Below are positions 1-32,172 of a DNA stretch of 32,172 nucleotides, in pieces. The number at the start of each line of letters is the position of its first letter. Within the stretch, counting starts at the first letter, position 1. Location: contig NZ_MQTZ01000062.1 in the NCBI RefSeq assembly GCF_001939115.1, positions 1 through 32,172 of the forward strand. The letters are read 5' to 3'. The translations under genes and the position numbers were made by a program. Source of the stretch: Leptolyngbya sp. 'hensonii' (GTDB lineage Bacteria; Cyanobacteriota; Cyanobacteriia; GCF-001939115). A model generated the notes under the pieces. That model had not been told where the DNA came from, searched no databases, and saw only the letters and a program-made list of their open reading frames with translations.

Positions 1-31
1 GGGAGAGGGGGCAGGGGGGTGAGGGCAATCA
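1..31. repeat. Fragment of GC-rich intergenic repeat at left edge
   Basis: The first 31 bases (GGGAGAGGGGGCAGGGGGGT, then GAGGGCAATCA) match 11573-11602 of the MITE-like element further right at about 26 of 30 positions. Only the inner right part of a related repeat is present, because the window cuts it. The terminal CAAAACTGGGATGC of the other copy is absent, so this copy is diverged or belongs to another subfamily. Confidence 0.5.
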
Positions 32-98
32 GGAGTTTATCGGTGTTATTTAATTCTCATTCCTCAGCGGCGTCGAAGGGCGCAAAACTATCTGCTTA

Positions 99-581
99 TT
101 ATGAGAGCAACTGATCGCCGTGCTTGAGCAGTTCTTTCAAGAACCAACGGTGTTTCTGATGCATTTGCACCAATCGGGTATATAGGTCAGCCGTTCCAAT
201 ATCCCCAGCATTTGCAGCCAGATCCGCATCCTGATGCATTTCAGCAATGATGAGTTCGTGGGTGACGATGGCTTCTTCAATCATCCCGCGCACAGAGAGC
301 TTGCCAGACGAAGGTTTTACGGTTGCTGTGGGTAAATATTGGGCCGGATCAGCAACAGGAACCCCATCAATCATCAAGCTTCGCTCAGCCAGTTCATCTA
401 GGGTGGCGAATACTTCCGCACCTTGCTCTTCGAACAATAAGTGCAAATCTCGGAATAGAGGGCCAAAGGTCAGCCAGTGATATTTTTTGTAGTTAAGGTA
501 AGCAACCAGGGCATTCGCCTGTTGCCGATTAAGGGTCGCGACCAGGGTTGTCTGATCATTTTGAAGGGTGGCAGCAGTCAT
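99..581 (-). CDS. dps: Dps-family ferritin-like DNA-protection/iron-storage protein
   Basis: A 160-residue protein, the normal length for Dps, the dodecameric mini-ferritin that oxidises Fe(II) with peroxide and stores ferric iron in the cytoplasm. The inter-subunit ferroxidase ligands are visible: His35 (YHW), His47 (DLH), Asp62 and Glu66 (LDELAER). Helix spacing is as in the family, and a late QKHRWFLKELL helix closes the fold. The lysine-rich N-terminal tail that gives E. coli Dps its DNA binding is absent (the start is MTAATLQNDQ), so DNA binding is uncertain. It is a separate minus-strand unit downstream of the ABC exporter genes, with about 83 bp between them. Family assignment is firm; the physiological role (iron or peroxide defence) is inferred from the family. 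Confidence 0.93.
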   Translation of the reverse strand: MTAATLQNDQTTLVATLNRQQANALVAYLNYKKYHWLTFGPLFRDLHLLFEEQGAEVFATLDELAERSLMIDGVPVADPAQYLPTATVKPSSGKLSVRGMIEEAIVTHELIIAEMHQDADLAANAGDIGTADLYTRLVQMHQKHRWFLKELLKHGDQLLS

Positions 582-664
582 AAAAACCTCTCTCTGAATC
601 CGACTTTTAAATCATACTCATAATGAGTCCGACTTGCAATAGAAGCTTTATACTCATGCCCACT

Positions 665-1576
665 TCAGGCCAGGGTGCGGCGTAGGAGCGGTTGAATACT
701 GAGCAAGGCAACCAGATCAAAGCCTGCCAGCACCAGTAAGGCCGCGCCAAAAGTCACGGTTCCCCAGGGGGCTTGCAGAATCACACTGCTCATACTCCAA
801 TTTGGATGCAAATAAAGGTAGCGAATTAGCTCGATCGCATAACTGAGAGGATTCAGGGATGCGACAAGCTGCAGCCACCCCGGCATGAAGGAAAGGGGGG
901 CCAGAGCAGTGCTGGCGAACAACAAGGGCAAATTCGTTACAAAAATGACAGCGATCAGCTCAATGTGCCCCGGCAGGGCAAAAGCTAATCCTAGACTCAA
1001 GGCGGTTACTCCAACGACCAGGAGAAACACCACCAGGGCCATCAGACCCAATCCGATCGTCCCTGGTAGGCCAGCCCCCAAAAAAGCTGCTGCCACCACA
1101 ATCGCTGCGGCCTGTAACAAGCTGAGGGTCGTAATGAAAATGGCTGATGCCGTGACGATCGAGAAGCGGGAGGCCAAGGGAGCCACCAGCAGGCGGTTCA
1201 GGAAGCCAAACTCCCGATCGAACATCACGGGCAGGCCCGCATTCAACGCCCCCCCAAAAGCAGTAAACACAATAATGCCAGCAGTCAAAAACTGGCCGTA
1301 GCTGAGGTTATTGCCAAATAACCCCTGGGGAACATTTTGGAACAGAGCCCCAAACAGAACAAGCCACATCAGGGGCTGAACAATCCCAGCAATCAGGGTC
1401 GAAGGGCGACGCTGCAATTGAATAAATAGGCGACGAGTCAGGGCTCCCGTTTCCTGGGCAAAATTCTGCAGTGGAGCAGAAGTTAGGCCAAGACCAGCCT
1501 CTGAAGTCGATCTTGGGCTCAAGGGTCCATTGTCCGCTGGAGATGTCAATCGGGAAGGTGTAACAGTCTGACTCAT
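665..1576 (-). CDS. ABC-2 type transporter permease (DrrB-like)
   Basis: A 303-residue integral membrane protein with a cytoplasmic N-terminus of about 50 residues rich in Ser/Thr/Pro, then about six hydrophobic segments (for example LIAGIVQPLMWLVLFGALF and FLTAGIIVFTAFGGALNAG). The loop MFDREFGFLNRLLVAPL between segments 2 and 3 is the typical coupling motif of ABC-2 permeases. It should pair with the ATPase encoded 81 bp upstream to form an exporter. The substrate cannot be read from the sequence; family members export drugs, lipids or polysaccharide precursors. Its place behind ctaA-ctaB suggests a link to heme or oxidase biogenesis, but that is inference. A GAGG sequence lies just upstream of the chosen ATG. 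Confidence 0.9.
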   Translation of the reverse strand: MSQTVTPSRLTSPADNGPLSPRSTSEAGLGLTSAPLQNFAQETGALTRRLFIQLQRRPSTLIAGIVQPLMWLVLFGALFQNVPQGLFGNNLSYGQFLTAGIIVFTAFGGALNAGLPVMFDREFGFLNRLLVAPLASRFSIVTASAIFITTLSLLQAAAIVVAAAFLGAGLPGTIGLGLMALVVFLLVVGVTALSLGLAFALPGHIELIAVIFVTNLPLLFASTALAPLSFMPGWLQLVASLNPLSYAIELIRYLYLHPNWSMSSVILQAPWGTVTFGAALLVLAGFDLVALLSIQPLLRRTLA

Positions 1577-1657
1577 AGAACCTCAGCCACTCAACTAAAA
1601 CCTTGAAAATCAAGCCATGGATCGGTACATCCTGCTTTTTGCCAGGGAGATCGCCCT

Positions 1658-2674
1658 TCAACGCATATTTTGCTTACGTTCTGCTTTGGGATCACGATTA
1701 CTCGCAGCCGCCAATTCCGCATCCAGGAGGGTGCGCCCGGTCGCTGCCAGATAAACGTCATCCAGGCTTGGGCGGGCTTGGGCAATCCCAAAGGTTGGCA
1801 GATCAGCCTCGCGGAGAGCCTGCTGCACGGTGGACAAAGCATCGGGAGAACTGACGACCAGATTCAGGGAATTTCCCTGAGCACTGTTGATAATCACATC
1901 CTGTACCCCTGACAAGGACGCTAACAACAGTCTGGCCTGCTCAGCTTCCTCCAGAGGAGAGAATTCCCGTAGCCGCAGGGTGATGCGATCGCCCCCAACC
2001 CGGTCCTTCAATTCAGACGGTGTCCCAGCCGCAATGACCGTACCTTGATCGATAATGGCCACCCGATCGGCCAGCATATCGATTTCTTCCAGATAATGGC
2101 TGGTCAATAGCACAGTGGTCCCGCTGGCTTGGAGCTGGCGCAGAAACTCCCACATGATGAACCGACTTTCGATGTCCAGTCCAACGGTAGGCTCATCCAA
2201 AACCAGCACATCCGGTTGGTGTAACAGGCCAGCAGCAAGGTCGAGCCGCTTCCGCAAGCCTCCCGAGTAAGTCCCTGTTTTTTTGTCAGCCCAATCCTCC
2301 AGGCCCAGTAATTCAATCATGACCTGAATCCTCTGACGAGCAAAGGTTGAAGGCAGGTGATATAGAGCGGCCTGGAGTTGCAAGAGCTCGCGCCCTGTCA
2401 AAACCTTGTCCAGGGCAACTTCCTGGGCCACATAGCCCAGATGGCGACGGGCCGCCCGAGGATCTTCCAGCACGGAAACGCCGGTAACTTCAAGGCGGCC
2501 ACTATCAGGCGTAGTCAGGGTACAGAGACAACGCAGGGTCGTGGTCTTCCCCGCTCCATTCGGACCCAGAATCCCATAGATTTCTCCAGGTTCCACCTGA
2601 ATGGAGATGTCCCGAATGGCATCCACTGTACCGTAGCGCTTTTTAAGCTGCTGAATCAAAACCGCCGGAGCCAT
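1658..2674 (-). CDS. ABC transporter ATP-binding protein (DrrA-like)
   Basis: A 338-residue ABC ATPase with Walker A GPNGAGKT (37-44), Q-loop around VAQEV (82-86), signature YSGGLRKRL (136-144, YSGG in place of LSGG), Walker B VLVLDEP (156-162) and switch His193 (TSHYLEE). The C-terminal region of about 110 residues after the nucleotide-binding domain is the regulatory extension common in DrrA-type exporters. It lies between ctaB (42 bp upstream) and the ABC-2 permease (81 bp downstream) on the same strand, so the three genes are probably cotranscribed. The transported compound is unknown. Confidence 0.93.
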   Translation of the reverse strand: MAPAVLIQQLKKRYGTVDAIRDISIQVEPGEIYGILGPNGAGKTTTLRCLCTLTTPDSGRLEVTGVSVLEDPRAARRHLGYVAQEVALDKVLTGRELLQLQAALYHLPSTFARQRIQVMIELLGLEDWADKKTGTYSGGLRKRLDLAAGLLHQPDVLVLDEPTVGLDIESRFIMWEFLRQLQASGTTVLLTSHYLEEIDMLADRVAIIDQGTVIAAGTPSELKDRVGGDRITLRLREFSPLEEAEQARLLLASLSGVQDVIINSAQGNSLNLVVSSPDALSTVQQALREADLPTFGIAQARPSLDDVYLAATGRTLLDAELAAASNRDPKAERKQNMR

Positions 2675-2716
2675 ACACCTATCTTGATAAAACTAAATCG
2701 TCAAGTCTCCCTAATT

Positions 2717-3712
2717 TTAACGGATGTACTCCTGCATGATGGGAATTGCCCCCACCAGGGTCTGAAGATTCTCAGCGATCGCTGCGGTCAGCCCATGCAT
2801 CACCGGCAAGCTATCCAGCACCATGCCCCCACAGAGCAGCATCAGATAAAAAATGGAGTATTTGAACAGCGATCGGGCCAGTTGCAGATCGGTCGGCTGA
2901 TGCAGTAAGGACCAGGCTTTCTGAACAAAAATCCACCCCAGAACGAGGGCAAATCCCAGATAAATTGGCCCAACCACCTGCAGGGGATAGACCAGCAAGA
3001 GGGTGACTGGGATCAAAAGCAGGGTATAAATCCAGATCTGCCGCACTGTTTCGACCTCACCTACTACCACTGGCAGCATGGGAACGCCCACCTTGGCATA
3101 GTCCTGGCGAATCATCATGGCCAAGGCCCAGAAGTGAGGGGGCGTCCAGACAAAGACGATCGCAAACAGAACCCAGGCTGCCCAGCTCAAATCACCCGTC
3201 ACAGCAGCCCAACCGACCAGCGGTGGAATGGCTCCAGCTGCCCCACCAATGACAATATTTTGGGTGCTGTGCCGTTTGAGCCAGTGGGTGTAAACCGCTA
3301 CATACACCACAATGCCTGTCATGGCCAGACAGGCGCTCAAGAGGTTCGCATAGAGGGTCAGTAAACCGAAAGACAGGATAGCAAGGGTCAGGGCAAACAG
3401 CAGGCCATCCCGAGGGTGAATTCGTCCGGATGGGAGTGGGCGGTGGCGGGTCCGTTCCATCAAGTAATCAATGTCTCGATCGTAAAGACAGTTAATCGCA
3501 TTGGCAGAGGCTGCGGCCAGCGTCCCCCCCAACAAAGTCACAAGCAGTAGTTCGGGTTTAACCCGTCCCTCCGCAGCAATCCACATCCCAGCAGCAGTGG
3601 TAATCAGAAGGAGCACAATGATTCGGGGTTTGGTCAATTGATAGTAACTCCGGATCACCTGCCAGATATTCTGATGGTGCCGAATTGTTGGACTCCATAT
3701 CGTTTCTTGCAT
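2717..3712 (-). CDS. ctaB: Heme O synthase (protoheme IX farnesyltransferase)
   Basis: A 331-residue UbiA-superfamily membrane prenyltransferase that adds a farnesyl group to the 2-vinyl of protoheme to make heme O, the precursor of heme A. The Asp-rich site [12 protein letters not shown] and the following [13 protein letters not shown] block are diagnostic; the second conserved block is [15 protein letters not shown]. About nine hydrophobic segments are visible. The start ATG has a GAGAGG ribosome-binding site about 7 nt upstream. It follows ctaA on the same strand (141 bp gap containing a small stem-loop), and the divergent ctaCDE genes encode the enzyme that needs the product. All family residues that I can recognise are present. 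Confidence 0.96.
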
Positions 3713-3762
3713 GAATCAACCTCTCAAAAGCCTGCGAAGGGCATTTAATCTTGAATTTTTCA

Positions 3763-3784
3763 AAGGCACCTTTGGATGTGCCTT
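3763..3784 (-). other. Stem-loop between ctaA and ctaB
   Basis: AAGGCAC (3763-3769) and GTGCCTT (3778-3784) form a perfect 7-bp stem with an 8-nt loop. It lies between the ctaA stop and the ctaB start. Downstream on the minus strand the sequence is TGAAAAATTC, not a clean T run, so this looks more like an attenuating or mRNA-stabilising hairpin than a full terminator. Confidence 0.4.
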
Positions 3785-3853
3785 CACCATAGCTTTGTTT
3801 ACCTGGGGAGGCAGGGATAGGTTAGGCTCTATCCCTTGGGTTTAGAATTGCCT

Positions 3854-4834
3854 CTAAATCCCCTGCGTCTGATGAGACGGCAGCTCTGATCCTGTTTCGG
3901 ATTTCATCACCAGTTGTGCCAAAGTGCGATCGCGGCGGGCCAACACCGTAAATCCAATCAGGGTTCCTAGCAAAGCAGCACCAACCGTTTGGTGAGCGAT
4001 CGTCAATGGCTCTACCTGAAGATGCAGATAGAAAGTTGCTACTCCCAGGAGAATTTGGAGTAGGAGTAACCCACCCGCTAAATTGGCCAACCCCCGTAAC
4101 CTGGGGTGCAAAGCAGGGGTACGCCAGGCCAGGAAGATGACCGCAAGGCTTGCAAGACTGGCGGGCACGACACCGATAAGGTGGCTGTTCATGACCGTAC
4201 AGAGTTGGGCATAGCCAAAGCACTGGTGTAAGGCCCAGCGAGATCCGACGAGGGCTCCCAGCAGGCTCTGGAGATAAATCAGTACAGTTGCGGTCAAACT
4301 GACCCAGAAAGTGAGGGGGCTGACCGTGCCGTTACCCCGGTGGGGCAGCAACAGGGTCCCCGTCACCAGCAGGGTTGTAAAAAACAGCAGTGCCATACCC
4401 AGATGAGCCGTCACAATGTCAAAGCGGAGTAACTCCGTGACCGTGAGCCCGCCCAGAAGTCCCTGACACAAAATCAGGCCCAGTGCCAGAACACTGGTGG
4501 GAAGCACCCAACGGGGAAGATGTTGCCGATACCAGAAGGACTGGCCGACTAGGGCCATGGCCGAGAGCCCTAGAAAGGCAGCATCCAGACGATGGAACCA
4601 TTCCAGAAATACCTGAACATTCATTTGCTGGGCCGGGATCAGGACGCCATAGCAGAGGGGCCAGTCCGGACAGGCCAGTCCAGCATTCATCACTCGCGTT
4701 GCACTGCCGATCGACATGAGCAGCAGGGTCGCAATTGCCATTTGCCAGACCAGACGGCGAATGGTGTCTTGAGGAGAGGATTGCTCACCAAGAGCTCGTC
4801 CATCCTTCTGCTGTAAGACAGGATTAGCCATCAA
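3854..4834 (-). CDS. ctaA: Heme A synthase (COX15/CtaA family)
   Basis: A 326-residue, eight-helix membrane protein that oxidises the C8 methyl of heme O to the formyl group of heme A. Conserved elements are EWFHRLDAAFLG (the Glu and His of the first heme-binding half), TAHLGMALLF, an NSHLIGVV helix and IAHQTVGAALLG in the second half; the paired histidines on alternating helices match the family. An N-terminal cytoplasmic leader of about 25 residues precedes helix 1 (LVWQMAIATLLLMSIGSATR). It is the first gene of the minus-strand cta unit, and its promoter should be in the intergenic region shared with ctaC. Confidence 0.95.
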   Translation of the reverse strand: MMANPVLQQKDGRALGEQSSPQDTIRRLVWQMAIATLLLMSIGSATRVMNAGLACPDWPLCYGVLIPAQQMNVQVFLEWFHRLDAAFLGLSAMALVGQSFWYRQHLPRWVLPTSVLALGLILCQGLLGGLTVTELLRFDIVTAHLGMALLFFTTLLVTGTLLLPHRGNGTVSPLTFWVSLTATVLIYLQSLLGALVGSRWALHQCFGYAQLCTVMNSHLIGVVPASLASLAVIFLAWRTPALHPRLRGLANLAGGLLLLQILLGVATFYLHLQVEPLTIAHQTVGAALLGTLIGFTVLARRDRTLAQLVMKSETGSELPSHQTQGI

Positions 4835-4856
4835 AATTACCTCAGTAAAAATGAGT

Positions 4857-4873
4857 GTTCATTAAGGATGAAC
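4857..4873. promoter_or_regulatory. Inverted repeat upstream of ctaA
   Basis: GTTCAT (4857-4862) and ATGAAC (4868-4873) form a perfect 6-bp inverted repeat with a 5-bp spacer, 22 bp upstream of the ctaA start. Its position in the ctaA leader suits a regulator site. The regulator is unknown, and a repeat of this size can occur by chance. Confidence 0.3.
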
Positions 4874-5106
4874 GATCGACGATCGCTCAAAATCCAACTG
4901 TAAAAATGACTACAAGGGCTGTAAAGAATTAAAACTGTCATATTTGGATGCAGTTTGATATTAAGGTCCCCTGTATTTCTGGGTAGCTCAAACCTGGATC
5001 AAACTGAGCCCATGAAATAAACAAGGCAAAAACCCGGCTGAACTTGATTGGCCTTTAACTAGGAGCCAGCAAGGTTTTAGTCAGTCCTTAACCGGATTTT
5101 AGAAGT

Positions 5107-5144
5107 TTGACAATAGCCAGAAACGTTGATTGAATTGCTCAATC
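5107..5144 (+). promoter_or_regulatory. Candidate promoter with overlapping inverted repeat for ctaC
   Basis: A perfect TTGACA (5107-5112) is followed after 17 bp by TTGAAT (5130-5135), a 4-of-6 match to TATAAT. The inverted repeat GATTGA-N5-TCAATC (5128-5144) overlaps the -10 element and would be well placed for a repressor. The predicted start lies about 290 nt before ctaC. Nothing but the sequence match supports it. Confidence 0.3.
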
Positions 5145-5430
5145 GAAGGTACAGATAGATTTTAATGACTCAATCTATTAGGACACGAAGCTTTAGGAAT
5201 TTCTTTGGATTGCCAAGACTCTGCAATGTAAATAAGCTGTGACAACTCCAGGATAAAATTAGGCAATTTAAAGAATTTCTTTCTAGGTTGCTGGATTTTT
5301 CAGGAGAATAATCTGCTTAAGCTGGTTTGATGCGCTGGATCCTAAAAAATTATTTAAATATCTACTCCGAATACTTGCCTTCTTCGTGACCTGTTCTAAC
5401 GTGGTAATGAACTGAGCTAAAAAACGAGCC

Positions 5431-6522
5431 GTGAACATTCCAAGTTCTATCTACACCATGCTGGCCGGTATTGCGCTTACCCTCATCAGCATCTGGCTTG
5501 GCCAAAATCATGGCCTTCTGCCGATCGCCGCTTCTGAGGAATCGCATCTGATTGACGGACTGTTCAATGCCATGATGACGATTTCAGTTGGCCTGTTCCT
5601 GATTGTTCAGGGCGTAATTATCTATGCGGCCATCCGATTTCGCCGTCGTCAGGGGGATGAAACAGACGGGGCTGCCTTTGAGGGAAATATCCCGCTGGAA
5701 ATTCTCTGGACGGCCATTCCAGCAGTGATTGTCTTGGGGATCTCGGTCTACAGCTTTGATATCTACAATCAGATTGGTGGCTTGAATCCCATGGGCCATT
5801 CTGTTGCCCACGCTCAATCCAGCAAGCAAGGAACCCATTTCTCCGGTGCTGCGATCGCGGCGACTCTGGCGGATGCTACAGCAGGTGAGACGGTCACAAC
5901 CAGTGCACCCCCGATCGGACAGGCTGTTGAGGCTGAGCCTGGTGCTAATCAGGTCTCCCCAGTTCAATCCACCAGTACTCCTAACCAGACCAGTACGGAA
6001 ACTCAGAAGACTGCGTCAGAGTTTGTGGTAAATGTAACTGGCTTGCAGTATGCCTGGATCTTTACCTACCCGGATAGCAACGTGACCACGGGCGAATTGC
6101 ACTTGCCCATAGGTCGAACGATCAAGCTCAATATTTCGGCTAATGATGTGATTCACGCTTTCTGGGTGCCGGAGTTTCGCCTGAAACAGGATGCTATTCC
6201 GGGGCAGACCACAGAGCTTCAGTTTACGCCTGACCGGATTGGTCAGTATCCTGTGATTTGTGCCGAACTGTGTGGGGCTTATCACGGGATTATGAAGACG
6301 ATAGCGATCGTGGAAACCCCGCAGGAGTTTGAGGCTTGGATTGCCAGTCAGCAGATCGCCAGTCAACCTGAAGGGCTGCAGGGTGCGATCGCAGCCGCAA
6401 CCCGGTCTAACTCACCCGCTGAGTTCCTGGCTCCCTTCACCCAGGCCATGGGGATTGATGCAGATACGTTAGAACAAATTCCGGCTTCGCTCAACCACCA
6501 CCACCTTCATGCTGATTTATGA
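5431..6522 (+). CDS. ctaC: Cytochrome c oxidase subunit II
   Basis: A 363-residue subunit that takes electrons from the soluble donor at the binuclear CuA centre. Two transmembrane helices (about 10-26 and 46-68) are followed by the periplasm/lumen-facing cupredoxin domain. CuA ligands are His242, Cys277, Glu279, Cys281, His285 and Met288 (CAELCGAYHGIM). The GTG start gives MNIPSSIYTML, the form I know from cyanobacterial CtaC; no in-frame ATG precedes it. Residues about 118-196, between the IYNQIGG end of the membrane region and the CuA domain, are a Ser/Thr/Ala/Gln-rich, low-complexity linker, much longer than in mitochondrial or proteobacterial subunit II. The stop overlaps the ctaD start (ATGA), so translation is coupled. 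Confidence 0.96.
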   Translation: MNIPSSIYTMLAGIALTLISIWLGQNHGLLPIAASEESHLIDGLFNAMMTISVGLFLIVQGVIIYAAIRFRRRQGDETDGAAFEGNIPLEILWTAIPAVIVLGISVYSFDIYNQIGGLNPMGHSVAHAQSSKQGTHFSGAAIAATLADATAGETVTTSAPPIGQAVEAEPGANQVSPVQSTSTPNQTSTETQKTASEFVVNVTGLQYAWIFTYPDSNVTTGELHLPIGRTIKLNISANDVIHAFWVPEFRLKQDAIPGQTTELQFTPDRIGQYPVICAELCGAYHGIMKTIAIVETPQEFEAWIASQQIASQPEGLQGAIAAATRSNSPAEFLAPFTQAMGIDADTLEQIPASLNHHHLHADL

Positions 6523-8288
6523 CACAAGCTCAGATCCAACCCACTGCCGATCTGTCGCACTCTGCAGAGTCTGCTAAGCGGACTCCTTGGCGGGAGTATT
6601 TCGGCTTCAGCACCGATCACAAAGTCATCGGGATTCAATATCTGGTGACAACCTTCGTCTTTTACCTGGTTGGGGGCGTTCTGGCGACTGCCGTGCGCAC
6701 TGAGCTGGCCACACCAGAGTCTGATTTTGTCAGCCCTGAAATCTATAACCAGTTGTTCACCGTCCATGCGACTGTGATGATCTTTTTATGGATTGTGCCT
6801 GCAACCACAGGTGGCTTTGGCAACTTTCTAGTGCCGTTGATGATTGGGGCCAGGGATATGGCCTTTCCCAGACTCAACGCGATCGCCTTCTGGATTATTC
6901 CGCCAGCGGGCATTCTTTTGTTGTCGAGTTTCTTCATCGGAGCACCTGAAGCTGGCTGGACCTCTTACCCACCACTCAGTGTCGTCGGGAATAAGGGGGG
7001 AGAAGCCATCTGGATTCTCAGTGTGCTGCTCTTGGGAACCTCTTCCATCCTGGCTGCCGTGAATTTTCTGGTCACCATCTGGAAAATGCGGATCCCCAGT
7101 ATGGGGTTCAATCAAATGCCCCTGTTTTGCTGGGCCATGATTGCCACCTCTTTCCTGGCCTTAGTTGCCACTCCAGTTCTCGCTGGAGCCTTGATTCTGC
7201 TGGGCTTTGACCTAATCGTTGGGACTGCCTTTTTTAACCCGACTGGGGGTGGGAATCCAGTGGTCTACCAGCACCTGTTCTGGTTTTACTCCCACCCGGC
7301 GGTCTATATCATGATCCTGCCGGTTTTTGGCATGATTTCGGAAATTCTCCCTGTCCATGCCCGTAAGCCGATTTTTGGCTACCAGGCAATTGCATACTCC
7401 AGTCTGGCCATCAGCTTCCTGGGATTGATTGTGTGGGCCCACCACATGTTTACCAGTGGTACTCCCGGCTGGCTGCGGATGTTCTTCATGTTTGCCACCA
7501 TGGTTATTGCCGTGCCGACGGGGATCAAGGTGTTTAGCTGGTTGGGCACCCTCTGGGGTGGAAAAATCCGACTAACTTCCGCCATGTTGTTCGCCATGGG
7601 TTTTATTTCCATGTTTGTGATTGGCGGGATCAGTGGCGTCATGGTGGCTGCAGTTCCCTTTGATATCCATGTGCATGATACTTACTTCATTGTGGCCCAC
7701 ATTCACTACGTTCTCTTTGGGGGCAGCGTGTTTGGCCTCTATGCAGCCTTTTATCACTGGTTTCCCAAGATGACGGGCCGGATGCTGAATGAAACCTGGG
7801 GGAAAGTTCATTTCGCCCTGAACCTGGTCGGGTTCAATATGGCCTTTCTGCCCATGCACAAACTGGGTCTGGAAGGGATGAACCGTCGGATTGCCTCCTA
7901 CGACCCGAAATATGAGGCCCTGAACCTGGTCTGCACGATCGGCACCTATATTCTGGCCGTGTCCACGATTCCCTTTATGGTTAATGCTTGCTGGGCCTGG
8001 ATTGCGGGTCCGAAAGCGAGTAATAATCCCTGGCAGGGGCTGACCCTGGAGTGGATGACCTCCTCCCCACCCCCGGTCGAAAATTTCGAGCAAGATCCGG
8101 TTCTGGCGACGGGTCCCTACGATTATGGGTTAGTGAAATCTTATGAATCCCTGGATGATATTGCGAATCAGATGGCGGCTCTACGGGAGGTTCGCCTGAC
8201 TCGTAGCGGTCGCAAACGGGCAGTCGAACCACCTAATCCAGATGGCCCCCTGAGCATCATGCCCCCATCCAGTCCTGACGAGGGTTAG
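6519..8288 (+). CDS. ctaD: Cytochrome c oxidase subunit I (heme-copper oxidase, A2-like)
   Basis: A 589-residue catalytic subunit that reduces O2 at the heme a3-CuB site. Ligands: His83 and His396 (low-spin heme a), His394 (heme a3), and His259, His308 and His309 (CuB). Tyr263 is the cross-linked Tyr of the HPxVY motif, and Lys337 is the K-channel lysine in PTGIKVFSW. The motif reads YSHPAVY: the D-channel Glu of classical GHPEVY enzymes is replaced by Ala, and a YS pair precedes the His. This is the signature of A2-type heme-copper oxidases. The C-terminal tail of about 80 residues is polar. It overlaps ctaC by 4 bp and is followed 69 bp later by ctaE. Confidence 0.97.
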   Translation: MTQAQIQPTADLSHSAESAKRTPWREYFGFSTDHKVIGIQYLVTTFVFYLVGGVLATAVRTELATPESDFVSPEIYNQLFTVHATVMIFLWIVPATTGGFGNFLVPLMIGARDMAFPRLNAIAFWIIPPAGILLLSSFFIGAPEAGWTSYPPLSVVGNKGGEAIWILSVLLLGTSSILAAVNFLVTIWKMRIPSMGFNQMPLFCWAMIATSFLALVATPVLAGALILLGFDLIVGTAFFNPTGGGNPVVYQHLFWFYSHPAVYIMILPVFGMISEILPVHARKPIFGYQAIAYSSLAISFLGLIVWAHHMFTSGTPGWLRMFFMFATMVIAVPTGIKVFSWLGTLWGGKIRLTSAMLFAMGFISMFVIGGISGVMVAAVPFDIHVHDTYFIVAHIHYVLFGGSVFGLYAAFYHWFPKMTGRMLNETWGKVHFALNLVGFNMAFLPMHKLGLEGMNRRIASYDPKYEALNLVCTIGTYILAVSTIPFMVNACWAWIAGPKASNNPWQGLTLEWMTSSPPPVENFEQDPVLATGPYDYGLVKSYESLDDIANQMAALREVRLTRSGRKRAVEPPNPDGPLSIMPPSSPDEG

Positions 8289-8357
8289 CAGGGCTGTTTC
8301 CAGGTTGATCAGACCGATCGCAGTTTTTAGTTCTTATTGCAGAGGCAGCGGAGATTC

Positions 8358-8975
8358 ATGCAAAGCACGATCGATTCGTCCAAGACCGATCTTAACTATC
8401 ACCATGACGCGGGGGCAGGCAGCCATGGGGTTCATCATGATTACCGCATCTATGGCGTCATGGTCTTCCTGCTGGCAGAAAGTATGATCTTTCTGGGATT
8501 GTTTTCGGCTTATCTGGTGTTCCGGGCTGTAGCCCCCGCCTGGCCCCCTGAGGGCACGCCAGAACTGGAGTTACTGCTCCCCGGAATTAATACCGTGATT
8601 CTGATTTCCAGCAGCTTTGTGATTCACAATGCCGATACTGCCATCAAGAAAAATGATGTGGCTGGCCTACGGCGATGGTTTGCCATCACGGCAGTCATGG
8701 GCGCAGTATTCCTGGCGGGTCAGTTGTATGAGTATTTCCATCTAGAGTTTGGTCTCACAGCCAATTTATTTGCCAGCACCTTCTATGTGCTAACAGGGTT
8801 CCACGGTTTGCACGTCTGTTTTGGGTTGGTGCTCATGCTGGGGGTGCTGTGGCGATCGTTGAAGGCAGGCCATTATTCCAGTGAGCATCACTTTGGAGTA
8901 GAAGCAGCAGAACTCTACTGGCACTTTGTTGATGTCGTCTGGATTTTCCTGTTTTTATTGCTGTACATTCTTTGA
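8358..8975 (+). CDS. ctaE: Cytochrome c oxidase subunit III
   Basis: A 205-residue, five-helix subunit III; it has no redox centre and stabilises subunit I and its oxygen and proton pathways. Recognisable blocks are MVFLLAESMIFLGLFSAYLVFR, the TGFHGLHVCFG motif and the closing AAELYWHFVDVVWIFLFLLLYIL. An in-frame TTG lies at 8337, but the ATG at 8358 has a purine-rich GAGGCAGCGGAG in front and gives the usual short His-rich cytoplasmic leader (HHDAGAGSHGVHHD), so I chose it. It is the third gene of ctaCDE, and two stem-loops follow. Confidence 0.94.
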   Translation: MQSTIDSSKTDLNYHHDAGAGSHGVHHDYRIYGVMVFLLAESMIFLGLFSAYLVFRAVAPAWPPEGTPELELLLPGINTVILISSSFVIHNADTAIKKNDVAGLRRWFAITAVMGAVFLAGQLYEYFHLEFGLTANLFASTFYVLTGFHGLHVCFGLVLMLGVLWRSLKAGHYSSEHHFGVEAAELYWHFVDVVWIFLFLLLYIL

Positions 8976-8984
8976 AGACTCAGT

Positions 8985-9017
8985 GGGGCAGGTATAAAAA
9001 AATACCTCTCCTGCCCC
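8985..9017 (+). terminator. GC-rich hairpin after ctaE
   Basis: GGGGCAGG (8985-8992) pairs with CCTGCCCC (9010-9017), 10 bp after the ctaE stop. A competing inner pairing GGTAT/ATACC exists across the A-rich loop. No T run follows directly; CTCTTTTTG comes some 10 nt later. It is a likely weak terminator or 3'-end stabiliser. Confidence 0.5.
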
Positions 9018-9113
9018 TGTGCTGGCTCTTTTTGAGTCCTCCTGTTGGGTGAAGCAGGCAACCCTGAGCTATGCCAGGTCCAGGGCTATCCGATCTGACG
9101 ATAGATATAGAAA

Positions 9114-9147
9114 AGAGTCTGGAAGTGTGTTTCAGGCTCTTTTTTTG
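9114..9147 (+). terminator. Intrinsic terminator
   Basis: AGAGTCTGGAA (9114-9124) pairs with TTTCAGGCTCT (9130-9140) through 11 positions with two G-U wobbles and a short loop, and a run of seven T's begins at 9140. It is a canonical Rho-independent terminator on the plus strand, about 140 nt downstream of ctaE. Confidence 0.8.
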
Positions 9148-9422
9148 TGGGAGGTTGACTCAGATTGGCCTTAGCTCGATGATAAATAAACTATCTCTGG
9201 GTAGAAATTCGCAGGCGCTCTACAGTTTTCATAGTCTTAACAATGACCTCCAAGGAGTGTGTTTGTTTTTTAGACTAGAGTCTGCATCCCGATCGAGGAG
9301 GTGTTCAAGCTGCTCTTAACCAGGGATCTATTCCAATTAACCCTCAGGATTAGTTCTCAACCCTGTAAATGATTAAGATGCTTGCCCCAACGGGATCCGA
9401 AAAAAGTTGAGACCTGCCGACC

Positions 9423-11459
9423 ATGGATGTTTCTAGGCTATTGAGTCAATATGCAACCGGACAATTCAACTTTGAAGGGGCGGTGCTGAAGCAAGTTAAC
9501 CTCGTTCAGGTACAATTGCCTTTCGTGATTTTGGATGAGGCCATCCTCCAGAAAGCCGATCTCAGGCGGGCAAATCTGGCTGGAGCGAGTCTGAACCGGG
9601 CTGATCTCTCTCTTGCAGATTTGACGAATATTAATTTGATCGGTGCGGATCTGATTCGCGCTAAATTAGCCAGGGCCAATTTAACCAGGGCCTTGTTGAG
9701 TGGTGCAGATTTGAGAGGGGCGAATTTACGCAAGGCGGATTTGAGTCATGCCTCCCTCTCCAGTGCTGATCTCAGTGGCGCAGATTTTAGTGGTGCAATT
9801 TTAGACCATGCTAACTTTGAAGGGGCCAATCTCCGGGGGGCAAACTTTAGTAATACCGATCTGGACAGGGTTGACGTAAATCCCAAAGATTTAGAAGGGG
9901 CCATTTTATCCTTCACTCAGAATGCCCAATTCTTTGGGTTTAACCATGAGGACAATCAGACTAATTTCCTTTCAGCTTCCCCTTTCGATGAGAGCACTGG
10001 AATTGTTGAAGTGGTCACCCAGGGCCGGAGTGCTTTAGAGACTCAGGATGACCTTTCCAGTATCAGGAGGTCTGTAGCCCGGCAGCCGGAAGAGGGTGAG
10101 GTCCATGCTTTCCTAGAGGCAGGGGCGGATGAAGTTCCGATCGCACCCGTCGAGAAAATTCCTTTGGGTCGGCCTGAGCAGGCTCCAGCAACTGCTTTTG
10201 TCGTCTATGAAGATGAAACTGGGGGACAGGTCAACGGTCATCCCAGCTTAGCAAGACGTTATCCTGACCTGCCCCCCAATAGTGATCCGGAAATTCGCAA
10301 CACCAAGGTTTTCCAATCCATTCAATCTGTTTTACAACGTCGGGTTCAATTTGCACTGCAGCAGACTCTGCTTAAGGCCTATAACTACCGTTGTGCCATC
10401 ACGGGCTGTAATATTCGGCCTCTGCTGGAAGTGACGTTTATCTCGGAATCTGCCGATGCAGATTTTGATGACCCGTTGAATGGATTGATTTTGAGGGTGG
10501 ATATCCGAAACCTGTTTTATTTACATCTGATAGCGATCGAGCCTGAGAATTTCAGAGTTTTGCTGGATCCGAGTCTGAAAAATTCAGAATATGGGCCGCT
10601 GGAAAACAGGAGTATATTTCTGCCTGCGGATAAGAGAAATCGCCCCAGTCGGATATTTTTAGCGGAACATTTGAGTCAATGTCAGTGGTATTCAGAGTCT
10701 TTACCCAGTCAAGTTAGAGGGTTAGAGCACTTGCAAAACTTTTGTGCCAGGATGATTTTTCACTCCCTAAAATTTGTCAGGCAGGGCGTCGATAAAGTGG
10801 CTGAAAAGCCGGTTCGATTTTCCACGGGCATGGGTGTTGGGATTTTGGTGCTGGCAGGGTTATTCTGGCTGGGTTCCCCCCAGGGAATTGGACGAATCTG
10901 GAGTGGCAGGCCAGCCACTGATATTACAGTGATCCAGAATACTAAGGCTGATCTGATTCATCTGGGCTATGGCCCCATCAGCTATCAAAATCAGGGCTTA
11001 ATTCTTAATAATAAATCTTACCTTTCTTGGGAGATGGCTGAGCAGTTAGGATTAAATCTGCAGCAAGTTCCCGATATCCAGAAAGTCCGTTTTCAGGGTC
11101 AACTTTACCTAAAAACGGATAGCCTGAAAAAGGCGGGTATAACCTTTAAGTGGGAGCGAGAAAAACGAATGATATTCCTGAATTCTCGTTTTCAGCTTAA
11201 GGTGAGCAAAATTAATCTTGAGCTGAATGGAAGACCTTATGCTCAGCAGGGAATCCTAGTTGGTCAAAGTGGATACCTGCCTGTTCACCTATTAAAAAAT
11301 CTGCAAATTGATCAGGAAAAAATTCCTGCTAATAGTTTGATTAAATTCAGGAATGAAACTTTCTTCAAAGCCACTGTTTTGAAACAATTTAATGTCTCCT
11401 TAGATTGGAATCTGGCCACTCGCATTATGGGTTTGAAAACCGTTGCCAACTCCAAATAA
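9423..11459 (+). CDS. Pentapeptide-repeat protein fused to HNH-like, transmembrane and stalk-like domains
   Basis: A 678-residue mosaic protein. Residues about 15-160 are pentapeptide repeats (ADLRGANLRKADLSHASLSS pattern), which fold as a right-handed beta-helix. Residues 290-425 resemble the HNH-endonuclease domain seen in cyanobacterial proteins (ALQQTLLKAYNYRCAITGCN, then NGLILRVDIRNLFYLHLIAI). In that domain the histidine usually found in a (A/E)xHI motif is absent (EVTFI, 336-340), and the later His of DIHxLFD is Arg362, so catalysis is doubtful. A single transmembrane segment follows (about 467-485). Residues 500-678 resemble the copper-amine-oxidase-N/stalk-type repeats used as surface or periplasmic modules (KSYLSWEMAEQLGL, SGYLPVHLLKNLQI). 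Topology would put the beta-helix and HNH-like part in the cytoplasm and the stalk outside. The function is unknown. It stands alone, with terminators before and a MITE-like element after. Confidence 0.8.
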   Translation: MDVSRLLSQYATGQFNFEGAVLKQVNLVQVQLPFVILDEAILQKADLRRANLAGASLNRADLSLADLTNINLIGADLIRAKLARANLTRALLSGADLRGANLRKADLSHASLSSADLSGADFSGAILDHANFEGANLRGANFSNTDLDRVDVNPKDLEGAILSFTQNAQFFGFNHEDNQTNFLSASPFDESTGIVEVVTQGRSALETQDDLSSIRRSVARQPEEGEVHAFLEAGADEVPIAPVEKIPLGRPEQAPATAFVVYEDETGGQVNGHPSLARRYPDLPPNSDPEIRNTKVFQSIQSVLQRRVQFALQQTLLKAYNYRCAITGCNIRPLLEVTFISESADADFDDPLNGLILRVDIRNLFYLHLIAIEPENFRVLLDPSLKNSEYGPLENRSIFLPADKRNRPSRIFLAEHLSQCQWYSESLPSQVRGLEHLQNFCARMIFHSLKFVRQGVDKVAEKPVRFSTGMGVGILVLAGLFWLGSPQGIGRIWSGRPATDITVIQNTKADLIHLGYGPISYQNQGLILNNKSYLSWEMAEQLGLNLQQVPDIQKVRFQGQLYLKTDSLKKAGITFKWEREKRMIFLNSRFQLKVSKINLELNGRPYAQQGILVGQSGYLPVHLLKNLQIDQEKIPANSLIKFRNETFFKATVLKQFNVSLDWNLATRIMGLKTVANSK

Positions 11460-11483
11460 CCTATTTAAGACTCTGCGGCGATC

Positions 11484-11623
11484 GAGTGCATCCCACTTTT
11501 GTAGCCCTCTCCCTAAATCCCTCTCCCAGAACGGGAGAGGGACTTTGAACCTGGCTCCCCTTCTCCCTCTTTGGGAGAAGGGGCTGGGGGATGAGGGCAA
11601 CCTTGCAAAACTGGGATGCTCTC
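11484..11623. mobile_element. MITE-like non-autonomous element with 9-bp target duplication
   Basis: The 140-bp element ends in 18-bp inverted repeats: GAGTGCATCCCACTTTTG (11484-11501) and, read on the other strand, GAGAGCATCCCAGTTTTG (11606-11623), 16 of 18 identical. It is flanked by perfect direct repeats GCGGCGATC at 11475-11483 and 11624-11632, which look like a target-site duplication. Inside are two strong hairpins: CCCTCTCCC/GGGAGAGGG (11519-11541) and CCCCTTCTCCC/GGGAGAAGGGG (11557-11583). No ORF could encode a transposase, so it must have been moved by one acting in trans. A 9-bp duplication suits several IS families, and I cannot tell which. Confidence 0.82.
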
Positions 11624-11663
11624 GCGGCGATCTTCAATGATTGGAGAGGGGGAAAGGTAACTG

Positions 11664-12041
11664 ATGATTCAAATCATTGAATTCGATGGCAGATTGACCG
11701 GATCGAGTGGCAGAAAACTTTTGGAGGTTGTAGGTCAATCTCTGGGGTCCGGGATGACCCTGATCCTGATTGATTTGGAGTTGACTTCTTTTGCAGATAG
11801 TTCCGGACTGGCAGGCCTGGTCCGGAGCTATAAGTTAGCTCGCGAAGCAGGCGCTAAAATTGCCCTGTGTTCACCCCAGATTCAGGTTGCCTGTCTGCTG
11901 GAGTTAACCTTTATGAAAAAGACCTTTGATATCTTTGACGATCGCCAGGATTTTTACAACAACTGGGTCAAGCAATTGCCTAAAAATGCCCCGGTGCTTC
12001 CATTAAATGACTTTCAGGTATTACGACTCAAAGCCAATTAA
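11664..12041 (+). CDS. STAS-domain protein (anti-sigma-factor antagonist type)
   Basis: A 125-residue protein consisting of one STAS domain. The conserved Asp-Ser of the phosphorylation/partner-switch loop is visible in LTSFADSSGLAGLVRSYKLA (about 37-56), followed by the usual helix and the AKIALCSP strand. STAS antagonists bind anti-sigma kinases of the SpoIIAB/RsbW type, or act as scaffolds; no kinase or sigma factor is encoded nearby, so the partner is unknown. The C-terminal 25 residues (NNWVKQLPKNAPVLPLNDFQ) lie outside the core fold. An AAAGG sequence precedes the ATG. The phytase-like gene starts 5 bp after its stop, so the two are probably cotranscribed. Confidence 0.85.
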   Translation: MIQIIEFDGRLTGSSGRKLLEVVGQSLGSGMTLILIDLELTSFADSSGLAGLVRSYKLAREAGAKIALCSPQIQVACLLELTFMKKTFDIFDDRQDFYNNWVKQLPKNAPVLPLNDFQVLRLKAN

Positions 12042-12046
12042 ACCCT

Positions 12047-13240
12047 ATGGTGTATTGTTTCTCCCCATTGGTCAGAACCTCTGTGTTACTCTTGCCGCTG
12101 CTGTTGCTGCTGACCGGATTAATGACGGGATGTGCTATTCCCCGAGTCTCTGCGGAAGCAAGGCTGTTCCTGGACCTTTCCCTGGAATTTCTGGGGGAAT
12201 ACCGCATTCCCCAGATTACCTACGAGGGCACGAGGGTTGGGGGCCTGTCTGCCATTACCTACGATCGGCAACGCGATCGCTTCTATGCCCTGTCCGACGA
12301 TCGCAGCACCCAGGCTCCCGCCCGTTTCTACACACTCAAGGCTGACCTGACCGACTTCACCCGTCCTCAGCCCCGGAAGTCGCCCCCTGTTTTTTCTCTG
12401 GACGTGGAGAGCGTCACCCTCCTCAAGCAGGAAAATGGGGAGGCTTTTGCCAGGGGCACGATCGACCCGGAAGGGATTGCCCTTTCCCCCCAGGCTACGG
12501 TCTTCGTCAGCAGCGAGGGGGTGGCTGCGGCTGGCGTTCCTCCCGCCATCCAGGAGTTCGATTTGGAAACAGGGACCTGGCGACAACGCTTACCCATCCC
12601 CAATCGCTACCTTCCCAGGCAGGATAAAGGGGAAACCAGCGGGGTGCAGGACAATCTGGGCTGGGAAGCCCTAACGATCAATCCGGGCAGCTATGGCTCC
12701 CGCCGCCTGGAGCCCTTTCGGGTGTTTGTAGCCACAGAATCTGCCCTGGCCCAGGATGGGGGTGGGTCCGATCTGACAACCCCAGCTCGCTGGCTGCATT
12801 ACCTGGTTGGGGATGGCCCCCCGGTTTTGATTTCTGAGCATCTGTACCCGATCGAGCCCCCACCCCCTGGTGGAGAGATCAATGGCCTGACCGAAATTCT
12901 GGCCCTCGACCAAGGGGGGCATTTCCTCAGCCTGGAGCGCTCCTACGGGGCGGCGGTGGGTGCCAGTGCCCGCATCTATCAGGTGGCCACTGGGGGCGCG
13001 ACCGATATTTCTGGGATGACCAGTTTGAAGGGGGGTGGGACTGGTATTCAGCCTATTCGCAAACAGTTGCTCCTAGATCTCAAGGATCTGGAGCGGCGGC
13101 TGGATAATCTGGAGGGATTCACGATCGGGCCTCGACTGGCCGATGGCTCCGATAGCCTGCTGGTGATCAGCGACGACAACTTTAGCCGGGCTCAGGTGAA
13201 CCAGGTTTTGTTGTTCCGCTTACGGAAACGGCAAGGATAA
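12047..13240 (+). CDS. Phytase-like esterase-domain lipoprotein
   Basis: A 397-residue exported protein. Residues 1-28 form a lipoprotein-like signal peptide (basic n-region, then LLLPLLLLLTGLMTGC) with Cys29 as the likely lipidated residue. The mature part matches the 'esterase-like activity of phytase' family (a beta-propeller-like domain): LGEYRIPQITYEGTRVGGLSA, then FYALSDDRS, the conserved FARGTIDPEGIAL block, and late motifs LEGFTIGPRL and LLVISDDNFS. Members are thought to be periplasmic or surface hydrolases, perhaps for phosphate esters; substrates are poorly known. It begins 5 bp after the STAS gene. The lipobox is slightly non-standard (MTGC). Confidence 0.85.
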   Translation: MVYCFSPLVRTSVLLLPLLLLLTGLMTGCAIPRVSAEARLFLDLSLEFLGEYRIPQITYEGTRVGGLSAITYDRQRDRFYALSDDRSTQAPARFYTLKADLTDFTRPQPRKSPPVFSLDVESVTLLKQENGEAFARGTIDPEGIALSPQATVFVSSEGVAAAGVPPAIQEFDLETGTWRQRLPIPNRYLPRQDKGETSGVQDNLGWEALTINPGSYGSRRLEPFRVFVATESALAQDGGGSDLTTPARWLHYLVGDGPPVLISEHLYPIEPPPPGGEINGLTEILALDQGGHFLSLERSYGAAVGASARIYQVATGGATDISGMTSLKGGGTGIQPIRKQLLLDLKDLERRLDNLEGFTIGPRLADGSDSLLVISDDNFSRAQVNQVLLFRLRKRQG

Positions 13241-13307
13241 TCAGGCGTCATTGGGCATTACAATGATCCAATTCCTGTTTAGAAGCTGCGCTTAAGCAAA
13301 AACATCA

Positions 13308-13898
13308 ATGACCTCCTCAACCAATCTCAGTGCCCTGGTCCGCTGGATGGCAGCAGATTTCAGTAATCAGGCCCAGGCTTTTGAAAACCCTCCTTTCTAC
13401 GCCCACATTCGAGTCTGCATGCGCCCCCTGCCGCCAGACCTCCTTTCCGGAGCCAGCCTTTTTTTAGAACAGGCTTACGATTACATGCTGAATCAGCCCT
13501 ATCGGTTGCGGGTTCTCAAGTTTCAAGTGCAGGATGACCAGATTCTGCTGGAGAACTATACCGTCCGGGATGAGCAGGAGTTTTATGGAGCAAGCCGCAA
13601 CCCCCAGGCCTTGGCCAGCTTAACTGCCGATCGAATTGAAAAAATGTCGGGTTGCGACATGAACGTAACCTGGACTGGGAAGAGCTTCAAAGGGGTGGTT
13701 GTTCCTGGTAAGTCCTGTATTGTGGTTCGCCAGGGCAAAACGACCTACCTGGACAATGCCTTTGAAGTGGATGGAGATAAGCTGATCAGTATTGATGTCG
13801 GGCGTGACCCAGAAACCGATGAACAGGTCTGGGGGTCTATTGCAGGTCCCTTTGAATTTGTGCGTTGGAACAGTTTTGCGGATGAAGTTATGGTGTAA
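13308..13898 (+). CDS. cpcT: CpcT/CpeT-type phycobiliprotein chromophore lyase
   Basis: A 196-residue protein of the T-type bilin lyases, which attach phycocyanobilin (or phycoerythrobilin) to a cysteine of a phycobiliprotein beta subunit (Cys153/155 position for CpcT). Family features include the start LVRWMAADFSNQAQAFENPPFYAHIRVCMRPLP in the usual order, the YDYMLNQPYRLRVLKF strand, GCDMNVTW, FKGVVVPGKSC and the closing GPFEFVRWNSFADEV. The length is normal. I cannot separate CpcT from CpeT by eye, so the symbol is provisional; several paralogues are usual in one genome. No other phycobilisome gene is nearby, which is also usual. Confidence 0.9.
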   Translation: MTSSTNLSALVRWMAADFSNQAQAFENPPFYAHIRVCMRPLPPDLLSGASLFLEQAYDYMLNQPYRLRVLKFQVQDDQILLENYTVRDEQEFYGASRNPQALASLTADRIEKMSGCDMNVTWTGKSFKGVVVPGKSCIVVRQGKTTYLDNAFEVDGDKLISIDVGRDPETDEQVWGSIAGPFEFVRWNSFADEVMV

Positions 13899-14035
13899 GA
13901 CAGCGGACCCCTGGTGGGAGGAATGGGGGGTGGGATGGAATGACCTGATTCTCTTAGTGAGAATGCCATCTGAATTCCCATTGCCCAATTTCAGTAAGTC
14001 ATGGGGTACACAAACCTGGTAGATTTACCCAGTAA

Positions 14036-15208
<1,173 letters not shown>

Positions 15209-15223
15209 GCTTCATTTCCAAGC

Positions 15224-15264
15224 AGAGGCATTGTCTGCAATTCTCCTAGATCTGCAGTGCCTCT
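15224..15264 (+). other. Stem-loop between sqdB and sqdX
   Basis: AGAGGCATTG (15224-15233) pairs with CAGTGCCTCT (15255-15264), ten positions with one G-U, enclosing a 21-nt loop. No T run follows, so it is unlikely to end transcription. It may protect the sqdB 3' end or set the sqdB:sqdX ratio. Confidence 0.45.
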
Positions 15265-15303
15265 CAATCAGACGTTTGTCCGTACACCTGTTCTCTTGTG
15301 GCC

Positions 15304-16437
15304 ATGCGAATTGCGCTCTTTACCGAAACCTTCCTGCCTAAGGTTGATGGCATTGTGACACGACTGCGTCACACCGTTGAGCACCTGCAACGGTTTGGCG
15401 ATCAGGTGCTGGTGGTTTCGCCGGATGGGGGTCTGACCGAATATAAGGGAGCCCGTATCTACGGGGTGACCGGTTTTCCGCTGCCCCTCTATCCAGAACT
15501 GAAGCTAGCCCTCCCTCGTCCTGCGATCGGCGAGGCCCTAGAGCAGTTCCGCCCTGATATTATCCATGTGGTCAATCCAGCCGTTTTGGGATTGGCGGGT
15601 CTGTTCTATGGCAAGACCATGAACATTCCTCTGATTGCTTCTTACCACACCCACCTGCCCCAATACCTGCAACATTATGGTCTGGGGATGCTGGAAGGGT
15701 TGCTCTGGAATCTGCTGAAAACGGCTCATAATCAGGCAGAGTTAAACCTCTGTACCTCCACGGCAATGATGCAGGAGCTCTCCTCCCATGGGATTGAGCG
15801 GGTAGACCTGTGGCAGCGGGGTGTGGATACAGAAACCTTCCATCCCAGCCTGGCTTCTGCAGACATGCGGACCCATCTGAGCCAGGGCCATCCGGAAAGT
15901 CCATTGCTGCTGTATGTGGGTCGGTTGTCGGCGGAAAAGGAAATCGATCGAATCAAGCCAGTGATGGCAGCAATCCCAGGGGCGAGACTGGCCCTTGTAG
16001 GGGATGGCCCGTATCGCCAGGAGCTGGAAAAACATTTTGCTGATACCCCGACCCACTTTGTCGGTTACCTGACCGGCAAAGAATTGGGCTCTGCCTTTGC
16101 CTCAGCGGATGCCTTTGTTTTCCCCTCCCGCACAGAAACCCTGGGTCTGGTATTGCTGGAGGCCATGGCTGCTGGATGTCCGGTGGTCGCTGCTCGCTCG
16201 GGCGGTATCCCTGACATTGTGCAGGATGGGGTGAATGGCTATCTTTTTGATCCAGCGGATGACGAAGGAGCGATCGCGGCCACCCAACGTCTGCTCAGCC
16301 AGCAGGAGGAACGGGAAACCCTGCGTCAGAATGCCCGTCTTGAAGCGGAGCGCTGGGGTTGGGCAGCCGCTACCCGGCAACTTCGTAATTACTATGGAGC
16401 AGTTCTGGCTCGTCAATCCATGCCGTCTGCAGCTTAG
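15304..16437 (+). CDS. sqdX: SQDG synthase, sulfoquinovosyltransferase (GT4 family)
   Basis: A 377-residue GT-B glycosyltransferase that moves sulfoquinovose from UDP-sulfoquinovose to diacylglycerol at the membrane face. The N-domain opens with MRIALFTETFLPKVDGIVTR, typical of SqdX. The C-domain has the nucleotide-sugar site VGRLSAEKEIDRI and the EX7E motif in ETLGLVLLEAMAAGCPVVA. GTG at 15298 is an alternative start two codons earlier; I prefer the ATG because MRIALF is the common family start, but neither has a clear ribosome-binding site. Adjacent to sqdB, it completes the two-step sulfolipid pathway. Confidence 0.95.
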   Translation: MRIALFTETFLPKVDGIVTRLRHTVEHLQRFGDQVLVVSPDGGLTEYKGARIYGVTGFPLPLYPELKLALPRPAIGEALEQFRPDIIHVVNPAVLGLAGLFYGKTMNIPLIASYHTHLPQYLQHYGLGMLEGLLWNLLKTAHNQAELNLCTSTAMMQELSSHGIERVDLWQRGVDTETFHPSLASADMRTHLSQGHPESPLLLYVGRLSAEKEIDRIKPVMAAIPGARLALVGDGPYRQELEKHFADTPTHFVGYLTGKELGSAFASADAFVFPSRTETLGLVLLEAMAAGCPVVAARSGGIPDIVQDGVNGYLFDPADDEGAIAATQRLLSQQEERETLRQNARLEAERWGWAAATRQLRNYYGAVLARQSMPSAA

Positions 16438-16679
16438 GTGCTGGTGCTTGATTAAGGTTTTGTATCACTTAACTCTTGTTGGACTGAGGACAACCAGATA
16501 CATTCTTAGGTACATTCATAGTGGTGTCTCTATCTCATGGCAGAGGTCAGCCCATGGGTAGCCTTTGGTCAAGTCAGCATCAGCAGAGCACAGGATCCGC
16601 GATGGGCCTGTCCCTGGCTATATCTTGAGAGATTACCGATCGGGTTCCTGCTCAACGCTTAGTCCCTGTCTAAACTCTT

Positions 16680-19436
16680 ATGACTACCCCACCACCGCGT
16701 CTGCCTCACGAGGACCATGATGACTCTCCAGCGATCCCCGTTGATGCTGTGATTGATAATCCTGGAAGCCGTTCCACCGATACGTTGCGGAACGTAGCTG
16801 CTAATGGTCATCAAGCCCCAGATGAGGTAGTGGAAGCTATTCCCGTCAATATGGTGGTTGAAAAGGGAGCCGTTGCCGTCGATGCGGTCTTGTCCGATCC
16901 CCGCCAGCCGACTCCGCAGGTCGAAGAGAACCAGAACGGAGCAGCCAGCAGTGCACTGGTCACCACAAAGGGTAACTTCTCCTCTTTTCTGGCCCCCTTG
17001 AATCAGCAGACCTTCCGTCAGGTTGTGACGGATGTGGAAGAAAAGCTGAAGGTTGTGAATCAAACCCTGTCCATGCTGGATATGCAGGGCTTTGAAGTGA
17101 TTCTGGAGGAGATGCTGAGCTCCATCACCTTCAAAACAGCGGAGCTACTCAATGCCGATCGGGCAACGATCTTTCTCCTGGATGAGGAGAAGAATGAACT
17201 GTACTCGATCGTGGCTCAGGGAGCTGGAGGAGCCCCTCTCGAAATTCGGTTTCCGGCAGATATGGGGATTGCTGGAGAAGTCGCCACATCCAAGCAGCGG
17301 GTCAACATTCCCTTCGACTTCTACAAAGATCCCCGTTCTGCTTTTGCTCAGCAAAAGGATAAAGAGACCGGATACCGCACCTACACGATGTTGGCCCTGC
17401 CACTGCTGAATGAGCAGGATGAGCTGGTAGCGGTGGTACAACTGATTAACAAGCTGAAGCCTAACTCTGGACCTGCGATTCCCCTGGCCGATCGAATTGA
17501 TCTGAGTGGGTTCACGGTGGAAGATGAAGCGGTCTTCCGGGATTTTGCTCCCTCCATTCGCTTAATTCTGGAGTCTTCGCGCTCCTTTTATATCGCCACC
17601 CAGAAACAGCGGGCGGCCAGCGCCCTGATTGCAGCGACCCAGTCCCTCAGTAAAAGTAGCCTGAACCTGGATGATACCCTCCGGCGGGTGATGGATGAGG
17701 CCAAAAAGCTGATGAACGCCGATCGCAGTACCCTCTGGCTGATCGATCGGGATAAAAATGAAATCTGGACCAAACTCCCGATGAAGGATGGTTCTTTGAA
17801 AGAACTGCGATTGCCGATCGGGGTTGGGTTTGCCGGACAGGTGGCTGCCTCCGGTGAGGTGCTGCTGATTCCTTTTGACCTGTATAAGCATCCTGGTTCA
17901 GAGACGGCGCAAAAAACCGATCAGAATAGTGGGTACCGCACCTGCAGTTTGCTTTGTATGCCGGTGTACAACGCCGATGGGGATTTGATTGGGGTCACCC
18001 AACTGGTGAACAAGATTAAGCAGGGCGATCATCCGCCCTACGATCCGGCCCATTGGCCTGAGGCTCCAGAGTGCTGGAAGGCCAGCTTCAACCGAACTGA
18101 CCAGGAATTCATGGAGACCTTCAACATTCAGGCCGGGGTGGCGCTTCAGAATGCCAAGTTGTTCGAACAGGTGAAGCAGCAAGAACAAATGCAGCGAGAT
18201 ATTCTCCGATCGCTGACGAATGGTGTGATTTCGACCGATCGTAATGGCATGATCATTGCGGCGAATGAGAGCGCTGGCTATCTGTTGGGGTTTGAGTCCC
18301 AGGATGCTCTGGAAGGGCGATCGATTCGGGATCTGGTCCAGTTGGAAAAGGGGGACTTTTCCAAGTGGCTATCTGCTGCCCTGGAAGCCAAGGATGATAA
18401 GAGTCGGCAGCAGTACTATCCAGATCAGACCCTGAAACCGCTCCAGCGAGAGGAGCAACATAGCGTCAACCTGTCGATCAATACGATCGCCGATGCCAAG
18501 GATTCCCAGCGGGTGTCCGGGGTATTGGTGGTCATGGATGACATCAGCGACGAGAAGCGACTGAAAAGCACCATGTATCGCTACATGACCCAGGAACTAG
18601 CCGAACAGTTGCTGGAGAACCCGGATGCAGCCCGCATGGGCGGGGATCGCAAGGAAGTTAGTGTGCTGTTCTCAGATATTCGCAGCTATACCACCATTAC
18701 GGAAAGCATGGCTGCCGAAGAAGTGGTGGAAATGCTGAATAAGTATTTTGAGTCGATGGTGGATGCGGTGTTCCAGTACAAGGGCACCTTGGATAAGTAC
18801 ATCGGTGATGCCATCATGGCGGTTTTTGGGTCGCCCCTGCCCCTGGATGATCATGAGTGGATGGCGGTGCAAACCGCGATCGAGATGCGCCGTCGTCTGG
18901 CTGATTTTAATGCTGAACGGGCCAAACAAAACCAGAAAACCATCCGAATTGGCATTGGGATCAATTCAGACAGCGTCATTAGCGGCAATATTGGGTCTAG
19001 TAAGCGGATGGAATTTACCGCGATCGGGGATGGGGTCAACCTGGGATCACGCCTGGAGGGAGCCAGCAAGATTTACGGTACGGATATTGTAATCAGCGAG
19101 ACGACCTATCGTCCCTGCGCCGATCGGGTCTGGGCCAGAGAACTTGATTACATCAAAGTGAAGGGGAAAAACCAGGCCGTCAAAATCTATGAACTGGTTG
19201 GTTTGAGGAGCGAACCTCTTCCAGAACAAAAACAGGAGGCGATCGCCCACTACCACGAGGGACGCAAGCATTATTTGAACCGGGATTTTGACCTGGCGAT
19301 CGCTGAATTTGCCAAAGCCAGGAAAATGGATCCTGCGGATCTGGCGGCCTCCCTCCACATCACCCGCTGCAACCAGTGGATGACGAACCCTCCCCCAGAT
19401 CATTGGGATGGATCCGATGAACTGACCCAGAAGTAG
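16680..19436 (+). CDS. cyaB: GAF-GAF-PAS class III adenylate cyclase with C-terminal TPR (CyaB1/CyaB2-like)
   Basis: A 918-residue cytoplasmic sensor cyclase with the domain order of Anabaena CyaB1/CyaB2: a disordered N-terminus (1-110), GAF-A (about 136-300), GAF-B (about 328-495), PAS (about 503-622), cyclase (about 655-845) and a TPR-like pair of helices (about 865-905). Catalytic residues are present: metal-binding Asp666 (FSDIR) and Asp710 (IGDAIMAVFG), adenine-selecting Lys706 and Thr780, and Asn787/Arg791 of the transition-state pair. Lys plus Thr points to ATP, not GTP. GAF-A has the intact cyclic-nucleotide NKFDE motif (N257 K258 ... F278-TVE-D282 E283), while GAF-B has NK ... F-NRT-DQ, with the Glu changed to Gln. 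In CyaB1/CyaB2 cAMP bound by the GAF tandem activates the enzyme, so feedback control is likely here. It appears to be monocistronic. Confidence 0.94.
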   Translation: MTTPPPRLPHEDHDDSPAIPVDAVIDNPGSRSTDTLRNVAANGHQAPDEVVEAIPVNMVVEKGAVAVDAVLSDPRQPTPQVEENQNGAASSALVTTKGNFSSFLAPLNQQTFRQVVTDVEEKLKVVNQTLSMLDMQGFEVILEEMLSSITFKTAELLNADRATIFLLDEEKNELYSIVAQGAGGAPLEIRFPADMGIAGEVATSKQRVNIPFDFYKDPRSAFAQQKDKETGYRTYTMLALPLLNEQDELVAVVQLINKLKPNSGPAIPLADRIDLSGFTVEDEAVFRDFAPSIRLILESSRSFYIATQKQRAASALIAATQSLSKSSLNLDDTLRRVMDEAKKLMNADRSTLWLIDRDKNEIWTKLPMKDGSLKELRLPIGVGFAGQVAASGEVLLIPFDLYKHPGSETAQKTDQNSGYRTCSLLCMPVYNADGDLIGVTQLVNKIKQGDHPPYDPAHWPEAPECWKASFNRTDQEFMETFNIQAGVALQNAKLFEQVKQQEQMQRDILRSLTNGVISTDRNGMIIAANESAGYLLGFESQDALEGRSIRDLVQLEKGDFSKWLSAALEAKDDKSRQQYYPDQTLKPLQREEQHSVNLSINTIADAKDSQRVSGVLVVMDDISDEKRLKSTMYRYMTQELAEQLLENPDAARMGGDRKEVSVLFSDIRSYTTITESMAAEEVVEMLNKYFESMVDAVFQYKGTLDKYIGDAIMAVFGSPLPLDDHEWMAVQTAIEMRRRLADFNAERAKQNQKTIRIGIGINSDSVISGNIGSSKRMEFTAIGDGVNLGSRLEGASKIYGTDIVISETTYRPCADRVWARELDYIKVKGKNQAVKIYELVGLRSEPLPEQKQEAIAHYHEGRKHYLNRDFDLAIAEFAKARKMDPADLAASLHITRCNQWMTNPPPDHWDGSDELTQK

Positions 19437-19797
19437 GTTGACCTTTCCACCCAAAATGCCCATGGTCAAGATAAGACCCAGCGAAGTGGAAAGAGTGACT
19501 GATTCCCCCCAGGGTAGGGGATGGCATCCGGAAGGCAGAATTCAGGGTTTCTGTGAGCTGCTTGATTCTCTCTTTCCACTGATGTCTGTGGGCTCCTGCC
19601 TCCTGATCTCAGTCTTCTAAATTCCCGCCTGGCATGGCTATCCCGGTTTAGACTAGCTGTTGTAGGGATCAACAAACAAGACTCTGCTATCCAGACAAAA
19701 AATCGATCCCAATCAATTTCATAAGAAAAAATTATTCACAACTCCCAGGATGTTTGTTACAAATTAGATATTAAGAAATGTTGCGGACACCAACTTC
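19437..19797. other. Intergenic region without a recognised gene
   Basis: 361 bp between the cyclase gene and the DUF2993 gene. Its plus-strand 60-codon frame has no ribosome-binding site and no family resemblance. The right half (from about 19670) turns AT-rich, as expected for a promoter region of the next gene. I see no strong hairpin with a T run, so the cyclase terminator was not identified. Confidence 0.5.
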
Positions 19798-20589
19798 ATG
19801 TTAGGCGGTTTGACTGGTTTGACTAATCCCCCCGGCACAGACTTTGGCGAACGCATGCTCAACAATGTGGCCGGACAGTGCATCCGACATTTGTTCACCC
19901 AGAGTGAATCGGTTGAGGTCCTGGTGCGTTGTTTTCCCTCCAGTAAACTCTTGCAGGGAAGTATTGACAACTTCAAGATGACTGGACGCGGTCTGGTCAT
20001 CCGCAAAGATTTCTATGTGGCGGAAATGTCCTTCGAGACCGATGCGGTGTCGATCGACTTCAGCTCTGTCCTCAGCGGCAAAATTCGTCTCCGCCAACCC
20101 ACTCAGGCAGTGGCCCAGGTCACCCTCTCCGAAGCAGGGATTAACCGGGCTTTCAAGGCTGAGCTGGTGAGCCAGCGGATGAAACAAATCACCATGCCTG
20201 CCCTGACAGATCTCTCTGGCGGCGATCCGGTTTCGTTTAGTGATGTGGCCTTGAAACTGCTGCCCCAGAACCGGGTGCACATCTTTGCGAAGGCTGACCT
20301 TCCCAATGGCAGGGTGCCCATCAGCCTGACAGCCACCCTGGCTGTAGAACGGCGGCGGCGCATCCTGTTTCAGTCAGCCCAGTTTGAACCTGAGTTGGTC
20401 CCAGAATCCTTACGAGGTGTCTCTGGGGTCTTGACAACTGCGTTCAGCCAGATTTTGAACGATATGGTGGATCTCGATCGCTTCGATCTGGATGGGGTTA
20501 CTTTACGCCTCAACCGTTTGGAAACCCAGGGAGATCAGTTACTTTTCAGCGGTTATGCTCAAATTGAGCATTTTCCGGGTTCTGGTTGA
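19798..20589 (+). CDS. DUF2993 (LmeA-like) domain protein
   Basis: A 263-residue protein of the DUF2993 family, common in cyanobacteria and actinobacteria. In actinobacteria LmeA is a periplasmic phospholipid-binding protein linked to lipomannan elongation; the cyanobacterial role is not established. The pattern of alternating short beta-strands is visible (DNFKMTGRGLVIRKDFYVAEM, RQPTQAVAQVTLSEAGINRAF, VDLDRFDLDGVTLRLNRLE). There is no signal peptide or hydrophobic N-terminus with this start (MLGGLTGLTNPPGTDFGER), so it may be cytoplasmic or a more upstream non-ATG start may exist. It stands alone, 90 bp before a methyltransferase gene. Confidence 0.8.
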   Translation: MLGGLTGLTNPPGTDFGERMLNNVAGQCIRHLFTQSESVEVLVRCFPSSKLLQGSIDNFKMTGRGLVIRKDFYVAEMSFETDAVSIDFSSVLSGKIRLRQPTQAVAQVTLSEAGINRAFKAELVSQRMKQITMPALTDLSGGDPVSFSDVALKLLPQNRVHIFAKADLPNGRVPISLTATLAVERRRRILFQSAQFEPELVPESLRGVSGVLTTAFSQILNDMVDLDRFDLDGVTLRLNRLETQGDQLLFSGYAQIEHFPGSG

Positions 20590-20679
20590 TTTGTGACGTT
20601 GTCATTGCTGGGGTAAAGGACAATAATTAAACGTCAGGGAATGTCTTGATAATGCTTCAACGGATACGAAGGTGAGCAA

Positions 20680-21393
20680 GTGAAGCATGATCTCAATCAG
20701 CAGAATTACGAGACTTGGCAGCGGGTCGCCCGGATCTATGCCGGAGAAGAGCTTGGTGAAGACGATCCCAACATGCGAAGATTTGTTCGCGACCAGTTTT
20801 GTCAAAGGTTATCTGGCATCAAAGTCCTTGAAATTGGTTGCGGGCCTGGAACGGATGCAGCGAGATTTGCTGAGCAAGGACTTGACGTTACTGCGACAGA
20901 TTATGCTCAGGAGTTCATTGCAGTGGTCAAAGCGCGTTATCCAGGGCTGACTACTCATGTGATGGATATGACTGAGCCAGACTTACCGCTGCAGTCATTT
21001 GATGGCATTTATGGCTTTGGGTGTTTTATTCATCTCCCCCGATCGCTGGCCGACAATACCCTATTGAAACTTCGTAATTTACTCGTTCCAGGAGGGATTC
21101 TGTGTCTGCAACTCATGGCCTCAGCTAAAGGCATTCTCGACTACAGGATTGAGAACTGGGCAGGAGACCCCGATTGTTCCATGCTGTTCACTTGCTATGG
21201 GCGTGAAGACATGGTGGAGCGCCTGACCAGGGCAGGATACTGTGATGTGGACACGATCGAGATTCCACCTTGCATTTATGACAAGCTTCCTCGGCTTGTG
21301 GAAAGAGGAATTCAGACATACCTGTGTTTAGCGCGAAACCCCCTACTGCTGCCTGTAACCCACCCCGGCCACCCCTCCCAAGAGGGGATCTGA
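20680..21393 (+). CDS. Class I SAM-dependent methyltransferase
   Basis: A 237-residue Rossmann-fold methyltransferase. Motif I is VLEIGCGPGTDAARFA (about 47-62), the acidic end of strand 2 is VTATDYAQEF, and a motif IV-like stretch DGIYGFGCFIHLPR precedes the helix that leads to the LVPGGILCLQLM strand. The start is GTG at 20680; GTG at 20672 is out of frame. An AAGGTGAG sequence in front can act as the ribosome-binding site. The substrate is not predictable. A second, unrelated methyltransferase gene follows 17 bp downstream, suggesting a small operon with it and the HAD gene. Confidence 0.85.
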   Translation: MKHDLNQQNYETWQRVARIYAGEELGEDDPNMRRFVRDQFCQRLSGIKVLEIGCGPGTDAARFAEQGLDVTATDYAQEFIAVVKARYPGLTTHVMDMTEPDLPLQSFDGIYGFGCFIHLPRSLADNTLLKLRNLLVPGGILCLQLMASAKGILDYRIENWAGDPDCSMLFTCYGREDMVERLTRAGYCDVDTIEIPPCIYDKLPRLVERGIQTYLCLARNPLLLPVTHPGHPSQEGI

Positions 21394-21410
21394 CGAAATG
21401 ACAATCACCA

Positions 21411-22316
21411 ATGACAAACCATCAAGAGAGCCTGTTCCAGCGATTTTTAACCCCTATCTTTCGGTTGCTCATCGATGGAGATGCCCTGGAGCGGGTCTAT
21501 GAGAGCGTAGATTGGCCCAGTGCGGTCGATCGCCTGGTTCGGCCAAACTTTACTTACCCGACCTACTATGAGGGGCAGAATTTTCATGGGATTCAGGGTG
21601 GGTATCTCAATCCCAGGGCAGCGGTTTTCTATGATCCGATAACCCAATACGTGCTGCCTCCCAATGAACCGCTGGTGCGCCAGGGGCTGATTTCAGTAAT
21701 TCAAGGCACGCCTCGACGGGTTCTTGATCTGGGATGTGGAACGGGAACCATGACCCTAATGCTGAAGCGGGCTTTCCCGGAAGCCGAGGTGATCGGTCTG
21801 GATCTGTCGCCTTATATGCTGACTGTGGCGGAGATGAAGGCGAAGCAGGCGAATCTGACGATTCAATTTATCCATGGCAACGCCGAACATAGTGGTTTTC
21901 CCAGTGGCTCCTGCGATCTGGTTACGGCAGCCCTGCTATTTCATGAGACCCCCACCCCGATCGCCCAGGCCATTCTGGCCGAAGCCTACCGTCTGCTGAC
22001 AGTTGGGGGTGAGGTCGCCATTTTGGATGGCAATCAACAGACATTACGCCAGACAGAGTGGCTGAATCATGTGTTTGAGGAGCCTTATATCGAAGCCTAT
22101 GCTAAAAGTAATGTCGATGCCTGGTTAAGGACTGCCGGTTTTGGGGCGGTTCAAACCCAGGATCACTGGTGGGTGCATCAGCTTTCCCACGGAGTGAAGG
22201 GGTTGTCTGTTCACCGCAAGCAGTCTGCCAGAGCCCGATCGACCTCTGGACGCTCCGATTCAGGATGGGAAGACCCGAATGGGATTCCGGCCCCGACCTT
22301 TGGCGTAGTATCCTGA
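21411..22316 (+). CDS. Class I SAM-dependent methyltransferase with N-terminal extension
   Basis: A 301-residue protein. The first 95 residues (from MTNHQESLFQRFL through a YPTYYEGQNFHGIQGGYLNP stretch) are an extension outside the core fold. The Rossmann core follows: VLDLGCGTGTMTLMLKRAF (motif I, about 105-123), VIGLDLSPYMLTVAEMK, FIHGNAEHSGFPSGSCDLVTAALLFHE, then the LLTVGGEVAILDGN strand. The order resembles UbiE/Coq5-type small-molecule methyltransferases. The last 40 residues are low-complexity and basic. It sits 17 bp after the previous methyltransferase gene and 4 bp before the HAD gene. I found no clear ribosome-binding site, so the start is less certain; the substrate is unknown. 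Confidence 0.85.
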   Translation: MTNHQESLFQRFLTPIFRLLIDGDALERVYESVDWPSAVDRLVRPNFTYPTYYEGQNFHGIQGGYLNPRAAVFYDPITQYVLPPNEPLVRQGLISVIQGTPRRVLDLGCGTGTMTLMLKRAFPEAEVIGLDLSPYMLTVAEMKAKQANLTIQFIHGNAEHSGFPSGSCDLVTAALLFHETPTPIAQAILAEAYRLLTVGGEVAILDGNQQTLRQTEWLNHVFEEPYIEAYAKSNVDAWLRTAGFGAVQTQDHWWVHQLSHGVKGLSVHRKQSARARSTSGRSDSGWEDPNGIPAPTFGVVS

Positions 22317-22320
22317 AATC

Positions 22321-23025
22321 ATGACTCTTAAGGCAGTTTTATTTGATTTCAATGGCGTCATCATTAAGGATGAAGCGATTCATCAGCGGTTGATTGAGCA
22401 ACTGCTGCTGGAGGAAAACCTGCGATCGAAACCCAAGGAATACAAGCAACTCTGTTTAGGCCGGAGCGATCGAGCCTGTCTGACGGACATCCTGAATAAG
22501 CGGGGCCGATGTGTCACGGATTCCCTGGTTACGGAGTTGATTGCGCGTAAAACCCAACGATATCGGCGCGAACTGGAAGCGATGGGTTCCCTCCCCACCT
22601 ATCCCGGCTTAGAGGATCTGATCTTCAACCTGAAAGCGGCTCAGATCAAGTTGGCTGTGGTGAGTGGCGCTTTGAGATCGGAGGTAGAACTGGTTCTACA
22701 ACGGATGCAGTTGATCCACAACTTCTCCGTGATTATTGGTGGAGACGATATTACGGTCAGCAAACCAGAACCGGATGGCTACCTGCTAGCGATCGAGCGA
22801 TTGAGAGAACAATTTCCGCATCTGGATTTGCAAGCTGGCGATTGTCTGGCGATCGAAGATACCCCTGCTGGCATCCAGGCTGCCAAACGAGCCGGGATTT
22901 CGGTGGTGGGGGTGGCGAATACCTATCCCTTCCACATGATGCAGCGGCAGTCGAACTGGGCTGTGGATTATCTCTCGGATCTGGAACTGGACCGGGTAAA
23001 GCAGGTCTATGCCCGCCCCCAGTAG
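22321..23025 (+). CDS. HAD-superfamily hydrolase with DFN motif I
   Basis: A 234-residue subfamily IA HAD protein (cap between motif I and the core, as in beta-phosphoglucomutase-like phosphatases). The nucleophile is Asp9 in VLFDFNGVII. The usual second Asp of DxD, the acid/base, is Asn11 here. Motif II is VVSGA (Ser), motif III the Lys of VSKPEPDGY, and motif IV LAIEDTPAGIQAA. The start ATG follows the previous stop by 4 bp, so it is coupled to the methyltransferase gene. The substrate is unknown. The Asn change would weaken the classical phosphatase mechanism, though I recall the DFNGVI form in other cyanobacterial homologues. Confidence 0.85.
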   Translation: MTLKAVLFDFNGVIIKDEAIHQRLIEQLLLEENLRSKPKEYKQLCLGRSDRACLTDILNKRGRCVTDSLVTELIARKTQRYRRELEAMGSLPTYPGLEDLIFNLKAAQIKLAVVSGALRSEVELVLQRMQLIHNFSVIIGGDDITVSKPEPDGYLLAIERLREQFPHLDLQAGDCLAIEDTPAGIQAAKRAGISVVGVANTYPFHMMQRQSNWAVDYLSDLELDRVKQVYARPQ

Positions 23026-23048
23026 AGTTTGCTAAAATAATTGGACCA

Positions 23049-23121
23049 GGGGAATTAGCTCAGTTGGTAGAGCGCTGCGATCGCACCGCAGAGGTCAGGG
23101 ATTCGAGTTCCCTATTCTCCA
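23049..23121 (+). tRNA. trnA-CGC: tRNA-Ala (anticodon CGC)
   Basis: A full cloverleaf can be drawn: acceptor GGGGAAT/ATTCTCC with the G3-U70 pair that is the alanine identity element; D arm GCTC/GAGC; anticodon stem CTGCG/CGCAG with loop ATCGCAC (anticodon CGC at 23082-23084, reading GCG); variable loop AGGTC; T arm AGGGA/TCCCT with loop TTCGAGT; discriminator A73. CCA is not encoded. A TAAAAT sequence (23033-23038) is suitably placed as a -10 box. A HIP1 octamer GCGATCGC (23077-23084) lies in the anticodon arm. An integrase gene follows 145 bp downstream in the same direction, so the 3' end is a likely integration site. Confidence 0.96.
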
Positions 23122-23199
23122 TAGTTTTGAACTAAGATGAAACTGTTGTACCAAGCCTGTAATTGCCTCCTGCCCTGAATTCCACTGAAAATTACAGAA

Positions 23200-23215
23200 T
23201 ATAACAACCGTTATA
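23200..23215. promoter_or_regulatory. Inverted repeat upstream of the integrase gene
   Basis: TATAAC (23200-23205) and GTTATA (23210-23215) form a perfect inverted repeat with a 4-bp spacer, 51 bp before the integrase start. Its position between the tRNA end and int fits an Int or Xis arm site, or the int promoter/operator. The stretch is AT-rich and a direct TAGGCAA repeat lies closer to int (about 23250-23266). Confidence 0.35.
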
Positions 23216-23266
23216 GACGATGAAATAAGTTGGAATAGGTTATATTTCTAGGCAAATTTTAGGCAA

Positions 23267-24370
23267 GTGGATATTACCGGGAAAATCGCTCAGGCTAACG
23301 GTCGGCTCAAGGCTGGCAACCTGGGGGTGCAAATTCAGCAAATTGGCGATCGCCTCTACCTGCGGGCAACCCTACCCCCAAAACCTGGTAACTCTAACCC
23401 TCGCCCTCACCAGCAGCGGATCAGCCTGGGGGTGAGGGCAAACCCGGCTGGTCTGAAGCAGGCCGAAGCTGAAGCCAGGAAAGTCGGTGCCTTGCTGGCC
23501 TGTCGTGAATTTGACTGGGCACCCTATTTGAATCTGGTTGAGGACTCGCCTCAGAACTGTGGAGAGTTGATTGAGGGGCTACGCCAGAATTACAGGGCCA
23601 GTGAAACAACCTGGCAGGGAGACTATCTTAAGATTTTCAAGCTCTTACCCCAGGAAAAACCTCTAACCCAGGAGCTGGTAGAACGGACTATCCAAAGCTT
23701 GACTCCCGATAACCCCAACAGCAGGACACGGGAGAGAGCCGCCATTGCCCTGGGGCGACTGTGCAGGTTTGCGGGGCTGGAGTATGACCCGGCTGCCCTG
23801 GCGGGCAAATATTCCCCGTCGCTGGTGGAGCCGCGTGATTTGCCCACTGATGAGGACATTGTTAAATCCTGGAAAAGCCTGGAAAATCTGAGTTGGGCAT
23901 GGTTTTATGGCATGGTTGCCACCTATGGGCTACGGCCCCATGAATGCTTCCACATCAAAGAGTATGAATGGCCCATCATCAGGATTGACAAGCCAACCAA
24001 GACAGGGGAAAGAGCCATCTGGCCGTTTTACCCTGAATGGGTAGAACAATTCCACCTGCAGGAAGTGCTGATACCACCCATCAAATTGGACAGAAGCAAT
24101 GAGGCGATCGGTAGGGCCTGCACTCATTACTTCTGGAAGAAACTTCCCTTTAACCTCTATTCACTTCGCCATCGATGGGCAGTGAGGACCCTGGAATTTG
24201 GCTTGGACATTTCACTCTCAGCCCAACAAATGGGTCATAGCGTAGCCACTCATAGCCGGATCTATCATCGGTGGATTGGGAAAGATGTCCATCAGAGGGC
24301 TTTTGAAGCATTGATCGCTAACCCCAACAGGCCAATTCCCCCAACGGCTCATCTTCTGTCGGGGGATTGA
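23267..24370 (+). CDS. int: Tyrosine recombinase/integrase
   Basis: A 367-residue site-specific recombinase. Residues about 15-80 look like an arm-DNA-binding domain, 95-175 the core-binding helices, and 190-345 the catalytic domain. Catalytic residues are Arg223 (YGLRPHE), Lys245 (PTKTGERA), Arg301 (YSLRHRW), His324 (QQMGHS) and nucleophile Tyr333 (SRIYHRW). The His that usually stands three residues before the second Arg is Tyr298. The GTG start at 23267 is preceded by AGGCAA. It should integrate the element at tRNA-Ala. Its last 22 bp overlap, tail to tail, the convergent Xis-like gene. Confidence 0.92.
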   Translation: MDITGKIAQANGRLKAGNLGVQIQQIGDRLYLRATLPPKPGNSNPRPHQQRISLGVRANPAGLKQAEAEARKVGALLACREFDWAPYLNLVEDSPQNCGELIEGLRQNYRASETTWQGDYLKIFKLLPQEKPLTQELVERTIQSLTPDNPNSRTRERAAIALGRLCRFAGLEYDPAALAGKYSPSLVEPRDLPTDEDIVKSWKSLENLSWAWFYGMVATYGLRPHECFHIKEYEWPIIRIDKPTKTGERAIWPFYPEWVEQFHLQEVLIPPIKLDRSNEAIGRACTHYFWKKLPFNLYSLRHRWAVRTLEFGLDISLSAQQMGHSVATHSRIYHRWIGKDVHQRAFEALIANPNRPIPPTAHLLSGD

Positions 24371-24573
24371 GAGAGCCACTCTTCTATCCGCTTGATGTGC
24401 CATCGATAAGTGGCACGGATCGCTGTGGGCCTACGGATATCTCGCCAGTGATAGCCCTGTTTCCAGTGTTCCAACATTGAATAGAGCCAATCTGACGACA
24501 CAGCCAGGGTTTCTGCCGCTGCTGGAGTCGTGACCCAATCAGGAGAAGGGTTCCTAACTTTACGCCTGGGCAT
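24349..24573 (-). CDS. Excisionase-like HTH protein
   Basis: A 74-residue basic protein with a winged-helix/MerR-type start (WVTTPAAAETLAVSSDWLYSML) and a C-terminal IRATYRWHIKRIEEWLSQ, the layout of small excisionase or HTH_17 proteins that bend DNA at att sites. I chose the second ATG (24573): GGAGG sits 8 nt in front of it but abuts the first ATG (24579). It overlaps the end of the HNH gene by 14 bp and the end of int (opposite strand) by 22 bp. The excisionase role is inferred from size, fold pattern and position next to int. Confidence 0.7.
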   Translation of the reverse strand: MPRRKVRNPSPDWVTTPAAAETLAVSSDWLYSMLEHWKQGYHWRDIRRPTAIRATYRWHIKRIEEWLSQSPDRR

Positions 24574-24970
24574 GATCATCCCCTCCGATCGCTAGAAATA
24601 ACTGTCCTTCTCTCTCTTGCTTCAGCCGTCGTTTGGTTGCCATTGCGGCCAGGTCATAGCGGCAATGGCATGGAGCACACAATGCCCTGAGATTTTCGGG
24701 CCTGCAATCTTGGGGAATGTGGTTCAGGTGGGCAACGGTGAGAACAAATCGGCCAAACTTGGGAACCTGATGTAGCCCAAATTCCTCATTTTCCTCTGTC
24801 TCAAATAGGTCAGGAGACTTATCCCAAACCCGATCAATCAGCTCTCCATCTGACTCACCTGGTCTGCGACAATCCCGACCGCACTGCTGGCACTTCCAGC
24901 CAGCCGCTTCCTTGATCGCTAGGGCGATCGCTTCCCAGTTTTCCGGGTAGAGCCGTCTATCCATGGGCAT
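24560..24970 (-). CDS. HNH endonuclease
   Basis: A 136-residue protein with a zinc-binding HNH fold: first Cys pair WKCQQCGRDC (about 26-35), the HNH core TVAHLNHIPQDCRPENLRALC (about 78-98, with the catalytic His pair and Asn), and the second Cys pair CAPCHCRYD. The likely start is the ATG at 24970, with GGAGG 8 nt upstream; GTG at 24979 and ATG at 24964 are alternatives. It overlaps the ATPase stop and the Xis-like start by 14 bp each, so the three genes are translationally coupled. A role in DNA packaging, defence or replication of the element cannot be told from the sequence. Confidence 0.85.
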   Translation of the reverse strand: MPMDRRLYPENWEAIALAIKEAAGWKCQQCGRDCRRPGESDGELIDRVWDKSPDLFETEENEEFGLHQVPKFGRFVLTVAHLNHIPQDCRPENLRALCAPCHCRYDLAAMATKRRLKQEREGQLFLAIGGDDHAQA

Positions 24971-26888
24971 TGTCACCACCTCCCTGCTTCAAAACCTGTA
25001 CGTCATTTATGGCAAACACGCTATTTCTACCGGTCTGCTGATTTCGGACCTTCACCCGTTTCCGGTCTCGACTGAGGGAGATGATCAGGCTGTCTCCGGT
25101 CAATTCATGGAAGAGAGCATCTGGAAGCTGATTCAAAGGAATTTGTGGAAGCTCTTTGAGGGATGGCCGCAACTCCTTCCAGGGCAACTTGTCAGAGCCG
25201 CTCCTAATCCAGCTCCCACCCCCACAAATGGTCACCAGGTCACCGACACCAGGGGGGTGATTTTGGGATGGATCACCTTTTTTTTGACTCTGGGTAAGGG
25301 TTTGACCCAAAAGGTGATCCGCCTCCTGTGTCGGATCACCTTCTTTTTTGGGGGGTGGATCACCTTTTTTTTGACTCTGGGTAAGGGTTTGACCCAAAAG
25401 GTGATCCGTGATCTCTCTTATTCCAGAAAGTTTTTTTTCATTAGCACTCTCACCGGGAGAGTGCCAATTATTATTTTGTTTAAAAAAGTGCGGATCACCT
25501 GGATCACCTTTTTTAAAAACCTCTAAAACTCTCTCTGAGTCTTCTTTTAAAGGGTGATCCAAAAGGTGATCCGATGTATAGAGTGGATCACCTTTTTTAG
25601 GGACGAAGTATAGATAAGCCCGTTGATTCTTTGCAGTTTTAGTGACCTTTCGTTGAATCAAACCTTTGCTCCATAACTCACTCAGGAGTTTTCTGGCTTT
25701 CCCCCTGGAGATATTGAGGAACTCTGACACCTCGATCGCGGCATAGGCTGTCCCAATGCGATCGCCCTCCGATAGCCAGAGCTGAATTTTCTTCTCTTGG
25801 GTCAGATCCTGTTCCTGCTCTCCCCCTTCCTCACCCAAATAGGTAAAGCTGAGGTCTTCCTCATGGAACTTGAAGTTATAGCGACCTGGGGGGCGACCCA
25901 GACGCATCTTTTGCACCCTGAGAACTCTCTCCTCTGGAGAATTGCCAACTGCCATGGCCCACACCTCAGACACGCTGTTATGGATAGCCCTGGTCCCTCT
26001 GGCATTCCCGCTGGCGTTGGAGTGGTGAATGATGATGACGGTGGTTCCCGTCCGGTTGGCCAGGTTGGTGAGCTGTAGGACGGGCCTTGCATACTCGGTA
26101 TCGTTCTCCGAGAAGATGGAATTACGGTTGATGGCGGTCAGGCTATCGATCACCAGCAGCTCTGGCTGATCTCGTTTGATTGTGGCCTCCAATGGAGCCA
26201 TGGCTTCAATCTGCCAGTCTTCCAAGATTCCCAGGTTTGGGTGTTCACCGATGCCACGCACATCCAGCCGCTCTCCGAGGATGACGCCCGGTTCGTCTAC
26301 CTGCACCATCAACACCCCCCCCTGCTGTACCTGGTAGCCCTGCCAGGGCTGACCAGTGAGGACGCTCTCTACAATTTGGTAGGTAAATAGGCTTTTCCCC
26401 ACCCCGCCGTCGGCGTGCAGGAGCAGTACAGACCCCTTGGGAATCCAGCCATGGATCAGCCAGTTTACACCAGCGCTATACTTTTCCTTCAGCTCCTTCG
26501 GCGTCAGCGGCATGACGGGGGCCTGCTTGGCTAGGGCCTTGTTGTAGGCATCCATCAGTTGCCTGGGGGTGCGATGAAATTTTCGGGCCAGGGCCTGAAT
26601 CTTCCATTCCCTCAACCCGGGGTCAGAGATGGCTTCCAGGGCTTCCACCTGTCGGACCACACTGTTGAACTCTACCTGGTCAAGGTCCAGCCCCAGCGTA
26701 GTGGCAGCGACCCGCTCTGCCTCTTGCTTCACCAGGTCAAAGCCAACCCCATAGGTTTTGGCGATCTGGCCCAGACGGAAGGAGGAAAAGAGGGGATTTT
26801 TGAGTACCTCGATCAGCTCTGCTTCCAGGCGGTTGTCTGCTTCCCGCTGCAGCCAGTCGAGTTTTTCATCTGCAATTTTGTCATTCAT
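24957..26888 (-). CDS. RepA-like hexameric ATPase/helicase with repeat-rich linker
   Basis: A 643-residue protein. Residues 1-130 are helical and lack a recognised family. Residues 140-350 are a RecA-type P-loop domain of the RepA/DnaB-like group: Walker A ADGGVGKS (159-166), Walker B LLVIDS (244-249), the His-containing strand VIIIHHS (284-290) and an NARGTRAI motif. Residues about 365-415 form a winged helix (EVSEFLNISRGKARKLLSELWSKGLIQRK). Residues 430-545 are a low-complexity linker of KKGDP and DHLLGQTLTQSQ repeats. A C-terminal SH3-like module follows (GVGDLVTICGGGS ... VKVRNQQTGRNSVFAINDV). The start at 26888 has GGAAA in front; an in-frame ATG at 26939 has none and would read through a terminator hairpin. 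Replication initiation or helicase loading for the element is the likely role. Confidence 0.85.
   Translation of the reverse strand: MNDKIADEKLDWLQREADNRLEAELIEVLKNPLFSSFRLGQIAKTYGVGFDLVKQEAERVAATTLGLDLDQVEFNSVVRQVEALEAISDPGLREWKIQALARKFHRTPRQLMDAYNKALAKQAPVMPLTPKELKEKYSAGVNWLIHGWIPKGSVLLLHADGGVGKSLFTYQIVESVLTGQPWQGYQVQQGGVLMVQVDEPGVILGERLDVRGIGEHPNLGILEDWQIEAMAPLEATIKRDQPELLVIDSLTAINRNSIFSENDTEYARPVLQLTNLANRTGTTVIIIHHSNASGNARGTRAIHNSVSEVWAMAVGNSPEERVLRVQKMRLGRPPGRYNFKFHEEDLSFTYLGEEGGEQEQDLTQEKKIQLWLSEGDRIGTAYAAIEVSEFLNISRGKARKLLSELWSKGLIQRKVTKTAKNQRAYLYFVPKKGDPLYTSDHLLDHPLKEDSERVLEVFKKGDPGDPHFFKQNNNWHSPGESANEKKLSGIREITDHLLGQTLTQSQKKGDPPPKKEGDPTQEADHLLGQTLTQSQKKGDPSQNHPPGVGDLVTICGGGSWIRSGSDKLPWKELRPSLKELPQIPLNQLPDALFHELTGDSLIISLSRDRKRVKVRNQQTGRNSVFAINDVQVLKQGGGDNAHG
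25269..25592. repeat. Cluster of ten GGATCACC/GGTGATCC palindromic half-sites, with a 53-bp direct repeat
   Basis: GGATCACC occurs at 25270, 25333, 25357, 25492, 25501 and 25585, and its complement GGTGATCC at 25313, 25400, 25553 and 25565. Most are followed by T runs or preceded by A runs. The segment 25269-25321 is repeated exactly at 25356-25408; each copy is a hairpin with the half-sites as its arms. All lie in the linker of the ATPase gene and keep its frame: read on the minus strand, one orientation gives KGDP and the other DHL. Confidence 0.92.
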
Positions 26889-26900
26889 AGCATTTCCATG

Positions 26901-26934
26901 AAAAAAAAAAGAGCCGTGCGATCGTGCAGGGCTC
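26901..26934 (-). terminator. Intrinsic terminator/attenuator directly before the ATPase gene
   Basis: On the minus strand a GAGCC/GGCTC stem (26911-26934), extended by TGC/GCA past one mismatch, is followed at once by ten T's (26901-26910). The ATPase ATG lies only 12 nt further on. No room remains for a promoter between the terminator and the gene, so the ATPase message must read through it, which suggests attenuation or antitermination. Confidence 0.75.
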
Positions 26935-26959
26935 CACATCTTGGAAGAAAACAGTCATA

Positions 26960-27211
26960 TCAAGCTTTCCAGGCATTGCGCCGTTTGATGGAGGTTTGCA
27001 ACGCCTTCAGACTGCTGAGAGTGGTCTGAAGGCGTTGCCCATCAGCACAGCCAGGATAGAGGCTATTCATCAAGGTGAGCAGGACCGTCGTGGTCACTAG
27101 GTTGGCTGAGAGGATGGCCGTGATCTGGTTCTGCAGGGCCTGGGAATTCTGCTCCAACCTTCTAATGTCCTGTTCAAGCTGTTTCAGTAGTTCGATTTCT
27201 GTTTCACTCAT
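26960..27211 (-). CDS. Small coiled-coil protein, function unknown
   Basis: An 83-residue protein that I do not recognise. Residues 1-34 form an acidic, Gln/Leu-rich heptad region (EIELLKQLEQDIRRLEQNSQ), followed by a hydrophobic stretch ILSANLVTTTVLLTLMNSLY (33-52) that could be a membrane segment or the core of a helical bundle, and a basic C-terminus (SIKRRNAWKA). It is the first gene after the terminator at 27253-27291 and 71 bp upstream of the ATPase start. A weak AAGG precedes the ATG. Confidence 0.65.
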   Translation of the reverse strand: MSETEIELLKQLEQDIRRLEQNSQALQNQITAILSANLVTTTVLLTLMNSLYPGCADGQRLQTTLSSLKALQTSIKRRNAWKA

Positions 27212-27252
27212 AGCCTTGATATAGTTAGTAAACTTGTTCCATCGGCATGTCT

Positions 27253-27291
27253 AAAAAGCCCGCCTGCTTTGGGTCAGCAGACGGGCTTTTT
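27253..27291 (-). terminator. Strong bidirectional intrinsic terminator
   Basis: AAAAAGCCCG-C-CTGCT (27253-27268) pairs with AGCAG-A-CGGGCTTTTT (27276-27291), about 15 bp with one mismatch and a 7-nt loop, flanked by A's and T's so that it works on both strands. It begins at the stop codon of the 85-residue gene and ends the upstream three-gene unit. Confidence 0.88.
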
Positions 27292-27548
27292 CATTTGGAT
27301 TCCCCGACTGCAAACTCGCACAGCCAGAGACAGATCACCTTTTTGACTTCTGGTTCCCGGTGTTTGCGCTCCCGGAGTGGGTAGCGAGACAGGAAGTGCT
27401 CCAAATAGCTCTCTGTGCTGAGCATTAGCCCCAGAGCATCTGGGACAGAGAGATTGAATTCTGTGGCCCATTTGTCGTCAGCCCGATAGCCCAGGAAGGC
27501 TTTCAGAGAGCGCAGGTAGGACTTGATTTTGTACTCAGGGAGGTTCAT
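27291..27548 (-). CDS. Hypothetical protein of the element
   Basis: An 85-residue soluble protein, mostly helical by composition (YKIKSYLRSLKAFLGYRADDKWATEF), with no motif that I recognise. The start overlaps the previous stop (ATGA) and has GAGG 6 nt upstream, so it is a real, coupled gene. It is the last gene of the three-gene unit starting at 28116 and stops inside the terminator. Confidence 0.7.
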   Translation of the reverse strand: MNLPEYKIKSYLRSLKAFLGYRADDKWATEFNLSVPDALGLMLSTESYLEHFLSRYPLRERKHREPEVKKVICLWLCEFAVGESK

Positions 27549-27883
27549 GGTTGACCTCTATCGTATTCATTCCCATCCAGCAGAGAGAGCTGTTTCAAAT
27601 CTGTGGTGGACACGCCACGAAACCAGGCTGTTCTGAGGGGAAATCCACTCCGGATATACGTAACCACGGCCTGGAAGCTTTCGCATTCAGGCCAGGTCGA
27701 GTACATCATTTTGGCTAGCTGTTGCACCTGTTCCTCGGTCAGCTCTGCCCCATTAACCAGGTAGCAAAGGGGTGCTTCTTTGCCCCTGGGGCGTATTGGC
27801 ATGATGAATAGCAGGGGGACCAGGCCAGAAGGAAAGATTGTGGCAAAGGGATTGTCTTCACACAGATGTCCAAATGTGGTCAT
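27545..27883 (-). CDS. Hypothetical protein of the element
   Basis: A 112-residue protein without a recognised family. The N-terminal 30 residues are hydrophobic and Pro-rich (FATIFPSGLVPLLFIMPIRP); the remainder is mixed (ELTEEQVQQLAKMMYSTWPECESFQAVVTYI). Both ends overlap neighbours by 4 bp (ATGA), and GGAGG precedes the start, so translational coupling is clear. No function can be given. Confidence 0.7.
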   Translation of the reverse strand: MTTFGHLCEDNPFATIFPSGLVPLLFIMPIRPRGKEAPLCYLVNGAELTEEQVQQLAKMMYSTWPECESFQAVVTYIRSGFPLRTAWFRGVSTTDLKQLSLLDGNEYDRGQP

Positions 27884-28116
27884 GCCGCCTCCTGGTCTTG
27901 AAATTGAGACAGCAGCTCAACCTCCAGGTCAATGAAACCCTTCTCCCACGCAAGGATAGAAAGATTCCTCAGGCGATTCTCTGCAACGGTCCTGGGAATA
28001 GGGGGTAACGTCACTTTTGCCCCCAGATGAAAGAACACGGCCTGGTCATCCTCGGTGAGATTGTCCAGACGATAAAACGACCCCTTTGGGGTCTGAAAAA
28101 GGTCTCCAATCTGCAT
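27880..28116 (-). CDS. Hypothetical protein, first gene of the repressed unit
   Basis: A 78-residue protein with a compact N-terminal domain (MQIGDLFQTPKGSFYRLDNLTEDDQAVFFHLGAKVTLPP split by charged turns) and a helical C-terminus. It has no recognised family. GAGAGG lies 7 nt before the ATG. It is transcribed away from the XRE repressor gene across an operator region, so it is probably the first gene of the unit silenced by that repressor. Confidence 0.7.
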   Translation of the reverse strand: MQIGDLFQTPKGSFYRLDNLTEDDQAVFFHLGAKVTLPPIPRTVAENRLRNLSILAWEKGFIDLEVELLSQFQDQEAA

Positions 28117-28139
28117 GTCATATACCTCTCAAATGGTCT

Positions 28140-28160
28140 CCACAGGTTCTTCCCCTGTGG
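28140..28160. promoter_or_regulatory. Inverted repeat in the leader of the minus-strand unit
   Basis: CCACAGG (28140-28146) and CCTGTGG (28154-28160) form a perfect 7-bp inverted repeat 24 bp upstream of the 78-residue gene. It is either an operator or a leader hairpin close to the ribosome-binding site. Confidence 0.4.
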
Positions 28161-28225
28161 GTGAGAAACTGTTTAAGCAAAGGCGGGTGTAGTTCCCCAA
28201 CTCCGACCCCGCCCCTGCTGTCCAC

Positions 28226-28296
28226 CTCGTAAAACGGTAAGCGTTAGCAATTCAACCCTACCGTAAATCGTTTTACGAGTAAAATGATTTACGGTA
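28226..28296. promoter_or_regulatory. Divergent operator region with nested inverted repeats
   Basis: CTCGTAAAACG (28226-28236) is the exact inverse of CGTTTTACGAG (28269-28279), and TACCGTAAAT (28259-28268) that of ATTTACGGTA (28287-28296). A further ACGGTAA lies at 28234-28240. The shared core is a CGTAAA-type half-site. The sites sit between, and partly over, the starts of the XRE gene and the opposite unit, the usual arrangement for a lysogeny-type repressor switch. TAAAAT at 28280-28285 may be a -10 box for the XRE gene. Confidence 0.7.
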
Positions 28297-28529
28297 AAAT
28301 GAAAGATGACATACCCCATGAATCTCAACTCGTGAAACTCAGAGAAAAAGCTGGCTTAACTCAAGAGGCTCTCGCCCAAGCACTGGCAGTAACCGATCAC
28401 ACGGTTAGAAACTGGGAAAAGGGAAGAGCTGAACCGAGATTGACTATCAGGCAAGTGAAAACGCTGTGCCGGATTCTTCAATGCTCGTTAGAAGATTTGC
28501 CGGATGACTTTGGTCCTGTTGAGAGCTGA
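28284..28529 (+). CDS. XRE-family transcriptional repressor
   Basis: An 81-residue protein consisting almost only of a Cro/CI-type helix-turn-helix (LVKLREKAGLTQEALAQALA, then VTDHTVRNWEKGRAEP). Recognition helix residues lie in DHTVRNWE. It is expected to bind the CGTAAA-type repeats immediately upstream, repressing its own gene and the divergent minus-strand unit. The first ATG (28284) has only ACGAG nearby, and one operator half-site falls in codons 2-5; the ATG at 28299 (MKDDIPHES) is an equally good start. Very short for a CI repressor, it has no dimerisation or cleavage domain. Confidence 0.88.
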   Translation: MIYGKMKDDIPHESQLVKLREKAGLTQEALAQALAVTDHTVRNWEKGRAEPRLTIRQVKTLCRILQCSLEDLPDDFGPVES

Positions 28530-28602
28530 CCAAATTAAAAACCAGGGTCCTGGCTGTCCACGTCAAAACCCTGGCTACTCACAATCAAGGAGCAACCTAA
28601 TT

Positions 28603-28632
28603 ATGACCGACGAACGCGGCAGCGGGCGATAG
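28603..28632 (+). CDS. Nine-codon leader ORF upstream of hicB
   Basis: ATG (28603) to TAG encodes MTDERGSGR. AAGGAG (28587-28592) lies 10 nt upstream, a better ribosome-binding site than that of hicB. The 20-nt initiation region is almost the same as that of hicB, 113 bp downstream. It is either a regulatory leader peptide or the remnant of a duplicated hicB start; no proof of translation exists. Confidence 0.4.
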   Translation: MTDERGSGR

Positions 28633-28715
28633 CTGCACAATAGAACCAGGGGAGTGACCCTATCACCCCCCCGGTCATGCCCACAGTTACCTTCACTAAC
28701 CGGAGCACCCTCATT

Positions 28716-28928
28716 ATGACCAAGATGAAAGCCTTTACCGTCGCGATCCATCGGGAAGAGGATCAGTATGTGGCTGAATGTCTCGAAGTCGGTACAGTAG
28801 ACCAGGGCGAAACTATAGAACAGGCCCTGGAGAATCTGAAAGAAGCTACCCGGCTCTACTTGGAAGCAACGAGCCAGACAGACTTTACCCCTCGGTTTGT
28901 GACCAGCATTGAGGTGGAATGTGCCTAA
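28716..28928 (+). CDS. hicB: HicB-family antitoxin
   Basis: A 70-residue protein with the partial RNase H-like fold of HicB: FTVAIHREEDQYVAECLEVGTVDQGETIEQAL is the family signature, followed by the ENLKEATRLYLEA helix. It should neutralise the HicA mRNA interferase encoded downstream. An earlier in-frame ATG (28677) lacks a ribosome-binding site, while the ATG at 28716 has GGAG 10 nt in front. It is a short form without a C-terminal HTH/RHH domain, so autoregulation may need another protein. It overlaps hicA by 8 bp (antitoxin first). Confidence 0.9.
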   Translation: MTKMKAFTVAIHREEDQYVAECLEVGTVDQGETIEQALENLKEATRLYLEATSQTDFTPRFVTSIEVECA

Positions 28929-29166
28929 GCTACCTCGGATTTCTGGTTCTGAAGCTGTGAAAGCACTGGGCCGGATGGGGTTCTATTTAGACCGTCAAAC
29001 TGGGAGCCACGCTGTGCTAAAGAAGCCTCTGGTCAATGAATCAGAGGAGCCATGTGGGGAAGTTGTTTGTGTCGTTCCCTTGCATCGGGAGCTAAAAACC
29101 GGAACTCTAGCCGGAGTGCTCAAACAGGCCCAAGTCAACCCCGAGGAATTTATCTCGAATCTCTAA
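28921..29166 (+). CDS. hicA: HicA-family toxin (mRNA interferase)
   Basis: An 81-residue dsRBD-like toxin that cleaves mRNA. The catalytic His30 lies in TGSHAVLKK; the block VVCVVPLHRELKTGTLAGVLKQAQV matches the conserved P(L/M)H ... GTL ... IL(K/R)QA end of HicA. GTG at 28921 is the likely start (GAGG 6 nt upstream, 8-bp overlap with hicB). The insertion PLVNESEEPCGE between the His strand and the next is longer than in short HicA proteins. With hicB it forms a stabilisation module for the element. Confidence 0.9.
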   Translation: MPKLPRISGSEAVKALGRMGFYLDRQTGSHAVLKKPLVNESEEPCGEVVCVVPLHRELKTGTLAGVLKQAQVNPEEFISNL

Positions 29167-29231
29167 AGTTCAAACTCACAACCACACGGGAGTCATCACT
29201 GACTCCCTTTCTTGCTTTTGAGGAAAACCTG

Positions 29232-29729
29232 ATGAACGATTTACTTTCGACGGCAGAAGTTGCCGATCGCCTGGGAGTGAAACCTGGAACAGTCCGCTCC
29301 TGGTTCCATCGCTATCCCGAACTCTTCCAGGAGGGAACCCATTACGTCAACGACAAAGGCAACAAGCTCTGGACCGGTGCAGGATTCAACCTGTTTCAGG
29401 TCCGTGCAACGCAAGATGTAACGCAGGGTGCAACGGGTAGCGTTGCGCCTTCCGTTGCAGACCCGATCGATCAGCAGCTCCAGCCGGTGGCAGATGCGAT
29501 CGCCCTGGCCGCGATCGAACAGCGGTTGCCGGGACTGGTGCAGGGCAGTATCCATCGCATCCTGAACAATCCCACGGACCTGGACAGTCAGAAGCTGGCA
29601 TCGATGCTGGATCGACTGGGCCAGAGCCTGGGCCTGTTGCAGATGAGTAAGGCCCTGGCCAATGGCCTGAGCATTGCAGTTGCAGCAAGTGTGAAACAAC
29701 TGGAGGGCATCCCCGATGGAAGGCAATGA
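29232..29729 (+). CDS. HTH DNA-binding protein with helical C-terminus
   Basis: A 165-residue protein starting at an ATG with GAGGAAA upstream. Residues 1-50 form a MerR/excisionase-type HTH (LLSTAEVADRLGVKPGTVRSW followed by a wing-like GTHYVNDKGNKLWTGAGF). Residues 70-160 are helical, Leu/Ala/Gln-rich and lack charged surfaces (SMLDRLGQSLGLLQMSKALA), possibly for multimerisation. It is the first gene of a five-gene run whose DNA is dense in TGCAAC/GTTGCA. It could be the regulator or DNA-organising protein of this module. The next gene starts inside it (29716). Confidence 0.75.
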   Translation: MNDLLSTAEVADRLGVKPGTVRSWFHRYPELFQEGTHYVNDKGNKLWTGAGFNLFQVRATQDVTQGATGSVAPSVADPIDQQLQPVADAIALAAIEQRLPGLVQGSIHRILNNPTDLDSQKLASMLDRLGQSLGLLQMSKALANGLSIAVAASVKQLEGIPDGRQ

Positions 29730-29886
29730 TAAGGCCCTGCTGGTGGGAGTGCTGGGAGCCTTGCTGGTGGTCTGGCAGTGGACAGGAACCCAGGCATTGA
29801 AACGGGATAACGATCGGCTTCAAGCCCAACTGTTGCAAGTGCAGTTGCAGTTGCAGAGTTTTCGGGAAGGGGTGCTCTCAAAATGA
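29716..29886 (+). CDS. Small single-pass membrane protein with coiled coil
   Basis: A 56-residue protein, ATG at 29716 to TGA at 29886, overlapping the upstream stop by 14 bp. It has a hydrophobic segment ALLVGVLGALLVVWQW (7-22) and a Gln/Leu-rich heptad tail (NDRLQAQLLQVQLQLQSF), so it is anchored N-terminally with a coiled coil on one side. No family is recognised. The layout recalls small phage lysis or plasmid membrane proteins, but that is only analogy. It belongs to the same run as the next three genes. Confidence 0.7.
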   Translation: MEGNDKALLVGVLGALLVVWQWTGTQALKRDNDRLQAQLLQVQLQLQSFREGVLSK

Positions 29887-29967
29887 CACCCCTAACCGGA
29901 GCCAGAAGCCCACCAGTGACCAATGACCAATAACTAAATGACCAAAACCATATAAGGAGATTCATCC

Positions 29968-30408
29968 ATGGGATTCATGACCGCTCTATTTGGCAAGAAA
30001 ACCGCCGTTGCACCTGCAACCCACAGCCTGCCCGTTGCACCTGGGGGAGACCTGGACACTCTTCGGAGTGCGCCCCTGGTGCAACAACCCCGCTACTTCG
30101 ACAAGCCCCAGGCCGATGCCCTCCAGCAACTGGCCAGCGATCGCACCGCTGGAGCAAGGCAGACCGTCAGGGCCTACAACCACCTCACCCGGATTGAGGA
30201 GGCGGATACCCGTGTTCATCGCGCCCATCGTCGTTATCAGGGAGCCGTTGCAGACAACAAACTCACCCGCGATCGCGCCGATGCCCGGTTGCAACGCAAG
30301 GGGCAACAGTTGCGACCGGAGTATGAACGACTGCATCAGGGAGTGCAACGGGCAACTCAAAACGCTGACACCCGCATTGCTGAATTGCGTCGTCTGATGG
30401 GGGCCTGA
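29968..30408 (+). CDS. Hypothetical Arg-rich helical protein
   Basis: A 146-residue protein with a strong ribosome-binding site (AAGGAGA, 7 nt before the ATG). The N-terminal 40 residues are Ala/Pro-rich and unfolded (MGFMTALFGKKTAVAPATHS); residues 48-146 are a long Arg/Gln/Ala helix (AGARQTVRAYNHLTRIEEADTR continued by a similar charged stretch). No family is recognised. It could be a coiled-coil adaptor to the membrane proteins around it. The stop overlaps the next start by 1 bp (TGATG). Confidence 0.7.
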   Translation: MGFMTALFGKKTAVAPATHSLPVAPGGDLDTLRSAPLVQQPRYFDKPQADALQQLASDRTAGARQTVRAYNHLTRIEEADTRVHRAHRRYQGAVADNKLTRDRADARLQRKGQQLRPEYERLHQGVQRATQNADTRIAELRRLMGA

Positions 30409-30689
30409 TGACCAGAGCGATACACCTGACCGCCTATTTCCTGGTGGGGTGTATCGCCTCCACTATCCTGGCCTGGATGGGAGGCTTACACCCCGCTCTG
30501 ACCCGGTTTGCCGTTGCCATTTACCTCCTGGTGGGGATGGGCTGGCTGGCATTCCTGCTCTTTGATGATGCCCTACTCAAACCCTTCCGGCTCACCCTGC
30601 TGGAATACCGGGCGGTGTTGATTGCAACGATGGTGGCAACGCTGATTGGAATTGCTACGGGGGTGATGACATGTTTGCAGAGTATCTGA
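30408..30689 (+). CDS. Three-helix membrane protein, function unknown
   Basis: A 93-residue protein with three predicted transmembrane segments (about 5-25, 33-52 and 66-88) and the short polar loop FDDALLKPFRLTLLEYR between the second and third. No family is recognised. TGATG coupling to the preceding gene and a 19-bp overlap with the following gene show that the three are translated together. Confidence 0.75.
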   Translation: MTRAIHLTAYFLVGCIASTILAWMGGLHPALTRFAVAIYLLVGMGWLAFLLFDDALLKPFRLTLLEYRAVLIATMVATLIGIATGVMTCLQSI

Positions 30690-31186
30690 AGCTGGGGGGC
30701 CTACTCTCCCTCACCCTTAGCTTCTGGCTCTTACCTGTCTGTTTCCCCCTGAAGCGATATGAGCAGGGGATATCACTGGCGATCGCCCTGGTGTCTGCCG
30801 TGGCCCTGGTCCATCATTCCCGTTGCACCCTGCAACAGGAAGACTACGATCGGCAGTTCCAGTTAATGGACCAGGAGTTACAGCGATCGGAGCTGGCGTT
30901 GCAGACCTACCAGGCGGAACAGGCTTTGCAAGAGCGATACTTGCAACCGTCAACGCTGGAAGTACTTCCGCTTCCACTTCCCGGAAGTACTTCCACTTCC
31001 GGAAGCACTTCCACTTCCACTTCCGGAAGCACTTCCACTGAAGACAGCACGTTGCTGGCTGAAATCAGGAAGTTGCAGTCTCAGGGTATGAGTCCAACTG
31101 CGATCGTCAAATGTATTTGGGGCACTTCCTCAGGCCGATCGTTTCAAAGGGCAATGGCCCATTACAAACGGCTGACCAGGGAATGA
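30671..31186 (+). CDS. Membrane-anchored coiled-coil protein with repeat linker and C-terminal IWG module
   Basis: A 171-residue protein: two hydrophobic segments (about 7-26 and 33-48), a Gln/Glu coiled coil (52-92), a Ser/Thr/Gly linker made of hexanucleotide repeats (about 104-125) and a 45-residue C-terminal module LLAEIRKLQSQGMSPTAIVK followed by IWGTSSGRSFQRAMAHYKRL (split here). The last part looks like a compact helical nucleic-acid or protein-binding tail; I cannot name its family. GGGGGTG precedes the ATG. It is the last gene before the convergent terminator at 31214. Confidence 0.75.
   Translation: MFAEYLKLGGLLSLTLSFWLLPVCFPLKRYEQGISLAIALVSAVALVHHSRCTLQQEDYDRQFQLMDQELQRSELALQTYQAEQALQERYLQPSTLEVLPLPLPGSTSTSGSTSTSTSGSTSTEDSTLLAEIRKLQSQGMSPTAIVKCIWGTSSGRSFQRAMAHYKRLTRE
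30957..31039 (+). repeat. Degenerate CTTCCA hexanucleotide repeat tract
   Basis: Repeated CTTCCA and GGAAGCACTTCCACTTCC units, with GGAAGTACTTCC palindromes, encode a (Gly-)Ser-Thr-Ser-Thr linker in the 171-residue membrane protein. The unit length is a multiple of three, so changes in copy number keep the frame and alter only linker length. Confidence 0.85.
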
Positions 31187-31213
31187 CTGCAACGCTGCAA
31201 TGCCTTGCCACAC

Positions 31214-31250
31214 AAACCCACGGATATACCTAAATAGTATCTGTGGGTTT
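31214..31250. terminator. Hairpin terminator between convergent genes
   Basis: AAACCCACGGATA (31214-31226) pairs with TATCTGTGGGTTT (31238-31250) over 13 positions with one G-U, around an 11-nt loop. It is flanked by T-rich sequence on the plus side and lies between the plus-strand operon and the minus-strand TPR gene, so it can serve both. Confidence 0.7.
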
Positions 31251-31265
31251 CTCTGCTGAACTGGC

Positions 31266-31301
31266 GAGGACTATTGTGTTGAAGAGGACTATTGTGTTGA
31301 A
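31266..31301. repeat. Perfect 18-bp tandem duplication
   Basis: GAGGACTATTGTGTTGAA occurs twice in a row (31266-31283 and 31284-31301), just after the TPR stop codon. It is a simple tandem duplication; whether it marks an element boundary is unknown. Confidence 0.8.
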
Positions 31302-31313
31302 ATTGATCGTGCT

Positions 31314-32172
31314 TCAGAGATCGTCTTGCCCTTCACCCAGATGCGATCTCTGACTAGCACGGTTCTTATACTGGTTAGCTTGTAAACGACACATCAATGC
31401 CAGATTTTGACGAATTTGCATAGTTTCAGGGTGAGCAAGACCCAATATCTTTTCTGTGAGGTCAAGAGCCTGTTGATAGAGGGGTTCCGCCTCAGCATAG
31501 TGTCCCTGGGATTCGTAGAGTCCCGCCAGATTGTTGAGACTGGTGGCCACATCGGGATGCTCGGACCCCAACAGTCGCTGTCTCAGCTCCAATGCCTGCT
31601 GATAGAGGGGTTCCGCCTCCAGGTAGCGTCCCTGGGATTTGTAGAGTCCCGCCAGATTGTTGAGACTTAAGGCCACATCGGGATGCTCCTCCCCCGACAG
31701 TCGCCGATACATCTCCAATGCCTGCTGATAGAGGGGTTCCGCCTCCAGGTAGCGGCCCTGGGAGTAGTAGAGTTCCGCCAGATTGTTGAGACTTTGGGCC
31801 ACATATGGATGCTCCTCTCCCAACAGTCGCCGATGCAGCTCCAATGCCTGCTTCAAGAGGGGTTCCGCCTCCAGGTAGCGGCCCTGGGAGGAGTAGAGAT
31901 TCGCCAGACTGCTAAGACTGGTGGCCACATCGGGATGCTCCTCCCCCAACAGTCGCTGTCTCAGCTCCAATGCCTGCTTCAAGAGGGGTTCCGCCTCCAG
32001 GTAGCGTCCCTGGGAGTAGTAGAGTCCCGCCAGATTGTTGAGACTGGTGGCCACATCGGGATGCTCCTCCCCCAACAGTCGCCGATACAGTTTCAAGGCC
32101 TGCTGATAGAGGGGTTCCGCCGCAGCGTAGCGTCCCTGGGATTTGTAGAGTCCCGCCAGATTGTTGAGACTT
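31314..32172 (-). CDS. TPR (kinesin light chain-like) repeat protein, 5'-truncated by window edge
   Basis: The visible 286 codons are open to the right edge, so the N-terminus lies outside the window. They hold about six copies of a 42-residue unit of the form HPDVATSLNNLAGLYYSQGR followed by YLEAEPLLKQALELRQRLLG, the TPR_12/kinesin-light-chain pattern common in cyanobacteria. The C-terminal end (LGLAHPETMQIRQNLALMCRLQ) closes the superhelix, and the last 25 residues are polar. Such proteins mediate protein-protein contacts and are often fused N-terminally to NB-ARC, CHAT or similar effector domains, which cannot be checked here. The TTG at 32096 is an internal Leu codon, not a start. Confidence 0.9.
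   Translation of the reverse strand, partial: SLNNLAGLYKSQGRYAAAEPLYQQALKLYRRLLGEEHPDVATSLNNLAGLYYSQGRYLEAEPLLKQALELRQRLLGEEHPDVATSLSSLANLYSSQGRYLEAEPLLKQALELHRRLLGEEHPYVAQSLNNLAELYYSQGRYLEAEPLYQQALEMYRRLSGEEHPDVALSLNNLAGLYKSQGRYLEAEPLYQQALELRQRLLGSEHPDVATSLNNLAGLYESQGHYAEAEPLYQQALDLTEKILGLAHPETMQIRQNLALMCRLQANQYKNRASQRSHLGEGQDDL

Follow-up and report, generated by a model that had tools for sequence, protein, structure and literature searches.

A gene-internal array of short repeats as a candidate replication origin in a cyanobacterial ATPase–winged-helix initiator family

A putative initiator gene and its repeat array

The window that we analysed, a stretch of 32,172 nucleotides of the Leptolyngbya sp. 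'hensonii' contig NZ_MQTZ01000062.1, carries on its minus strand a putative replication initiator/helicase gene (24957–26939), which was identified from its open reading frame and translation, a Pfam AAA_25 match, an alignment, an AlphaFold model and a structural match to PDB 1nlf. The conserved start of this gene is more likely at 26888 (MNDKIADE) than at 26939. From its N-terminus, the encoded protein consists of a helical part, a RecA/RepA-like ATPase, a winged helix (wH), a disordered linker whose coding segment holds the array described below, and a small C-terminal domain (CTD). Pfam returned AAA_25 with an E-value of 1.4e-29, followed by a weak HTH/wH match. The RecA-fold AAA_25 domain (residues 158–309; 26013–26468, minus strand), supported by both the Pfam and the fold match, contains the Walker motif GGVGKS, and its fold resembles RSF1010 RepA (PDB 1nlf, TMt 0.67) and DnaB. 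Judged by RecA fold and Walker motif, the protein is a putative hexameric helicase of the RepA/DnaB type. The wH DNA-binding domain (residues 382–446; 25602–25796, minus strand) covaries with the repeated word, and the CTD (residues 564–652; 24984–25250, minus strand) is conserved, with some relatives that do not have it still carrying arrays.

The initiator gene is adjoined by a tyrosine-recombinase-like integrase gene (23267–24370, plus strand; weak Pfam Phage_integrase match), beside which lies a tRNA-Ala(CGC) gene (23049–23121, plus strand), a possible integration site, whose anticodon arm is spanned by the cyanobacterial HIP1 octamer GCGATCGC. Since it sits beside both integrase and tRNA-Ala, the initiator gene is probably part of an integrated element, whose excision and replication would be putative only; a search for a duplicated tRNA end or att site in the 40.6-kb contig found none. 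The integrase neighbourhood recurs, as read from sequence, in two homologues (loci L107 and L108). Further along the window (28677–29166, plus strand), two small overlapping open reading frames resemble a HicB/HicA-type toxin-antitoxin pair.

Inside the 660-codon ATPase gene, we found ten exact GGATCACC/GGTGATCC words at 25270–25592, with the consensus AAAAGGTGATCC, all within the linker-coding segment. Six copies lie on the plus strand (starting at 25270, 25333, 25357, 25492, 25501 and 25585) and four on the minus strand (25313, 25400, 25553 and 25565), compared with a chance level for the whole window of 1.68 copies on average and four at most in 100 shuffles; outside the array, the whole window has one further copy. 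The array includes an exact 53-bp direct repeat on the plus strand (25269–25321, identical to 25356–25408), its copies spaced 87 bp apart and each unit holding two inverted words with starts 43 bp apart, as well as a tandem word pair with 9-bp spacing (25492–25508, plus strand) and another with 12-bp spacing (25553–25572, minus strand). Word count and shuffles thus confirm a first-pass annotation of this DNA, which had described ten copies and an exact 53-bp direct repeat within a rep-like gene. In the AlphaFold model of a 643-residue protein, which contains a RecA-type ATPase and a wH, residues 434–543 have a pLDDT below 50; this segment matches the array, which therefore sits in a predicted disordered linker.

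The six copies in one orientation all fall in a single codon register, and the four inverse copies in a second one. The same annotation had noted this preserved register, which holds for each orientation, and had given the encoded peptides as KGDP or DHL only, which proved too narrow: the constant parts are GDP (KGDP in four of six copies, also EGDP and PGDP) and, in the inverse orientation, DH (DHL in three of four, DHP once). No DnaA boxes were found near the array, with one TTATTCACA in the window, at 19732. Intrinsic terminators were considered as well and discarded, because terminator-like sites, despite strong hairpins, are no commoner than in shuffles.

An isolated eleventh exact match, to GATCACCTTTTT, occurs at 27333–27344 (plus strand), about 445 bp upstream of the conserved start of the initiator; its continuation, GACTTCTGG, resembles the array unit, and the match may be an operator, a decayed copy or a chance occurrence.

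Arrays across homologous genes

From cyanobacterial genomes, from plasmids and from two named contigs, we assembled 74 open reading frames with an ATPase–wH core, removed near-duplicates to leave 67 genes, and searched about 800 bp 3' of the wH for at least five copies of one 8-mer. Of these AAA_25 + wH genes, 37 of 67 carry a gene-specific word in 5–17 copies directly 3' of the wH codons, while synonymous-codon shuffles of each gene gave means of 2–4 and maxima of 3–6 copies; about 45% of the homologues are without an array by this 8-mer test. No gene had an equivalent array in the ATPase region (0/67) or in the 860 bp that precede the ATPase core (0/66). In the k-mer analysis, the words of different homologues included AAGTGATC, AAGCGATC, CTACTGATCGaC, cggTTGATCG, CAACTGATC, GGGTGATCGG, cAAcTGTGCTTC and TATGGTGAA, with GTTGGAGAAA, TGTCAGAT and CTTGTCCAA in further genes.

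Nearly all arrays have copies on both strands, and 30 of the 33 coding arrays mix codon registers, so that the single register per strand in the window gene is an exception, which could have arisen by in-frame duplication, as of the 53-bp repeat with its copies 87 bp apart. In 28 of the 33 coding arrays, GC content is below that of the ATPase core. In three relatives (L053, L056 and L014), the gene ends just past the wH and the array lies in non-coding DNA, filling the gap between initiator and integrase in the wider loci of two of them (L107 and L108, which extend L053 and L056); in a fourth (L076), the array starts at the extreme end of the open reading frame and lies almost wholly beyond the stop codon. 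One and the same word can occupy either setting: AAGTGATC lies within the reading frame of L052 but in non-coding DNA in L053 and L056, and AACCTAAC is translated in L099, a Nostoc plasmid gene, and stands in four copies past the stop codon of an Aulosira plasmid gene (L097). The use of both strands, the mixed registers and the persistence past the stop codon make the array a DNA-level, not a peptide-level, feature. The linker is predicted to be disordered, and in some relatives the array-encoded part is missing from the protein altogether.

Several relatives are linked to replication by their own composition or setting. A DnaB N-terminal domain (PF00772, E about 1e-25) is fused to three of them (L013, L064 and L066), another (L016) is fused to a primase-like part, and some reside on circular plasmids; on pANACY.03, the family member is the only recognisable replication-type protein in an incomplete PLSDB gene table. 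GC skew of the circular plasmids AP018321.1 and NC_019773.1 did not point to the array as an origin: significant skew is absent from one plasmid, and the detrended cumulative maximum of the other, of unusual sign, lies about 4 kb from the array.

In one homologue (L017), a second repeat, TTACCCAA, occurs in 9–11 copies about 122–609 bp past the stop codon, the in-gene word being TAGTAAACA.

Word spacing and covariation with the winged helix

Across the 39 arrays examined for spacing, same-strand neighbours 11–12 bp apart were seen 86 times, against 18.9 expected and a maximum of 33 in 500 simulations, and those 8–9 bp apart 51 times against 22 expected. Within coding arrays, the frame-breaking spacings of 8 and 11 bp are as prominent as those of 9 and 12 bp. 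Opposite-strand neighbours form a weaker cluster near 43–45 bp, as in the 53-bp unit of the window, in a tally made without a null model. A spacing near the helical repeat, as in iteron origins, is therefore found family-wide, the window itself contributing one 12-bp and one 9-bp pair.

Among 18 close relatives, word similarity correlated with wH identity (r 0.51). With the ATPase controlled for, the partial correlation between word and wH was 0.36 (P 0.001, n=18), while that between word and ATPase given the wH was 0.08 and not significant. The subset with a CTD and the full set of domains (n=11) gave the same partial r for the wH given the ATPase (0.36, P 0.005), and in it neither the N-terminus (0.06) nor the CTD (0.04) correlated significantly with the word. 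Over all 39 genes, the wH partial was 0.05 and not significant, with an ATPase partial of 0.37, and the 21 more distant members had no significant word–wH covariation. These tests use small numbers, and the partial test handles shared ancestry only in part. L011 and L012 have ATPases that are 98% identical and yet different words, as do L045 and L048 at 91% identity. Substitution counts by domain in L011/L012 show that the wH is not uniquely fast, the N-terminus and CTD diverging too, and we therefore base the covariation on the correlation tests. In the close clade, GATC is the core of most words, and the variation lies in the flank; conceivably, the core is contacted by the recognition helix and the flank by the wing.

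A candidate origin read by its own initiator

We consider it most probable, with a likelihood of roughly three in four, that the array is an iteron array serving as an origin, placed in the disordered linker of the initiator gene and read by the initiator's own wH; that it is a DNA site of some kind bound by the wH is more probable still. The repeats would be multiple binding sites for the wH of the protein encoded by the same gene, and the array would most likely act as the origin, or the origin core, from which an integrative or plasmid-like element replicates. In this RepA/DnaB-type helicase, the wH would recognise both inverted word pairs and tandem pairs separated by roughly one turn of the helix; once bound, it would set the helicase at an AT-richer stretch, which would then open, and wH and word would change together. 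The initiator gene could hold its own origin because what this stretch encodes is a disordered linker that tolerates differences in length. Origin-type iterons within the rep gene were one of two readings put forward by the first-pass annotation; they are supported by words that differ between homologues while keeping their position, lie on both strands and mix codon frames, and further by the 11–12 bp spacing, the arrays outside coding sequence and the wH covariation. Of the two readings, the iteron one is the better.

The principal alternative, to which we assign a clearly smaller though not negligible weight, is that the wH binds the array for another purpose: copy control or incompatibility, operator function, or a partition-type role in which the initiator is titrated or silenced. 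Iteron clusters of known plasmids also act in copy control, the same appearance of binding sites and wH covariation would be expected, and the single isolated word upstream at 27333 would suit such a role. Against an operator, the arrays lie within or downstream of the gene, a poor location for an operator, and none of 66 genes has one in the 860 bp ahead of the ATPase core; the filling of the initiator–integrase gap in two relatives speaks against a non-origin site in general.

It is improbable that the array is a functionless product of local recombination or slippage, such as an expansion in a tolerant linker. The linker is indeed disordered and length-variable, and the identity of the 53-bp copies makes that duplication probably recent, but a position conserved across a diverse family, the 11–12 bp spacing, the use of both orientations, the wH covariation and the persistence of the array outside the reading frame speak against it. 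Even less credible is a protein-level repeat in which the GDP/DHL peptide was selected in the linker and the DNA repetition is a by-product: the one register per orientation in the window gene would suggest it, but the inverse orientation of the same word encodes an unrelated peptide, the linker is predicted to be disordered, and the homologues, with their mixed registers and arrays past the stop codon, largely refute it. The other reading of the first-pass annotation, a Rickettsia-type palindromic mobile repeat spread in frame within the gene, can practically be dismissed, for although the units are short and partly palindromic, with an exact 53-bp duplication and the frame kept, the word at this position differs from relative to relative, and GGATCACCTTTTTT (the 14-bp, T-tailed form, with at most one mismatch) occurs in the 5.9-Mb genome only in the array, plus one imperfect match elsewhere, so that dispersal is missing.

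Known initiators offer partial parallels to the origin reading. Phage lambda O is not an ATPase, and its gene holds its own origin, ori-lambda, in a tolerant linker, as proposed here. Midway through the O gene are the origin iterons and an AT-rich tract, and the additional iterons of Stx phages lengthen O by 13 residues (PMC7466680). Lambda has four iterons and Stx phages six, nearly the same between phages, whereas in the cyanobacterial family the word changes between homologues; unlike in lambda, the cyanobacterial words also occur in both orientations, and the array may follow the stop codon. The rep gene of pSK41, of the RepA_N type, has four centrally located Rep boxes encoding a linker that is dispensable as protein sequence, and the DNA-binding domain is within Rep itself (PMC5703833). 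As in this class of intragenic iterons, the window has a single short sequence repeated several times within the coding sequence of the initiator, but the RepA_N binding domain is N-terminal, whereas in the cyanobacterial initiator the wH follows a RecA-type ATPase and the array follows the wH, and neither Pfam nor NCBIfam matched a RepA_N domain (PF06970) in the window initiator. RSF1010 RepA shares the ATPase fold, but the RSF1010 origin is recognised by a separate protein, RepC, while the window initiator has its wH fused to the ATPase.

Replication of cyanobacterial plasmids and integrative elements is little characterised, and the published CyRepA and CyRepX initiators come from one strain. 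CyRepA1/CyRepA2 and CyRepX are Synechocystis plasmid initiators with published replication activity, and the term 'iteron' is absent from the three papers describing them (PMC9978351, PMC10079941, PMC10899382). Neither slr7037 (CyRepA1) nor slr6031 (CyRepX1) has a comparable array, and no CyRepA1 family model is among the NCBIfam/Pfam matches of the window initiator.

Because lambda O and pSK41 Rep carry origin iterons inside the initiator gene, the principle is already known. As far as the open PMC text that we searched goes, what is new is a cyanobacterial ATPase–wH family with such arrays, the exchange of word and wH in step from one relative to another, and the indifference of the array to coding or non-coding sequence. 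We lean, with less assurance than for the origin itself, towards a large cyanobacterial initiator family that is self-addressed, each gene carrying the word that its wH reads, with word and wH switching together. If true, sequence alone would yield dozens of initiator–site pairs. These would be a natural training set from which to learn a wH recognition code, the close clade with its GATC-containing core and variable flank in particular, and would include many plasmid replicons orthogonal to one another, ready-made and compatible for cyanobacterial engineering. The array reading predicts origins for a whole further family from sequence alone and explains why each differs, and some ten sites changing in concert with a single protein domain would be clear protein–DNA co-evolution within one gene.

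Related features occur beyond the ATPase–wH genes. Viral contigs scanned with the initiator protein and with an alignment yielded no relative, and the phage relatives S-CBS4 and Pam2 have no array. A different, larger helicase-like protein of 1128 residues, encoded on the minus strand of L096 (genome G061), has the same small CTD at its end and its own ten-copy GATCACCA array just ahead of that domain, from which an array–CTD module seems to be common to different initiator types. Two short open frames, L095 (G033:C103:138133-138330) and G058:C325:3443-3718, match the CTD of the initiator only. On Trichormus variabilis plasmid B (L116), 18-bp tandem repeats lie at 2300–2496 inside a 'MarR' gene adjoining dnaB, and on Nostoc pTCL26-01_G (L117), an array with a 66-bp period lies downstream of dnaB, at 5349–5724.

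Follow-up and report, generated by a model that had tools for sequence, protein, structure and literature searches.

A dense local TGCAAC/GTTGCA array in a five-gene module of a cyanobacterial mobile element and its association with a MerR-like protein

Described systems and the Leptolyngbya module

SpdA2 of the Streptomyces plasmid pIJ101 is a DNA-binding protein with a site inside its own coding sequence, and its loss lowers segregational stability; the site, sps, is a conserved 12-bp palindrome that occurs in one to three copies and has one sequence across plasmids, and the plasmids that bear SpdA2/sps have a mycelial host and also carry spread genes whose families are unknown (PMC4170104). 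The same article refers to the TraB/clt system of Streptomyces plasmids, in which repeated 8-bp TRS sequences in clt load the FtsK-like TraB (via PMC4170104). Two further proteins carry MerR-like domains: TubY of type III partition systems combines a MerR-like HTH with a helical C-terminus, is membrane-associated and is needed for plasmid maintenance (PMC7762940), and BldC forms head-to-tail multimers on direct repeats whose number varies (PMC5859096). These proteins show membrane-linked and multimeric uses of MerR-like domains (PMC7762940, PMC5859096).

We analysed a window of 32,172 nucleotides of Leptolyngbya sp. 'hensonii' (contig NZ_MQTZ01000062.1, positions 1 to 32,172), in which the hexamer TGCAAC, or its reverse complement GTTGCA, is strongly concentrated in a module of five genes, g1 to g5:

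29232..29729, + strand: g1, MerR-like winged-helix DNA-binding protein of 165 aa (Pfam HTH_23, AlphaFold model, PDB structure matches)
29403..29477, + strand, boundaries approximate: linker of g1, coding three sites read as RAT, GAT and SVA
29716..29886, + strand: g2, small protein with a predicted membrane stretch and a Q/L-rich coiled coil (by eye)
29968..30408, + strand: g3, helical/coiled-coil protein (by eye), with 8 sites
30408..30689, + strand: g4, small membrane protein (by eye)
30671..31186, + strand: g5, with two hydrophobic helices, a long coiled coil, a disordered linker and a three-helix C-terminal domain (AlphaFold)
29405..31193, no strand assigned: array of 23 TGCAAC/GTTGCA sites (counted in the window)

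As far as the available parts of these sources go, SpdA2/sps appears to be the closest functional precedent that we found, and an allele-specific hexamer array over five genes is described there neither for SpdA2/sps nor for TubY or BldC. As in SpdA/sps, going by its description, candidate sites lie inside the coding sequence of g1 itself; unlike sps as described, they are many non-palindromic hexamers spread over five genes, and the word differs by g1 allele. The module resembles TraB/clt, as summarized in the same source, in its repeated plasmid sites, membrane proteins and multicellular host, but TraB itself is an FtsK-like motor and the module of the window has no motor. TubY, by the account consulted, works with TubZ and TubR, whereas none of ten window proteins run against Pfam matched such families, and BldC, unlike g1, is presented as a transcription regulator acting on 9-bp direct repeats at promoters (PMC5859096). 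In contrast to ParABS, ParMRC and TubZRC, g1 to g5 encode no motor NTPase together with the DNA-binding protein, and family searches with the five proteins returned no NTPase match.

The AlphaFold model of g1 has a pLDDT of about 96 over most of the DNA-binding domain, is floppy at residues 68-75 (pLDDT < 50) and is of low confidence in the helical C-terminal remainder. Residues 1-67 match RacA, pSK1 Par, CadR and others with Z of about 7 to 9; the best PDB match is RacA-DNA (Z 8.8, 2.2 A over 61), alongside the pSK1 Par DNA-binding domain (Z 7.8, 1.8 A over 53) and the ordinary MerR regulators CadR (Z 7.8) and CvkR (Z 7.4), differences under about 1 being ties. Foldseek E-values were weak, 0.025 at best. 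As modelled, g1 has the MerR-type winged helix-turn-helix fold; an earlier, sequence-only reading had described an HTH protein with a long helical C-terminus, of which the HTH stands (HTH_23, winged helix) and the tail is modelled less certainly. The predicted domain is thus like those of RacA from Bacillus and pSK1 Par from Staphylococcus, which act in segregation, as their PDB titles also indicate. The C-terminal part of g1 is modelled with low confidence, and we know of no RacA or pSK1 Par sites arrayed inside a multi-gene coding region.

Searches of Pfam, PHROGs and NCBIfam gave nothing above the cut-off for g2 to g5 or for their relatives. The g5 model (mean pLDDT 82.6, family alignment of 21) found non-specific matches only in a structure search. 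The g5 linker contains GGAAGTACTTCC / TTCCACTTCCGG repeats (window 30960-31050), mostly missing from a second, partial g5 copy; a further repeated word is ACTTCC (12 copies).

Local excess of the hexamer

The 23 sites lie, with their orientations, at 29405+, 29429+, 29454-, 29636-, 29679-, 29832-, 29844-, 29850-, 30007-, 30015+, 30034-, 30080+, 30247-, 30288-, 30290+, 30344+, 30623+, 30822-, 30831+, 30898-, 30942+, 31072- and 31188+. They are split 10 to 13 by orientation and use five of the six phase/orientation combinations, and five lie in the g1 gene, three of these candidate sites in its linker. The genome holds 4785 copies in 5,940,030 bases (2370 and 2415 by orientation), so that 1.44 would be expected per 1789 bases, and the extended core TGCAACG occurs 12 times against 0.34 expected. 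In a sample of 100 stretches of the same genome (1,830,329 bases), the runner-up 1789-base windows contain 10, 10, 9 and 9 copies, and one of the two with 10 (33629) takes in part of the second g5 copy. The excess reported in the sequence-only reading (23 copies in 1.8 kb, about one expected), the two orientations and the different codon registers were all borne out; its count of only two copies in the preceding 5 kb proved to be three (26997, 27721, 27982), and of its claim that both coding and non-coding DNA are involved the coding part holds for 22 of the 23 sites, only 31188 falling just outside a gene. The spacing of the hexamers includes 12- and 24-base direct repeats, a pattern that tandem duplication and relatedness confound.

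At other places of the genome sample, different hexamers are more numerous than this, the strongest being concentrated in L005, L048 and L029, which we take to be repeat arrays. The dense arrays at L005 1-1800 and L048 5700-8400, with the strongest hexamer counts, are possibly CRISPR or protein-repeat genes.

Could the word belong to the genome rather than to the module? KOPS and uptake words are distributed genome-wide, with strand polarity in the case of KOPS. TGCAAC is 3.3-fold commoner genome-wide than a reversed control word, but its excess ends at the module edges, both orientations are present and relatives use other words; unlike a HIP1-type iterated palindrome, it is not frequent genome-wide (0.81 per kb, against 13 per kb here). 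HIP1 words themselves were left out of the module scans. These findings contradict a HIP1-like, uptake or KOPS-like polar word, and we give such readings, together with foreign compositional bias, next to no credence; the likeness to KOPS and uptake sequences drawn by the sequence-only reading accordingly fails. Foreign composition of the whole element was rejected as a cause, the rest of the element being without a TGCAAC excess. The word is not mentioned in PMC4390886.

A second reading derives the hexamers from protein sequence, as a by-product of the LQ, VA and AT dipeptides of coiled coils combined with codon preference. Shuffling synonymous codons within each gene, with each protein and its codon usage kept, gave 6.1 +/- 2.0 copies (maximum 12 in 300 shuffles) against the 22 observed. 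Gene by gene, the observed count was reached in 18/5000 shuffles for g1, 0/5000 for g3 and 2/5000 for g5, a clear excess, and there was no clear excess in g2 (936/5000) or g4 (1587/5000). Coding thus accounts for roughly 6 of the 22, and neither g2 nor g4 reaches significance; against this, the excess survives shuffling in the window, Nostocales, Crinalium and L117 modules, is gone in the 33 related modules without g1, and the words differ between close relatives, with the amino acids following the word. Two modules with g1 do not exceed their own shuffle means (L178 with merely 2 coding copies, L181 with 3). Contradicted by the shuffles and by the dependence on g1, the by-product reading is very improbable, and the original argument that codon preference explains the array poorly withstood the shuffle proposed as its refutation, which gave far fewer copies than observed.

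Related modules and the pairing of word with recognition helix

From plasmids, class-wide genome searches and a scan of genome contigs we collected 55 related modules, or 54 after removal of one duplicate. The class search of 388 genomes matched g1 in 6 and g3, the most widely conserved member of the module, in 17 (own genome included in both), and an ATPase from locus L149 in 9. No relative was found in a first genome-contig scan with g1 or a viral-contig scan with g3, and tblastn of the window g5 against plasmids gave no match. We left out L161, L168 and L174, whose lengths and match positions led us to equate them with the contigs L141, L142 and L144, and the partial g3 matches L134 and L140; L183, a second copy beside L182, was dropped from the comparison with and without g1, and L146, nearly the same as L145, was counted for g1 presence and in the helix/word tests and left out of the pooled-enrichment, density and shuffle analyses. 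Because the modules share ancestry, and the g5 genes of Crinalium hardly differ from one another, the counts are not independent and P-values overstate independence.

In a de novo comparison of 13 pooled Nostocales-clade modules with their own flanks, TGCAAC was the most enriched hexamer (112 vs 19.8), with TGCATC and TGCAGC next in rank. In four groups (window, Nostocales, Crinalium and pCRI9333.01), sites are crowded inside the module, including g1 and g5, and drop to about the background level beyond it. The 21 modules with g1 contain 195 copies against 38.1 expected from flanks (5.1-fold), whereas TGCAAC is not enriched in the 33 modules that have a g3 relative and no g1 (52 vs 70.7 expected from flanks; 55 vs a synonymous-shuffle mean of 55.3 +/- 6.6). 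Neither set shows an excess or deficit of the control word TGGAAC (30 vs 29.3 with g1), and an orphan g1 relative outside a module has no such cluster. When any hexamer was allowed, most modules did not stand out: only 12/55 exceeded the 95th percentile of their own genome and 5/55 that of their flanks; many of the modules without g1 may lack such an array, or have another elsewhere.

Six Crinalium epipsammum PCC 9333 plasmids carry g3 and g1 relatives together, several with a CyRepA1- or DUF3987-type gene near the module, and each g1 allele has its own word inside the g1 gene (0.7 or less expected in each of the five cases):

Window: helix KPGTVRSWFHR with TGCAAC (5 copies)
Crinalium.04: helix SVNCIRQWKSR with TGTAAC (7)
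Crinalium.02 and.05: helix SAGTLRTWKSR with TGAAAC (14 in two plasmids)
Crinalium.03 and.07: helix STNNLRVWKSR with TGTAAT (15 in two)
Crinalium.01: helix NPNTIKTWKNR with TGAATC (7)

The linker residues between the DNA-binding domain and the helical tail shift with the word (RAT and SVA, GVTASVTDDVTTGVTESVT, SVSDGETVSVSDGET, VTACNADITDDVI, AESTSESVPDS), as expected if DNA sites rather than protein are under selection there. The words are not strictly exclusive to their alleles: over whole Crinalium modules, TGCAAC exceeds the flank expectation in.02-.05 and.07, and not in.01. The excess is thus not a matter of codon or amino-acid use, is confined to the module, occurs in relatives only together with g1, and its word changes with the recognition helix. 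The presence or absence of g1 and the helix/hexamer pairing strongly support the initial proposal of a distributed binding site tied to the first gene; where g1 is present, homologous modules have TGCAAC or a word akin to it, so that the proposal also stands where homologous modules lacking the motif had been named as its refutation.

The g1 slot can be filled differently. The 7.6-kb Oscillatoria plasmid pOSC7112.05 has a g3 relative together with a DUF3987 Rep-type gene, and a different protein (by eye) in place of g1. In Tychonema and an uncultured cyanobacterium, a GTAGACA array (L167 11663-11980; L142 4288-4562, with g3 oriented +) precedes a small gene and also occupies its linker; the product of this gene (L167/L168) is ribbon-helix-helix-like by eye. 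This is another self-embedded array with a different protein type.

A possible role in maintenance or spread of the element

The module is part of a family of plasmids and integrative elements of cyanobacteria that carry genes for replication and an integrase. In the window, the element comprises:

24957..26939, - strand: Rep-like AAA_25 helicase of the same element (Pfam AAA_25, 1.4e-29)
23267..24370, + strand: tyrosine-recombinase-like integrase of the element (weak Pfam match, relatives beside module relatives)
23049..23121, + strand: tRNA-Ala adjoining the integrase, a possible integration site

Relatives of the window integrase and Rep are found near many of the related modules, integrase relatives adjoining module relatives in L148, L182, L185 and L189, for example. 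The tRNA-Ala repeat has no second att copy (attR) in contig C62 down to 16 bases, and only one of 14 related loci scanned has a tRNA nearby, about 5 kb or more from the module. The Rep region (window 23601-25600, the Rep gene and just downstream) has a GGATCACC/GGTGATCC cluster of its own with ten copies; translated within Rep, they apparently give GDP or DHL depending on orientation; Rep genes of other elements have words of their own, GATCACC (L180), CAGTAGT (L115) and GTCCAC (L111).

A HicB/HicA-like toxin-antitoxin pair lies directly upstream of the module (window 28677-29166). The g5 end (window 30854-31195) is duplicated beyond the window at C62 34841-35115 with 95-97% identity, and a 1007-aa TPR gene and a small gene lie between the two ends, as if cargo had been inserted at the module end.

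We consider it probable that the hexamers are dispersed binding sites of g1, kept by DNA-level selection inside coding sequence and co-evolving with g1. From the sequence comparisons, g1 would be the protein that binds them, very probably using the word as a half-site and occupying many copies cooperatively, so that g1 on half-sites across the operon could form a protein-coated patch. The coated stretch might be joined to the cell membrane via g2, g3, g4 and g5, two or three of which would be membrane proteins, and the membrane-joined stretch might then work as a distributed centromere or tether, either retaining the plasmid or excised element in the daughter cells or passing it from one cell of a filament to another, a step to which we assign even chances. 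We infer a membrane-linked complex for plasmid stability, segregation or spreading, and favour segregation or stability over movement.

A regulatory role would fit the MerR-like nature of g1, most MerR proteins being regulators, and sites covering the operon, which g1 might coat in order to repress or silence it. However, no site lies between 27982 and 29405, that is, in the likely promoter, and the array starts inside g1; dozens of sites exceed the need of a switch, and the allele-specific linker arrays would be left unexplained. We regard autoregulation as unlikely.

A stronger competitor, though still a minority view in our weighing, is a transfer or spreading module, in which the sites load a DNA-moving complex, as TRS loads TraB, and g2 to g5, as Spd-like membrane proteins, carry the element along filaments. 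The layout of the element, with integrase, Rep and small membrane proteins, agrees with this, as do the P-loop ATPase carried by the membrane protein in the g5 slot of L149 (no match in a sequence search of the PDB) and two further ATPases: one in G130, related to that of L149 and lying about 1.2 kb away from a g3-like match, and one on a Tolypothrix plasmid, which matches FtsK_SpoIIIE/HerA weakly and ends in a g5-type domain. Among the 30 g3 relatives from named genomes, 27 bear genus, family or order names, all of which we take to be filamentous (the other 3 are MAGs named only to cyanobacteria), and the six Crinalium plasmids are typed mobilizable. Yet the window module lacks an ATPase, the g5-slot ATPase was seen in L149 only, pOSC7112.05 is typed non-mobilizable, and the Crinalium plasmids are typed with relaxases of their own.

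The favoured segregation or stability role is in turn qualified by the Crinalium plasmids. Four of the six (.02,.03,.04 and.05) have annotated genes for ParM/StbA and ParA, so that the module is often accompanied by a different partition system, and g1 alleles are common to coexisting plasmids (.02 with.05;.03 with.07), an argument against a strict incompatibility determinant; both observations count against partition as the sole role.

More tentatively, the module may represent a new replicon-maintenance or spreading system of filamentous cyanobacteria, in which a distributed centromere lies in the coding sequence of its own operon, the g1 linker is shaped residue by residue by the bound sites, word and helix evolve together as matched pairs, and unrelated DNA-binding proteins, each bringing a word of its own, can take the place of g1 while g3 to g5 stay; pOSC7112.05 with TGTAGAC, the Microcoleus-type GTAGACA and Rep genes with GATCACC or CAGTAGT would be examples. 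We found no description of this system in the part of a limited literature search that we viewed. If correct, the five recognition-helix/hexamer pairs would be a natural set for decoding DNA recognition by MerR-like proteins, selection on DNA sites would dictate protein sequence in linkers, and repetitive linkers such as VTDDVT or DDATDDAT would carry a warning that they can be read as arrays of DNA sites. The families g3, g4 and g5 would then gain a testable role in the persistence or spread of plasmids in multicellular cyanobacteria.
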